Below, in pieces: positions 1-46,590 of a stretch of 46,590 bases of DNA. Source of the DNA: a virus. Location of the stretch: the IMG/VR virus record IMGVR_UViG_3300033048_000051, positions 1 to 46,590 of that record. One strand, written 5' to 3'. The first letter of the stretch is position 1, and each line of letters begins with the position of its first letter. The position numbers and the translations under genes are program-made. The notes beneath the pieces are model-generated. The model made no database searches and was not told the DNA's origin. It saw only the letters and a list, made by a program, of their open reading frames with translations.

Positions 1-109
1 TACAGTTGCTATACCCTTAAGCGACGGGCAGATCATACCGCTAAACATTCAAGGCCTTATACTTCAAACTACGTCTACTACAGCTGCTGGCATAATCGCA
101 TATGCCTAG
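1..109 (+). CDS. C-terminal end of small beta-rich virion protein (partial)
   Basis: The window opens inside a reading frame (first full codon at base 2) that ends in ...AYA-stop at 107-109, overlapping the ATG of the next fibre gene by 8 bases. The 35 visible residues resemble the C-terminus of the 103-residue protein at 45923-46234: both have a Gly-x-x-Leu start, alternating hydrophobic strands, a Ser/Thr-rich turn and the terminal AYA or AYYA, and both overlap a fibre start in the same way. It is therefore probably a second, diverged version of that protein. Function is unknown; the position suggests a small structural or fibre-attachment protein. Confidence 0.6.
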   Translation, partial: TVAIPLSDGQIIPLNIQGLILQTTSTTAAGIIAYA

Positions 110-1640
110 TTTGTCCTTATCAATGGCGTTAGATTGCTTAGCTGCCATAGGTGGGTCAGGTGCACTATCTAGACTGTACAGACTACCCTTGCTCATAGGC
201 TTATTCGACACGGTGTCAGGCTTTGCAACTTCAATACGACCATCTAACGGTACTGTGCTGGATTTTGAACAAGTGATGCACGAATGCCTTGATAATGAGG
301 TAAGAGAGTCGGGGGCTAGGCGTGTACATAATAGAATTAAGAAAAGTGATGATTTAAGTGACGTGGGTGTGAAGAACGGGTGGGGATACCTGGGGAATGA
401 CACTATCGTGTTTACCCCGAATTCTGAGTTGAGACTAAACGGAGTTGATTTAGCCGTACCTAGTTCTTTCATTCTATCAAACACCCTGCCGGAAAGTGTA
501 AACAATACGCCTTTAACGGTAATTGTAAAACTTTGGATAAAAGGATTAAACGGAACAACCGACTGGGCGATAAACATATACGATGGCAGTCACAACAGAA
601 AATCGCTAACTATAACAAACCAGTGGGAACTATACACAGTTACGGTAACTACTGACGGAACAGGTGATGCTGTAAACGCTTATCTACTAGACACACGCAA
701 TGGGAATATGGTGAGCGGCACATATAAAGCCGCTATTGCTAATATAGAATTTATTATACTATCAGGTACACAAACGGTACTTGATGATTTTGTGAGTGTC
801 GGCGAACTCTCAGCACCATGGCATGGCGCAGGAGTTGATGGCGTACAATACTTTGATACTGATCGAAGCGGTACCACGCTAACGACTATGATCGGGGCGC
901 TGGTTGAACCAGCAGCAACTAACTACTATCTAAATTCAGGCGTTCCGGTTACACAGGCTGCGATGGTGAATGCTGGCACTGTTGTAAGCACAGTGACAGT
1001 AACCGGCGATATAACTTTAACTGTTGACGGTGCTGCTGTCACATCAGCTGCAACTTACACTTACACCCCTGCCGGAGCAACATCAGATATACAAGTAACA
1101 GGTGGCACAACAGGTACGGTACAGTTTGAAGCGGGAGCAATATCAACGTCATACATCAAGACAGTAGGCGATTCAGTCACACGAGTAGCAGACGAAATAG
1201 ACCAGACAATCCCCGCAACAACAGGTGATATATCAATCCTTTGTGATGTCTATCACAGACAGACTATTACGGGCAATGTTACTGCTTTATATTTGACCGA
1301 TGGCACAGCTAATAATACTGTAGAAATAAGCCTACAAGACGGCAAGGTTAAACTCGATGTTGTTACAGGCGGTGTATCTCAAGTCTCAACAACTACAGCT
1401 ACCGTATTAAGCCTATCAGCAATTAATAAGATCGGTGTACGTGTATCCGCTAATGATTTCAGTGTTGTACTTAACGGTATTGCTATTGGCTCAGATGTAT
1501 CAGGCACAGTACCCACAGGATTAACAACGGTAGACGCTGGACACAAAGACGGTACGAATGAGCTTAATGCAAATATTAGTGGTATTGATATTAAAGACGC
1601 TGCTTTGAGTGATGCACAGCTGATTACGGAGACAACATAA
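102..1640 (+). CDS. Fibre-like virion protein with lectin-type C-terminal domain
   Basis: 512 residues, beta-rich, Thr/Gly/Ala-rich, no catalytic motif seen. Residues 1-39 form a variable N-terminus; residues 40-118 are encoded by a 239-bp segment repeated exactly at the right end of the window. The middle (about 120-250) looks like a carbohydrate-binding jelly roll; about 344-370 carries the FEAG...SYI...GDSVTRVAD linker common in phage fibres, followed by a concanavalin/LamG-like domain to the end. Role inferred: head or tail fibre that binds surface glycans. The ATG lies inside the stop region of the preceding gene, as in the second copy at 46227. Confidence 0.75.
   Translation: MPSLSLSMALDCLAAIGGSGALSRLYRLPLLIGLFDTVSGFATSIRPSNGTVLDFEQVMHECLDNEVRESGARRVHNRIKKSDDLSDVGVKNGWGYLGNDTIVFTPNSELRLNGVDLAVPSSFILSNTLPESVNNTPLTVIVKLWIKGLNGTTDWAINIYDGSHNRKSLTITNQWELYTVTVTTDGTGDAVNAYLLDTRNGNMVSGTYKAAIANIEFIILSGTQTVLDDFVSVGELSAPWHGAGVDGVQYFDTDRSGTTLTTMIGALVEPAATNYYLNSGVPVTQAAMVNAGTVVSTVTVTGDITLTVDGAAVTSAATYTYTPAGATSDIQVTGGTTGTVQFEAGAISTSYIKTVGDSVTRVADEIDQTIPATTGDISILCDVYHRQTITGNVTALYLTDGTANNTVEISLQDGKVKLDVVTGGVSQVSTTTATVLSLSAINKIGVRVSANDFSVVLNGIAIGSDVSGTVPTGLTTVDAGHKDGTNELNANISGIDIKDAALSDAQLITETT
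218..456 (+). repeat. 239-bp direct repeat, left copy
   Basis: Identical base for base to 46352-46590. It lies within the fibre coding sequence and is in the same frame in both copies. Sequence to the left of the repeat differs (base 217 is c, base 46351 is t), so the window ends do not simply overlap as a circular contig would. Confidence 0.97.
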
Positions 1641-2185
1641 TGAGCGCAATAGAAGTCATTGTAGCCGTTAAACAAAGTGAGCTTATCGCTATCAAGGAAG
1701 AATTAAGACCTGATCGTGTTACAGCAATCACACCAAAAGGTGGAAGGATACCGCTTAAAAAGTCAGAAAGAAAAATGTTAAGATCAGGCATAAGAGGGGT
1801 GTTTAAAAAGTTTAAACCAACACCTAAAGCCCCAGCATTTGAAACCTTTAATTTTTTGATTGATGAACCTGAAAAAATAGGTAAGCTTAAAGAAATTACA
1901 GCGTTTTTAAAATCCACAACGGGCGCAATGGTGATTGGAGCATGGAATAAAAACGGTACACAGTACGGCACTACCATAGTACCAGCAGTATTAGATAGAG
2001 ACGATAACGAAGTAACACCCGCCGGTAAACCTGTTTATCCGCTACACAAAAAGTTTTTAACGCTGTTCGCCGACGATGTTACTTACGATGAAAACGGTAA
2101 AGAATTAAGCAGAAAACCCGCATCAAAACCGAAAGAAACTACCAAAATATATGGTCGTGCTGATAGAATCTGGAACCTAAGCTGA
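1640..2185 (+). CDS. Hypothetical protein of the fibre block
   Basis: 181 residues, Lys-rich and Pro-rich, not recognised. Its ATG overlaps the stop of the fibre gene by one base (TAATG), so translation is probably coupled. The N-terminal half is basic (runs of KK/RK around residues 50-70); a moderately conserved-looking segment lies around residues 90-125. No signal peptide or membrane segment. Position between fibre and structural genes suggests a virion or fibre-assembly role; this is inference from location only. Confidence 0.65.
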   Translation: MSAIEVIVAVKQSELIAIKEELRPDRVTAITPKGGRIPLKKSERKMLRSGIRGVFKKFKPTPKAPAFETFNFLIDEPEKIGKLKEITAFLKSTTGAMVIGAWNKNGTQYGTTIVPAVLDRDDNEVTPAGKPVYPLHKKFLTLFADDVTYDENGKELSRKPASKPKETTKIYGRADRIWNLS

Positions 2186-2658
2186 TGGGAAACAGAGATA
2201 ATGACTTCAAGAATGAACACTTAGCAGACTGCGATATATGCGGGTTCACGTTCCATGCGTCTGAGCTACGTAAAACGTGGGATATGATGTACGTCTGTAA
2301 GGATGATTTTGAGGTAAGACATCCAGGGGATTTTGTAAGAGGCGTCAAGGATAATACAGCACCTGCATGGGTAAGGCACACAGATTATCTTAATGACAGT
2401 CTTGGCACTGATATAGATGGGAACACTATCAGTACAAATATACGTCCTGATGTTAACGGGGACGTAACAAAGAATCTTACGTTAGGATCAGACCATGACA
2501 CACAGATATGGAGCACTGATCTTACAGCAGGTCGAGTGGTTAATTTAGACACTGTTAATGCAAAACTAGGTGACAGGGTTATCATTTACAAGACAGGGAC
2601 AGACAACCAAAAACTTTTTATAACAACTGACGTACTTATAGCAGGAACAACTGTTTAA
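2185..2658 (+). CDS. Phage structural-region protein with N-terminal Cys cluster
   Basis: 157 residues. The N-terminus has CDICGF (residues about 17-22), then a third Cys in YVCKDDFE and the motif RHPGDFVRG. This is a pattern I recognise from small zinc-finger-like proteins found beside phage head and tail genes. The C-terminal half is a predicted beta domain. ATG overlaps the preceding stop by one base. Metal binding is inferred from the Cys spacing; the exact virion role is unknown. Confidence 0.7.
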   Translation: MGNRDNDFKNEHLADCDICGFTFHASELRKTWDMMYVCKDDFEVRHPGDFVRGVKDNTAPAWVRHTDYLNDSLGTDIDGNTISTNIRPDVNGDVTKNLTLGSDHDTQIWSTDLTAGRVVNLDTVNAKLGDRVIIYKTGTDNQKLFITTDVLIAGTTV

Positions 2659-2673
2659 GCAGAGGATTAACAC

Positions 2674-3096
2674 ATGGCGGCAATGACGAAAATAGACTCT
2701 TTTATAACTGAACTGTTAGCCGGTGCTCATGTAGCTGCGGTTAATGGTGCTGACACGGACGTACTACGATTAGCGTTATCTAACTCCACACCTGTATCCA
2801 CGTGGGATGTACTAACAGATATAACGCCTATCGCCTATACGAATATATCTGAGGCATGGCCTATCGACGCGACTAACACGGCAGTGGACACTAGCGGTAC
2901 AGTCACAGTATCTGGCGTAGACGTAACAGCAACGGCTACAGGCGTTGTACCTACATTCAGGTACGTATGGCTGTATAACGATACGCAAGGGGATAGATTG
3001 ATAGGTTACTGGGATAATCTCTCGGCGGTCGATCTAACAACAGGACAGGTATTCACAGTTAATTTTGATACAGACACTTTATTCACGGTGGAATAA
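2674..3096 (+). CDS. Small beta-rich virion protein
   Basis: 140 residues, Thr/Val/Asp-rich with alternating hydrophobic positions typical of beta-sandwich phage proteins. No motif identifies a function. Begins 15 bases after the preceding gene with an upstream AGAGGA ribosome-binding site, and its stop overlaps the next ATG (TAATG). Part of the run of small structural genes between the fibre and the jelly-roll proteins. Confidence 0.65.
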   Translation: MAAMTKIDSFITELLAGAHVAAVNGADTDVLRLALSNSTPVSTWDVLTDITPIAYTNISEAWPIDATNTAVDTSGTVTVSGVDVTATATGVVPTFRYVWLYNDTQGDRLIGYWDNLSAVDLTTGQVFTVNFDTDTLFTVE

Positions 3097-3425
3097 TGGC
3101 TATTAACCAACACAGGTACGGTAATCTTGATCCTATACCTTTTAAGGTAACTAAGAATGGGTCTGCTGTAACAGGCATAACATTCAGTGCTAATGATGTC
3201 CAGTCAAAGATAGCTAATGATCTGACCACAGGATGGGGCGACATATCTTCTGAAATTACAGAAGAAGGGCTAGGGTGGTACTCATGGACACCTACAACGG
3301 CATCACAAACATCAGGTAAGCTAATTCTTATTAATATAGCAGAGGTATCAGGCACTAACTTCGATGAGAATGGGCTGTCTGTACAAACAGGCGGTAACTC
3401 ACTAGCGAGGCTTAACGGGGTTTAG
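3096..3425 (+). CDS. Small beta-rich phage protein
   Basis: 109 residues. The segment around IPFKVTKNG, then GLGWYSWTP and NFDENGLSVQTGG matches my memory of a small protein recurring next to tail or baseplate genes in unrelated phages, but its role is not established. Coupled to the previous gene by a one-base TAATG overlap. Probably a virion or adhesin-assembly component (inference). Confidence 0.65.
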   Translation: MAINQHRYGNLDPIPFKVTKNGSAVTGITFSANDVQSKIANDLTTGWGDISSEITEEGLGWYSWTPTTASQTSGKLILINIAEVSGTNFDENGLSVQTGGNSLARLNGV

Positions 3426-3426
3426 C

Positions 3427-4572
3427 ATGTCAGAGACAGGTGAAAACACGGCTGAGAACACAGGGGAGCGCGGAAACGGGAGATTTCTTGCTACTGTGAC
3501 GAACCTCATAGAGGTGAGTGTTACAGAAACAACGGCAGTATTGGCATGGGACGAGGTACCTAGAGGTGGCTCTGAAGGGTTAAGGATTTACAGTTCAGAC
3601 ACACCAGGCGGTACACAAACACTGAGGCTTACACTAGGGACAGGAACCACCTCTGGGACGGTTACAGGTCTTGTTGGGGGCACCTCTTACACCTTTTGGA
3701 TAAAAACATATAACAGTACAGCTTCATCTGCAGATAGTAACTACTTATCAGTAACAACAGAAGAAACTATTGGCCCTCCAACAGGTGATGGTATCATCTT
3801 CTTTGATGATTTCCGAGGGGGTGCATTCGGCAGCCCTGTAATAGGCAGTGGGTCATACCAGAACTCTCCTAACTGTTCAGTAGTACAAGGAAATTCCTTA
3901 ACAGGAAACAATAGCGTACGTATGGCCTTTACCGTAGCAGGAGCAAGTAGATCATACGGAGAGCTGAACTTCAGGGCTGGTCAGAGAACAAAAGACGTAT
4001 GGACAAAGTTTGTAGTCCTTATACCATTCAACTACACACACGTGGACTCTCCAGGGTCAGACAACAACAAGGCATGGGTGTGGGCGTGGGCTGGTGACTA
4101 CGTAGTCAAATCTCAGACAGACGGGGTCAAGCTAGGGGGTCATCTATGGAGAAAAAGCAACAACTACAGTGAATTCGTAGCATATCACAGAAAGGTACAA
4201 CACATAAACGGTGTATTCTCTACACAGTCTCACAACTATAACACCTCAGCGGACGGTACAACGGGTAAGTCCGGTAATGGGGTAGTCGCAGCAGACAGAC
4301 AAACATGGATAGAGATAATAACTCGATTCAGAGTATCTGACACACCCACCAGCAGGAATGGTGTTCATCAAATGTGGAAGCGTTCCGCTAATGGCTCATT
4401 AGAGCGGCAGATAAATATACAGAACGGTGACTGGTGGTCCACAGACGCAGACGGCTCGCCAGAGAAAGGGATGGATACCTTCCGCTTCCTCGGTGCAACT
4501 AATGCTAACCTTGCCCCTAACACATACTTCTACGTCGATAGTATAACTGTATCAACACAGAGTTTATTATAA
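3427..4572 (+). CDS. FnIII domain plus jelly-roll protein (polysaccharide-lyase-like fold)
   Basis: 381 residues. Residues about 20-112 form a fibronectin type III domain (TTAVLAWDEV..., GTTSGTVTGLVGGTSYTFWI). Residues about 122-381 look like a beta-jelly-roll of the kind seen in polysaccharide lyases and laminarinase-like proteins: FFDDFRGG at the start, a central VWTKFVVLIPFNY strand and FRFLGATN...YVDSITVS at the end. I cannot assign catalytic residues, so it could be only glycan-binding. Likely a virion-surface depolymerase or adhesin. It starts two bases after the preceding stop and its own stop overlaps the next ATG. Confidence 0.6.
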   Translation: MSETGENTAENTGERGNGRFLATVTNLIEVSVTETTAVLAWDEVPRGGSEGLRIYSSDTPGGTQTLRLTLGTGTTSGTVTGLVGGTSYTFWIKTYNSTASSADSNYLSVTTEETIGPPTGDGIIFFDDFRGGAFGSPVIGSGSYQNSPNCSVVQGNSLTGNNSVRMAFTVAGASRSYGELNFRAGQRTKDVWTKFVVLIPFNYTHVDSPGSDNNKAWVWAWAGDYVVKSQTDGVKLGGHLWRKSNNYSEFVAYHRKVQHINGVFSTQSHNYNTSADGTTGKSGNGVVAADRQTWIEIITRFRVSDTPTSRNGVHQMWKRSANGSLERQINIQNGDWWSTDADGSPEKGMDTFRFLGATNANLAPNTYFYVDSITVSTQSLL

Positions 4573-5795
4573 TGGCACTTACAATAGCAGATATATCATT
4601 AATAACAGAATACAGGGATGACACGAATCTATCCTCGTATACTGTGCCTTCAACAGAGTTCATATCTGGGGAACTGTACCTGCTCACGGTAACGTCAGAG
4701 GACAACACACAGGTAAGTCCAGCAAACGCTGTACCCGATACCGTAACTGCATCAGGTCTTACGTGGACTTTGGCAGTAAAGCAAGATACCACCCTTTTTA
4801 ATGCTGTCCTTATATATACTGCAAAACCTACCAGCACCTTTACAACAACGACTGTTGTAGCTTACCCAACAGTACAAAAGTATATAGATGCTAGTATAAT
4901 AAAAATACAGACGGCAAACCTAACCAGCACAATAACGCAGAGCAAAGCGGGTTCAACATCAGGTACTTCATACAGCATAACGTTGGATGTGACTTCTGAT
5001 GTTGACAGCATGGTTGTTAGCTTTTTTGGTACAGACGGTGTTTCGGTTAGCTGGACACCCGATGGAAATAACACGGCAGTTTCATCAGACATAACAACTG
5101 TTAGATCTTTTGTGCAAGCTACCTTTTCAACACAGGCAGCACAAGGCGCGACAATATCTACTTCAAGGCCAGGTATAGCTTGTGCTGTCGAGATAGCAGC
5201 AGCTTCGGCAACGGCTCCCGTTATATCATCACCAACAAGCGCGTCTGCAACAACAACATCTTTAAGCGGTTCTGTATCAACAGACGCTGATAATGGTACT
5301 CTTTATTGGTTTGTATCTGCGTCAGGTACAGCGCCTAGCGTCTCAGATCACAAAGCCGGAACAGGATCAGCATCCTTCGGGAGCCAAGCAGTATCGGCTT
5401 CAGGTACTCAGAATGTCTCGAGTATGACTGGTTTATCGGAGGGTGTAACTTACTACGTCCATTACTTGCATAATTCGTCAGGTGGTGACTCAAACCAAGT
5501 AGTCGCAGCGGGTGTATTAGCATCAACACTAATTTGTAATGTAACTATATCAGACGCTACTAATTTATCAGGTCTAGCATACAAGATACTGGCGGGGTAC
5601 AACTTAGGATCATCCACAGAAATTGTGAAGGGTAATAACGAAACGACGGATGGCTCAGGGGTGTTCAATGTTAACTTAGACGATCTAGGACTGTCTAATA
5701 ATGATCCTATAATCGTGGTATTCGGGGACTGGACAACAACACCAACAGCGGCTAGTATTGCTTGTGTTGCTTATACAACGATAGCAATACAATAA
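4572..5795 (+). CDS. Fibre-like protein with Ig/FnIII-type repeats
   Basis: 407 residues, extremely Ser/Thr/Ala-rich, low in charged residues, consistent with stacked beta domains. Residues about 215-320 resemble a fibronectin/Ig-like domain (APVISSPTSASATTTSLSG ... GLSEGVTYYVHYL). The N-terminal 200 residues look like an exposed adhesin domain of a type common in phage and bacterial surface proteins. Function inferred from composition and neighbours: accessory fibre or decoration. Coupled to the preceding gene by a TAATG overlap. Confidence 0.6.
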   Translation: MALTIADISLITEYRDDTNLSSYTVPSTEFISGELYLLTVTSEDNTQVSPANAVPDTVTASGLTWTLAVKQDTTLFNAVLIYTAKPTSTFTTTTVVAYPTVQKYIDASIIKIQTANLTSTITQSKAGSTSGTSYSITLDVTSDVDSMVVSFFGTDGVSVSWTPDGNNTAVSSDITTVRSFVQATFSTQAAQGATISTSRPGIACAVEIAAASATAPVISSPTSASATTTSLSGSVSTDADNGTLYWFVSASGTAPSVSDHKAGTGSASFGSQAVSASGTQNVSSMTGLSEGVTYYVHYLHNSSGGDSNQVVAAGVLASTLICNVTISDATNLSGLAYKILAGYNLGSSTEIVKGNNETTDGSGVFNVNLDDLGLSNNDPIIVVFGDWTTTPTAASIACVAYTTIAIQ

Positions 5796-5796
5796 C

Positions 5797-6495
5797 ATGA
5801 AGCTTAATACCACAGGTCTTGTAAACGTATGGGATACAGGTATTGCGGGTTCAACCACCCTTAATGCAGAAGCGGGTGTTTTTACAGTTACAGGTGGTTC
5901 AGTACAGGTAACTGCCCCTTCACTGGCAGAAGCACAATCAACGTGGTATAACGGGACGTGGTGGAAGGCACCTACTTACGGCTCTAGTCTTTGGTTCCTC
6001 ACCTCTACATCACCAGAGTTATCACTGGATGCAGGGGTTGTAACAGTAACTGGTGGCGATGCTACCTTTTCTATTACATCAGATAACGTAACGCTTGATT
6101 GTTCAGCAGGTTCTTTTGTAGTAACGGGTGGGCTAATAAAATCCTCTGTGCCCTTACCTGTATCAAAAGGTGAAGTACAGGTAACAGGTGGTTCAGCTAC
6201 ATTACAGATAGAGTTCACCTCTGAAGAATTCCTGATAAGTAACGATACCACGTTTGACGGAGTAGGTATAACATACGGGGTAGATGTAGCACTTAATACA
6301 GGAACTGGAGAGGCGTTCACTGTAGTATCAAGGGTAGATGTAGACACTGTATTCCTTGATGGTATATTCGGAGCACCGCCACAACAATACAGTATACAAA
6401 AAGTCGTAGCTACAGTAGATCTTCCATCTGTAGTTGAACTAAGATTTAACGGAACCGAGTGGGTTATCGTTGACATAACAAGGTTAGGTTTATAA
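5797..6495 (+). CDS. Small fibre-like protein with four VTGG repeats
   Basis: 232 residues with four copies of a short beta motif, G-x-(F/V)-x-VTGG (AGVFTVTGGS, AGVVTVTGGD, AGSFVVTGGL, KGEVQVTGGS), spaced irregularly over the first 150 residues. The C-terminal 80 residues form another beta segment. No enzyme motif. Starts one base after the previous stop; its stop overlaps the next ATG. Likely a structural fibre or decoration protein; the repeat suggests an elongated beta stack. Confidence 0.6.
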   Translation: MKLNTTGLVNVWDTGIAGSTTLNAEAGVFTVTGGSVQVTAPSLAEAQSTWYNGTWWKAPTYGSSLWFLTSTSPELSLDAGVVTVTGGDATFSITSDNVTLDCSAGSFVVTGGLIKSSVPLPVSKGEVQVTGGSATLQIEFTSEEFLISNDTTFDGVGITYGVDVALNTGTGEAFTVVSRVDVDTVFLDGIFGAPPQQYSIQKVVATVDLPSVVELRFNGTEWVIVDITRLGL

Positions 6496-7205
6496 TGGCT
6501 ACTTCAGGAACAAGAACATTTAACCCCACAAGGGATGAGATAATAACAGAGGCTTATAAGATACTAGAAATAGGTGTGGAGGGGGAACCACTGGATCCTG
6601 ACCAGCTAAAGTCAGCAATAACCCCTTTTAATATGTTAATTAAACACTTACAGACGAAAGGGTTGCAGCAATGGACTAGAGGGACTAATCAGTTCAATTT
6701 TATAGCTGATACATACACCTACTTATTAGGCCCTACAGGTAACATCCCACAGGATAGACCTTTACAGATAATAGAGTGCTCAAGGGTGGACTCTAATGGG
6801 AACCGTACACCTCTGACAAGGATTGCAAGGCAGGAGTTCGAGGCGTTACCAAACAAAACACAGGCTGGTGTACCGACAGTATATAATTATGACCCTGCAC
6901 TTACACTAGGGGTATTGCAAGTATGGCCTCAGCCAACAGTAACAGAAGCGGCTGAGTACCAGTTAGACATAGTGTACTTCAGAGAGGTTGAGGATGTAGG
7001 CGCAGGGACTGACACAATAGAGTATCCCTCCTACTGGGGGTTAGCTCTCTCTTACCAGCTAGCTAAGATACTTGCACCGAGAGTTGGGTACCCGATAAAT
7101 GAAAGGTACTTGCTTAATAAACAAGCTGCTGAATTCCTTGACGATGCTTTATCTTTTGATTCAGATAATGATTCTTTGTATTTACAACCAAATTTTGAGG
7201 AATAA
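6495..7205 (+). CDS. P22 gp4-like head-tail adaptor / DNA stabilisation protein
   Basis: 236 residues. The N-terminus (TRDEIITEAYKILEIG, then QLKSAITPFNMLIKHLQTKG-like helices) is the family signature of P22 gp4 tail accessory factor and its relatives, which bind below the portal after packaging and seal the head. A GVPTVYNYDP...VWPQP segment and a C-terminal helical ALSYQLAKILAP region also fit. Its partner, a gp10-like protein, lies one gene downstream. This pair is the strongest evidence for podovirus morphology. Confidence 0.8.
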   Translation: MATSGTRTFNPTRDEIITEAYKILEIGVEGEPLDPDQLKSAITPFNMLIKHLQTKGLQQWTRGTNQFNFIADTYTYLLGPTGNIPQDRPLQIIECSRVDSNGNRTPLTRIARQEFEALPNKTQAGVPTVYNYDPALTLGVLQVWPQPTVTEAAEYQLDIVYFREVEDVGAGTDTIEYPSYWGLALSYQLAKILAPRVGYPINERYLLNKQAAEFLDDALSFDSDNDSLYLQPNFEE

Positions 7206-7207
7206 CA

Positions 7208-8467
7208 ATGGCTAACACCCCACTTAACAACAAAATGTTCAGGGCTGGTTCAAGGGCGGCTAATGGTTTTATTAACGTGTACGTATCAGGAACATCTTTC
7301 ACAACCCTCGCTACAGTGTGGGGTAATCAAGATAAAACATCTACTATTCCTAACCCCGTACCACTGGATCTGAATGGGGAGGCTGAGATATGGTTCGATG
7401 TAAAGATAGACTACTCGGTTCAAGATGCGGATCTAGCAAGCTTATATACTGTATCTGAAATAGAGCCTGATATCTCACAGGTATCTTCGGCAGAGCCTAG
7501 CCTGTTAACTAATGGTTCTTTTGAGGAATCTGAGAGTACATTACCGCTTAACTGGACGCTGGTACCAGAGACTAACGCAACTATAGCTGTAGACACCACC
7601 AATGTTAGACATGGTGAGAAAAGTCTTAAATTCAGTGGTGGTGGTAATGGCGGTGGCACAGCAACAAGCCTTAAATTCCCAGTTAGGAGTGGCAGCGTTA
7701 TTACTGTAGACTTTTCATTTTATGGGACACACGCAGCAACATCAAACGTGTTCAATATAAGGTGGTACACAGAAACAGGTGCTGCTTCTAGTATACCGTC
7801 TGACAGCATGGATGTACCGGCCTCTGGATCAGTACCTACATCGTGGACAGATTACAACAAAACGATAGAAGTACCGAGTGACGCTACTCAAGGAGAGGCA
7901 TTCTTAATAGGCATTAGTTCATCAGGGGGCAACCTATCTGAATCGGCTTACTTTGACGGGATAACTATTTCAGAGAAAAAGCCTGTGTGGTCTCTGGAGG
8001 CATCACCAACGTCAGGAACCGTACAGGAGTTCACTGTCCCTGCTAATGCAGAGCAGATAAAAGTATCATTTTTCAGGTTAACGGCATCATCACAATCAGC
8101 TTTTCAAATACAAATGGGGTACTCAGGATCTTATGAAACGTCTGGTATATACAGGGATAGTTATTTAAGGAAGCTTAACACAACAGTCTCTGGTGGCGTA
8201 GGGAATACAATAAAGACAGACTTCTATACCGCTGTCAGCACAGTTGATACTGATGGAAGTATGTCAGGTATAATAGATTTTGTTAATGTAACAGGGAATA
8301 ACTGGACAAAAAGAGGGGTTACTAATATCCAGGATGACTCTGCCGCAACTCTTGATAGTATTAACTTCACATCAGGTGATATAGCCTTAACAGGAAAGCT
8401 AACTAGGTTCAAGATAACATGTGTAGGTGGTTTTACAGGTGGCACTATAAGGGTTTATTTTAAATGA
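7208..8467 (+). CDS. Carbohydrate-binding tail fibre or spike protein
   Basis: 419 residues. Residues 1-90 resemble the virion-binding head of tailspikes (GFINVYVSG...TSIPNPVPLDLNGEAEIWF-type pattern). Residues about 98-258 look like a CBM4/9 (CenC-type) carbohydrate-binding module: LLTNGSFEES, LPLNWTLVPE, RHGEKSLKF, AYFDGITIS. The rest is a beta domain. It sits between the gp4-like and gp10-like genes and overlaps the latter by four bases, so it is probably part of the tail machine that touches the host surface. No catalytic motif seen. Confidence 0.65.
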   Translation: MANTPLNNKMFRAGSRAANGFINVYVSGTSFTTLATVWGNQDKTSTIPNPVPLDLNGEAEIWFDVKIDYSVQDADLASLYTVSEIEPDISQVSSAEPSLLTNGSFEESESTLPLNWTLVPETNATIAVDTTNVRHGEKSLKFSGGGNGGGTATSLKFPVRSGSVITVDFSFYGTHAATSNVFNIRWYTETGAASSIPSDSMDVPASGSVPTSWTDYNKTIEVPSDATQGEAFLIGISSSGGNLSESAYFDGITISEKKPVWSLEASPTSGTVQEFTVPANAEQIKVSFFRLTASSQSAFQIQMGYSGSYETSGIYRDSYLRKLNTTVSGGVGNTIKTDFYTAVSTVDTDGSMSGIIDFVNVTGNNWTKRGVTNIQDDSAATLDSINFTSGDIALTGKLTRFKITCVGGFTGGTIRVYFK

Positions 8468-9882
8468 AAATCCCTTTACTTGGTGGTACAGGCGAGGAGG
8501 ACTTCTTATCGTCTTCCGCTCAGAAGTGTATTAACTGGTATCCTCATAAAACAAGGGGTCGAGGAGGGCTTAATCTTAACCCTACCCCTGGTCTAACCCT
8601 TTTTGCTGGCCTTGTAGGGAATGTAATACGAGGGGCTATCAAGTTCAATGATATGTATTACGTGATTTCAGGTAACACACTTTATAAAGTTAATGAAGCA
8701 GGGCAAGAAACAAGTATCGGGACTATAGATACATCTTTTGGTCATGTTAGGATGGCACAGAATGGGGCTACTAACGGCAAAGAGATACTAATAGTCGATG
8801 GTACAAGAGGATACATAAATAGCATAAGCACTGGCACAGACGTTCTCACAGCTATAGCTGATGCCTCTTTCCCTGATACTGCCACGCACTGTCAGTACAT
8901 AGACGGTTTTTTCGTAGTTAATGATCCCTCCGTAACAGGTAAGTGGTTCAGCTCAGAGTCATATAATGGTACAACATGGGACGCACTAGACTTCGCTACA
9001 GCAGAGAGACAACCAGATAAATTACAAGGGCTGGTAGTAACTAACAGGGAGATATGGTTAGTCGGTGAGGATACATCAGAAGTGTGGGCAAACGACGGTT
9101 CAGGTGGGTTCGCGTTCAGTCCTTTAGAGTCAGGATATAGCCAGTGGGGGACTAACGCCCCTCAGTCACTGGCAGAGACATCAGGTGTTGCTTTCTGGCT
9201 AGGGCGTAACAGCGAAGGTGGCGGTTTCGTTATTATGACTAAAGGGTTACAACCTAGTATTGTTTCTCCTCCTGGTATAGTCTCGCAGATAACAGATTTA
9301 GATGTAACGGATGATGCTTACGGCTGGACGTACCAGTACAAATCACATATATTTTATGTACTTACGTTCCCTACTGAAGAACTTACATTAGTTTATGATG
9401 TTACAACACAAGAATGGCATGAGTGGGCTAGTAAAGAGACAGGTTATTTCAGGGGGTCAAACCACGTTTTCTTGTACGGTAAGCACCTTGTAGGAGATTC
9501 TTTGTCCGGAAAGGTTTATGAGCTAGACTGGGGTGTAGGTACAGAGGATGGCGACCTTATAACGCGTACAAGACGATCACCGTGGATACATCTTGAAGAT
9601 AAAGCGACTATACACAGAACAGTATGGCTTGTATTGAATTCAGGGGCGAGTGAAACCTCTGAAGAACCTACAGTTATACTCCGATTCAGGGATAATGATG
9701 GTGACTGGAGTTCGTGGAAGGAACGATCTTGTGGTCTTACTGGGGAGAAAGATAAAAGACTGGTATGGCGACAACTAGGGAAATCAGAGTCAAGGATGTA
9801 CGAGGTTCAGACCAGTGCTGTAACCCCTTTAGTATTAATAACTGCTTACCTTAATGCGAGTGAAAGGGACAGACTACGATGA
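8464..9882 (+). CDS. P22 gp10-like tail accessory / DNA stabilisation protein
   Basis: 472 residues, which is also the length I recall for P22 gp10. Beta-propeller-like repeats with start motif QKCINWYPH...LNPTPGLTLFAG (a packaged-DNA stabilisation signature), FVVNDPSV, TSEVWANDGSGGFAF and GTNAPQSLAE. In P22 this protein forms a hexameric hub below gp4 that carries tailspikes and needle. ATG overlaps the preceding gene by four bases (ATGA). Together with 6495-7205 it defines the tail. Confidence 0.8.
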   Translation: MKIPLLGGTGEEDFLSSSAQKCINWYPHKTRGRGGLNLNPTPGLTLFAGLVGNVIRGAIKFNDMYYVISGNTLYKVNEAGQETSIGTIDTSFGHVRMAQNGATNGKEILIVDGTRGYINSISTGTDVLTAIADASFPDTATHCQYIDGFFVVNDPSVTGKWFSSESYNGTTWDALDFATAERQPDKLQGLVVTNREIWLVGEDTSEVWANDGSGGFAFSPLESGYSQWGTNAPQSLAETSGVAFWLGRNSEGGGFVIMTKGLQPSIVSPPGIVSQITDLDVTDDAYGWTYQYKSHIFYVLTFPTEELTLVYDVTTQEWHEWASKETGYFRGSNHVFLYGKHLVGDSLSGKVYELDWGVGTEDGDLITRTRRSPWIHLEDKATIHRTVWLVLNSGASETSEEPTVILRFRDNDGDWSSWKERSCGLTGEKDKRLVWRQLGKSESRMYEVQTSAVTPLVLITAYLNASERDRLR

Positions 9883-10304
9883 GATTAGAGAGCTGGCTAG
9901 GAGGAACTAATTTTGTATCTGACACCTTCCTTCGGTGGATACAGCAGTTAGTTAAGAGATTTAACATGTTAGCCACGATAGAGGACTGGCATGAAGTGGG
10001 TGCAACGAATGAACCGGCTTTTGAGAGCTCATGGGTTAATTATGACGCGGGTTACGACACAGCAGCTTTTTCTATAACAGGTACAGGTGTAGTGTACATT
10101 AAAGGGTTAGTGAAAAGCGGGGCAGCGTTCGCAACAGTGTTTACACTCCCTGTGGGGTACAGACCAGCTTTAGACCTCATATTCTCGGTTATACAGGGTG
10201 ACAACACAGCCATAAGGCTTACTATAACATCAGGGGGGGTATTAATTTTTACCTCTACGGATAATGCTTTTGTGAGTCTTAGTTGCTCATTCAGGGTGGC
10301 CTGA
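9879..10304 (+). CDS. Small fibre-tip-like virion protein
   Basis: 141 residues. After a short helical N-terminus, residues about 60-141 form a beta domain with GVVYIKGLVKSG, TLPVGYRPA and ending in SCSFRVA; this pattern occurs in C-terminal receptor-binding or tip domains of phage fibres. ATGA overlap with the gp10-like gene. Likely an accessory tail protein, possibly the distal tip or needle-associated protein. Function not certain. Confidence 0.55.
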   Translation: MRLESWLGGTNFVSDTFLRWIQQLVKRFNMLATIEDWHEVGATNEPAFESSWVNYDAGYDTAAFSITGTGVVYIKGLVKSGAAFATVFTLPVGYRPALDLIFSVIQGDNTAIRLTITSGGVLIFTSTDNAFVSLSCSFRVA

Positions 10305-10594
10305 TGAGAGTGAAATCTTTAGAGGATTACTTCTTTAAGTCTGGTGATACAAAGCTTTATACAGAGAACATAGAACATGATAATGAGAAAGGTTTTTGTT
10401 CATGGGAGATAAAGGATAAATCTTTAGTCCTGTTACAAGTCTACGGAGATGGAATGTACTGGAACGACTGGGCTACAAAAAAAGCTGAAGAAGAACATCT
10501 CCAAGAAATAATATTCGGGACTTTAATTGATCCCTGCATCTTTAAAAAATACGGCTTCACGGTAACGGGCCACATAATGGCGAGGAAAATCTAA
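10304..10594 (+). CDS. Small protein with a GNAT-like C-terminal half
   Basis: 96 residues starting at the ATG that overlaps the previous stop (TGATG), preceded by AGGGTGG. The segment QVYGDGMYWNDWATKKAEE... followed by IIFGTLIDPCIFKKYGFTVTG and a terminal strand resembles the last half of GNAT-fold acetyltransferases as found in several phages near tail genes. It is too short for a full enzyme, so a structural role is equally possible. Confidence 0.55.
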   Translation: MRVKSLEDYFFKSGDTKLYTENIEHDNEKGFCSWEIKDKSLVLLQVYGDGMYWNDWATKKAEEEHLQEIIFGTLIDPCIFKKYGFTVTGHIMARKI

Positions 10595-11214
10595 TGGGCA
10601 GTATAATTAAAAAGGTTAGCGGGTTTGCAGGGGACATAATAGGCGATGTAACAGGGTCTAATCAAGCTGCTGACGCGAGTGTCGCAGGTACAACAGCCGG
10701 TATAGCTTCAAAAGAAAAGATGTTCGAGAGAGGTATAGAGTTACAGGAGCCGTGGAGGAAAACTGGTGTAAAAAACCTGGGCACACTAGCGAAAGAGGCA
10801 TCCCGTGAACAAAGCTACGACTACGGGAAAGGTTTTAAGACAGACCCTGGCTATGAATTCCAGAAGAAAGAGTCTTTAGACGCTATCAAGAACGCTGCCT
10901 CTAACACTGGTATGCAACTAAGTGGGGACACACTTAAATCAATAGGTGAGTACACAACAGGAATGGCTGATAAGTCTTACTCAGATTTCTATAACAGATC
11001 CTACCAAAAAAGACAAGGGTACCTTAACAGGATAAGCTCTCTAGCTAATGTTGGACAGGTGACGAGTGCATCTCAGGCTGGACAGGCTAATCAGTTAGGT
11101 ACTGCACAAATGAACGCCCAGATGAAACAAGGTGATACGAGAGCTGCTCAGTCTTTGGCGCCTTTTAATACGCTTATGGATGTAGGCTCTTTAGCTGCAG
11201 ACTTTATGAGTTAG
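10594..11214 (+). CDS. P22 gp7-like DNA ejection protein
   Basis: 206 residues. A glycine-rich hydrophobic N-terminus precedes a helical segment with DPGYEFQKKESLDAIKNAAS, then GMQLSGDTLKSIGEYT and SDFYNRSYQKRQGYLNRI, a signature of 'DNA transfer protein' (P22 gp7-type). The Gln/Ala-rich tail continues as helix. Such proteins are packaged in the head and ejected to form the channel for DNA. Its position after the tail accessory genes and before two larger helical proteins matches the ejection cassette order. Confidence 0.7.
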   Translation: MGSIIKKVSGFAGDIIGDVTGSNQAADASVAGTTAGIASKEKMFERGIELQEPWRKTGVKNLGTLAKEASREQSYDYGKGFKTDPGYEFQKKESLDAIKNAASNTGMQLSGDTLKSIGEYTTGMADKSYSDFYNRSYQKRQGYLNRISSLANVGQVTSASQAGQANQLGTAQMNAQMKQGDTRAAQSLAPFNTLMDVGSLAADFMS

Positions 11215-11223
11215 GAGATAGAT

Positions 11224-12369
11224 ATGAGTTTACTAGATTTAATAGCTGATCCTACTCAGGGAAAACTGGGCGTAATAGGGTCTAAAATACGTCGTAACAG
11301 GCTAGACCGACAAGACAGAAAAGACAAAAAATCTGCATCTACAGCTAAGGCTAAAAAGGAAAAAGAGGCTTTAATGTACCGTGACGCACAGGATAAACTG
11401 AAAGCTGAGCAAGAAGCCTATGAAAGAGGTATTAACAAAAGGAAAGTTAACAGGGAAATAAAAGCGCAGGTACTAAAAGACAGAAAAACAACTCTTGAAA
11501 TAGACGAACTTCGTAACCCCACGCCAAAGATTCGTTCAGAAGGGGGCATATACGACAAGGAAACAAAAGAGCTTATATCTAGCGGGACAAGACTTGATAA
11601 TAAAAAAGTACAGTCTGATAATCCTGAAGTAGAGTACGATCCCAAAAAACATTTCTACACGTCTAAGATTACAGGATCAAGGGAGGATGTTATAGGGTTA
11701 CAGAAAGGTGTTGTTGCTGATCTTCAAGGCGCAAGTATAGCAGACGCGGAAGCAGTATCGGCACTGGACGACCTCGATATGTTAATAGGAGAGATGAGAG
11801 AAGAAGGCGTTAACGAGTTCACTGTACAGTCTGATGTAAATAACTGGTTCTACACAACAGCCCGTCGATTTGACATCCCTATGTCTGACTCTGCAACAGA
11901 CAGGAACCAGCACCGCACTAAAATAAAAGGGCAGGTAGATATTTTATTTAATGCTTACAGGAACAGAGTTACTGGAAAGCAAGCGTCTGCTTTTGAGCTT
12001 AAGTTAATAAAGAAACAGATAAACAACATGGATGACTCACTAGAAGGAACAGAAGCTAAACTAGTGATGTTAAGAAACTTTTTTGAGCAATCAAATGTCA
12101 GGAACACATTAGCACTCTCTCGTGGTCTTAAGTTCTCAAGAACATCAGGTGATGGTTCTCCTATATATATAGATAGTGACACAGGAATGGAGATACCATT
12201 AACTAAAATAGCGTCCTTAGCCAGTGTACCTACTCAGAACCAAAGGTTTAACCAGCTTATGAACGAACAGATAACAGGAGAAGCTGACCAGTCAATGATT
12301 AAAGAAGCGGCAGAAAATGCTAAATCGATGATGATAGAAGAAGGTTACTTCATAGGTGCACAAAAATGA
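11224..12369 (+). CDS. Putative internal virion (ejection) protein, coiled-coil
   Basis: 381 residues. Residues about 20-90 are a highly charged Lys/Glu coiled coil; the remainder is alpha-helical with a MLIGEMREEGVNEF and NMDDSLEGTEAKLVMLRNFFEQS-like region recalling T7-like and P22 internal proteins. Good AGGAGATAGAT ribosome-binding site at 11214-11223; the stop overlaps the next gene by four bases. Second of three ejection genes; assignment is by context and composition. Confidence 0.6.
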   Translation: MSLLDLIADPTQGKLGVIGSKIRRNRLDRQDRKDKKSASTAKAKKEKEALMYRDAQDKLKAEQEAYERGINKRKVNREIKAQVLKDRKTTLEIDELRNPTPKIRSEGGIYDKETKELISSGTRLDNKKVQSDNPEVEYDPKKHFYTSKITGSREDVIGLQKGVVADLQGASIADAEAVSALDDLDMLIGEMREEGVNEFTVQSDVNNWFYTTARRFDIPMSDSATDRNQHRTKIKGQVDILFNAYRNRVTGKQASAFELKLIKKQINNMDDSLEGTEAKLVMLRNFFEQSNVRNTLALSRGLKFSRTSGDGSPIYIDSDTGMEIPLTKIASLASVPTQNQRFNQLMNEQITGEADQSMIKEAAENAKSMMIEEGYFIGAQK

Positions 12370-15134
12370 AAAACTGGAACATACAGGACTATGATAACAG
12401 CTCAGGCTCCGGTCAACAGTCAGCTCCTGGCAAACAGTGGGATATCAATGATTACACTTCCACCGAAGCCCCTATTAAGAAAGTGAGAGAACCAGAACCT
12501 GTTAAAGAAACTGTTTATGATAAAATGGCTTCAGTTGGTGAGGAAGCAGCAGAAGCGGTTGGTTCAGCTCTGGCTGGCCCTTATGAGATGATAGGGCGTA
12601 TGTTCCAAGGTTCTGCCTATGTTGGTGAGACTATCGGTGGTGCCATAAACTCTGTTGTTGACGGGGATTATATGGACAGCCCTTTATCACTGGAAGGCTC
12701 TAATTTAATAACTTCATTTTTTAGAAGTATGTTATCCCCGCAACCAGCCGACACAGCAGACCGTGAAGCTCCAGCTCAAGCAACATGGAGAGGGATGTCA
12801 GATATTATAGGCGAAGGAGTTGATACAGGTACAGAATTCCTTGAGACTGTAGGGGGTACAACAAAGCCTGATATAGAAGACAGGTACATAAAAACCCTCT
12901 CAGGGTATGTTGGACTAGGCGCTGCAGTAACACAGAACATAGCTATGTACGGGCAAAGAATACTCGCTAAAGGTGTAATAAACCCTGGTATTTTCCAGAA
13001 AATAGCTATAGGCGTTGCAAAGAACCCTGTAGCTGCTCAAAAAGTAGAAGCGGGTATTAATACATTAGCAGCCTTATCAGGACAAACAGTAGAAGAAGTT
13101 GCACCTGATAGCCCGTGGTTACGCATGGGTGTTGAGGTTGGATCAGCCGTATCAGCAGGTGGTTTATATAAAATAGGACAGAAAAGCGTTGATTTCCTTG
13201 TATCAAAAGGTGTTAAAGAAGAAATAGCTAATAATAGTGTAGCTGAATACTTAATAAACATAGTAAAAGAAGACGCTGGTTTGCTAAAAACGTTGAAGAA
13301 AAACACTGATCTAGCTATAGCTGAAGGTGTGTCTGTAACATCAAAAAACAACCCTAAAGGTTTAACTGTAGCAGACAGATCAGGTAACACTGAATTAAAG
13401 GCCGCGCAACAACAACTGGACACGGCCTTTGATGCCCCTTCAGGTGGTATAACAAGGGAGCAGCAAAAACAACAGTTAGCCCAACAAGAAATAAAACAGA
13501 AACTTAACATAGAAAACCCTGACCTTACAGGTCTGCAAGCAAAGGTCGGGCTAGAGCTACAGAAGAATATAAAACAAGCTGAGGATCATATTAACGTTCT
13601 CCTTCAGAATGCTACAGCAGAAGCTGAGAGAATGGCGCGTGTAGCCCCTTATGAAGCCGGTACTAAAGGTCTTGAGCTTATTAAACAAGCAGAAGATTTA
13701 AGCTGGAAAAACGTAGGTGATGTTTACAAAAACATTAAAAGTAAAGCGAGAGTGAAAGGGTTAATTGTTAGCAAAACCCTTAAACAGATAGACAGGGACA
13801 CTAACTTACCCGCTTCAAGGATAAAAAACCTGGAGGTTAGCGCTGAACTAAAAGAGAATATTCTCAGTTTTTATAACATACAAAAAGATACTTATTTCAA
13901 TCTGGAATCCCTTAAGAACATCCTCCCAAGCCTTAAAGAGGAAATGAGGATAGCGTCATCACAAGGTCGGTCGCAAACAAAACGCACATTAGCTAGAATA
14001 ACAGACGCAGTTATGGAAGAGATGGATTCTTTCCCTGTAGGTGCCCAGTATAAAGAGGTTCTTGAAGCCGCTAATAAAACAGCTCGTACACACTTCGACA
14101 GATTTAACAGCGCTAACATAGAACTTTTAACGCGTGTAGATTTGCAAGGGGCACAGAGAGTGTCGCCAGAAGATTTCATAAAAAGGGTTATAAAAACCTA
14201 TAATGGCACTGATAGTGTTACTGCAGTTAAAGCTTTTAAACATGCTATAGGCAACGATGTGGTATCAAAGGACTGGTTAAAAAATGCTTACTTGTTAACC
14301 CTTAAGCAGACAAGGCAAGCTGGTGAACCCGTTAACCCTAAAACTGTAAAAGATTTCTTACACTCACATAAAGAATCTCTCCGTGAGGCAGGTATATACG
14401 ACGAGCTTTCTAAAATGCCAGCTAGTGAAATAGCAACTGAACTAGCTTTCGCAAGATCTAACCTTAAGCAGAGCATGGTAGAGTGGACTAAAGGCCGGTT
14501 AGCGGAGTTTGCAGGGACAGCTGACATAGAGTCGCTGGTTCAATCAAAGATAAATAACGGGTCTTTGCCTTACTACCTAAAAAAACTTAAGTCAACAGGT
14601 AACGCAGATGTAGCTGAGGGTGTAGGGCATGTTGCATGGCAAACACTAGCTAAAAAAGCGTACACAGGAGCGCCTTTAGAAAATGGTACGTCTATGATAA
14701 CTGGTGATGTTCTAAGGAAAATACTCGAAACATCCCCTAAAAACATAATAGGTGCAGTAGGCAAAGACGGGTACAGGAGGCTTAAAGGTCTTGTTAAACT
14801 GATGGATATGACGCAAAAGACTAACGTTAAGGTAAAACACGAAATACTTTCTATGGCTGATAGTAACATAAAAGAGAAGTTAATAACTGGTTTCAGGGCA
14901 GCGGCACACGGGTTCGTAAGGCCCGATCTTATTGTAGCACAGGCAGGGATGAGGACGTTCAAAGCTATGCGTACAGTAGAGTCACAAAATCTTTTAAGGG
15001 AAGCTTTGCTTAATGAAGAACTTTTCAAAAAACTTGTACTAGCCGGTGAAAGCAGAAGAACTCGTAACACGTTAAGGGGTTTGTTCTCTGCAGCAGTTCC
15101 AATAACTGTTAATGGCGTGTGGGGTGAAGAGTGA
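12366..15134 (+). CDS. Large internal virion (ejection) protein
   Basis: 922 residues, the largest protein here. A Gly/Ser/Gln-rich disordered N-terminus has a repeated WNIQDYD / WDINDYT motif (residues 3-9 and 28-34), possibly a packaging or anchoring peptide. A hydrophobic Ala/Gly-rich stretch spans about 55-250 (DNA-channel or membrane insertion candidate), and long Lys/Glu helices follow to the end. No peptidase or transglycosylase motif was recognised. Analogous by position to P22 gp16 or T7 gp16. Overlaps the upstream gene by ATGA. Confidence 0.6.
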   Translation: MKNWNIQDYDNSSGSGQQSAPGKQWDINDYTSTEAPIKKVREPEPVKETVYDKMASVGEEAAEAVGSALAGPYEMIGRMFQGSAYVGETIGGAINSVVDGDYMDSPLSLEGSNLITSFFRSMLSPQPADTADREAPAQATWRGMSDIIGEGVDTGTEFLETVGGTTKPDIEDRYIKTLSGYVGLGAAVTQNIAMYGQRILAKGVINPGIFQKIAIGVAKNPVAAQKVEAGINTLAALSGQTVEEVAPDSPWLRMGVEVGSAVSAGGLYKIGQKSVDFLVSKGVKEEIANNSVAEYLINIVKEDAGLLKTLKKNTDLAIAEGVSVTSKNNPKGLTVADRSGNTELKAAQQQLDTAFDAPSGGITREQQKQQLAQQEIKQKLNIENPDLTGLQAKVGLELQKNIKQAEDHINVLLQNATAEAERMARVAPYEAGTKGLELIKQAEDLSWKNVGDVYKNIKSKARVKGLIVSKTLKQIDRDTNLPASRIKNLEVSAELKENILSFYNIQKDTYFNLESLKNILPSLKEEMRIASSQGRSQTKRTLARITDAVMEEMDSFPVGAQYKEVLEAANKTARTHFDRFNSANIELLTRVDLQGAQRVSPEDFIKRVIKTYNGTDSVTAVKAFKHAIGNDVVSKDWLKNAYLLTLKQTRQAGEPVNPKTVKDFLHSHKESLREAGIYDELSKMPASEIATELAFARSNLKQSMVEWTKGRLAEFAGTADIESLVQSKINNGSLPYYLKKLKSTGNADVAEGVGHVAWQTLAKKAYTGAPLENGTSMITGDVLRKILETSPKNIIGAVGKDGYRRLKGLVKLMDMTQKTNVKVKHEILSMADSNIKEKLITGFRAAAHGFVRPDLIVAQAGMRTFKAMRTVESQNLLREALLNEELFKKLVLAGESRRTRNTLRGLFSAAVPITVNGVWGEE

Positions 15135-15373
15135 AATTCCCGTATATAGGTGCAGGTGCTACACTGGCTATAGCTATCACTGTGGGTACACTGGCAGGGG
15201 TGACCAGGTTAAGCACAGTCGAGGCGAGAGTACAGGTACTTGAAGTGTCTGAAAAGATAGATAAGTTAGAACTACGACAAGATATATCAGCATCAGAGAA
15301 TAGAATCAGGGATGACATACACCAGTTAAGAACGGATGTTAGATCAATTAATGAACTACTTATGAGGAAATAG
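15131..15373 (+). CDS. Membrane-anchored coiled-coil protein, spanin- or holin-like
   Basis: 80 residues starting at a GTG that overlaps the stop of the ejection protein (GTGA). Residues about 6-27 are an N-terminal transmembrane helix, and residues 30-80 are a charged amphipathic coiled coil (VEARVQVLEVSEKIDKLELR). This is the architecture of an inner-membrane spanin or a small accessory lysis protein. It lies directly upstream of the endopeptidase, supporting a lysis role. Confidence 0.55.
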   Translation: MKFPYIGAGATLAIAITVGTLAGVTRLSTVEARVQVLEVSEKIDKLELRQDISASENRIRDDIHQLRTDVRSINELLMRK

Positions 15374-15500
15374 GTTCTAACTTAGAGCGTAGTCATATCC
15401 GTTGCTATTTAGTAAAAAAGAGATGTGTACGCCTCTTAATACGAAAAAGAAACTTACATGTTTCTAAAAGGTATCTACTTAAAACACAAAAGAGGAACTA

Positions 15501-15842
15501 ATGAAACTAGGCAAAAAACAAGAACTGTTCATGCGGTTACTACCCTGTTTGATACATAAAGCTCACGAGCTAGGGTTTCAGATAAGGGGCGGTGATCTTT
15601 TCAGGGACCCGAGAGTGCATGGAGACATAACTGAAAGGCTCGGGTACGGTGCAATGGGGTCTGCCCATAAGCTTAAACTGGCGATAGACCTTAACTTATT
15701 CAAGGATGGTAAGTACCAGAATAAAACGGAACATCATAAAGAACTAGGTGAGTGGTGGGAGAACCACCATAAACTATGCAGGTGGGGTGGCAGGTTCAAC
15801 GATGGGGGGCATTACTCTTTAATCCACAACGGTAGAAAATAA
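15501..15842 (+). CDS. M15-family peptidoglycan endopeptidase (endolysin)
   Basis: 113 residues. The zinc-site pattern of the M15 (VanY / L-alanyl-D-glutamate peptidase) family is complete: SAHKLKLAIDLN (His56, Asp63) and GGHYSL (His104), with the R-D substrate region near residue 36. It resembles T5-type endolysins, which cut the peptide stem in Gram-negative peptidoglycan. No signal peptide, so release needs a holin or spanin partner. A 127-base leader with short inverted repeats and an AAGAGGAACTA ribosome-binding site precede it. Confidence 0.85.
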   Translation: MKLGKKQELFMRLLPCLIHKAHELGFQIRGGDLFRDPRVHGDITERLGYGAMGSAHKLKLAIDLNLFKDGKYQNKTEHHKELGEWWENHHKLCRWGGRFNDGGHYSLIHNGRK

Positions 15843-15855
15843 TGAGGACAATAAA

Positions 15856-16017
15856 ATGAATTGGTTTATGAGGATGGCATTACCTTACTTTATGCCTATG
15901 TTGATTAACGCTCTGGCTGACATGGTGCGACGGTCAGATAACACGATAGATGACGTAGCATTAGCTATGTTCATCGAGAACCAGGACGCTATACTAGAGG
16001 CTATGAAAAGAGGATAA
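15856..16017 (+). CDS. Small amphipathic protein of the lysis block
   Basis: 53 residues. Preceded by GAGGACAATAAA, 13 bases after the endopeptidase stop. The N-terminus (NWFMRMALPYFMPMLINALA) is hydrophobic and could insert in the membrane; the rest is acidic helix ending MKRG. By position and composition it could be a holin or antiholin, but this is weak. It is the last rightward gene before the leftward early block. Confidence 0.55.
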   Translation: MNWFMRMALPYFMPMLINALADMVRRSDNTIDDVALAMFIENQDAILEAMKRG

Positions 16018-16037
16018 CGTCCCTGCACAAGGATGTG

Positions 16038-16358
16038 TCACTCTTTAAATTTACTGCCTGTGCTCTGACCTTTCTTATCAGGGCATACACAGTTCCCGCA
16101 GTTACCTGTACCACAGCTCTTCTTGCTAGGCTCAGTATTCTTTTTGTCAAAACCAGGTAGATTCTCCTCAAGCAAGACAGGCTTGCCACAAGCTTCCAAG
16201 TACATCAGAAGAGACTGTTTTATGTCCTCTGTTGTGTAACCAGCCCACGCTACCTGTTCAGGGGTTTCGCTGTATAACTCTATCCTCCCTTTCACGTTGT
16301 AGTAAACCTCGTGTAACCCTATAAGACCATCTATATCTATTAATCTATAATTCCACAT
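16038..16358 (-). CDS. Hypothetical early protein with HEVYYN motif (paralogue of 16571-16795)
   Basis: 106 residues from the ATG at 16358, chosen because AGGTGG lies six bases upstream. Residues 3-30 (YRLIDIDGLIGLHEVYYN, LYSETPE) match the 74-residue product two genes upstream, so the two arose by duplication. The C-terminus has a Cys-rich tail (CGTGNCGNCVCPDKK) that could bind metal. Last gene of the leftward transcript. Function unknown. Confidence 0.65.
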   Translation of the reverse strand: MWNYRLIDIDGLIGLHEVYYNVKGRIELYSETPEQVAWAGYTTEDIKQSLLMYLEACGKPVLLEENLPGFDKKNTEPSKKSCGTGNCGNCVCPDKKGQSTGSKFKE

Positions 16359-16367
16359 TTGTACCAC

Positions 16368-16568
16368 CTATATTTTAACTTTCGTTGTTCTTCTGGTCTC
16401 GCAAATGAAACGCACCTTAGTGCCATCACTGGTAACACCATCTTTTATTATTCTGTTCAGAGTGAACGCCTCTTTCTTACAATCGAAATAACCCGAGTAA
16501 GATCTTAAATCATGTTCCACTGAGGCACCCATTACTGTTATTATTGCTACTAGCATAAAACTTAACAT
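16368..16568 (-). CDS. Small exported or membrane-anchored protein
   Basis: 66 residues. Residues 1-16 form a hydrophobic segment (MLSFMLVAIITVMGAS) that could be a signal peptide or anchor, followed by a soluble part with two Cys (positions 30 and 56) that could form a disulphide. Its ATG follows the stop of the upstream gene by two bases and shares its GAGGTG ribosome-binding site. Function unknown. Confidence 0.6.
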   Translation of the reverse strand: MLSFMLVAIITVMGASVEHDLRSYSGYFDCKKEAFTLNRIIKDGVTSDGTKVRFICETRRTTKVKI

Positions 16569-16570
16569 AA

Positions 16571-16795
16571 CTACACCTCACACAATTCAATCTTTTGATC
16601 GTCCAGCTCATCCGGCAGATCATCTTCTTGTATTACAGACCTCGAGAATGCTTCTTTTACCTTAAAGGGTTGAAGGTAAGGCTCAGGGTGCTCGTTGTAC
16701 AGGCAAGCATCTCCTCCATCGTTGTAGTAAACCTCATGGATAGTTACATACCCTTCGTTCCACTGTACTAGTCTGTAATTATTTGTCATATTCAT
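16571..16795 (-). CDS. Hypothetical early protein with HEVYYN motif
   Basis: 74 residues; NNYRLVQWNEGYVTIHEVYYN at the N-terminus parallels the protein at 16038-16358, and a QEDDLPDELDD segment parallels its LLEENLPGFD. GGGGGATTA lies just upstream of the ATG. No known domain. Small acidic protein, probably expressed early. Confidence 0.65.
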   Translation of the reverse strand: MNMTNNYRLVQWNEGYVTIHEVYYNDGGDACLYNEHPEPYLQPFKVKEAFSRSVIQEDDLPDELDDQKIELCEV

Positions 16796-16860
16796 TAATC
16801 CCCCTGTCTCATACTTAGTATCGCAATATGTGGATAAATTGCCCGCTTATTACTCTGTTA
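16795..16860 (-). repeat. Diverged copy of the primase-helicase 5' region
   Basis: About 66 bases here resemble 29198-29262: both contain CTT(A/G)GTATC(G/T)CAATA, GTGG and CCGCTT(A/C)TT(A/G)CTCTGTTA. In the second copy the segment includes the start codon and first codons of the primase-helicase; here the matching ATG (16811-16809) opens only a five-codon frame. Both copies end exactly at the left boundary of a complete cassette. Confidence 0.7.
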
Positions 16861-17082
16861 GGCACATAACCTTTTTCTAAAAATAGTCACATCAGGCGCA
16901 CTAATATATTCTTGCGCTTGTTTAATATCGCCTTTATCTAAAGCATTTTCAATTAATTCAAGTCGTAAAATTTCATGATCCATTGACCAGGCTCTGCATA
17001 TCTCAATTTTAGCCATTTTTCTAACTTCATGAAGGCTTTCTGGCGTATCGCTCTTAAAAACAAGTGTTGTAAATTTGCTCAT
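16858..17082 (-). CDS. Cassette A-encoded hypothetical protein
   Basis: 74 residues, MSKFTTLVFKSDTPESL..., with an Arg/Lys/Glu-rich helix and no recognised domain. The start has GGAGACTGAACT upstream. The TAA stop is formed from the TTA of the cassette core (GTTAGGC), a feature shared with five other genes in the region. Function unknown; its presence as a single-gene cassette suggests an accessory role. Confidence 0.6.
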   Translation of the reverse strand: MSKFTTLVFKSDTPESLHEVRKMAKIEICRAWSMDHEILRLELIENALDKGDIKQAQEYISAPDVTIFRKRLCA

Positions 17083-17184
17083 AGTTCAGTCTCCAAAAGT
17101 GCCTAACAAGGCTCATTAACGCGGACTGCCTATGCTCCGCTGGTTTTCTAAAGCCGCATACTGCAGCCGGTTATTCACAAATCG
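16858..17184. mobile_element. Integron-type gene cassette A (complete)
   Basis: 327 bp. Left boundary G|TTAGGCAC at 16857-16865. The right end carries an attC-like palindrome whose outer arm GTGCCTAAC (17099-17107) is the exact reverse complement of those first bases, and whose inner core is G|TTATGTG at 17184. In integrons the excised circle rejoins these two parts, so exact matching across the whole cassette is diagnostic. It carries one 74-residue ORF in the leftward direction, opposite to the usual attC polarity but in line with phage early transcription. Confidence 0.65.
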
Positions 17185-17190
17185 TTATGT
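17099..17190. other. attC-like recombination site A
   Basis: On the + strand the left half (CTAACAAGGCTCATTAACGC, then GGACTGC) pairs with the right half (GCAGCCGGTTATTCACAAAT, then CGTTAT): outer arms TAAC/GTTA, inner arms CGG(A)CTGC/GCAGCCG with an unpaired A and an unpaired G in the left half. The loop region carries TATGC...GCATA. Such extrahelical bases in L'' are the hallmark of attC hairpins. About 90 bases. Confidence 0.65.
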
Positions 17191-17490
17191 GTAATCAGTA
17201 ATGTTTCTTTTACCCGTTGCAAAAAGAATACTCATAACGTGGTTACCAGTAGCCTCGCAATATCCATGGTAAACCTCTGGTACATTTATATCCCATGTTT
17301 GAATGCAGTCCCAAACTAAGTTAAAATCATCAGCTATCAGATCACTTGGTTTTGGCTTCGGCCAAGGATAGTTTGGCGAGGAGGTGTCACACATAACAAG
17401 GTCATCCAACGCGGGCTCAATAGCTTCTGCGTTTTCTCTTTCACCTGTTATTTCTTTACGTTCTTGCTCTGTCATATATAGTTGTGACAT
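17185..17490 (-). CDS. Hypothetical protein, probably cassette-borne
   Basis: 101 residues, acidic N-terminal half with many Glu/Asp (ERKEITGERENAEAIEPALDD) and a C-terminal VPEVYHGYCEATGNHVMSIL segment. No domain recognised. The TAA stop lies in the right core of attC site A (GTTATGT), and a half-site with GTTAGG lies just upstream of its start at 17515, so this is probably a second cassette whose own attC lost its left arm. A GGAGAACGAAT ribosome-binding site precedes the ATG. Confidence 0.55.
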   Translation of the reverse strand: MSQLYMTEQERKEITGERENAEAIEPALDDLVMCDTSSPNYPWPKPKPSDLIADDFNLVWDCIQTWDINVPEVYHGYCEATGNHVMSILFATGKRNITDYT

Positions 17491-17497
17491 ATTCGTT

Positions 17498-17521
17498 CTC
17501 CGGTTAATTTAATCGTTAGGT
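17498..17521. other. attC right-half remnant
   Basis: CTCCGGTTAATTTAATCGTTAGG. Same pattern as the right half of site A (GCAGCCGGTTATTCACAAAT, CGTTA) and of the 20790 remnant: CCGGTTA, about four to eight bases, ATCGTTA. No matching left half is seen. Confidence 0.5.
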
Positions 17522-17526
17522 TTCAA

Positions 17527-17757
17527 TCAATGTATTGAAGTTTTTTTATTGGTAGTGTTCTTTTTTAAGAACATAAAAGCCGCGCCAAATATAGTAAGGG
17601 CTTGATCCACCTCAATGTACAGAATGTTTTCTCGCAGGGAGGCAACAACTGAGGGCGTTACTTTATACACACTGCCAGCTGGAGTGTGCCCGAGGAACTC
17701 CTGGTGCCGCAGAATACCGCTTCTTAGAATATCATCATTACAGTCTATAATAATCAT
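17527..17757 (-). CDS. Hypothetical early protein
   Basis: 76 residues. N-terminal IIIDCNDDILRSGILRHQEFLGHTPAGSVY gives a mixed alpha/beta pattern; the C-terminus is basic. No domain recognised. The region upstream (17758-17768) is short, so it is probably co-transcribed with the membrane peptide at 17769-17873. Its stop lies 12 bases before the attC remnant core at 17515. Confidence 0.6.
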   Translation of the reverse strand: MIIIDCNDDILRSGILRHQEFLGHTPAGSVYKVTPSVVASLRENILYIEVDQALTIFGAAFMFLKKNTTNKKTSIH

Positions 17758-17768
17758 TGAACACCCGT

Positions 17769-17873
17769 TTAGCCCACCATGGTTTTAGTAATCACATAAA
17801 ACAACGAGAGAAAAACCACCCACAGTATTATAACGTACGCTAATGCAAGACACGTATCTTTAAAGAAGTTCAT
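17769..17873 (-). CDS. Tiny single-pass membrane protein
   Basis: 34 residues, of which about 9-29 form one transmembrane helix (LAYVIILWVVFLSLFYVI). Start codon overlaps the preceding stop (ATGA) with GAGAGG just upstream. One of several tiny membrane peptides in the leftward block. Function unknown; holin-like or host-membrane roles are possible. Confidence 0.6.
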   Translation of the reverse strand: MNFFKDTCLALAYVIILWVVFLSLFYVITKTMVG

Positions 17874-18244
17874 GCCTCTCGCCTTATTATCTCTTGTATC
17901 ATGCAGTGTTTTATGTACGCTTCAGGATTACAGTTCTTAAGTACAGCCTTTAAATGGTCTGTATCCATGTTTTTTATGATCTTAAAACTTAGCAGAGAAT
18001 TTCCGTGTATACCATAAGAACCCCATGTAATGTGCTTTCGCTGAATATCATTAGGTTCATTATCATATAAGGATAGCTCTTCGTACATGTCTAGTTTATA
18101 TTCTGTCCTTCTTAGGTACTCATGTCCCCCATCCACCATGTAAGTTAAACCATTCTTATCCTTGTGAGTCCGGTAATCGTGTTTGCTTATGCTCTCAAGG
18201 ACAGTGCCGTCTGGTGTTCTTATCGCGTTATATATTATTTTCAT
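17870..18244 (-). CDS. Conserved hypothetical phage protein
   Basis: 124 residues. The pattern NAIRTPDGTVLES...HDYRTH...YMVDGGHEYLRR...ITWGSYGIHG...MDTDHLKAVL is one I recognise in several phage early regions and on plasmids, without a known role. Good AAAAGGTTAAC ribosome-binding site. Coupled to the downstream tiny membrane protein by ATGA. Between it and nrdJ are 136 bases with a short inverted repeat (ACGTG-GATTTA-CACGT) but no gene seen. Confidence 0.65.
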   Translation of the reverse strand: MKIIYNAIRTPDGTVLESISKHDYRTHKDKNGLTYMVDGGHEYLRRTEYKLDMYEELSLYDNEPNDIQRKHITWGSYGIHGNSLLSFKIIKNMDTDHLKAVLKNCNPEAYIKHCMIQEIIRREA

Positions 18245-18380
18245 GTTAACCTTTTAATTAGTGGGCTTATCACCCGAAAACAGACTACCGGTGCGCTGCA
18301 ATGAGAATACTCATCACCTGATAGGATACGTGTAAATCCACGTCAGTAGTTTGAGCTTCTTCGAGAGGCTTCCCCTGTAA

Positions 18381-20324
18381 TTATATCTCACAACCACCAG
18401 CGGTGCAAGCTAATTCTTTAGTATTAGTTAATGCTGCATCATCTTTCTCGTACTCGCCGAGGTCGTCCCAGTTAACATTCTTGGGCATGGTAGACAAGGC
18501 CTCCTTGTACTCTTTTTCTGTTATAGCCTGATAAGGAGCTTGCTTATAAACGTGGTCACTGAAAGGTAGGAACGAAACCCCTGAGCATATGGCGAAGTTC
18601 TCGTACACCCAAGCACCAACCTTCATCCATTCGTCTTCCTTGACAAAAACAGTCACGCTCGGTTTATGTTCTGTGTAGTTAAGCTGATACATCTTCCATA
18701 ATTCTAGCTGGTCTATAGCATTAACATCGTTTGTTACTACAGCATTTTTCGGTGCCTTAACAGGGAAGGAAAAAATAAGACCCGACCCTTGTTTCATAAC
18801 ATCAACCTCATAAGGGAAACCTTTTTGTATCATCATTTTTGCAAGCGGATCTTTGTTATCTGCCCGTACAGTTCTTATGTAGTACAAGCTGAACCTTGTG
18901 TGAATACCAGAGCTAGAATCAACTAACTGACTAACAGTTCCGGAAGGTTTTACACATGTTATAGCTGTACTTGCGTTAACACCTATACTTTTACACTGCT
19001 CTTTGTTCTCTTGCTGTGCGGTTTCTTTAAGAGTTTTTAGCCAGGAAGGTAAGAACTTAGCCTTAACATCTCCTAGTAAATAATGATCCATTATTCCTGT
19101 AAGACTAACCCCTAACAGTGCCTCATCTTCTGTGTTCTTCTGCCACTCTTTACTCAGGTATCTGAAGTTAGTTAACGAAGACTGTAATGTACCGATGAAC
19201 GTAGCTAGTCTAACCTTCCTTTTTAAGGATCTTAGCGTGTCATCAGGACGTATAACCACTTCAGTAAGATTACAAAACTGCGAGTTACGTAGCACTATTT
19301 CTGAACATGGATTACATAACCAGTCATGTTTTCCTAGCTCTGCTCTGCGTTCAGGTAATAATCTTTGTGCGGCCTCTCTGTTAAAAACCCCTCGCTCGCC
19401 CGATTTACTCATGTACAAGGATTTCCATTCGCGCATGAACACACCAATGTCAGGCTTCTCTGTATACGCAACGGAGTTATTAGATAGCGCTCTTTGTGGA
19501 TTATCTTCCCACCATTGTCCTGATTTAGCTACCCGCATTCTCTCGTCAGTTAAGTTACTCAGGCTTATCAGGGCTGAACGCCTTACACCCCCAACCACAA
19601 CCACCTCAGCTATCTTGCACACTACATCGTGGCATTCTAAACTTGTCAGTTTCCGGCCTTTAGCCCCTCGGAACTTAGCGATAGTGAACTCGAACAACTC
19701 TACCAAAGGGTCTGGCCCACTTGCCCTCCCACCCATCGTCTTAAGTCTTGCTCCGGCTGGACGTACCTTATGCACGTCCCAGTGTGGTATCTGCCCCTGG
19801 AAAAGCAATGATATAAGCTCACGGTAGGCTTTAGACCATCCAATTTTAGAGTCTGCAACAACGATTGTGGTGGCTGTTTCATAGAATTCTTCCGCTACTT
19901 CAGGTAGCTTATTAATGAACTGTCTCTCTACAGAAAAACCCATCCCTGTACCACACATAAGGATATACAGGACCTCATCGAACTTACGGGGTTTGTCTAT
20001 AGCTGTGGCCGCGCAATTGAAACCGGCCACGTTATCTCTATCTAACGCTTTACCGGCACTCATCATAGTACGCATTGATGGCATTACTTCAAGGTTAAGT
20101 ACAGCTAAGAACGCCTCTTCTATCTTTGCACTCTTCTCTGGAAACCTATCAAGCCAGAACTCCTTAACTCTAGTAACTGTTTCCTCCCATGTCTCTCTTC
20201 TGCCAGCATCTTCATTCCATCTAGCATATCTGCTGAGATGTATGAACGCCTGGTAGTCCGTTGGTAAAAGGATTGCTTCGGGAAGCTCCATAGATTTATT
20301 GGCTGGAATATAAGGTCGGGCCAT
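18381..20324 (-). CDS. nrdJ: Class II (B12-dependent) ribonucleotide reductase
   Basis: 647 residues; reduces ribonucleoside triphosphates using adenosylcobalamin to supply dNTPs. Visible landmarks: FNCAATAID (Cys104), NPCSEI (Cys340, radical site), Cys351 exactly 11 residues later, the same spacing as Cys408 and Cys419 in the Lactobacillus leichmannii enzyme, and a C-terminal ACTAGGCEI Cys-x4-Cys shuttle pair. The ITCVKPSGTVSQL loop is present. It is shorter than the L. leichmannii enzyme (739) and no N-terminal ATP cone is apparent. A monomeric class II enzyme is typical of aquatic phages. Preceded by a tandem 11-bp repeat. Confidence 0.9.
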   Translation of the reverse strand: MARPYIPANKSMELPEAILLPTDYQAFIHLSRYARWNEDAGRRETWEETVTRVKEFWLDRFPEKSAKIEEAFLAVLNLEVMPSMRTMMSAGKALDRDNVAGFNCAATAIDKPRKFDEVLYILMCGTGMGFSVERQFINKLPEVAEEFYETATTIVVADSKIGWSKAYRELISLLFQGQIPHWDVHKVRPAGARLKTMGGRASGPDPLVELFEFTIAKFRGAKGRKLTSLECHDVVCKIAEVVVVGGVRRSALISLSNLTDERMRVAKSGQWWEDNPQRALSNNSVAYTEKPDIGVFMREWKSLYMSKSGERGVFNREAAQRLLPERRAELGKHDWLCNPCSEIVLRNSQFCNLTEVVIRPDDTLRSLKRKVRLATFIGTLQSSLTNFRYLSKEWQKNTEDEALLGVSLTGIMDHYLLGDVKAKFLPSWLKTLKETAQQENKEQCKSIGVNASTAITCVKPSGTVSQLVDSSSGIHTRFSLYYIRTVRADNKDPLAKMMIQKGFPYEVDVMKQGSGLIFSFPVKAPKNAVVTNDVNAIDQLELWKMYQLNYTEHKPSVTVFVKEDEWMKVGAWVYENFAICSGVSFLPFSDHVYKQAPYQAITEKEYKEALSTMPKNVNWDDLGEYEKDDAALTNTKELACTAGGCEI

Positions 20325-20363
20325 CTCATTTTTATCCTTTTATATGTTATTTATTAAGTAAAA

Positions 20364-20385
20364 TGTATATACAGTGTATATACAG
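20364..20385. repeat. Perfect tandem 11-bp repeat upstream of nrdJ
   Basis: TGTATATACAG occurs twice with no gap, 40 bases upstream of the nrdJ start. A tandem direct repeat in a promoter-proximal gap is typical of an operator. The half-site resembles part of a LexA box, but no CTGT-N8-ACAG is present, so the regulator is unknown. Confidence 0.6.
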
Positions 20386-20391
20386 TAAGTA

Positions 20392-20595
20392 TTACGTCTT
20401 TTTTCTTGTGTTCATGCGTATCTTAAGTCTGCGCTCAAATTCTGCTTTATCTTCCGCGTGTACTCTGTCTCTTATGTAGTCTATTTTATTACCGGCTGAT
20501 GCCATTATTGCAGCCATAGCTATAAGGTTAGTTAACACATCCATACTGTTACGTTCCACTGGCTTCTTGAATCTATGAGCTGCCTTAATAATCAT
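20392..20595 (-). CDS. Hypothetical early protein
   Basis: 67 residues, basic at both ends, with a short hydrophobic Ala/Met-rich helix (residues about 20-36, LTNLIAMAAIMASAG) followed by an acidic/basic helix (HAEDKAEFERRLKIRMNTRKK). Could be weakly membrane-associated. GAGAGGTAAC upstream of the ATG. No domain recognised. Confidence 0.5.
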   Translation of the reverse strand: MIIKAAHRFKKPVERNSMDVLTNLIAMAAIMASAGNKIDYIRDRVHAEDKAEFERRLKIRMNTRKKT

Positions 20596-20609
20596 GTGTT
20601 ACCTCTCTT

Positions 20610-20729
20610 TTAACCACCATAAGACTCTATTATTAGGATCTCACTAGCCAGTAAACGTATTTCTTCATCACTGTGTAAGTAAGGGTACATAGAGTCGTAC
20701 AATTTAATCAGTTTATTTAATCTTTTCAT
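20610..20729 (-). CDS. Tiny hypothetical protein
   Basis: 39 residues, MKRLNKLIKLYDSMYPYLHS..., a helical acidic/basic peptide ending SYGG. AAGGGCAAGAC ribosome-binding site before the ATG. Lies between the hypothetical protein above and the Mom-like gene. No recognisable domain. Confidence 0.5.
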   Translation of the reverse strand: MKRLNKLIKLYDSMYPYLHSDEEIRLLASEILIIESYGG

Positions 20730-20787
20730 GTCTTGCCCTTAAGTGTTATACGTTCTTTACTGATGTCATCATCAAACTATAAAAGTG

Positions 20788-20817
20788 TGCAGCCGGTTAT
20801 GTTTAATCGTTATAGGG
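20788..20817. other. attC right-half remnant at the left edge of the Mom-like segment
   Basis: GCAGCCGGTTATGTTTAATC then GTTATAGGG. Shares GCAGCCGGTTAT and AATCGTTA with the right half of attC site A. No left half is seen to its left, so this is half of a former site. The core G|TTATAGGG at 20809-20817 supplies the stop codon of the Mom-like gene. Confidence 0.5.
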
Positions 20818-21385
20818 AATAAACAAAAGTGTATTTACCTGCTGTTTTTTTATAAAAAGCCTCGCCACTTTCAAGTGCGGCTTTTACTCTTTTTGCGAAT
20901 GGTTTTAACTCACCCTTATATTTAGTCCTTATTGTTTTATCATGGTATCTTTTACTACCCCATATAATTACCCTCGCACCTTTTATCTCGCCAATCATTT
21001 TAAAATTGCTTGCCTTGTATATTACCCCAGAGTGCCCATACTCTTTATCCGCATAAGAAACAACCACGCCTTTCCCCCATTCCTTTCTGAGCATCCTTAA
21101 TGCCGAGCCTATAAAATAACTCTCTGTGTTTTTTGGCGTGTCGTCTATACAGCATAGTCGTCTTAATTCAATGACTTTTGTTTCATCGTCGCTAAATCTC
21201 CTCCACTGGTTAGCCATAGCCATACGACCGAAAAACATCGCGCCTTTCATTTCCTCATCATCATATAAGGCGTAACAATAATCCGCTATACAACCGTTTA
21301 TACTGGCAGAGTAGTGCCACTTCTCAATAAATGCAGTTATTTCTTTTCTGGAAACCCTGCGTACCTCCCATGTTTTAAGTGCCAT
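20810..21385 (-). CDS. Mom-like DNA-modification acyltransferase (GNAT superfamily)
   Basis: 191 residues from the ATG at 21385, which has AAGGTAT upstream; a 15-residue longer frame overlaps the membrane peptide gene and is less likely. Motifs: EKWHYSASI near the N-terminus, KVIELRRLCCID, VVSYADKEYGHSGVIYKASNF and a basic KYKG...C-terminus. This is the pattern of the phage Mu Mom family, which modifies adenine in phage DNA and blocks host restriction. The assignment is by motif memory. It sits in a cassette-like segment, so it may have been acquired as an integron cassette. Confidence 0.6.
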   Translation of the reverse strand: MALKTWEVRRVSRKEITAFIEKWHYSASINGCIADYCYALYDDEEMKGAMFFGRMAMANQWRRFSDDETKVIELRRLCCIDDTPKNTESYFIGSALRMLRKEWGKGVVVSYADKEYGHSGVIYKASNFKMIGEIKGARVIIWGSKRYHDKTIRTKYKGELKPFAKRVKAALESGEAFYKKTAGKYTFVYSL

Positions 21386-21441
21386 ACAATAAGTATACCT
21401 TACAAGTTCTTCATTACTGTGTATATCCATATACCTATAAC
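20810..21441. mobile_element. Cassette-like segment carrying the Mom-like gene (partial)
   Basis: The left end begins with G|TTATAGGG and the right end has CCTATAAC at 21434-21441, exact reverse complements across the segment, as in cassette A. The rest of the attC to the right of 21441 (CAACATAAAAAACTGCC) is shortened and lacks a clear right half, so this is a degraded or recombined cassette. Confidence 0.45.
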
Positions 21442-21492
21442 AACATAAAAAACTGCCAACGGTGTTATTACAACGGCAATGGCTCCTGCCAT
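21400..21492 (-). CDS. Tiny single-pass membrane protein
   Basis: 30 residues, nearly all one transmembrane helix (AIAVVITPLAVFYVVIGIWI). The start overlaps the preceding stop (TGATG) and has AAGGA upstream, so it is likely translated. Between 21434 and 21441 it contains the outer arm of the Mom cassette, so its C-terminal part may have been created by cassette insertion. Confidence 0.5.
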   Translation of the reverse strand: MAGAIAVVITPLAVFYVVIGIWIYTVMKNL

Positions 21493-21707
21493 CACGGTTC
21501 CTTGAATAATCTTAGGTAATCTTCCATGTATTTTTTAAAAATCTTAAGATCACATAAAGGCACCTTACCCGTTATATGACTTATATCACCACCATTCATG
21601 TGTAATGCGGCTGCTACACTAGCCAATTCTTCTACGCCCTTAAGATCTGTTTTATTCTCATACGCCTGATCTTTCCTAAAGGATCCTTCTTTGTGTATAA
21701 CTGTCAT
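21492..21707 (-). CDS. Hypothetical early protein
   Basis: 71 residues, soluble, helical (VEELASVAAALHMNGGDISHITG...LKIFKKYMEDYLRL). No motif recognised. Its ATG is one base after the stop of the metallophosphoesterase gene's upstream neighbour chain (it lies downstream of the phosphoesterase), and it is coupled to the tiny membrane protein by TGATG. Confidence 0.55.
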   Translation of the reverse strand: MTVIHKEGSFRKDQAYENKTDLKGVEELASVAAALHMNGGDISHITGKVPLCDLKIFKKYMEDYLRLFKEP

Positions 21708-22475
21708 TTAAGGCACCCATGTCTGTATCAACCTTTCTACGGATATAAAGTCAAGATCAAAGTCATTGAACCCGTGCCTGTTAATGAAAGCCTTAAGGTG
21801 GATAAAACCTCTTATCTCTGTGTTATTAGCACCCCTGTAACCAAAATCATGTAAATAGAATGACCCTGCACAGGCCCCAAAATGAGGTCTACCCTCCATG
21901 TTCTGCCTACGCCCGTACTGGAACTGTTGCTGATGACCGTGCACAAAACTATGAGGGAACTTATTTAACTTATTCTCTATACCACCGCCTACCGCTTTTC
22001 CTGACGCTGCTGCAGGCATGTAATGGCAGAAACATATGCCCTCATGCCAAAAAGGAGTAAGATACTCGTGTAACCCCCATCCTGAAACAGCGATCATCTC
22101 TCTTAAGTTTATCATCCCGTCGAGAACTGGTTGTTTTTGTATCATTTTGTCTAACCTGTCCTCGTGGTTCCCGAGACACAAGTGGAAGGCAGGTTTATAA
22201 AGTTTCTTTTTTTGTTTCTTGTTCTGTTTTTTTATATAAAGAGGTATTATGTCAAGCGCTTTAGCCCCCGCTATAATATCATCCTTTAACCGCCTTCCTT
22301 CCATCTCCAGTGGGGTGTTATATGAACATAATGACTCAAAATCCCAGTGATCGCCTATATGGACTACAACACCAGGTTTGTGCTTCCATATGTACCGCGC
22401 AAGCGCATGTAAGTGTGATGTATCGGAACCAGGGATTACCTGTGTATCACCAATTATTATAATATCAGTGTTCAT
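21708..22475 (-). CDS. Metallophosphoesterase (calcineurin-like)
   Basis: 255 residues with the complete dinuclear metal set: GDTQ (Asp10), GDHWDF, GNHED and HGHQQQ. The family hydrolyses phosphomonoesters or phosphodiesters, including nucleotides and RNA ends. A Lys-rich insertion KKQNKKQKKKLYK lies near residue 90. Phage copies are common in early regions; the substrate cannot be told. Coupled upstream by ATGA to the 50-residue protein. Confidence 0.8.
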   Translation of the reverse strand: MNTDIIIIGDTQVIPGSDTSHLHALARYIWKHKPGVVVHIGDHWDFESLCSYNTPLEMEGRRLKDDIIAGAKALDIIPLYIKKQNKKQKKKLYKPAFHLCLGNHEDRLDKMIQKQPVLDGMINLREMIAVSGWGLHEYLTPFWHEGICFCHYMPAAASGKAVGGGIENKLNKFPHSFVHGHQQQFQYGRRQNMEGRPHFGACAGSFYLHDFGYRGANNTEIRGFIHLKAFINRHGFNDFDLDFISVERLIQTWVP

Positions 22476-22624
22476 TGTATGTACTGATCCCCTTCAAGTA
22501 TTTTATATAGCTGTTCAAGGTAAGGCAAAGACTTCTCGTCGAAAAGCTCAGTGTACCAGTCTAAGTAGTCCAGTGCATCAGCTATACACAGTTCCAATGC
22601 TGCTGTGTACTCGTCATCGTTCAT
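22472..22624 (-). CDS. Tiny acidic hypothetical protein
   Basis: 50 residues, acidic and Tyr-rich (DDEYTAALELCIADALDYL), predicted helical. ATGA overlaps on both sides: with the endonuclease VII stop and with the phosphoesterase start. Such tight packing supports translation. Function unknown. Confidence 0.6.
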   Translation of the reverse strand: MNDDEYTAALELCIADALDYLDWYTELFDEKSLPYLEQLYKILEGDQYIQ

Positions 22625-23031
22625 CCCATGCCTCGTATAACCTGCTCTATCAAGTCAGTGTACTTTTGCTTAGTTCGTTCTCTTTTACTGCTCCTTCTTA
22701 AACTCCTGTACTTCTTGATTAGCTGCTCCTCATGTGTTAAGTGAGCAGGATGTACTGCAGACCCTGACCAATCTGTCATCCAGTACATAAGTAAAGACTT
22801 CAGTAACTCAACAGGGTTATCGCTTTTAGTCCTTTTGCACCATGATAGTATCTTTCCCTCAGCAGCGTTACAAGACCTGTGTAACACCTTCCTTACATGC
22901 CCTGATACATGGTCATGATCTAGTGTACGATCCTTCTCAAGCATGTGTGTACCACATAATGCACACATGTGCTTCTGCTTTCTTGACAATCCCTGTCTGT
23001 ACGCCTTTACCTCTTTCCGAGTAAGTTTCAT
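22621..23031 (-). CDS. Recombination endonuclease VII family nuclease
   Basis: 136 residues. The His-Me finger motif is clear: CALCG (Cys23, Cys26), LDHDHVSGHVRKVLHRSCNAAEGKI with the DHDH pair and Cys54-Asn55, matching T4 gp49-type endonuclease VII. The C-terminus is a basic helix. The family cleaves branched DNA before packaging and helps debranch replicated phage DNA. Its start is one codon into the preceding gene's stop. Confidence 0.85.
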   Translation of the reverse strand: MKLTRKEVKAYRQGLSRKQKHMCALCGTHMLEKDRTLDHDHVSGHVRKVLHRSCNAAEGKILSWCKRTKSDNPVELLKSLLMYWMTDWSGSAVHPAHLTHEEQLIKKYRSLRRSSKRERTKQKYTDLIEQVIRGMG

Positions 23032-23210
23032 CTTATGCCTTTGTACTTAAGCTGTGCGACATCGTAAAACCTTTCTATAATATCAGAAGAAGTTAGCTCC
23101 AGTATATCAACTAAGACATCAGGATCATACTCTTCTAAGTCATAGAGGTAGTCTTTTAACCCCTCGTAGTCATCTCCAAGACTAGGCATTCCTTCTCTAG
23201 GTACACTCAT
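23028..23210 (-). CDS. Hypothetical acidic early protein
   Basis: 60 residues, highly acidic in the middle (LEEYDPDVLVDILELTSSD), probably helical. It lies between the SSB-like gene and endonuclease VII; its stop overlaps the nuclease start. No domain recognised; an acidic partner or DNA-mimic role is possible but unsupported. Confidence 0.55.
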   Translation of the reverse strand: MSVPREGMPSLGDDYEGLKDYLYDLEEYDPDVLVDILELTSSDIIERFYDVAQLKYKGIR

Positions 23211-23224
23211 AAAATCTCCACTTA

Positions 23225-23791
23225 TCAGAAAGGAATGTCATCATCAAAATCATCAGATGAATCTTCTTCAGGCTGAGATTCTTCAATCACGGTCGTAACA
23301 GCGGCAGGCGGCACAGGGTTCTCTTTAAACTCCTCCGCAGCAAAATATAACTGTATAGCCAAATCCTTAACTGCCTCAACAGAGTCAGCCCTAAAAGCCT
23401 TGTGAGACACAAGGAGCGCCGCCTGGTTAAACGCCGCACCGACTGCTATACCGATGTTATGATCTGATTTCCTAGCCTGTACAGGAGCAGTTGTATGTGC
23501 TGCTGATACTGCCTGTGAACCAGATGGTTTCTCACCCGTTGTAAGATTAACTGTCGTTTTTTGTATATTCTTAAAATCACCAGAGGTGGTAAACATAAAT
23601 GATATATCTGTACCTGCTTGTATTTCCCCTGTGTTTTTAGCCCACGCATTATCCTGTTTAGAGCTACCTAAACCGAACCACACACCATCTATTAAAAGAC
23701 CTATCCTGTACAAATTACCGAACTGGTCAGGTGTATCTAGTTGTTTAGCGTGTACTTTCTCTACCACGCCTTGTTTGAACTCAGTGCTCAT
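23225..23791 (-). CDS. Single-stranded DNA-binding-like protein
   Basis: 188 residues. An OB-like beta N-terminus (about 1-85), a mid helical region, then an acidic C-terminus ending DDFDDDIPF. The DDDIPF tip is the classic protein-interaction tail of bacterial SSB. Located directly downstream of the DNA polymerase, it fits coating of ssDNA and recruitment of replication enzymes. The OB fold itself is inferred. GAGAGGATT ribosome-binding site. Confidence 0.7.
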   Translation of the reverse strand: MSTEFKQGVVEKVHAKQLDTPDQFGNLYRIGLLIDGVWFGLGSSKQDNAWAKNTGEIQAGTDISFMFTTSGDFKNIQKTTVNLTTGEKPSGSQAVSAAHTTAPVQARKSDHNIGIAVGAAFNQAALLVSHKAFRADSVEAVKDLAIQLYFAAEEFKENPVPPAAVTTVIEESQPEEDSSDDFDDDIPF

Positions 23792-23805
23792 TTTTAATCC
23801 TCTCG

Positions 23806-25848
23806 TTAGTGTGTATCACGCCATGTGTTTCCGATTTTGTAATCCGCGTCTAAGGGAACCTTAAGTTTAAGTATCTTACCCGCTTTTTGTACACTCATAA
23901 CCCCTATTTCGCCTATTTGTGCAGCCTCTCTTTCAGGGCATTCATACTGGTATTCATCGTGTACGTACAAGACCCTTTTACTTTTTAGTCTCTTACGCTT
24001 TATCTCGTTTTCTGCTATAGTACCTGCTACGTCCATAACCCTTGCACCTGCAGACTGGAAGAGCGCATTAACAAGGCTGTGCTCAGACCTTGTGTACACT
24101 TTTGAACCGTCTATGCCCAGTATGAACAAGCAACCGTTCGCCCTCCAGTGAGCTGTTAAGTTATCTCTTAGTTTTCTAAGAGCTGAGTTCCCTTCCCAAA
24201 AACTGCTGTATTGTTCTTTCGCCCTTTCTAACGAAACTCCTAATGTTAGTGCCAGTGTAGGCGGTTGTGATCCATAAGTCAAGGCATATTTACCTGATTT
24301 AGCAGAAGTTCTATACGGCTCAAATCCATCAGCGGTATTATCGAAACATGGATCTTCCACGTTCCAATCTTTTGTTTCTTCCGGATAGAACATACAAGCA
24401 TTTTTAGAATGTACATCCCCCTCAAGCAAAGACATAGCGTACACCTTATCGTACCTGTATGTGTAGTGCGCCTCTATCCTTGCCTCTAAACCTGAAGCAT
24501 CATAACCCACCATTTTATAGCCAGGTGGTACTATAAAACAGGCTCGCATTTCTTCACCTAGAATAGACCCTACCCTTGGGACATTAACAACACCTCTATG
24601 TTTCTGTCGTTTAGTGTTTGTTAACCCTGCTGATCCAGCAGATAACCGACCATCAGGCCTTATATTAGACAACCACCCTGTTCCTTTTTCCTCATTCCAT
24701 ATAACTGATCGTCTGTTACGCAAGGATAGGTACTGTATAACACCTTTAACTATAGGGAGCTTATCGCCCAGTAATAACAAGCTAGGGCATATACACCCTT
24801 TATCCTGCAGCTTAGGACTTGATTTTACTTTCTTCCCTTTTACGTACATATCCCTCGCTTTACCGTGTTTATCTTTTTCTTTTTTGTAATTCCAGAAAGT
24901 AGGCTCCCACCCTTCTGATTGCAACCATGCCTTTATAGCCGTCTGGTTACTTAACTCAGTTACAAGCTCAGTTTTTACAAGTGCATGATAAGGCAGTTTA
25001 AAAGATTTACCACCGTAGTAACCCGTCCACTCACCCCGTATATTCTTAACTTCATCGAACCATTTAATACACGCTTTTGATGGTTCCCCTGTTATAAGGA
25101 ACTGCTTTAAAGGGGGGGTAAGACCCTTTAGCTCACCCTTGTTAGGTGATCTTGGTGGCAGTAAAGGTTCTATTCTGGTTTTGAGGGCTGTTGTTTCTTT
25201 GTCTATTTGTTCTGTCAAGGCTACAGCCGCCCGTCTATCAAATAAAACGCCTTGTCTGGCCTGTTTTTCCATAGCACCGAAAGAACGCCCTGCCAGCCTA
25301 AGATTAAAGGGTATAGTTAACGCATCATTTATTTGTACACCACCTTCTTTGCATAACGCGTAAAAAACCTTTTCGTTGTTAAGCACATCTTGTACGCAAC
25401 GCTCCATTACATCTTCACGGAACTTCTTGACCGCTTCAGGCCCTTCACCGAACGGTTCTATCCATTGCTCTATAACAGGCTTGGAACCATTAACGCGGTA
25501 AGACCACGCATCAAGGCCGTGAGAAGCAACCCGTTTAGGTACACCTGCAGGTAGCTCTCTGTCAGGATTAAGCTCCCTTGACCATGCCAGTGTGTCAACA
25601 AAAGTTATACTCTTCCCTTCCAGTGTACCTTTTATGGTACAGTACGAAACATTATGTAATTCCGCCATCAACGGCAGGTCATGGCCTAACTGGTTATGAC
25701 AAACAAGGATATCACCATCTTCAAGGAACGATAGGTCTAATGTGGTTAACCTGATACACTCACCATCTAGCGGTTTGAACACAGCACAATGGAACTTAGT
25801 GGCATCCTCAAGAAACCCGTCACTCTCTGTGTCGTACACGTATATCAT
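23806..25848 (-). CDS. Family A DNA polymerase (T7-like, with 3'-5' exonuclease)
   Basis: 680 residues. Exonuclease motif YDTESDG (Asp6, Glu8) and a downstream exonuclease region; polymerase motif A at YDASGLEARIE (450-458), motif B RTSAKSGKYALTYG (513-526), motif C YVHDEYQYE (628-636). The length and layout resemble T7 gp5. It replicates the phage genome; processivity partners are unknown. Stop and upstream gene overlap (25848). Confidence 0.92.
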   Translation of the reverse strand: MIYVYDTESDGFLEDATKFHCAVFKPLDGECIRLTTLDLSFLEDGDILVCHNQLGHDLPLMAELHNVSYCTIKGTLEGKSITFVDTLAWSRELNPDRELPAGVPKRVASHGLDAWSYRVNGSKPVIEQWIEPFGEGPEAVKKFREDVMERCVQDVLNNEKVFYALCKEGGVQINDALTIPFNLRLAGRSFGAMEKQARQGVLFDRRAAVALTEQIDKETTALKTRIEPLLPPRSPNKGELKGLTPPLKQFLITGEPSKACIKWFDEVKNIRGEWTGYYGGKSFKLPYHALVKTELVTELSNQTAIKAWLQSEGWEPTFWNYKKEKDKHGKARDMYVKGKKVKSSPKLQDKGCICPSLLLLGDKLPIVKGVIQYLSLRNRRSVIWNEEKGTGWLSNIRPDGRLSAGSAGLTNTKRQKHRGVVNVPRVGSILGEEMRACFIVPPGYKMVGYDASGLEARIEAHYTYRYDKVYAMSLLEGDVHSKNACMFYPEETKDWNVEDPCFDNTADGFEPYRTSAKSGKYALTYGSQPPTLALTLGVSLERAKEQYSSFWEGNSALRKLRDNLTAHWRANGCLFILGIDGSKVYTRSEHSLVNALFQSAGARVMDVAGTIAENEIKRKRLKSKRVLYVHDEYQYECPEREAAQIGEIGVMSVQKAGKILKLKVPLDADYKIGNTWRDTH

Positions 25849-26039
25849 TAAGATTTTAACCTGTCAGTAACAGTGCCGCATGAACGGCAACACTGGAAGC
25901 GTTTACCTTCTTTTTTAACACGTTCCTCCCAAGATTTTCTAGCAGGCGATCTTCTTGGTACGTAGTCCTCATAGCCTGTTAACCAGATAAGACCGCAATG
26001 ATAACAAGTTGTAAAAATACCACCCTTTGTAATAGCCAT
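25848..26039 (-). CDS. Zinc-ribbon-like small protein
   Basis: 63 residues with two CxxC pairs (CYHCG near residue 13; CCRSCG near residue 52), a zinc-ribbon pattern, and a basic middle. ATG overlaps the polymerase start by one base. It may act as a transcription or replication accessory factor (inference). The attC remnant core lies upstream at 26084. Confidence 0.55.
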   Translation of the reverse strand: MAITKGGIFTTCYHCGLIWLTGYEDYVPRRSPARKSWEERVKKEGKRFQCCRSCGTVTDRLKS

Positions 26040-26065
26040 TGTACCCCTAACTAGTTCCGTAAAGA

Positions 26066-26090
26066 TTGTCCGCTTATTGCTCTGTTATAT
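26066..26090. other. attC half-site remnant
   Basis: GTCCGCTTATTGCTCTGTTA ends in the core G|TTATAT. Same pattern as the half-sites ending at 16860 and 29262. The core supplies the TAA stop of the 32-residue gene. Confidence 0.5.
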
Positions 26091-26183
26091 TTTCCCAATA
26101 GTTAGTTCCGCTATTTTATATTTATCACCTGCAAATTCCTCGGCGGCTTCTTTTGTAGCAAACACTGGTACAGCACCTATCAT
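26085..26183 (-). CDS. Tiny hypothetical protein ending in an attC-like core
   Basis: 32 residues, MIGAVPVFATKEAAEEFAGD..., probably a truncated helix-strand domain. ATAAGGA precedes the ATG, made from the end of the gene upstream. The TAA stop sits in the attC remnant core. Weak evidence for function. Confidence 0.5.
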   Translation of the reverse strand: MIGAVPVFATKEAAEEFAGDKYKIAELTIGKI

Positions 26184-26186
26184 TCC

Positions 26187-26393
26187 TTATGTGTCTATCC
26201 TAAAAGGTTTTCTACAATGAACGTCTTTAACCTTTAATTCTGTGTTCCACATATCCCTATCATTTTTGTCTCGTTTACTCCCGCTATGCTGTCCGGAAAC
26301 TCTTATTCTTTTTTCTGCAATATCGAACGCTTTTAATACGTTCGGCGCTACTACCTCTACTTCCGCTATGACTTGAATGCTGTATTTAGGCAT
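26187..26393 (-). CDS. Hypothetical early protein
   Basis: 68 residues from the ATG at 26393 (GGGGG just upstream; an earlier in-frame start would overlap more of the neighbour). N-terminal strand MPKYSIQVIAEVEVVAP then a charged helix. No domain recognised. The neighbouring stop at 26386 overlaps by eight bases. Confidence 0.5.
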   Translation of the reverse strand: MPKYSIQVIAEVEVVAPNVLKAFDIAEKRIRVSGQHSGSKRDKNDRDMWNTELKVKDVHCRKPFRIDT

Positions 26394-26583
26394 ATGCCCC
26401 CCAATAGTAGCTGTCGTCTTTATCACTATAAACTTTCTCTCTTTTTATTTCAAAAACTATACACCCATTTTCAGAGTAGCCGAATGTACGCTCTAAAATT
26501 TGGATAATTTCAATCTCTTCTGGGTCATGTACAGAGATGTATTCTTTCTTTTCAACCGCATCATCAATAACTTTTTTTGGCAT
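26386..26583 (-). CDS. Hypothetical early protein
   Basis: 65 residues, beginning MPKKVIDDAVEKKEYISV, acidic and predicted alpha/beta. Its ATG is inside the end of the 44-residue gene at 26564-26698. No domain recognised. Confidence 0.5.
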   Translation of the reverse strand: MPKKVIDDAVEKKEYISVHDPEEIEIIQILERTFGYSENGCIVFEIKREKVYSDKDDSYYWGAYA

Positions 26584-26698
26584 CTTCTAAGCTTTTGAAA
26601 ATTCCTAGAGGGTAGTACATTTCCTCGCTTGAATAATCCACTAACTCAAAAACAGAATTGCTCTTTAACATTACCAAACCTTTTTCATCTTTTTTCAT
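26564..26698 (-). CDS. Tiny hypothetical protein
   Basis: 44 residues, MKKDEKGLVMLKSNSVFEL..., with a good AAAGGAAAATT ribosome-binding site. The frame continues into the next gene's start, overlapping by about 20 bases. No domain recognised. Confidence 0.5.
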   Translation of the reverse strand: MKKDEKGLVMLKSNSVFELVDYSSEEMYYPLGIFKSLEDAKKSY

Positions 26699-26732
26699 AA
26701 TTTTCCTTTGTTGTAATACTCATAAGTGAAGG

Positions 26733-26841
26733 TGAGTGGACGGGACTCGAACCCGTGATCTACAGCTATCTGCTTTAATCCGGTAATTACTCCCTATCTA
26801 CACAGAAACACTGCTTGCCTTTCCAACTTGGCTACCACCCA
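26733..26841 (-). tRNA. tRNA-like element with aberrant anticodon region (possible pseudo-tRNA)
   Basis: About 109 nt on the - strand: acceptor 5' TGGGTGG pairs with 3' CCACTCA over 7 bp (one G-U), D-arm GCC-AAGTTGGAAA-GGC, and a perfect T-arm ACGGG-TTCGAGT-CCCGT. The section between D-arm and T-arm is about 59 nt and does not form a normal 5-bp, 7-nt anticodon arm; AAGCAG and a following CTGT-AGAT segment occur twice, suggesting a partial duplication or insertion. CCA is not encoded. It could be a decayed tRNA or a novel processed one. Confidence 0.45.
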
Positions 26842-26894
26842 TGCGCTTAACTAGTATTAACGCACTTTACCTTCCTTATGAATACTAAAACTAT

Positions 26895-26913
26895 AAGTAA
26901 ATAAAGTTTACTT
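26895..26913 (-). terminator. Hairpin after the 81-residue gene
   Basis: 7-bp stem AAGTAAA / TTTACTT with a 5-base loop, followed on the - strand by AT then AGTTTTAG. It lies between a coding gene and the tRNA-like element, so it may separate transcripts. The stem is A/T-rich and the T-run weak. Confidence 0.4.
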
Positions 26914-26927
26914 AATTACCCCGCTTA

Positions 26928-27173
26928 TTACCTTGTCCTATCAATATACTGCTCTCTTTCCTTAAGGGTTTTTAACAAAATACAGTACGCGCAATTTTGT
27001 TCAGAATAATGGCTTTGATTCCTTTCTTGTTTATGTTTAATACATAAATGTAAGCGACTACGTTCTTCGTCAAATTCTTTAGCTTCTCGCTTCTTTTTAT
27101 TAGAAATAATTAATCTCTTTATGTCTTCACTGTAAGTAAACATAAAAACTATTCTTTCAATTATATTTTTCAT
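26928..27173 (-). CDS. Hypothetical protein in a degraded cassette
   Basis: 81 residues, Lys/Glu-rich, with two Cys (QNCAYCI) and a hydrophobic N-terminal start (IIERIVFMF). Ends next to the degenerate half-site CCGCTTATTACCTTGTC at 26921-26937. Just upstream of its start, TCTCATAAC (27194-27202, + strand) looks like an attC outer arm. No domain recognised. Confidence 0.55.
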   Translation of the reverse strand: MKNIIERIVFMFTYSEDIKRLIISNKKKREAKEFDEERSRLHLCIKHKQERNQSHYSEQNCAYCILLKTLKEREQYIDRTR

Positions 27174-27195
27174 ATTTTATTGCCCTCATTAATTC

Positions 27196-27384
27196 TCATA
27201 ACAAACCTATATCCCTCATATGTTCTCGCAACTTATTAGCATGGGCGTGAAGCTCATATTCGACCGGACATACCACACCCTTATCATGCATCTGTGATTT
27301 TTTATGATGCAAATTTTCACATCTTAAATTCTCAACCGCATTAATAACTTTAGTAAAACTGTATTTTAAACGTCTTTTGTTCAT
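27196..27384 (-). CDS. Small His-rich protein resembling HNH-type nucleases in part
   Basis: 62 residues, NLRCENLHHKKSQMHDKGVVCPVEYELHAHANKLREHM. The Cys/His spacing recalls part of a His-Me finger motif but the domain is incomplete and too short for confidence. The stop TGA is made of TTATGA in a cassette-type core context. Function unknown. Confidence 0.5.
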   Translation of the reverse strand: MNKRRLKYSFTKVINAVENLRCENLHHKKSQMHDKGVVCPVEYELHAHANKLREHMRDIGLL

Positions 27385-27396
27385 TATTATTTCCAG

Positions 27397-27594
27397 TTAA
27401 AAAGCTGTTTTACTGCGCCTTAAATAGTGCTGGTTATCATGCTGCTTGCATTTTTTCCGCATATCTTCATATTGCTGCTTTGATATTGTCACTGTTTCAA
27501 AGTGATTACCGGCTTGCATATCCTTTCCTAAATTTAAAAGAGCTTTGTATGCTACTTGACAAACTTCTAATCTTTCATAACAATATCTGCACAT
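27397..27594 (-). CDS. Hypothetical early protein, Cys-rich N-terminus
   Basis: 65 residues. N-terminal MCRYCYERLEVC has three Cys and a CxxC pair; the remainder is a basic helix. Good GGAGACTAAAG ribosome-binding site. Located directly downstream of the primase-helicase; its role is unknown. Confidence 0.5.
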   Translation of the reverse strand: MCRYCYERLEVCQVAYKALLNLGKDMQAGNHFETVTISKQQYEDMRKKCKQHDNQHYLRRSKTAF

Positions 27595-27621
27595 CTTTAG
27601 TCTCCAGGATATAACGAAAAT

Positions 27622-29214
27622 CTAATAATCACTAACTGTTTGTAATCGTCCGGTTCTCTGATGCATATCCATCACGTCCCCTATACCTAACCACCCCCAC
27701 TCCCTGTTCTTAAGAACCCGCGTCCGTATCTTGCCCCTTTCCTTGTTCTTTAACTTCTCCGGCTCTAACGCTATTATATTCCATGCTGTTTGTTCAAATA
27801 TACCGCTTGATCTTGCCATATCAGCATCAACCTCTTCCCAATAAGGATATATAACACTGTTATCCTTATCTTTTTTAAGCACCCTGTTAACACGCTTAAT
27901 ATGTGAGACTACAATAACATGACAACCGGAGGATGTAACGAAGGCGGCTATATCAGTTAGTAACGTGTCCACGTCCTTTCTCTCATTAGAACCTTTAGTG
28001 CTGGCTATAACCATGCTTATATGGTCAAGTATAATAAAGTCCATCCCTTTCATTCGCATCCAACGGAACTTATCGACTAACGTGGAACTATTAAGCGTAC
28101 CACTATGTTGCATCCACATAGTCCTACCGTTATCTATTAGCTGGTCTATCGACGATTGTACAGCATCACGGGGCAGAATGGAAGGGTCTTCCCTGAATTT
28201 TGGTAAATGGACGTTATTGTCTAACGCTATATAACTCTGCTGTGTCTTTTTCAGGTCTTCTTCCAAGAATATATGCCCTACTTTCTCACCGGCTTTAACA
28301 AGGCTGTAGCCTATCTCTTTACATATCGTTGTTTTACCCGCGCCTGGCGGGGCAAGTATAACGGTCATCTCTCTCGCGCGTAACCCGTGTAGCAGTGACA
28401 TAGTGTGAGGCATAAAATCAATACCGACACCTTTCTCCAAGGGGGTCATCAAAGTATCTATACCCACGCAATTAGATATTATATTATCATGCTCATACAA
28501 CACAGCATTAAAGGTTACGTCATCATTGAGCGCTTTTTGCTCATCACGTACCAGGTAATCATTAGGGTCATTAAAGCGAAGCTTAACATTAAGTATCTCC
28601 GGTATAACGAGGGACACTTCTTGTACTGCATCTTGGCCTTTCCTTACCCCTTTCTCATATTCTTCTGTCGTCGATGAATCATTATCAAACACTGTTATTA
28701 TATCGTCATAACCACGTAGAAAATCTACGTTACTACCTATATGTTTAGCAGCATTAACAGTCCCTAGCCCGATAGATACAACGGCTGGCTCGAACTTCAT
28801 CCCGTTTTTTTTGTTGTATTCAGAGTTGTATAACGCTTGCCATAAACTAGGTGCGTCATACACGCCCTCTACTATATGCACTCGCCTAGCTTTTTTAGAA
28901 TGAACCTGCCCCAGTAGATCGCTTTTACATGATACAGAACCTATAGCCTGGAAAGCGTACTTTTTTGGTTTTATTAAGTCACGGCGTACCCAGCCCGTTA
29001 GTTTCTTGTTTTCCGTAACAGGGAAATAATGTGCTACAGGCTTGCCAGATACCTCGCTACACTCGACCCTTATCCCGAATTTTTTGCAAGTATCGTGTGT
29101 CAGGCCACGTTCCGGTATTCCGTTAGGTACAGGCAAAGCCCTTACATCCAGGACACTAAGCCGTGATGAAGGTGGTGTGTACGTCTTATCTTGTTTGTTA
29201 TAACCTTGTTTCAT
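27622..29214 (-). CDS. Primase-helicase with TOPRIM and DnaB-like domains (T7 gp4-like)
   Basis: 530 residues. TOPRIM-type VHIVEGVYDAPSLWQ (Glu116), then ITVFDND (Asp176, Asp178-Asp180 region); DnaB-type helicase Walker A LAPPGAGKTT (287-296) and Walker B FIILDH (about 392-398). No N-terminal zinc-binding motif, like T7 gp4B, so primer synthesis may need another factor or host primase. It unwinds DNA at the replication fork and pairs with the family A polymerase. The start codon is inside the repeated cassette-flank sequence, with no strong ribosome-binding site. Confidence 0.88.
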   Translation of the reverse strand: MKQGYNKQDKTYTPPSSRLSVLDVRALPVPNGIPERGLTHDTCKKFGIRVECSEVSGKPVAHYFPVTENKKLTGWVRRDLIKPKKYAFQAIGSVSCKSDLLGQVHSKKARRVHIVEGVYDAPSLWQALYNSEYNKKNGMKFEPAVVSIGLGTVNAAKHIGSNVDFLRGYDDIITVFDNDSSTTEEYEKGVRKGQDAVQEVSLVIPEILNVKLRFNDPNDYLVRDEQKALNDDVTFNAVLYEHDNIISNCVGIDTLMTPLEKGVGIDFMPHTMSLLHGLRAREMTVILAPPGAGKTTICKEIGYSLVKAGEKVGHIFLEEDLKKTQQSYIALDNNVHLPKFREDPSILPRDAVQSSIDQLIDNGRTMWMQHSGTLNSSTLVDKFRWMRMKGMDFIILDHISMVIASTKGSNERKDVDTLLTDIAAFVTSSGCHVIVVSHIKRVNRVLKKDKDNSVIYPYWEEVDADMARSSGIFEQTAWNIIALEPEKLKNKERGKIRTRVLKNREWGWLGIGDVMDMHQRTGRLQTVSDY

Positions 29215-29262
29215 GCTTGGTATCTCAATACGTGGTAAAAGATTCCGCTTCTTGCTCTGTTA
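29198..29262 (-). repeat. Cassette-flank sequence at the primase-helicase start
   Basis: Second copy of the element seen at 16795-16860; here it holds the start codon and first codons of the primase-helicase. Shared core CTTGCTCTGTTA and CCGCTTCTTGCTCTG at its right end lead straight into cassette B. Confidence 0.65.
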
Positions 29263-29466
29263 TAAGGCTTGTTTAAGCTTTGGTAGCCAGTGTAAACGAA
29301 CCCCTTTAAACCATGCGTATGTATAAAATATACAAAGCACAAATATTCCCCATTGCTCGGCTGTGTAAGCTGAATAAAACCAAAATGGTTGCCCTGCCAT
29401 GCCAAACAAACACGCGTACTTACGCCAGTTGTCGCGGGTATCCTGGCTTAACCAAATTGCTACCAC
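29260..29466 (-). CDS. Cassette B-encoded small membrane protein
   Basis: 68 residues from a GTG at 29466. Two hydrophobic segments (WRKYACLFGMAGQPFWFYSAY and IFVLCIFYTYAWFKG). Similar membrane proteins known to me begin about 12 residues earlier with EQIAIALTGV; the frame is open over that stretch here but contains no start codon before an in-frame stop near 29510. Either a start has been lost on insertion or the GTG is used. Stop TAA lies in the cassette core. Confidence 0.55.
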   Translation of the reverse strand: MVAIWLSQDTRDNWRKYACLFGMAGQPFWFYSAYTAEQWGIFVLCIFYTYAWFKGVRLHWLPKLKQAL

Positions 29467-29587
29467 ACCAGTTAATGCTATTGCTATCTGTTCCGATTTC
29501 TCACCTCTTTAATTTACGCCTCATAACAAGCGCATACAGTCGGACATTTTGTACGCTGCGCTCCCAAAATTCCGCTGATGCAAGTCG
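29260..29587. mobile_element. Integron-type gene cassette B (complete)
   Basis: 328 bp. Left boundary G|TTATAAGGC (29259-29268). The right end is a full attC-like palindrome with outer arm GCCTCATAAC (29518-29527), the reverse complement of the left end with one mismatch, and core G|TTATGTG at 29587. Contains a single leftward ORF for a small membrane protein. Size and layout match cassette A. Confidence 0.65.
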
Positions 29588-29594
29588 TTATGTG
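29518..29594. other. attC-like recombination site B
   Basis: Left half ATAACAAGCGCATACAGTCG then GA; right half TCCGCTGATGCAAGTCGTTA then T; central arms CATTTTG and CAAAAT around TACGCTGCGCTCC. Left and right halves pair over about 20 positions with an unpaired T and C in the left half, as in L''. TAACAA at one end and CGTTA at the other match the usual top-strand orientation of attC. About 75 bases. Confidence 0.7.
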
Positions 29595-29818
29595 TTTAAA
29601 GCCTTGTCAATTCTATCAAGCGATAAATCGGCCGAACCCTTCAACTCATGCTTATAAATTTCACAATCAGTCCGTCCTAAGCACTCAACCCATGTAGAGA
29701 ACAATTTTGCATCTTCTAGCGCAGTTTCTAACGCCTCAGCTCTTTCTGCGTAACCTTCTAGTGCTTTACCAAAATCACCGCATTCATGGTCTTGTTTTAG
29801 CTGTTCGCTTAATTTCAT
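29588..29818 (-). CDS. Cassette-borne hypothetical coiled-coil protein
   Basis: 76 residues from the ATG at 29818, with GGAGAAGAAAG upstream. Strongly helical and acidic (EGYAERAEALETALEDAKLF). The TAA stop is in the core of attC site B. Upstream at 29841-29850 the arm CACACATAAC mirrors the GTTATGTGT at the other end of the segment, so this is a second cassette whose attC right half was replaced by the nuclease gene. Confidence 0.6.
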   Translation of the reverse strand: MKLSEQLKQDHECGDFGKALEGYAERAEALETALEDAKLFSTWVECLGRTDCEIYKHELKGSADLSLDRIDKALNT

Positions 29819-29850
29819 CTTTCTTCTCCAATTTAAACGCCACACATAAC
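29588..29850. mobile_element. Truncated cassette carrying the 76-residue gene
   Basis: Left boundary G|TTATGTGTT; right arm CACACATAAC at 29841-29850 followed by a left-half-like AAGTTAAATCGCC. No right half of an attC is seen before the exonuclease gene, so the site is truncated. Confidence 0.5.
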
Positions 29851-29853
29851 AAG

Positions 29854-30660
29854 TTAAATCGCCGTAGCTGTACATATTTGCTCTTTTTCGTACTGTATAC
29901 CTTGTTCGTACTGATCCAGTCTTCCATTTCTTAATTGCCAATGACGTAATAATAACATAAATTCCTCTAAGTGTGTATCTGTGTACGTTTCTATTTTTAC
30001 ATCAGCCTCACCTTTAGATAATTCACGCCCTATAAATACATTAGCATATAAAGGCTCTTTTAACCCGACCCCTTCCCCGTAAGCAGATAACTGCAGCTTA
30101 TTCTCGGGATAGACCATGCTTTTCTTATGGTTCATTTTTATTAAGTCTTTAGTTTTAAAATCTAGCACTATCCCACTGTACATGCCTGATGATGCACAGT
30201 GAAGATCTATCTTGCCCCCGTAGCCATGCTTACAGAAAGACATCTCCGGTACCCATGCCTGCTCGCCGAACAGGTCATCCATCTTTGTAATAACTGCCTG
30301 CACGTAAGGGTTATGACCGTTAGAACCATCCAGGAACCAACCTTCTAGCAGGTTATGAATCTCTGTACCCTTGTCTGCTGCCTTTTTACCTTTTTGTTTT
30401 GACACGGCCCAGAGGCGTTTCTCGTACATGTACGTCGATTCGCCATCATGCGGCGGTACTGTTAAAGCGGCCTGGAGCATTTCGTTTATCATCCACCTTG
30501 TTAGTGCTGGTTTATCTAATTGCCCTATAATAGTTGTAACTGATGGAAAGAGGTTAAGTTTTTTAGCATCTCTTAACGTCGTGCCTCGCGTCTTTGTGGG
30601 GTCCTTTGCCATAGGCTGTGTATAGCAAGCCTCACCTTTATCATTATACCAATGACCCAT
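29854..30660 (-). CDS. PD-(D/E)XK nuclease (RecB/Cas4-type exonuclease)
   Basis: 268 residues. Motifs GTEIHNLLEGW (about residue 95), GGKIDLHCASS, IVLDFKTKD (catalytic Asp...Lys) and QLSAYGEGVG. This pattern is typical of phage exonucleases involved in recombination or host DNA degradation. Its role here is probably DNA processing during replication. The 3' end overlaps the left arm of the truncated cassette at 29850, suggesting the cassette was inserted at or just after its stop. Confidence 0.75.
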   Translation of the reverse strand: MGHWYNDKGEACYTQPMAKDPTKTRGTTLRDAKKLNLFPSVTTIIGQLDKPALTRWMINEMLQAALTVPPHDGESTYMYEKRLWAVSKQKGKKAADKGTEIHNLLEGWFLDGSNGHNPYVQAVITKMDDLFGEQAWVPEMSFCKHGYGGKIDLHCASSGMYSGIVLDFKTKDLIKMNHKKSMVYPENKLQLSAYGEGVGLKEPLYANVFIGRELSKGEADVKIETYTDTHLEEFMLLLRHWQLRNGRLDQYEQGIQYEKEQICTATAI

Positions 30661-31067
30661 TATAAAAGCCTCGCTGTTTTTGCTAGTGCCAGCACAACAT
30701 CTTTGTGTTCTTTCCAGAAAGACAGGGCTGACCTATCCATGCGTTGTATAACATCGTCAGGGAAGGCTTCCCACTCTGTTATAGTGTGTGTCTTGCAGCC
30801 TATTTGTAAGCTATCATTATTACAAACGATAGCCCACCGGAAACCTACTATAGACAACACACCACAACCTCTTAGGTTAGCCCTTCTTAGGTCAGCCTCT
30901 TTGAGGTCAGCCCCTTTGAGGTCAGCCCCTTTGAGGTCATCCCCTCTTAGGTTAGCCCTTCTTAGGTTAGCCCTTCTTAGGTCAGCCCTTCTTAGGTCAG
31001 CCCTTCTTAGGTCAGCCTCTTCATATATAATAACACCTTCTTTGTTCTTTATTTTATAGGTCTTCAT
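30660..31067 (-). CDS. Pentapeptide-repeat protein
   Basis: 135 residues from the ATG at 31067 (GGAAAGAGAAC upstream). Residues about 18-70 contain about ten A(D/N)L-type pentapeptides ([20 protein letters not shown]), which fold as a right-handed quadrilateral helix and can mimic DNA; the C-terminal 65 residues form a separate domain ([18 protein letters not shown]). In bacteria such proteins can protect topoisomerases (Qnr) or bind other factors. The phage role is unknown. GTG or other longer starts upstream would overlap the 57-residue gene. Confidence 0.75.
30865..31022 (-). repeat. 15-bp tandem repeats encoding the pentapeptide coil
   Basis: About ten imperfect 15-bp units (AGGTTAGCCCTTCTT and AGGTCAGCCCCTTTG on the + strand). 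Such arrays can gain or lose units by slippage, changing coil length. Confidence 0.75.
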
Positions 31068-31227
31068 GTTCTCTTTCCTGTTCTCTTTCCGGCTTTTTAA
31101 TAAGTATGTTAATTTCATACAGCACGTCATTATATGCCTGCTCAACGATGTGGTCGTCTATCACCGCAGTAACAACCACGTAATGCCTTAATGCAACAAA
31201 CAAATTTTTAAGGTCTTTATCTACCAT
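31054..31227 (-). CDS. Hypothetical small early protein
   Basis: 57 residues, [19 protein letters not shown]..., ending in a repeated [12 protein letters not shown]. Overlaps the pentapeptide gene's start region by 14 bases, in another frame. Near-upstream TTAATTAAC. No domain recognised. Confidence 0.45.
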
Positions 31228-31244
31228 GTTAATTAACCCTCATG

Positions 31245-31550
31245 TTAATCTTTCATTACCTGGATAAATTCTACAGGTTCAACTTCGCAGTTCAAATACA
31301 ACCAAGATTTTTTTGCTGTTTGCTCACTATCGTAGAATTTATCACAAGGGTTCACTCCATCTTCCAAAAAGCCCCAAATTCTACACGGCTTTTCCGGCTT
31401 TACTCTGTATATAAACCCTGTAGTCCAACTTGGATTGTTATTATCACAGTCAACCCATGTAACGCCTTTTGGTAAGTTGATGGTACTATAGAACTGTATA
31501 ACCGCCCCATCTATCCAAGCATTAATCTCTTTCTTATGTTTTTTGCACAT
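31245..31550 (-). CDS. Hypothetical phage protein
   Basis: 101 residues. KKHKKEINAWIDGAVIQFYS, PSWTTGFIYRVKPEKPCRIWGFLE is a pattern I recall in many phage early proteins of unknown function (a short WIDG...YRVKPE family). Two further Cys lie near the middle. The upstream interval 31551-31655 contains no gene I can support. Confidence 0.6.
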   Translation of the reverse strand: MCKKHKKEINAWIDGAVIQFYSTINLPKGVTWVDCDNNNPSWTTGFIYRVKPEKPCRIWGFLEDGVNPCDKFYDSEQTAKKSWLYLNCEVEPVEFIQVMKD

Positions 31551-31655
31551 TCTTTATCCATTTTTTCACCTTTGTATTTAATTAGACCTTTAACTCAACC
31601 TTTTATTTGTTTCCCTCGAAAGCCTTAAATGGATCCTTGCCCAGTAAGCCCCCCC

Positions 31656-31877
31656 TTATGGGGATGATCCCCGATCAAAGGCATCTGTTAAGCTGGCAGT
31701 CATACAGGCCACAATAACACCATTTTCATGAAGAGTGTATTCATCTAGCGGTATATCTTTGTATATCTCATTAATGTACATCCCTGCAGCCTCATCTACT
31801 GCAGTAACAACTTCAACCAGTGATGCCCCTGCCTCCCTTTTCTCCGCCACGTTACTCGCCATGGAACTTGTCATCAT
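31656..31877 (-). CDS. Hypothetical early protein
   Basis: 73 residues; an alternative start is the sixth codon (ATG at 31862). Acidic/alternating helices, no domain recognised. Overlaps the 56-residue gene's end by 26 bases; this may mean the shorter start is used. A GGGGATCATCCCC palindrome lies at its 3' end. Confidence 0.45.
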   Translation of the reverse strand: MMTSSMASNVAEKREAGASLVEVVTAVDEAAGMYINEIYKDIPLDEYTLHENGVIVACMTASLTDAFDRGSSP

Positions 31878-32022
31878 CGTTAACGAACCAATCAGTGTCG
31901 TGTATCTCTTCAGTATACAATACCTCTAAGTCAAGCTCGCCCCGTACCCACCCTGTACCTGTGTTTTGTTTTTCTATCTGATCCAGAACTTCATCGGTCG
32001 GTTCTTTTTGTTTTTTGCTCAT
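31852..32022 (-). CDS. Tiny acidic hypothetical protein
   Basis: 56 residues, MSKKQKEPTDEVLDQIEKQ..., acidic C-terminus (DTDWFVNDDDKFHGE). ATGA overlap with the upstream stop. No domain recognised. Confidence 0.55.
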   Translation of the reverse strand: MSKKQKEPTDEVLDQIEKQNTGTGWVRGELDLEVLYTEEIHDTDWFVNDDDKFHGE

Positions 32023-32339
32023 GTTACACCTACAAGTTTAGTCCTGGAGAAGACAGCATAAAGGCTGTCATTAGTTTTGTGCCGTTCAAGTACATCCTGC
32101 ATATCAATAATAACAGCTCTTTCCACGCCCGGCAATGGTTTTATCCCTAAAATTTCTTCTACAGAGAATTTATCATTACCGTGTGCATCTTTTTCTCGCG
32201 CTCTCGCTCTTATACATGCAGTGGTGTCGCCTGTTGTCCTGCTCCACCATTTAATGGGTGCTGTGTAAAGAATACCTTTATACATAGCTGTGTATAGTTT
32301 ACACGATTTATGCGCTTTTATATATTGGTGTTCAGTCAT
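32019..32339 (-). CDS. Hypothetical early protein
   Basis: 106 residues, Lys/Arg/Thr-rich with ARAREKDAHGND and SVEEILGIKPLPG. No domain recognised. AGGGGTACAAG ribosome-binding site. Lies just after the outer-membrane-protein gene; the two could be expressed together. Confidence 0.55.
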   Translation of the reverse strand: MTEHQYIKAHKSCKLYTAMYKGILYTAPIKWWSRTTGDTTACIRARAREKDAHGNDKFSVEEILGIKPLPGVERAVIIDMQDVLERHKTNDSLYAVFSRTKLVGVT

Positions 32340-32348
32340 CTTGTACCC

Positions 32349-32777
32349 CTAAAATTTATAAGAAACGGTTAATGTTAACGCCTGTACTTCAGAGCCAGGT
32401 ATCAGCCCAAATCTAACGCGGTATCTATCAACATCGTAAGTGACGTTAGGCATAGCTAGTACATACCCCTGGTCGTACCCTGTAACCACGCCATATATAA
32501 CACCTATACGCGGATTAGTGTTCGTATGTGTGTCAATACCAATGTAGGTACTCATATCATAATAAGAATTCTTGAAGAAACCGGCTGACACGTCGTTATA
32601 TAAGTTAATAGACTTTGTTACCCCGAGGCCGAAGTTTTTATTGTTGTATTGTTTTGTTACACCCTGTTTAGTGTACGTATCTTTTGAATGCCATGACGTT
32701 ACGTGCAGGTCTATATAAGTATCAGCCATTACAGGGCTTGATAATAAGCCTATTAATACCCCTGTTTTAATGTTCAT
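32349..32777 (-). CDS. Small outer-membrane beta-barrel protein with signal peptide
   Basis: 142 residues. Signal peptide MNIKTGVLIGLLSSPVMA with cleavage expected after ADT or SPVMA; the mature part is beta-rich and ends TLTVSYKF, with the terminal aromatic residue that directs barrel proteins to the outer membrane. It resembles phage PagP-like barrels (FGLGVTKS...SAGFFKNSYYD...GLIPG). A phage-encoded outer-membrane protein may change the surface of the infected cell or block superinfection; neither is shown. Confidence 0.65.
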   Translation of the reverse strand: MNIKTGVLIGLLSSPVMADTYIDLHVTSWHSKDTYTKQGVTKQYNNKNFGLGVTKSINLYNDVSAGFFKNSYYDMSTYIGIDTHTNTNPRIGVIYGVVTGYDQGYVLAMPNVTYDVDRYRVRFGLIPGSEVQALTLTVSYKF

Positions 32778-32913
32778 TATTCATCCTGTTAATTTCTTTT
32801 TTTATTTCAAGCCATGCTTTAGGCTTAACCCAAATCTGCTTTAATATGTAACCTTCACCACGCATTCTTTGTCGCTGGATGCGCTTTGACTCTGCCGGTG
32901 TTTGCTTAGTCAT
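32767..32913 (-). CDS. Small basic protein, possible ribbon-helix-helix DNA binder
   Basis: 48 residues from the ATG at 32913. TKQTPAESKRIQRQRMRGEGYILKQIWVKPKAWLEIKKEI has the strand-helix-helix pattern seen in small phage RHH repressors (RQRMRGEGY, then W and a helix). Assignment is by pattern only. The longer frame from 32952 overlaps the neighbouring gene. Confidence 0.5.
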   Translation of the reverse strand: MTKQTPAESKRIQRQRMRGEGYILKQIWVKPKAWLEIKKEINRMNNEH

Positions 32914-33217
32914 TAATCCATACCTCCCATGACAGGTACTGGTATTTTTCACCGTCTAAGGTAAATCTAGTGTCTCTTCCAACATCCGTCTTTTCTGGTT
33001 CTTTGTAACATAAACCAGCCTTAATCAAAATACTTCTACAAACCTTTAATAAGCCCCTCTCTTTGTTTTCTTCTGCGAAGGTATGAGTATCATCAAAACC
33101 GTCTGCAGCGTCATACTCATAATCCCTATCTAAAATCATATGATACTCAATCTCGTTATTCAGCTCCAAGTTGTTTTCTTCCTTGATTAAAGTAATAAGT
33201 TTTGATGCATTGGTCAT
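32906..33217 (-). CDS. Hypothetical early protein, first gene after a promoter
   Basis: 103 residues. Helical N-terminus, acidic centre (YEYDAADGFDDTHTFAEENKERG), no domain recognised. A strong sigma70 promoter lies 25 bases upstream and GGAGAAAAGCG precedes the ATG, so it leads a leftward transcript that includes the outer-membrane protein. Confidence 0.6.
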   Translation of the reverse strand: MTNASKLITLIKEENNLELNNEIEYHMILDRDYEYDAADGFDDTHTFAEENKERGLLKVCRSILIKAGLCYKEPEKTDVGRDTRFTLDGEKYQYLSWEVWIND

Positions 33218-33241
33218 CGCTTTTCTCCTGTCTCTAACACC

Positions 33242-33270
33242 AATATAACATAGGTCATGTCTATTGTCAA
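33242..33270 (-). promoter_or_regulatory. Sigma70-type promoter
   Basis: On the - strand TTGACA, 17 bases, TATATT. Perfect -35 and near-consensus -10 with optimal spacing, immediately upstream of the gene at 32906-33217. Confidence 0.8.
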
Positions 33271-33289
33271 GGGATAATTAAAACTATTT

Positions 33290-33318
33290 ATAACAAGTCG
33301 CTAGCCACTTGTCGTTAT
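33290..33318 (-). terminator. Short hairpin between transcripts, attC-like in sequence
   Basis: ATAACAAGT ... ACTTGTCGTTAT (+ strand) pairs over six base pairs plus an ATA/TAT outer set with a bulge. It separates the 52-residue gene from the promoter at 33242-33270 and may act as a weak terminator. The TAACAA...CGTTA ends recall attC but it is far too short (29 bases). Confidence 0.4.
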
Positions 33319-33323
33319 TATAC

Positions 33324-33482
33324 TTAGGAATTTTCTTCTGTTGTATATTCTACACTGCAGTCTTCAGGGTCTATAATAACTAGTTCGTTGTCCTCAGTGC
33401 GTACTATCATCCTTTTATCTACTGTGGTGACTACAGCGGCTCTTAGTTCTTCGCCGTTATTAAAAGTTATTACGCATTTCAT
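33324..33482 (-). CDS. Tiny hypothetical protein
   Basis: 52 residues, MKCVITFNNGEELRAAVVTT..., short beta-like protein with an acidic C-terminus. ATGA overlap with the 51-residue gene upstream. No domain recognised. Confidence 0.55.
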   Translation of the reverse strand: MKCVITFNNGEELRAAVVTTVDKRMIVRTEDNELVIIDPEDCSVEYTTEENS

Positions 33483-33634
33483 TGCACATCCTCCAGTTTT
33501 TGCCTGAGCTGATCTCTTTCCTTTTCTTCTTCGTCGATCTGCCTGTTTATTTCTTGTATACGGCCAGCTAGTACACCTCTACCATAAGCGGCTGTTACTC
33601 TATCATCTATAATCTTTTGTATTTCTTTGTTCAT
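33479..33634 (-). CDS. Tiny coiled-coil protein
   Basis: 51 residues; residues about 24-51 are a Glu/Lys/Gln coiled coil (GRIQEINRQIDEEEKERDQL). The start overlaps the preceding gene by about 30 bases. No domain recognised. Confidence 0.5.
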   Translation of the reverse strand: MNKEIQKIIDDRVTAAYGRGVLAGRIQEINRQIDEEEKERDQLRQKLEDVQ

Positions 33635-33869
33635 TGCACCCTACCTCTGTAAAAACTAATGTGTTTAACGTATCAGGATGTGTTAACGTGTACGGGAAAC
33701 CTTCTGATACTCTCTGTATGCTCGATAGCGCTGCTTTCCGTGCTACGCTCTTATCCAGACCCTCGAACCGTATGAACGCCTCAGTGAGCAGGTTGCAGGC
33801 GCTGCTTGTGTTAAGGTTCCTTTGAATAGTCTGTCCTGTACCTGCATGTTTTATTCTAACATTAATCAT
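33603..33869 (-). CDS. Hypothetical early protein
   Basis: 88 residues from the ATG at 33869 with AAGGTG upstream. NVRIKHAGTGQTIQRNLNTSSACNLL and ARKAALSSIQRVSEGF are helical segments; no domain recognised. Sits one base after the stop of the 48-residue membrane protein. Confidence 0.5.
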   Translation of the reverse strand: MINVRIKHAGTGQTIQRNLNTSSACNLLTEAFIRFEGLDKSVARKAALSSIQRVSEGFPYTLTHPDTLNTLVFTEVGCNEQRNTKDYR

Positions 33870-33870
33870 A

Positions 33871-34017
33871 TCACACCTTATTAATCTGTTGATGGTCATG
33901 TACTGTCTGTATATTGATACCTAACAGTGTAAAAGCGCACAAAGCCAGTAAAGCAAGGGGAACCAGTAACCAATACAAAAAGGAGGAAGCTGCTTCCCTC
34001 GGTAAGAGGGCTTTCAT
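33871..34017 (-). CDS. Tiny single-pass membrane protein
   Basis: 48 residues; a hydrophobic segment (residues about 14-34, YWLLVPLALLALCAFTLLGI) spans the membrane once. Tight spacing to both neighbours. Function unknown. Confidence 0.55.
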   Translation of the reverse strand: MKALLPREAASSFLYWLLVPLALLALCAFTLLGINIQTVHDHQQINKV

Positions 34018-34208
34018 ACTTCACCTACCAAACATGGCGGTGTCTGATCTGTAGTCTCACCCTCGATAACTAGGGAGGTCTGCTGTACGTGTATCAACTC
34101 AGTGTTGTACTTTTTACCCTTCATCTGCTGCACACATGTACGCTCACTGTCAAAATACAGTACATTAACCACACCTTTGTCTAGCCAATGCACCTTAAGA
34201 ATTATCAT
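34014..34208 (-). CDS. Hypothetical early protein
   Basis: 64 residues from the ATG at 34208, chosen because it overlaps the tiny membrane gene's stop (ATGA) and has GAGGTATTTGAA upstream; a GTG at 34235 is in frame. Alpha/beta pattern with many Val/Leu strands. No domain recognised. Confidence 0.5.
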   Translation of the reverse strand: MIILKVHWLDKGVVNVLYFDSERTCVQQMKGKKYNTELIHVQQTSLVIEGETTDQTPPCLVGEV

Positions 34209-34282
34209 TTCAAATACCTCATGTAAAGCTTCCACGTTATGGAAGTAACCACCAAAAAATACAGCATAGACCCGATTATCAT
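34205..34282 (-). CDS. Tiny single-pass membrane peptide
   Basis: 25 residues, one helix (IIGSMLYFLVVTSITWKLYM). Overlaps the next gene by ATGA, and AGGTGTTCAA precedes the ATG. Could be translated, but is near the limit of what can be called. Confidence 0.4.
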   Translation of the reverse strand: MIIGSMLYFLVVTSITWKLYMRYLK

Positions 34283-34297
34283 TTGAACACCTACGCG

Positions 34298-34483
34298 TTA
34301 AGACTGCGCTACACGGAAAATCTCATACCTTTCACTATCTTCAATAGTGGCTTTCGCGGCCTCCCTTGCGTCATCCTCTGACCTGAACTGGTCTACCTCT
34401 CCGTCCTCGCCAGGCATTGCATAATAATCATCCTCAAGTGTATAGATTATCACAAAGTAAGGTTTAATCTTTAGAACAGTCAT
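34298..34483 (-). CDS. Hypothetical early protein
   Basis: 61 residues. TVLKIKPYFVIIYTLEDDYYAMPGE then RSEDDAREAAKATIEDSERYEIFRV: strands followed by a helix, in the style of small phage proteins with a YEIFRV end. No known role. Confidence 0.55.
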   Translation of the reverse strand: MTVLKIKPYFVIIYTLEDDYYAMPGEDGEVDQFRSEDDAREAAKATIEDSERYEIFRVAQS

Positions 34484-34508
34484 TATTCAGACCCTCGAAA
34501 AGTTTGTA

Positions 34509-34667
34509 TTACAGCAGTACAACACCGATAAAAGCTACAGCCATAACAAGGGCTAGTATCATCCCCGTTAGGAGGTCTGTTAATACAGACGGTGTGTCAT
34601 CAAGAAAGATGTTTCGCGAAGAAGTCTCTTTGCTACTTCTCCTTTGTCTTTTAGGTAGTTTATTCAT
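34509..34667 (-). CDS. Small membrane protein
   Basis: 52 residues. Basic N-terminus (KLPKRQRRSSKETSSR) then a C-terminal transmembrane helix (about 34-52, LTGMILALVMAVAFIGVVLL): a tail-anchored topology. Good separation from neighbours; function unknown. Confidence 0.5.
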   Translation of the reverse strand: MNKLPKRQRRSSKETSSRNIFLDDTPSVLTDLLTGMILALVMAVAFIGVVLL

Positions 34668-34689
34668 AGTCGTTATCCTCAGTCATCAC

Positions 34690-34716
34690 TAACAACAATA
34701 AAGCCTTTTTCGGCTT
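34690..34716 (-). terminator. Rho-independent-terminator-like hairpin
   Basis: On the - strand AAGCC-GAAAAA-GGCTT then TATTGTTGTT. Stem of five pairs with a T-rich tail, immediately after the stop of the 46-residue gene. Confidence 0.5.
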
Positions 34717-34855
34717 ACTCTTTGTCGCTCCAATGTTTTGCACAGTAGCCATCATCACAACGTTCTTGGGCTTTGTTCTTACCGTCACCCCCGTAGTACC
34801 CTGAAGAATGTACGGCTAGATGATTGTCTCTTGCTACTATTTTATAGGCACTCAT
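34715..34855 (-). CDS. Tiny hypothetical protein
   Basis: 46 residues, MSAYKIVARDNHLAVHSSG..., ending CDDGYCAKHWSDKE with two Cys. Overlaps the upstream gene by four bases; followed by a terminator-like hairpin. Confidence 0.5.
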   Translation of the reverse strand: MSAYKIVARDNHLAVHSSGYYGGDGKNKAQERCDDGYCAKHWSDKE

Positions 34856-35139
34856 TTCGTGTATCCCCCGTGTTTATGTATGTACAGTTTAACCTTTTCC
34901 TGTATTACTTGATCTTCTTCTGTCCTGGTTAAGTCCTGTAGATCAAAGAACTCAACAAAAAAGTCTCTTATAGCGTTAACACCGCACTCCTTTTGTGGTT
35001 TCTTACGTCCTGTAAGAACGGCTATTATCTTTTGGCGGTTGAACCTCTGCCATACCCCGCCTAGCGCATAAACATAACAGGAACCGCTCGTTAACCTGGT
35101 GAAGCACAAAAAAGATTCTAGTCTTTGTCGTTTATTCAT
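34852..35139 (-). CDS. Hypothetical basic early protein
   Basis: 95 residues. Basic (RQKIIAVLTGRKKPQKECG), with FFVEFFDLQDL near residue 60. No domain recognised. Possible promoter at 35173-35201 lies upstream. Confidence 0.5.
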   Translation of the reverse strand: MNKRQRLESFLCFTRLTSGSCYVYALGGVWQRFNRQKIIAVLTGRKKPQKECGVNAIRDFFVEFFDLQDLTRTEEDQVIQEKVKLYIHKHGGYTK

Positions 35140-35172
35140 TTTAACCCCTTATGTAAGAACAAAAAAACAAAA

Positions 35173-35201
35173 TAATAACATACCCTGAGTATAACATACA
35201 A
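35173..35201 (-). promoter_or_regulatory. Possible sigma70-type promoter
   Basis: On the - strand TTGTAT, 17 bases, TTATTA, in the gap between the ArdA gene and the 95-residue gene. Matches are partial. Confidence 0.4.
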
Positions 35202-35220
35202 AAAGTTAACATAACACTCC

Positions 35221-35703
35221 TCACCAATCAGTAAGAAAATAATGACCGTTAAACTCAGAAAAGTCCATAGCTAAATCCCTGCCGTACTTCTCATAGTCGA
35301 AGTATCTGGCTAACACGCTGTCATCATCCAGTTCACCAGTTCCGTCCAACCAATCATTAGCAAATTCAGCTACAGTATCGAACTCCCCGCGATAAGCATC
35401 CTGTATGCTGCCCAGAGGTATACCCAGCTCTGCACCTGCCGCGAGCATATCTTTGTCTACTCCATCATTTACCATCTCCTTGTACTCCCAAAATTCAGAA
35501 GATAAACCGGACTCATTATAATAAGAGTCGGGAAAGCCTTCAAAATCTTGATACATGTACTCGGGGTCATCGTCAATACCATCAAAAAATACCTCAAGGG
35601 CATCGTCTAGTTCCTCCTGGTCATCATATAGATCAAGATCGAACCAATCACCTTTAGGTGAACCAGTGTTGTATAAACCGTAAGTACTTATGTAAGCTTC
35701 CAT
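35221..35703 (-). CDS. ardA: ArdA antirestriction protein
   Basis: 160 residues from the ATG at 35703, chosen because AAGAGGAAC is eight bases upstream; a longer frame exists. Family signatures: ISTYGLYNTGSPKGDWFDL, YMYQDFEGFPDSYYNES, DAYRGEFDTVAEFANDWLD, ARYFDYEKYGRDLAMDFSEF. Acidic, DNA-mimicking protein that inhibits type I restriction enzymes. It is among the first leftward genes, fitting early expression. Promoter candidate 35776-35803. Confidence 0.85.
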   Translation of the reverse strand: MEAYISTYGLYNTGSPKGDWFDLDLYDDQEELDDALEVFFDGIDDDPEYMYQDFEGFPDSYYNESGLSSEFWEYKEMVNDGVDKDMLAAGAELGIPLGSIQDAYRGEFDTVAEFANDWLDGTGELDDDSVLARYFDYEKYGRDLAMDFSEFNGHYFLTDW

Positions 35704-35775
35704 CTGTTGTTCCTCTTGTGTTGTGTTCTTTGGGTGAAGAAGCATCTCCACCCTTGTTCTGTTGTTGATGTGTTA

Positions 35776-35803
35776 ACTATACTCTGATTGAAGAAGATAG
35801 CAA
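35776..35803 (-). promoter_or_regulatory. Sigma70-type promoter upstream of ardA
   Basis: On the - strand TTGCTA, 16 bases, TATAGT. Position about 70 bases upstream of the ardA start. Confidence 0.55.
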
Positions 35804-35822
35804 GCTTTGAAAGATATGGGAA

Positions 35823-35954
35823 TTATATACATGACTCCCTCTCTATCTTTTTTCTTTTTCGTGCTCGTTTTTTAGCAGGGGTAGACTTTGGCTTTGGTCG
35901 GTATCTCAAAACAGCATCGGCAATATTATCCAGCGTCTTTAATATTTTAGTCAT
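35823..35954 (-). CDS. Tiny basic hypothetical protein
   Basis: 43 residues with a very basic middle (RPKPKSTPAKKRARKRKKIERE), possible nucleic-acid binder. ATAAGGATTTGATTTC upstream. No domain recognised. Confidence 0.45.
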   Translation of the reverse strand: MTKILKTLDNIADAVLRYRPKPKSTPAKKRARKRKKIERESCI

Positions 35955-35966
35955 GAAATCAAATCC

Positions 35967-36077
35967 TTATAAGTGATTCGTCGGCCAAAGCCTTGACTCT
36001 AAGTAGTCACGTGCCGACTCCTGATCTGGAAACATCTGGAATAACTGTAACAAGCTGATTGTGGTTTTATCGTTCAT
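35967..36077 (-). CDS. Tiny protein resembling the N-terminus of IS1595-type transposases
   Basis: 36 residues. LLQLFQMFPDQESARDYLESRLWP matches the first helix block of the ISXO2/IS1595 transposase family (FPDEEAAR...W-type pattern), after which the zinc-binding part would follow; here the frame stops. Could be a truncated element or a repurposed small protein. Overlaps the preceding gene by ATGA, so it is likely translated. Confidence 0.45.
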   Translation of the reverse strand: MNDKTTISLLQLFQMFPDQESARDYLESRLWPTNHL

Positions 36078-36268
36078 TCTCTAGCTCCACGTAGTAGGGT
36101 TTTTAAGTCGTTAATCTCGTCTTCCTTTTCTTCCACAAGTAATTCAATAGCCTGAAATAAGCAACTGCGACACAAGCAATTCCCTGAACCTAATGGTGGG
36201 GTTCTTGGGTCTTTTAGTAATGTGTAACTATCCTCCCAACAATCTAAACATTTTCTTTTTTTACTCAT
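36074..36268 (-). CDS. Small Cys-rich hypothetical protein
   Basis: 64 residues from the ATG at 36268 (AGGAAATAAAT upstream). CLDCWED near the start, CLCRSC in the middle: a possible zinc finger; then a Glu/Lys helix (VEEKEDEINDLKTLL). No domain recognised. Confidence 0.5.
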   Translation of the reverse strand: MSKKRKCLDCWEDSYTLLKDPRTPPLGSGNCLCRSCLFQAIELLVEEKEDEINDLKTLLRGARE

Positions 36269-36270
36269 AT

Positions 36271-36441
36271 TTATTTCCTGTCTATTGTCCATTTAGCCCA
36301 ACTTATTGCATCTCTTTTTAACGTTTCTTTGCAAGAGTCAAAAGCAGTAAGTTCGTTTAGGTAAAACATAAAACTTTGATAATATCCGTCTTTCTTTTTG
36401 GTTATTATCTTAAAGCCTTTATATGTAGTTTTTGTGTCCAT
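36271..36441 (-). CDS. Hypothetical first gene of the leftward early region
   Basis: 56 residues from the ATG at 36441; the frame is open further upstream to 36501 without a ribosome-binding site. Basic N-terminus (KTTYKGFKIITKKKDGYYQS) and ending WAKWTIDRK. Closest leftward gene to the divergent control region. Confidence 0.5.
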   Translation of the reverse strand: MDTKTTYKGFKIITKKKDGYYQSFMFYLNELTAFDSCKETLKRDAISWAKWTIDRK

Positions 36442-36446
36442 GTGTA

Positions 36447-36476
36447 TATATTGCGCCTTTTTAGCAAGGGAGTCAA
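36447..36476 (-). promoter_or_regulatory. Sigma70-type promoter, leftward
   Basis: On the - strand TTGACT, 17 bases, CAATAT. The transcript would start close to the ATG at 36441, so it may serve the downstream genes or a leaderless message. Confidence 0.45.
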
Positions 36477-36500
36477 GTATATACGCAATATATAACATCA

Positions 36501-36530
36501 ATATAATCAGAGGTTTAGTAAAAAATACAA
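36501..36530 (-). promoter_or_regulatory. Possible sigma70-type promoter, leftward
   Basis: On the - strand TTGTAT, 18 bases, TTATAT. Gives about a 50-base leader before the ATG at 36441. Weaker -35 match. Confidence 0.4.
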
Positions 36531-37171
36531 AATCAGTTTATTAGGGAGTTAAATATATAATTCCCATATATATTATGTTTATTTTGTATTTCATGTAATT
36601 TGTACTTTACTTGTGTAGTTTAATAGTATATGCTAGACAACAAGCACTAAGTACATAACTAGTACATACACACGCACTTATTAGTACGTACTTAATCACT
36701 ACCTTTGAAGTTTAACATCTCTTTAAGACAGGACACCAGAAGGCATCCTATCTTAAACATCTGAAACCGCTCTTGACCTTCAGTTAGTTACTTATGTGGT
36801 TTATTAAGTTACGGGTAGTTATATCTGCTGTACTACCGGGTTGAGAAGCTTCCCAACCCTTGTAGTCAGATACACTATCATACACCATGTAATTGTTATT
36901 GTTCATCGAGTAAAGGAATATTCTTTACTCTTGTTATTAATTATTGTGATACTTATATGTGTTATATGTATTATACTGATATATAAGAGTAATTACACGG
37001 GTATATGTTGTTCATTATTAATAAGGGTTTTGGTTTCTCTAGAATAAACCTTTATATATCAACATCTTATGGTGTTATTAGGGGTTTGACTGGTTACATA
37101 TTATGTTCGTAATTATATGTAATGGTTATAATTAAGCACTGGAATGATGTACGAGTCAGTACGAATAAAGC
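36531..37171. other. AT-rich divergent control region (no gene seen)
   Basis: About 640 bases between the leftward and rightward blocks with no supported gene; an AT-rich TTG-start frame at 36841-37047 has no good ribosome-binding site. Contains repeated TAGTAC and AGTACATA elements around 36640-36690 and long A/T runs. Candidate promoter cluster or replication origin, not shown. Confidence 0.45.
37086..37115 (+). promoter_or_regulatory. Possible sigma70-type promoter, rightward
   Basis: TTGACT, 18 bases, TAATTA. Upstream of the stronger candidate at 37172. Confidence 0.4.
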
Positions 37172-37200
37172 TTGACATACTTGGTTATACGTGCTAGGAT
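37172..37200 (+). promoter_or_regulatory. Sigma70-type promoter, rightward
   Basis: TTGACA, 17 bases, TAGGAT. Consensus -35 with optimal spacing, 246 bases before the first rightward gene of the packaging and head block. Confidence 0.7.
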
Positions 37201-37445
37201 TCAGCTCATTGATACAGGCAAGGGGGTAAGGGGGGTAAATTAGATAATGGTGATAAACAGGGTGAGCCCTAGCAAACACTAGAACAATTTTTTAACAATT
37301 TTTGAAGTACATAATGATTATATTCGCGGTAGTTATTCTCTTGTTGATTACGTATCTTATGTTTTTGGTTGAAGCCTATTAAACCTTGTTTTTTGGTTGC
37401 TAATATTTTTTAGAAAAAATTACGGGGTACTTAAGGGGGTACTGA

Positions 37446-37682
37446 ATGAACGAATTTTACGTAGGTACAAAAACAGCGGAGTTGTTAACGGGTACAGGGT
37501 TGAACAGGCCTATTCAACCGAGAACAAAGAGCAAAGCGGAAGGCCGGTGTGAACTACATATAGCAGATCAAGAGCTTATAGACCTTTATGAACTATGTAT
37601 GAAAAAGCAAGGGCTTACTGAAATATCTGTCAGAAAAACCATGCAAGATTTCATACAAGAGACTGAGCCGTTTCTTAAGTAA
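37446..37682 (+). CDS. Hypothetical first gene of the packaging block
   Basis: 78 residues; mixed helix, ELCMKKQGLTEISVRKTMQDF. AAGGGGGTACTGA precedes the ATG. No domain recognised; position before the small terminase suggests a DNA-binding or regulatory role (inference). Confidence 0.6.
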   Translation: MNEFYVGTKTAELLTGTGLNRPIQPRTKSKAEGRCELHIADQELIDLYELCMKKQGLTEISVRKTMQDFIQETEPFLK

Positions 37683-37703
37683 ACAGAGAACAGAATCTAG
37701 GGG

Positions 37704-38018
37704 GTGGGGGGTCTCGTTAACTCCCCTTTAACGCCTCATCCCCTTTCTATACGAGAGTTCGTACAAGATTTTATACGGGGGTTGTATGAAAACAATACAA
37801 GAGCTGTGCAAGGAACGCAAGGAGGAGAAGCTCCAGAGGAAGAAAAAAAAGCAAAAAAGGAGGAAGCAGTTACAGGAGAAGAAGTACAAACATGGATTAG
37901 TTATCCTCAAAAGGAGGAAAAAGAGGTTCTGGAAAGGTGTAGTGTACACACCACTGAGGAGATACCACCCTCAGAATCCAGAGCATCTGTTCGGTACAAA
38001 GAAAGATGGTACACCTAA
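37704..38018 (+). CDS. Overlapping hypothetical reading frame (uncertain)
   Basis: 104 residues from a GTG, overlapping the first 77 codons of the small terminase gene in another frame. SIREFVQDFIRGLYENN faintly recalls SVRKTMQDFIQETEPF in the preceding gene. Both frames read through the purine-rich GGAGGAAGAAA tract, which alone gives Lys/Glu-rich text, so this frame may be an artefact. Confidence 0.25.
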   Translation: MGGLVNSPLTPHPLSIREFVQDFIRGLYENNTRAVQGTQGGEAPEEEKKAKKEEAVTGEEVQTWISYPQKEEKEVLERCSVHTTEEIPPSESRASVRYKERWYT

Positions 38019-38772
38019 ACAAAAACAGGGGAGGAAGAAAGGCACTAAGTGTCCAGGGGTTAGCCCGTGGATGTACAGAACTCCGTTCAAATTCAGGAAC
38101 AGGGGGTTAGCTAAAAGACCATCCTGTGTTAATCATCAGGAGAGAACCCCTACTAATTTGTTAGGGGCTGGTAAGTGCCGGAAACCGTTAACTATGCAAG
38201 ATATAACAAAAAACTTAGGCGAGACTAAAGAGATACTTGATCTGGCTGATAAGATAAGCGGGATAAATCTTGAAAATCTACACGAAATAGAGGGGTTGTA
38301 CAGCGAAAGATCTAACTCGTACAGTCCTACGGATAAACTGATGGCGGTTGCTGCTTATATAGTTAAAGGAAGTATAGGTAAAGCTGCTCAGGTTGTTAAT
38401 ATACAAAGGTCTACGGTTCAATCGTGGAAACAATCGGCTTGGTGGCCTGTACTAGCGGGGCTTATACAACGAGAAAGGCATGATTTTCTTGACAGTAAGC
38501 TAACGGGTATAACAGAGAAAGCGTTAGGGATAGTAGAAGATTCACTAGAGCATGGCGATAAACGGGTTGACAGGGCTGGTAATGAGATACGTGTACCTTT
38601 ATCTGGTGCCCAGGCGATGCTTATAGCGGATAAGGCAGTTAATAACCAGTCTAAGCTGAAAGCACCTGTTGTAGCAGAAGCTTTGAGTGATATGGCTGAT
38701 CTTAAGGCTGAATTCAAGAAAATGGCTAACTTTAACGTGGTTAAGGAAGTACCGAAGGAACCCGAAGAATAA
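37786..38772 (+). CDS. terS: Terminase small subunit with basic N-terminal extension
   Basis: 328 residues. The C-terminal two thirds are helical with a helix-turn-helix (IVKGSIGKAAQVVNIQRSTV) followed by VQSWKQSAWWPVLAGLIQR and EDSLEHGDKRVDRAGNEIRVPLS, a pattern seen in terminase small subunits, which recognise the packaging site and regulate the large subunit. The N-terminal 100 residues are unusually Lys/Arg-rich, then KQKQGRKKG. The start is uncertain: GGGGG is upstream of this ATG, but later starts are possible. Directly precedes terL with ATG overlap. Confidence 0.65.
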   Translation: MKTIQELCKERKEEKLQRKKKKQKRRKQLQEKKYKHGLVILKRRKKRFWKGVVYTPLRRYHPQNPEHLFGTKKDGTPKQKQGRKKGTKCPGVSPWMYRTPFKFRNRGLAKRPSCVNHQERTPTNLLGAGKCRKPLTMQDITKNLGETKEILDLADKISGINLENLHEIEGLYSERSNSYSPTDKLMAVAAYIVKGSIGKAAQVVNIQRSTVQSWKQSAWWPVLAGLIQRERHDFLDSKLTGITEKALGIVEDSLEHGDKRVDRAGNEIRVPLSGAQAMLIADKAVNNQSKLKAPVVAEALSDMADLKAEFKKMANFNVVKEVPKEPEE

Positions 38773-40196
38773 TGCTAGATGCAGCAACAATAGCTGGTTT
38801 CAGTGAGAGTATTCTTAAACCACAGTTCGATGCGCCCTTGCCTACACCTGATTTTCATAGGCAGATGTGGGAGTTATGTACATCTGAACACACAAGGGTT
38901 GCGATAGCGGCTCCTCGAAATACAGCTAAATCGACAGCGGTAACACATACGTTTGTTCTAGCAGAGATGCTATTCAGGGAAAGAGGATTCGCACTGATAA
39001 TATCTGATACAGAGGCACAGGCGAGGATGTTCTTAGGCGATATAAGGAATGAGCTTGCTGAGAACCAGAAGCTGAGAAGAATGTTCGGTGTACTTAGCTT
39101 CGACAAAGAGACAGAAACAACGGTAGAGGTAAGATGCAAGGACGGGTGGAAGTTCAAGATAAGTGTCAAGGGCTCCGGCCAGAAACTACGTGGCACTAAA
39201 TGGGATGGTAAACGACCAGACCTGATAGTTGTTGATGATCTCGAGAACGAAGAACTTGTAGGAACACCAGAGGCTCGCTATAAGCTACGACGATGGTTCA
39301 AAGGTGCCCTTGTACCTGCTTTATCTAAAAACGGAATAGTACGAGTTGTGGGAACTATTCTTCATATGGATAGTCTATTAGAGAACCTGCTTAAATCTAA
39401 GTTTTGGGAGTCTCAGAGATACAGAGCACATAACCTTGATTTCACTGAACTGTTATGGCCTGAGAAGTTAGACGAAAAAGAACTAAGAAGATTAAAAGCT
39501 GAGTACACAGAAGATGGAATGCAGGATTTGTATTTCCAGGAGTATCTTAACGAGCCTATAGATGAAGAAAACGCTATGTTTAAGCGTAACCATCTAAAAC
39601 CGATAGAAAACAAGGATGAACCATTAACTTACTACGCGGCTGGTGATTTCGCTATATCTAAGGCTTCTTATGCGGATTACACAGTTATAGCAGTTTGCGG
39701 TATAAATGCTGCTAACACAATGAAAATAGTGGATATACGTCGCGGAAGATGGGACGCTTTCGAGATAATTGAGGAAATGATGGATGTACAAAGGACTTAT
39801 AACCCTGAGATATTCACTGTTGAGAAAGGCGCAATAGAGAAGTCATTAGGTCCAGCTCTAGAAGTTGCACAGAGAGATGCAGGGATATGGATAGACCTTA
39901 ATCCCCAAAATCCTGATAAAGACAAGGTACGACGGGCAAAATCCTTCTCTGTACGGGTGAGAAGGGGTGCTGTAGAGTTCGATAAAGAGGCATGGTGGTG
40001 GGAAGACCTACTCGATGAGCTGATACGCTTCCCTAAGGCTAAGCACGACGATATAGTGGATGCGCTGGCATGGCTAGGTTTGACGGTAGACCAGTACACA
40101 GGCGCACCAACAGAAGAACAAGCTCGTGAAGATGCTTATGAAAATGAGCTAGAAGAGTACTACGACGATGATTTTAACTTATGTACAGGATATTAA
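38772..40196 (+). CDS. terL: Terminase large subunit
   Basis: 474 residues. ATPase Walker A-like APRNTAKST (47-55), Walker B LIVVDD (151-156), coupling motif VVGT; C-terminal RNase H-like nuclease with GDFAISKASYADYT (Asp292), VEKGAIEK (Glu351) and KHDDIVDALAW (Asp427, Asp430). It translocates DNA into the prohead and cuts it. The stop is 10 bases before the portal. Confidence 0.9.
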   Translation: MLDAATIAGFSESILKPQFDAPLPTPDFHRQMWELCTSEHTRVAIAAPRNTAKSTAVTHTFVLAEMLFRERGFALIISDTEAQARMFLGDIRNELAENQKLRRMFGVLSFDKETETTVEVRCKDGWKFKISVKGSGQKLRGTKWDGKRPDLIVVDDLENEELVGTPEARYKLRRWFKGALVPALSKNGIVRVVGTILHMDSLLENLLKSKFWESQRYRAHNLDFTELLWPEKLDEKELRRLKAEYTEDGMQDLYFQEYLNEPIDEENAMFKRNHLKPIENKDEPLTYYAAGDFAISKASYADYTVIAVCGINAANTMKIVDIRRGRWDAFEIIEEMMDVQRTYNPEIFTVEKGAIEKSLGPALEVAQRDAGIWIDLNPQNPDKDKVRRAKSFSVRVRRGAVEFDKEAWWWEDLLDELIRFPKAKHDDIVDALAWLGLTVDQYTGAPTEEQAREDAYENELEEYYDDDFNLCTGY

Positions 40197-40206
40197 AGGT
40201 TACTGA

Positions 40207-42222
40207 ATGATAACAGACTTACTAGAATTCCTGGAAGAAGACAACCTCGTCGGAAAGATAAAGGGCGATGAACTGCGCCGTATAGGTCTTGATGTTGTTC
40301 AAGACTACAGGGACGACAAAGCCTCAAGAAAAGAATGGGAAGACCAGCTAGAAGAGTGGGATAAGCTGGCATCGCAGATACAAGAAGTTAAGAACACACC
40401 ATGGCGTAACGCATCAAATATTAAGTACCCTTTGTTAACTGAAGCTAGTATACAGTTCAATGCAAGGATGTACCCCAGTGTTATAACAAACACAGTTGTT
40501 AAAACAAGAGTTCTCGGCTTTGACGAAGACGGTTCAAAAATATCGAGAGCTATACGTGTAGCACTGCACATGAATTGGCAGATTAACGTGCAACAAACAG
40601 AGTGGAAAGAGGACATGGATGGGTTATTCATGTCTTTGAGTATCTACGGCTGTATGTTCAAGAAGTTGTGGTTTAACCCTGTAGAAGAGCGTAACGTATC
40701 AGAACTTGTCTATCCACAGGACCTAGTTGTTAACTATTATGCACCTAATCTAGCACAAGCAGACCGTGTAACTCATCGTTTGATGATAACAGAAGAGATG
40801 TATAAAAAGTATGTTAACGCGGGGATGTACGCAGAGCACGAGCTAGGTACAGCGTCATTACCTGAGAAAGAACCCAGATTAAAAGAAAAACCAGTGGGTA
40901 AGAATCCTCACGAGTTCCTTGAGCAGCATACTTACCTTGATCTTGATGGTGATGGCATAGTAGAACCGTACATAGTTACTGTTAAGCTAAGTGATGCTTA
41001 CGTTTGCAGGATATACCCTTGCTATAGTGAAGATGATATAATAGCTAACGATGAAGGGCTTATAATAAATGTTAAGAAGATACCTTATTTTGTTAGATAC
41101 TTGTTCATGCCTTCGTATGATGGGTCTTTTTATGGGATGGGCTTCGGTAAGCTTATAGGACCACTAAATAACAGCGTTGACACAACGATTAACCAGTTAA
41201 CAGACGCAGGAACGATGGCTAACAGGGGTGGTGGTTGGCTATCACGAAGAATACGCATGAAAAGGGGTGAATCACAGTTCAAACCTTTCGAGTGGAAGCA
41301 AACAGATGCTTCAGGCGATGAACTAAGCCGTGGTATTGTGCCGCTACCTGTCAGAGAACCGTCTAATGTCCTGTTCAGTCTTTTGAACATGATGGTGCAA
41401 TCAGCACAAAGACTTGCATCAACAGTTGATAGCATGGTTGGGGAGAACCCAGGTCAGAACCAGAAAGCCGGTACAACGATGGCTGTGATTGAACAAGGAA
41501 CAAAAATATTCACAGGTATTTACTCAAGAATTTACAGATCACTTAATCAAGAACTACAGATGTTGTTCAGGCTTAATAAAGATAACGTGGAGTCTGGATT
41601 TTACTTAAATATTATTAATCTCAGCCAGGTACAGTTACAGCAGATACAGCAAAGCGGTCTTGATATTAACCGGATAAGCGAAGAAGACTACAACACAAAG
41701 AACGTAGATGTGTTACCAGCCGCAGACCCGAAGATGAGTACAAGAGAGTTACAGCTAGCTAAAGCAGATTCACTTGTCCAGACAGCAGCAGCGTTCCCTC
41801 AATTACTTGACTTACGGGCTGCAATACAGCGTAAGCTAGAGGCAGAGGAGCATCCTAACATAGAGGGCTTGTGGAATAAAGAAGAACCACAACCTGATCC
41901 TGACACAGTACGGGAAGATGCACTCGCTAAACACAAAATAGAAAAAGAAACTATCGAGTTACTGCATAAAGCATTAGAAGCTGAACAACATGATATAGAA
42001 GTATCCGCTAAGGTTCTAAAAGACATAGCAGATGCAGAAGCGGCTGAAGAAGGCCATCAGTTAGACATGTACATGAAAATACTACATGAGATGAGAGAAG
42101 AATCTAAAGAAGAGGTAAAAGACCTCGGGGGAACAAAAGATGTCAAGAACATGGTTAAAGGAACCGGAAACCCAGGAGCTACTGCAGGGTCTAATACGGG
42201 CGAAGCAGGACCTGTTCGCTGA
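40207..42222 (+). CDS. Portal protein
   Basis: 671 residues. N-terminal helix, NTPWRNASNIKYPLLTEA, a FLEQHTYLDLDGDGIVEPYIVT segment characteristic of phage portals with a D-x-D-G-D-G-x motif, YFVRYLFMPSYDGSFYGMGFGKL and a long C-terminal helical region with Gln-rich and Glu-rich stretches. Forms the dodecameric DNA channel. Its last 83 bases overlap the next small gene. Confidence 0.85.
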   Translation: MITDLLEFLEEDNLVGKIKGDELRRIGLDVVQDYRDDKASRKEWEDQLEEWDKLASQIQEVKNTPWRNASNIKYPLLTEASIQFNARMYPSVITNTVVKTRVLGFDEDGSKISRAIRVALHMNWQINVQQTEWKEDMDGLFMSLSIYGCMFKKLWFNPVEERNVSELVYPQDLVVNYYAPNLAQADRVTHRLMITEEMYKKYVNAGMYAEHELGTASLPEKEPRLKEKPVGKNPHEFLEQHTYLDLDGDGIVEPYIVTVKLSDAYVCRIYPCYSEDDIIANDEGLIINVKKIPYFVRYLFMPSYDGSFYGMGFGKLIGPLNNSVDTTINQLTDAGTMANRGGGWLSRRIRMKRGESQFKPFEWKQTDASGDELSRGIVPLPVREPSNVLFSLLNMMVQSAQRLASTVDSMVGENPGQNQKAGTTMAVIEQGTKIFTGIYSRIYRSLNQELQMLFRLNKDNVESGFYLNIINLSQVQLQQIQQSGLDINRISEEDYNTKNVDVLPAADPKMSTRELQLAKADSLVQTAAAFPQLLDLRAAIQRKLEAEEHPNIEGLWNKEEPQPDPDTVREDALAKHKIEKETIELLHKALEAEQHDIEVSAKVLKDIADAEAAEEGHQLDMYMKILHEMREESKEEVKDLGGTKDVKNMVKGTGNPGATAGSNTGEAGPVR

Positions 42223-42367
42223 GTTCTGCTCAGGGGACTTAATGTCTGATAATGTTAATAGTATAGCTATAACACAGGCACACTCCAGCGGATTCGTTAA
42301 CGGATTAGATGCCGTACAACGAATTATAGAGGATTTAGAAGATTTCAAGGAGGGGGAAGATGTTTAA
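42140..42367 (+). CDS. Small hypothetical head-block protein
   Basis: 75 residues, helical and acidic (LIRAKQDLFAEFCSGDL; AVQRIIEDLEDFKEGEDV). The ATG has GGGGGAACAAA upstream but overlaps the portal end by 83 bases in another frame; an internal ATG (42242) is an alternative start. Overlaps the GroES-like gene by eight bases. No domain recognised. Confidence 0.5.
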   Translation: MSRTWLKEPETQELLQGLIRAKQDLFAEFCSGDLMSDNVNSIAITQAHSSGFVNGLDAVQRIIEDLEDFKEGEDV

Positions 42368-42695
42368 AGGGGAACCATGCGGTCATTACGTTGTAATAGA
42401 CCCTAACACAGTGGAAGAAAAAACAAAAGGCGGTATTATCAGGGTAGTAGAAGGTTCTCTTGATAAGAAACTCGAAGAAAACGCTATAACTGAAGGTACT
42501 GTAGTTGCTGTAGGTAACATGGCATGGAAAGCGATAGATGGCGACATGGAAGGATGGAAGCCGTGGGCTAAGGTAGGCGACAGAGTACAGTACAAGAAGC
42601 ACGTAGCAGATTTTATCCTCGATAAGGATGACCCAAAGAAAAGATATTTTTTGGTGACTGACGAGAATATTTTAGTTAATTTTAGTGGAGCTTAG
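42360..42695 (+). CDS. GroES-like co-chaperonin
   Basis: 111 residues. Follows the GroES pattern: GHYVVIDPNTVEEKTKGGII (first strand and mobile loop), EGTVVAVGN, KVGDRVQYKK, KRYFLVTDENILVNF. Compare GroES with VIVKR...KSAGGIV, GEVLAVGN, VGDIVIF, SESDILAIV. A phage co-chaperonin would cooperate with host GroEL to fold the capsid protein, as T4 gp31 does. It sits between portal and scaffold. Confidence 0.75.
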   Translation: MFKGEPCGHYVVIDPNTVEEKTKGGIIRVVEGSLDKKLEENAITEGTVVAVGNMAWKAIDGDMEGWKPWAKVGDRVQYKKHVADFILDKDDPKKRYFLVTDENILVNFSGA

Positions 42696-42696
42696 A

Positions 42697-43512
42697 ATGA
42701 GCGAAAAAGCTATAGAAGCTGATGATCTTCCCGCGCAGGAAGATGACCAAATAACAGCAGAGTCCCTAGAGGCTGGTTTTAATGAATTAGAGGCAGGGCA
42801 AGAGGCAGATCAAGAAAAAGACCCTATCCTTGAAGAAGCTATCCAGATGGGTTATAACCCTGATGGTGTTGAAGGTAAAGCTAATCTAACACCAGAGGAG
42901 TTCGTAGGTAGAGGAAAGCTGTACGATAAGATACACAGGTTAGAGAAGTCACAAAGGATGACTAACGAGACTGTAGAACTTATGAGGCAGCGTGAGCAAG
43001 GATTGGTGCAAGATGCGAAGGAACGGGCATTAGCAGAACTTAAGGTACTGCGTGACTCCGCAGCAGAAATGCAGGATATACAAGAAGTTGTCCGGTTAAG
43101 TGACCAGATAGCTGAAAAACAAAAGGAAAAAGAAGAGCCTGATGTTTATCAGCCAACAGAGGCTGAAAAAGACAGAGCTGTTCAAGCTAACACATTCATG
43201 GCAGAGAATTCATGGTATGGCGTAGATGAGACAAGAACATTACTTGTTGACGCTATAGCAGCAAAGGCCATAGAGGTTAACCCTGACATAACAGGGCAGG
43301 AACTACTCAACAAGATCACGGAAGCTGATAAAAAGACTTTCCAGAGCACAAGGCGCAGAACACAAGCGGTTGCGCCAGCAAGCAGATCAGCACCTACGAG
43401 TGCAAGAAAATTAACGTCTTTGTCGGAGGATCAGCAAGGTATAGCGAAGCAGCTAATACGAAATGGTGTATTCAAAAACGAAGAAGATTACATGAAAGCA
43501 TTCAGCGAGTAA
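42697..43512 (+). CDS. Scaffold-like acidic protein
   Basis: 271 residues from the ATG at 42697 (GTGGAG upstream; an in-frame GTG lies 12 bases earlier). Acidic and coiled-coil rich (EAGFNELEAGQEADQEKD...), KLYDKIHRLEKSQRMTNETVELMRQ, with a basic C-terminal segment (RRRTQAVAPASRSAPTSARK). Position after the portal and before the capsid fits a prohead scaffold, which is removed on maturation. No protease motif seen. Confidence 0.65.
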   Translation: MSEKAIEADDLPAQEDDQITAESLEAGFNELEAGQEADQEKDPILEEAIQMGYNPDGVEGKANLTPEEFVGRGKLYDKIHRLEKSQRMTNETVELMRQREQGLVQDAKERALAELKVLRDSAAEMQDIQEVVRLSDQIAEKQKEKEEPDVYQPTEAEKDRAVQANTFMAENSWYGVDETRTLLVDAIAAKAIEVNPDITGQELLNKITEADKKTFQSTRRRTQAVAPASRSAPTSARKLTSLSEDQQGIAKQLIRNGVFKNEEDYMKAFSE

Positions 43513-43515
43513 ATT

Positions 43516-43929
43516 ATGCCAAAAAGACTTACAAGAGAGCAAACCCCAAGAGAAGGAACACGTGTACCATTAGGCGGTGCCAACGATGTGTTAGTTGTAC
43601 AAGGGAAAGACCCTAATTTTAACTACCACATATTCAATGAACGTGAGATAGATATAGACAGAGCGCTAGCCGCTGGTTATGTTTATGCTAACGATGGTGA
43701 GAAGTTGCAAGGTGCTAAAGAAAGCACTGGTAATGCTAATTCTCGCCCTGTTAATTCAGACGGATCACGAGGTATCCTTATGAAGCAACCATTGGAGTAT
43801 TACGAAGCTGACCGCGCTGCGGCAGCAGACGCTCTAGTAGGCGTGGAGAGTGAAATCTCTCGACACGAAACTGGAGATACTTATGGTGGCATTAAAACAG
43901 ATGTCGAGTTCTCGGAAAGAGAACCGTGA
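43516..43929 (+). CDS. Hypothetical head-block protein
   Basis: 137 residues. Basic N-terminus, NYHIFNEREIDIDRALAAGY and ALVGVESEISRHETGDTYGG. No domain recognised. Starts three bases after the scaffold-like gene. Possibly a head decoration or completion factor (inference from position). Confidence 0.55.
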   Translation: MPKRLTREQTPREGTRVPLGGANDVLVVQGKDPNFNYHIFNEREIDIDRALAAGYVYANDGEKLQGAKESTGNANSRPVNSDGSRGILMKQPLEYYEADRAAAADALVGVESEISRHETGDTYGGIKTDVEFSEREP

Positions 43930-43959
43930 CGTTGTTTTTTGCCTTAATGGAGAAAAAAC

Positions 43960-44559
43960 ATGGCTAACTTAGACGCGCCTAATGGGTTCAAACCTATAGG
44001 CACTATGTCGGGTTCCCCTTATAACGCGAACATTCAGAATATGGAATGTGACGCTTCAGCCGGTGCTATATTCATCGGTGATTTGGTGGCTCTCGAGGCA
44101 GATGGTAAAGTAATCCCTATGACTGCTACAGGCATCCCTTATGGGGTATGTGTAGGTGTCGATGAATCAATGCCTATTGGTGTTAACGGCGTTAGAGATA
44201 ACGCAATGAGTACAGGTGCGCTTAACTTCCAGGGGCATTCCTCTGCGAGTACAGCTAACGTCATTCAGGTTCTTGTAGGCCCTGATGTACTGTACGAAGT
44301 ACAAGAAGATGCAGGTGGTGGTGCTCTAGCAATTACAGATATCGGCATCAACGCAGCCGTACTTGCAACAGCGGGTTCAACAACTACTGGTCGATCAGCA
44401 ATGGAACTTGATAGTTCTACTGCGGCGACTACAGCAACCCTTCCCTTAAAAATTGTAGATTTCGTACAGAGACCCGATAATGAGATCGGCTCAGTAGGCG
44501 CACGTTGGATAGTACGCTTGAATGATACACACTTCACCGCAGCAGTAGCTGGCATATAG
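43960..44559 (+). CDS. Head decoration-like protein
   Basis: 199 residues, beta-rich and Gly/Ala/Thr-rich: MANLDAPNGFKPIGTMSGSP, IFIGDLVALEADGKVIPM, LPLKIVDFVQRPDNEIG. Immediately upstream of the capsid. I recall similar proteins annotated as structural/cement proteins; assignment is by composition and position. AATGGAGAAAAAAC ribosome-binding site. Confidence 0.6.
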   Translation: MANLDAPNGFKPIGTMSGSPYNANIQNMECDASAGAIFIGDLVALEADGKVIPMTATGIPYGVCVGVDESMPIGVNGVRDNAMSTGALNFQGHSSASTANVIQVLVGPDVLYEVQEDAGGGALAITDIGINAAVLATAGSTTTGRSAMELDSSTAATTATLPLKIVDFVQRPDNEIGSVGARWIVRLNDTHFTAAVAGI

Positions 44560-44568
44560 GAGGCTCTT

Positions 44569-45474
44569 ATGGCTATTACAACAGCAGCATGGGCGCAAGC
44601 CTATTACCCAGGTATAAAAAAATGGTTCGATGACTCTCCGACTAAGTTCGATAAAGAGTTCAAAGACCTTTTTGATATGGAAACATCAAAACGGAAATAT
44701 GAGGAGTACAGAGGAAAATCTAACTTCGGTTTAGGCGCAGTTAAACCTGAAGGTGGATCTATCCTGTATGATAATTCTCAGCAGGGCTTCCTTACACGAT
44801 TAACTAACCAGACTGTAGGTCTTGGTTTTGTTATTTCACGTGAAGCACGAGAAGATGACCTTTACGGGTTACTAGGCAAAGACCAGACTGAAGAACTACG
44901 CTTCAGTTTAGAAACTGCTAAAGAAGTCACAGGCGCTAATGTGTACAACCGAGCTGAAACATCGGGTTATACAGGTGGTGACGGTGTTGTTCTTTTATCA
45001 ACAGCTCATCCTAATGTGGCTGGTGGTACTTACAGTAACCGTTTAACTACAGCAGCGGCTTTGTCTGAGGCTTCTCTTGAGCAAGCTGGTATTGACATAA
45101 TGCGTTTAAAGAATGATCGTGGTTTAGCGATTAAGATCATTCCTAAGTGCTTGATCGTACCTTCTAACCTTGCGTATGAAGCAGAGCGTATCCTTAAAAC
45201 AGCCGACCGTGTTGGTACAGCTAATAATGATACTAACGCACTTAAATCTATGGGTATGTTCCCTGACGGTATTAAGGTTAATCATTACTTAACTGATACT
45301 AATAACTGGTTCATTAGAACTAATGTTCCTGGTATGGTATGGCAGGACAGACGACCACTGGAGATAACTGTTGACGACGATCACGATACTGAGAACGCTA
45401 AGTTCAAAGGTACTTATCGAGCAGCAGCCGGTTGGTTCAATCCTAGAGCTTTATTTGGTTCTAGCCCAGCATAG
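44569..45474 (+). CDS. Major capsid protein
   Basis: 301 residues. Perfect TAGGAGG upstream. FGLGAVKPEGGSILYD, REAREDDLYGLLGKDQTEEL, LLSTAHPNVAGGTYSN, and CLIVPSNLAYEAERIL resemble capsid proteins of the Mu gpT-like group. Highest expression is expected; a terminator follows directly. GroES-like and scaffold-like genes upstream support its folding and assembly. Confidence 0.8.
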   Translation: MAITTAAWAQAYYPGIKKWFDDSPTKFDKEFKDLFDMETSKRKYEEYRGKSNFGLGAVKPEGGSILYDNSQQGFLTRLTNQTVGLGFVISREAREDDLYGLLGKDQTEELRFSLETAKEVTGANVYNRAETSGYTGGDGVVLLSTAHPNVAGGTYSNRLTTAAALSEASLEQAGIDIMRLKNDRGLAIKIIPKCLIVPSNLAYEAERILKTADRVGTANNDTNALKSMGMFPDGIKVNHYLTDTNNWFIRTNVPGMVWQDRRPLEITVDDDHDTENAKFKGTYRAAAGWFNPRALFGSSPA

Positions 45475-45480
45475 GCTAAA

Positions 45481-45508
45481 GGGGGGTCTTAACCGACCCT
45501 CCATTTTT
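45481..45508 (+). terminator. Rho-independent terminator after the capsid gene
   Basis: GGGGGGTC-TTAACC-GACCCTCC followed by ATTTTT: eight pairs with one G-U. A strong terminator-like hairpin six bases after the capsid stop. Confidence 0.75.
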
Positions 45509-45518
45509 GGAGAATAAG

Positions 45519-45707
45519 ATGGCTAAATCATTTTTAGGTATTAAGGACACTGGTGGTGATCTCGATTACGTGATGGACATGGACGCTGGTACGCATGCTG
45601 TTGAGACATCAACAATGACCGTATCACCCCAGTCAACACAAGAAGATGGCTACATACGAATAGTGGTAGCAGGAACCGTGTACCAGATACCAATATACGC
45701 AGAGTAA
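45519..45707 (+). CDS. Small hypothetical virion-block protein
   Basis: 62 residues from the ATG at 45519 (GGAG eight bases upstream; a TTG at 45507 is also in frame). SFLGIKDTGGDLDYVMDMDAG and VAGTVYQIPIYAE. Beta-like C-terminus. Follows the terminator, so its transcript may be read through. Confidence 0.55.
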   Translation: MAKSFLGIKDTGGDLDYVMDMDAGTHAVETSTMTVSPQSTQEDGYIRIVVAGTVYQIPIYAE

Positions 45708-45922
45708 AGAAAATCCTCGAATTCTAGGCTTCGGCCTACAAAGCGGAGGTGATCTATCTCTCCTGTAATGGGAGTAGGAAGAACAAAGGTAAGGAGCTTC
45801 TTACCCGATAACAACCGCAAGGATGCACCAATTTTGAAGAGGTTAGGAAACCACTTTTTATCTGTTAGTGTCGTACAGGGTGTACCGGAGAAATCCTACT
45901 ACAGAACTTTGAGGAAACAAAG
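45708..45922 (+). ncRNA. Non-coding gap with several hairpins
   Basis: 215 bases in an otherwise tightly packed block without a supported gene. Contains TAGGC-TTCG-GCCTA (45725-45738, a C(UUCG)G tetraloop), CTCC...GGAG (45760-45774) and GGTAAG-GAGCTT-CTTACC (45788-45805). No clear rho-independent tail. Could be a structured RNA, a leader or an unused gene relic; function unknown. Confidence 0.35.
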
Positions 45923-46234
45923 ATGGGAATGAACGTATTAGATGGTACCAGACGAGCTATAGCTTTCGGGCAGGACACAAGTTTTGCAACAGCGGTTGGC
46001 TTACCGTCACAAGGAACAGACCAGGGGAATGTTGTTCCTTCTGAGGCGAGGGTAGCAATTATACAGGCAACAGGTGCGGCACTTGTATGGCGGGATGATG
46101 GTACAGACCCCACTACAACAGCAGGTATGACTCTTGCAGCAGGCGAGAGTTTTTTATATGTGGGTGATTTACGTGCTATGCGGATAATAGAGTCGAGCAC
46201 TTCTTCTGTATGTAATGTAGCTTATTATGCCTAG
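45923..46234 (+). CDS. Small beta-rich virion protein, partner of the fibre
   Basis: 103 residues. RVAIIQATGAALVWRDDGTDP, GMTLAAGESFLYVGDLRAMRI and the terminal NVAYYA form a beta-sandwich pattern; similar small proteins are known beside phage head genes. Its stop region overlaps the start of the downstream fibre by eight bases. The left end of the window carries the tail of a relative. GAGGAAACAAAG upstream of the ATG. Confidence 0.6.
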   Translation: MGMNVLDGTRRAIAFGQDTSFATAVGLPSQGTDQGNVVPSEARVAIIQATGAALVWRDDGTDPTTTAGMTLAAGESFLYVGDLRAMRIIESSTSSVCNVAYYA

Positions 46235-46590
46235 AGCTTACGCACACATAGCCATGTACGGTTTTGGTGCCTTTCAGGGTGCTAGTGGCTCGGGACTGTC
46301 TAACTGTGTTATACTGGATATGCCTCTTACTTCCGGCTTAGGAAGCAACATAGGCTTTGCAACTTCAATACGACCATCTAACGGTACTGTGCTGGATTTT
46401 GAACAAGTGATGCACGAATGCCTTGATAATGAGGTAAGAGAGTCGGGGGCTAGGCGTGTACATAATAGAATTAAGAAAAGTGATGATTTAAGTGACGTGG
46501 GTGTGAAGAACGGGTGGGGATACCTGGGGAATGACACTATCGTGTTTACCCCGAATTCTGAGTTGAGACTAAACGGAGTTGATTTAGCCG
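46227..46590 (+). CDS. Fibre-like protein, alternative N-terminus (truncated by window end)
   Basis: Begins MPRAYAHIAMYGFGAFQGAS..., 42 codons unlike the left copy's 39, then continues exactly as the left fibre from GFATSIRPSNG through the 239-bp repeat, in the same frame. The window stops inside it. If the genome is circular, this N-terminus would be the first part of an alternative fibre gene. Confidence 0.7.
   Translation, partial: MPRAYAHIAMYGFGAFQGASGSGLSNCVILDMPLTSGLGSNIGFATSIRPSNGTVLDFEQVMHECLDNEVRESGARRVHNRIKKSDDLSDVGVKNGWGYLGNDTIVFTPNSELRLNGVDLA
46352..46590 (+). repeat. 239-bp direct repeat, right copy
   Basis: Identical to 218-456. The left flank differs from the left copy. It runs to the last base of the window. 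Confidence 0.97.

Follow-up and report, generated by a model that had tools for sequence, protein, structure and literature searches.

Probable integron-type gene cassettes with antisense genes in two arrays of an uncultivated tailed phage

The window analysed here, which comprises all 46,590 nucleotides of the IMG/VR virus record IMGVR_UViG_3300033048_000051, contains a unit of 327 bases (cassette A, 16858-17184, + strand in attC orientation) that is delimited exactly by two G|TT cores. It has matched ends of nine bases and a 48.1-bit attC site at its 3' end. Judged from the sequence, this unit is with a probability of roughly 0.88 an integron-type gene cassette carried by a phage, and we infer that it can be excised. 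What is new here is the double array of cassettes, a gene in common with a bacterial integron and, above all, a recurring design in which the cassette genes run antisense to their attC sites.

An earlier note on this DNA had described the ends of cassette A as exact reverse complements. Indeed, GTTAGGCAC (16857-16865) and GTGCCTAAC (17099-17107) match at nine of nine positions, and their starts are 242 bases apart. The left boundary reads G|TTAGGCAC, and 17184 is the first base of the following core, G|TTATGTG. The core sites R' (G|TTRRRY) and R'' (RYYYAAC) are present in cassette A as GTTAGGC and GCCTAAC; the R' after attC1, GTTATGT, is one base off GTTRRRY and close to the GTTATGG of the integrons used for training (see below). 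The note had also considered a chance match unlikely, which is borne out by a count of every GTTA 9-mer with a perfect reverse complement 150-400 bases downstream. The window holds five such matched ends compared to a mean of 0.44 and a maximum of three in shuffled sequences, and 0 of 100 first-order Markov shuffles reached five. A chance origin was therefore rejected. Of the five pairs, three delimit cassettes A, B and D, while the ends of cassette C match at nine of ten positions. In the modelled excised form of cassette A, the two ends are paired as the outer stem of a hairpin, in line with the proposal that, once the cassette has been excised as a circle, they would form the outer arms of a single attC.

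Since a purely structural scan for inverted repeats was too unspecific and was dropped, a trained site model was used in its place; a covariance model was likewise dropped because the automatic attC alignment was poor. The four-block position-weight model is based on 13 sites from outside the window, namely from a Desulfuromonas locus (L003), from other Desulfobacterota integrons found via TIGR02249 and from one Vibrio plasmid array. Its block layout was set with knowledge of the window sequence, while none of its weights was derived from it. The model ranks three window sites top, all on the + strand: attC1 (17099-17191; model match 17101-17190) with 48.1 bits, attC2 (17389-17522; model match 17391-17521) with 38.0 bits and attC3 (29518-29594; model match 29521-29593) with 35.0 bits. 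The next candidate scores 23.5 bits, the best of 60 shuffles 29.3 bits and the best site in 771 kb of other phage DNA, which itself lies within a cassette-bearing phage, 33.7 bits. Most training sites score 35-52 bits and one scores 26. Hairpin folding, expressed as z relative to mononucleotide shuffles, gave -4.9 for attC3, the best-folding site of the window, -3.3 for the closed form of cassette A, -1.8 for attC1 in place and -1.05 for attC2. The latter has a variable centre of about 130 bases, and its outer stem is kept while its inner stem is weak.

The polarity of the sites bears on how the cassettes are to be read. On the - strand, every gene is preceded by a short leader that follows CTTG|TTA, and its stop codon falls within YAAC, as in ordinary cassettes. 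This would fit cassettes that are read on the - strand, where their genes would be in the normal sense direction and their attCs canonical. However, the three sites score only 17.7 (attC1), 19.9 (attC2) and 11.1 bits (attC3) on the opposite strand, 18-30 bits below the + strand, and because of these far lower scores we regard + as the canonical attC strand. Furthermore, attC1 consists of R'' GTGCCTAAC, L'' AACGCGGACTGC, L' GCAGCCGG and R' GTTATGT. Compared to L', L'' contains one additional A, and this extra base (CGGACTGC versus GCAGCCGG) sits in the left arm on the + strand, as it does in attCs linked to integrases. The same polarity is shown by an attC, 77.5% identical to attC3, from a plasmid array of Vibrio pectenicida. 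A - strand reading is thus highly improbable, and the cassettes are treated in the following as having their attCs on the + strand.

Gene A (74 aa, 16858-17082, - strand) is antisense to attC1, a point on which the earlier note was silent, and the first three bases of the cassette, read as their complement, provide its stop codon TAA. A homologue with 74% identity occurs as an ordinary gene in the IMG/VR phage G002 (L002), and another with 53% identity is found in the Desulfuromonas locus L003 as a cassette in an array adjoining an integron integrase (TIGR02249, 476 bits, cut-off 265). Homology thus indicates that gene A is a real gene. A 74-residue gene that always occurs with the same flanks had been named as the observation that would speak against a cassette; the flanks in L002 and L003 are quite different. 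Gene A had no match in Pfam, PHROG, NCBIfam or PADLOC, its structural model, which is of moderate quality (pLDDT 75), had no match in the PDB, and a search of 297 genomes of the Desulfuromonas phylum returned only the already-known copy. ORF B (101 aa, 17185-17490, - strand) starts inside attC2 after AACCGGAG, reads through this site and has its stop codon in the boundary TTA; residues 44-89 match Burkholderia phage FLC9 with 48% identity. Gene C (29260-29466, - strand) codes for a small membrane protein (phrog_22312, membrane protein), is antisense to attC3 and also stops in the boundary TTA. Its homologues belong to unrelated phages of Vibrio, Escherichia, Dickeya and Variovorax. Gene D (76 aa, 29588-29818, - strand) is antisense as well and stops in the boundary TTA, and a search for homologues of it found none. 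Function searches gave no known function for any of the cassette genes. The same small gene family is thus present in phages and in integrons.

These homologies also bear on the nature of the sites. Like terminators or regulatory repeats in a phage operon, the elements are inverted repeats with co-directional genes on either side. In addition, a gene-strand attC arm can supply a Shine-Dalgarno sequence: AACCGGAG within such an arm is placed accordingly for an ORF that begins in the attC and continues through it, both before ORF B (17490) and near position 17190 of the phage contig L107. It is nonetheless hardly credible that the sites are intergenic hairpins of this kind and not attCs. Their score and strand asymmetry match attCs adjoining integron integrases, gene A has a homologue that is a cassette in an integron with an integrase, attC3 resembles the Vibrio array site, matched ends are not expected of terminators, and an Rfam search gave no match.

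Cassette A is directly followed by cassette B (331 bases, 17185-17515, + strand), which reads TTATGTGT...ACACATAAC...G|TTAGG and has ends matching at nine of nine positions, with attC2 at the 3' end. At least two further cassettes make up a second array (29260-29853), which is located 12 kb from the first, between the genes for the phage primase/helicase (27622-29214) and an exonuclease (29854-30660). Within it, cassette C (328 bases, 29260-29587, + strand) has the ends GTTATAAGGC and GCCTCATAAC (9/10) and attC3 at its 3' end. Cassette D (29588-29853, + strand) again has the ends TTATGTGT...ACACATAAC (9/9), followed by AAG|TTA at the exonuclease stop codon. It contains no complete attC, which we read as loss of the site.

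An element of 23-45 bases ending in CTCTG|TTA lies to the left of both arrays and recurs at 26084. Left of cassette A it forms a half-site with a right arm only (16835-16857, + strand, GCCCGCTTATTACTCTG|TTA). The copy left of cassette C (29237-29259, + strand) shares about 45 bases of similarity with the one at 16857, and the copy at 26062-26084 (+ strand, GTCCGCTTATTGCTCTG|TTA) precedes a short - strand ORF whose end lies in this TTA. Left of both arrays, the half-site occupies the position expected for attI, and these half-sites might represent either degraded attCs or a landing site similar to attI. Another isolated attC right arm (20785-20812, + strand, GCAGCCGGTTATGTTTAATCG|TTA) has the stop codon of the next gene in its TTA and is, at 20809, the highest-scoring right arm in the window (23.2 bits). 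The partnerless attC-like arms at 26062-26084, 26913-26936 and 20785-20812 are located in the same operon, after gene stop codons. Pattern searches at the DNA level with the right arm of attC1 and with the half-site gave no match in any other viral contig.

The window contains genes for terminase, portal protein, ribonucleotide reductase (RNR), polymerase and helicase and shares the genome plan of Caudoviricetes MW202796, which together identify a tailed phage. An identical direct repeat of 239 bases is present near both ends (218-456 and 46352-46590), a pattern expected of circular permutation or terminal redundancy, although bases 1-217 lie outside the repeat. A - strand gene at 30853-31047 contains 15-base tandem repeats in nine overlapping register copies, which suggests a pentapeptide-repeat-like product. 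A tyrosine recombinase (PF00589) was not detected in the window, and consequently cassette mobility would need the integrase of a host. With attC1 and attC2 adjacent, attC3 elsewhere and the integron integrase absent, the window shows the features of a CALIN and not those of a complete integron (intI and attI beside an array). The earlier note had suggested looking for a related phage with an uninterrupted junction. A scan of viral sequences with the 922-aa tail-region protein found no relative, and the best matches to the RNR (about 60% protein identity over most of the length) and the capsid protein (47-48% identity) were too distant for a comparison of flanks; a terminase search likewise gave no relative near enough.

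The lack of an integrase raises the question of whether the cassettes are fossils, genuine in origin but brought in by ordinary or illegitimate phage recombination and never moved by an integrase inside phages. The weak attC2, cassette D without its attC and the isolated half-sites at 16857, 20809, 26084 and 29259 would fit this, as would the occurrence of genes C and A in phages without attC. On the other hand, cassettes A, B and D have retained ends that match at all nine positions, the boundaries coincide exactly with G|TT, the score of attC1 is like that of sites next to live integrases, and recombination has been demonstrated for other phage attCs (PMC9892861). We therefore regard fossil cassettes as rather unlikely and favour cassettes that can still be exchanged, while the poor predicted fold of attC2 and the loss of the attC from cassette D indicate that part of the arrays may be dead.

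All four cassette genes are encoded on the - strand, antisense to the + strand attCs, and they all take their stop codon from the TTA of a G|TTA boundary. The usual cassette layout of one sense gene followed by an attC is thus found in none of the four. To compare this with other cassettes, we counted gene orientations at sites detected with the trained model, using crude ORF calls. Integrons, represented by one phylum and one plasmid, had 28 sense and two antisense genes, whereas phages had four sense and 13 antisense genes, with the provirus L125 left out and with IMG/VR contigs that are possibly misclassified (L132 has an integrase-like gene). The contrast was significant by site (Fisher p 1.4e-6), although sites within one contig are non-independent, and by contig (p 0.0075; this table also counts TJE1 as sense). 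Extra antisense cases came from a scan of viral contigs for the canonical left arm, which is blind to gene direction. At 14 phage sites the stop codon lies exactly in R'. The gene A homologue accounts for one of the two antisense cases among the integrons, and the rare but existing antisense cassettes in integrons (2/30) show that the sense direction is usual but not strictly defining.

In phage G002 (L107, IMGVR_UViG_3300033388_001919), small genes lie between attC-like palindromes at about 14437-17430. Three sites of 31-34 bits are on the - strand with the genes on the + strand, further palindromes recognised by eye score below the threshold, and the rows at 15749, 16052 and 16340 of the opposite-strand scoring were out of register and ignored. 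Another viral contig (L114, 8041-10125) has four attCs of 36-38 bits, each followed by an antisense gene with its stop codon in R'. An integrase-bearing Desulfobacterota integron (L155, 10762-10820) has antisense cassettes with the stop codon in R' as in the phages, and these are possibly phage-derived.

Since the cassette genes share the - strand direction of the surrounding operon, the phage would transcribe them. If the infected host possesses an active integron, its integrase would bind the folded bottom strand of an attC and excise or exchange the cassette at G|TT. In this way, the phage could pick up, shuffle and spread small accessory genes although it encodes no integrase itself. Loss of cassette A alone would leave the junction ...TTACTCTG|TTATGTG, and loss of cassettes A and B the junction ...CTCTG|TTAGGTTTC. 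In Vibrio cholerae, attC bottom strands on the lagging-strand template strongly raise excision (PMC11023631). The attC bottom strand of the window is the gene-sense strand, and its GC skew changes sign with gene direction, which would fit forks moving with transcription, although transcription alone can produce such a skew. It may be hypothesised that with such forks the phage attC bottom strand would lie on the lagging-strand template, a recombination-prone arrangement. We further propose, tentatively and at somewhat less than even odds, that phages have a cassette class of their own with an antisense gene, a stop codon in the R' TTA, a recombining bottom strand that is gene-sense and exchange-ready arrays, a possible origin of the antisense cassettes that are rarely found in bacterial integrons. 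This touches on the open question of the origin of integron cassettes and of their routes from one bacterium to another. Phages as carriers are supported by the present case of a tailed phage that has two such arrays and shares a gene family with a bacterial integron. Should the antisense design be confirmed by a larger survey, it would be a simple mark of phage-borne cassettes, and the placement of the attC strands during replication would give it a testable rationale.

Among known systems, the sedentary chromosomal integron of the Desulfuromonas sp. MAG BM515 (L003, PKUF01000047) has the attC consensus in common with the window and contains the 53% gene A homologue as a cassette, likewise antisense to its attC. 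Unlike the window, it has its own integrase (476 bits to TIGR02249), and its other genes are mostly sense. The array on the Vibrio pectenicida plasmid pLMG19642-1 (NZ_AP024891) provides the attC that is 77.5% identical to attC3 and of the same polarity; it differs in being located on a bacterial plasmid and in having its genes sense to the attC. Genes for TIR-domain and macro-domain proteins adjoin attC sites in this array (L071, 1167-3135). CALINs in virulent phages have already been published (Qi et al. 2023, PMC9892861), and their attCs recombine with IntI1 (PMC9892861). That study describes the cassettes of TJE1 and PH101 as running in one direction and does not mention antisense genes, and we found no other paper that mentions such an orientation. 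In Pseudoalteromonas phage PH101, the genes are antisense to the attCs as in the window, whereas those of Tetrasphaera phage TJE1 are sense. Like the published phage CALINs, the window has two or more attCs without an integrase and short genes of no known function; unlike them, it represents a new uncultivated phage with two separate arrays, with gene A in common with a bacterial integron and with stop codons placed in the boundary TTA.
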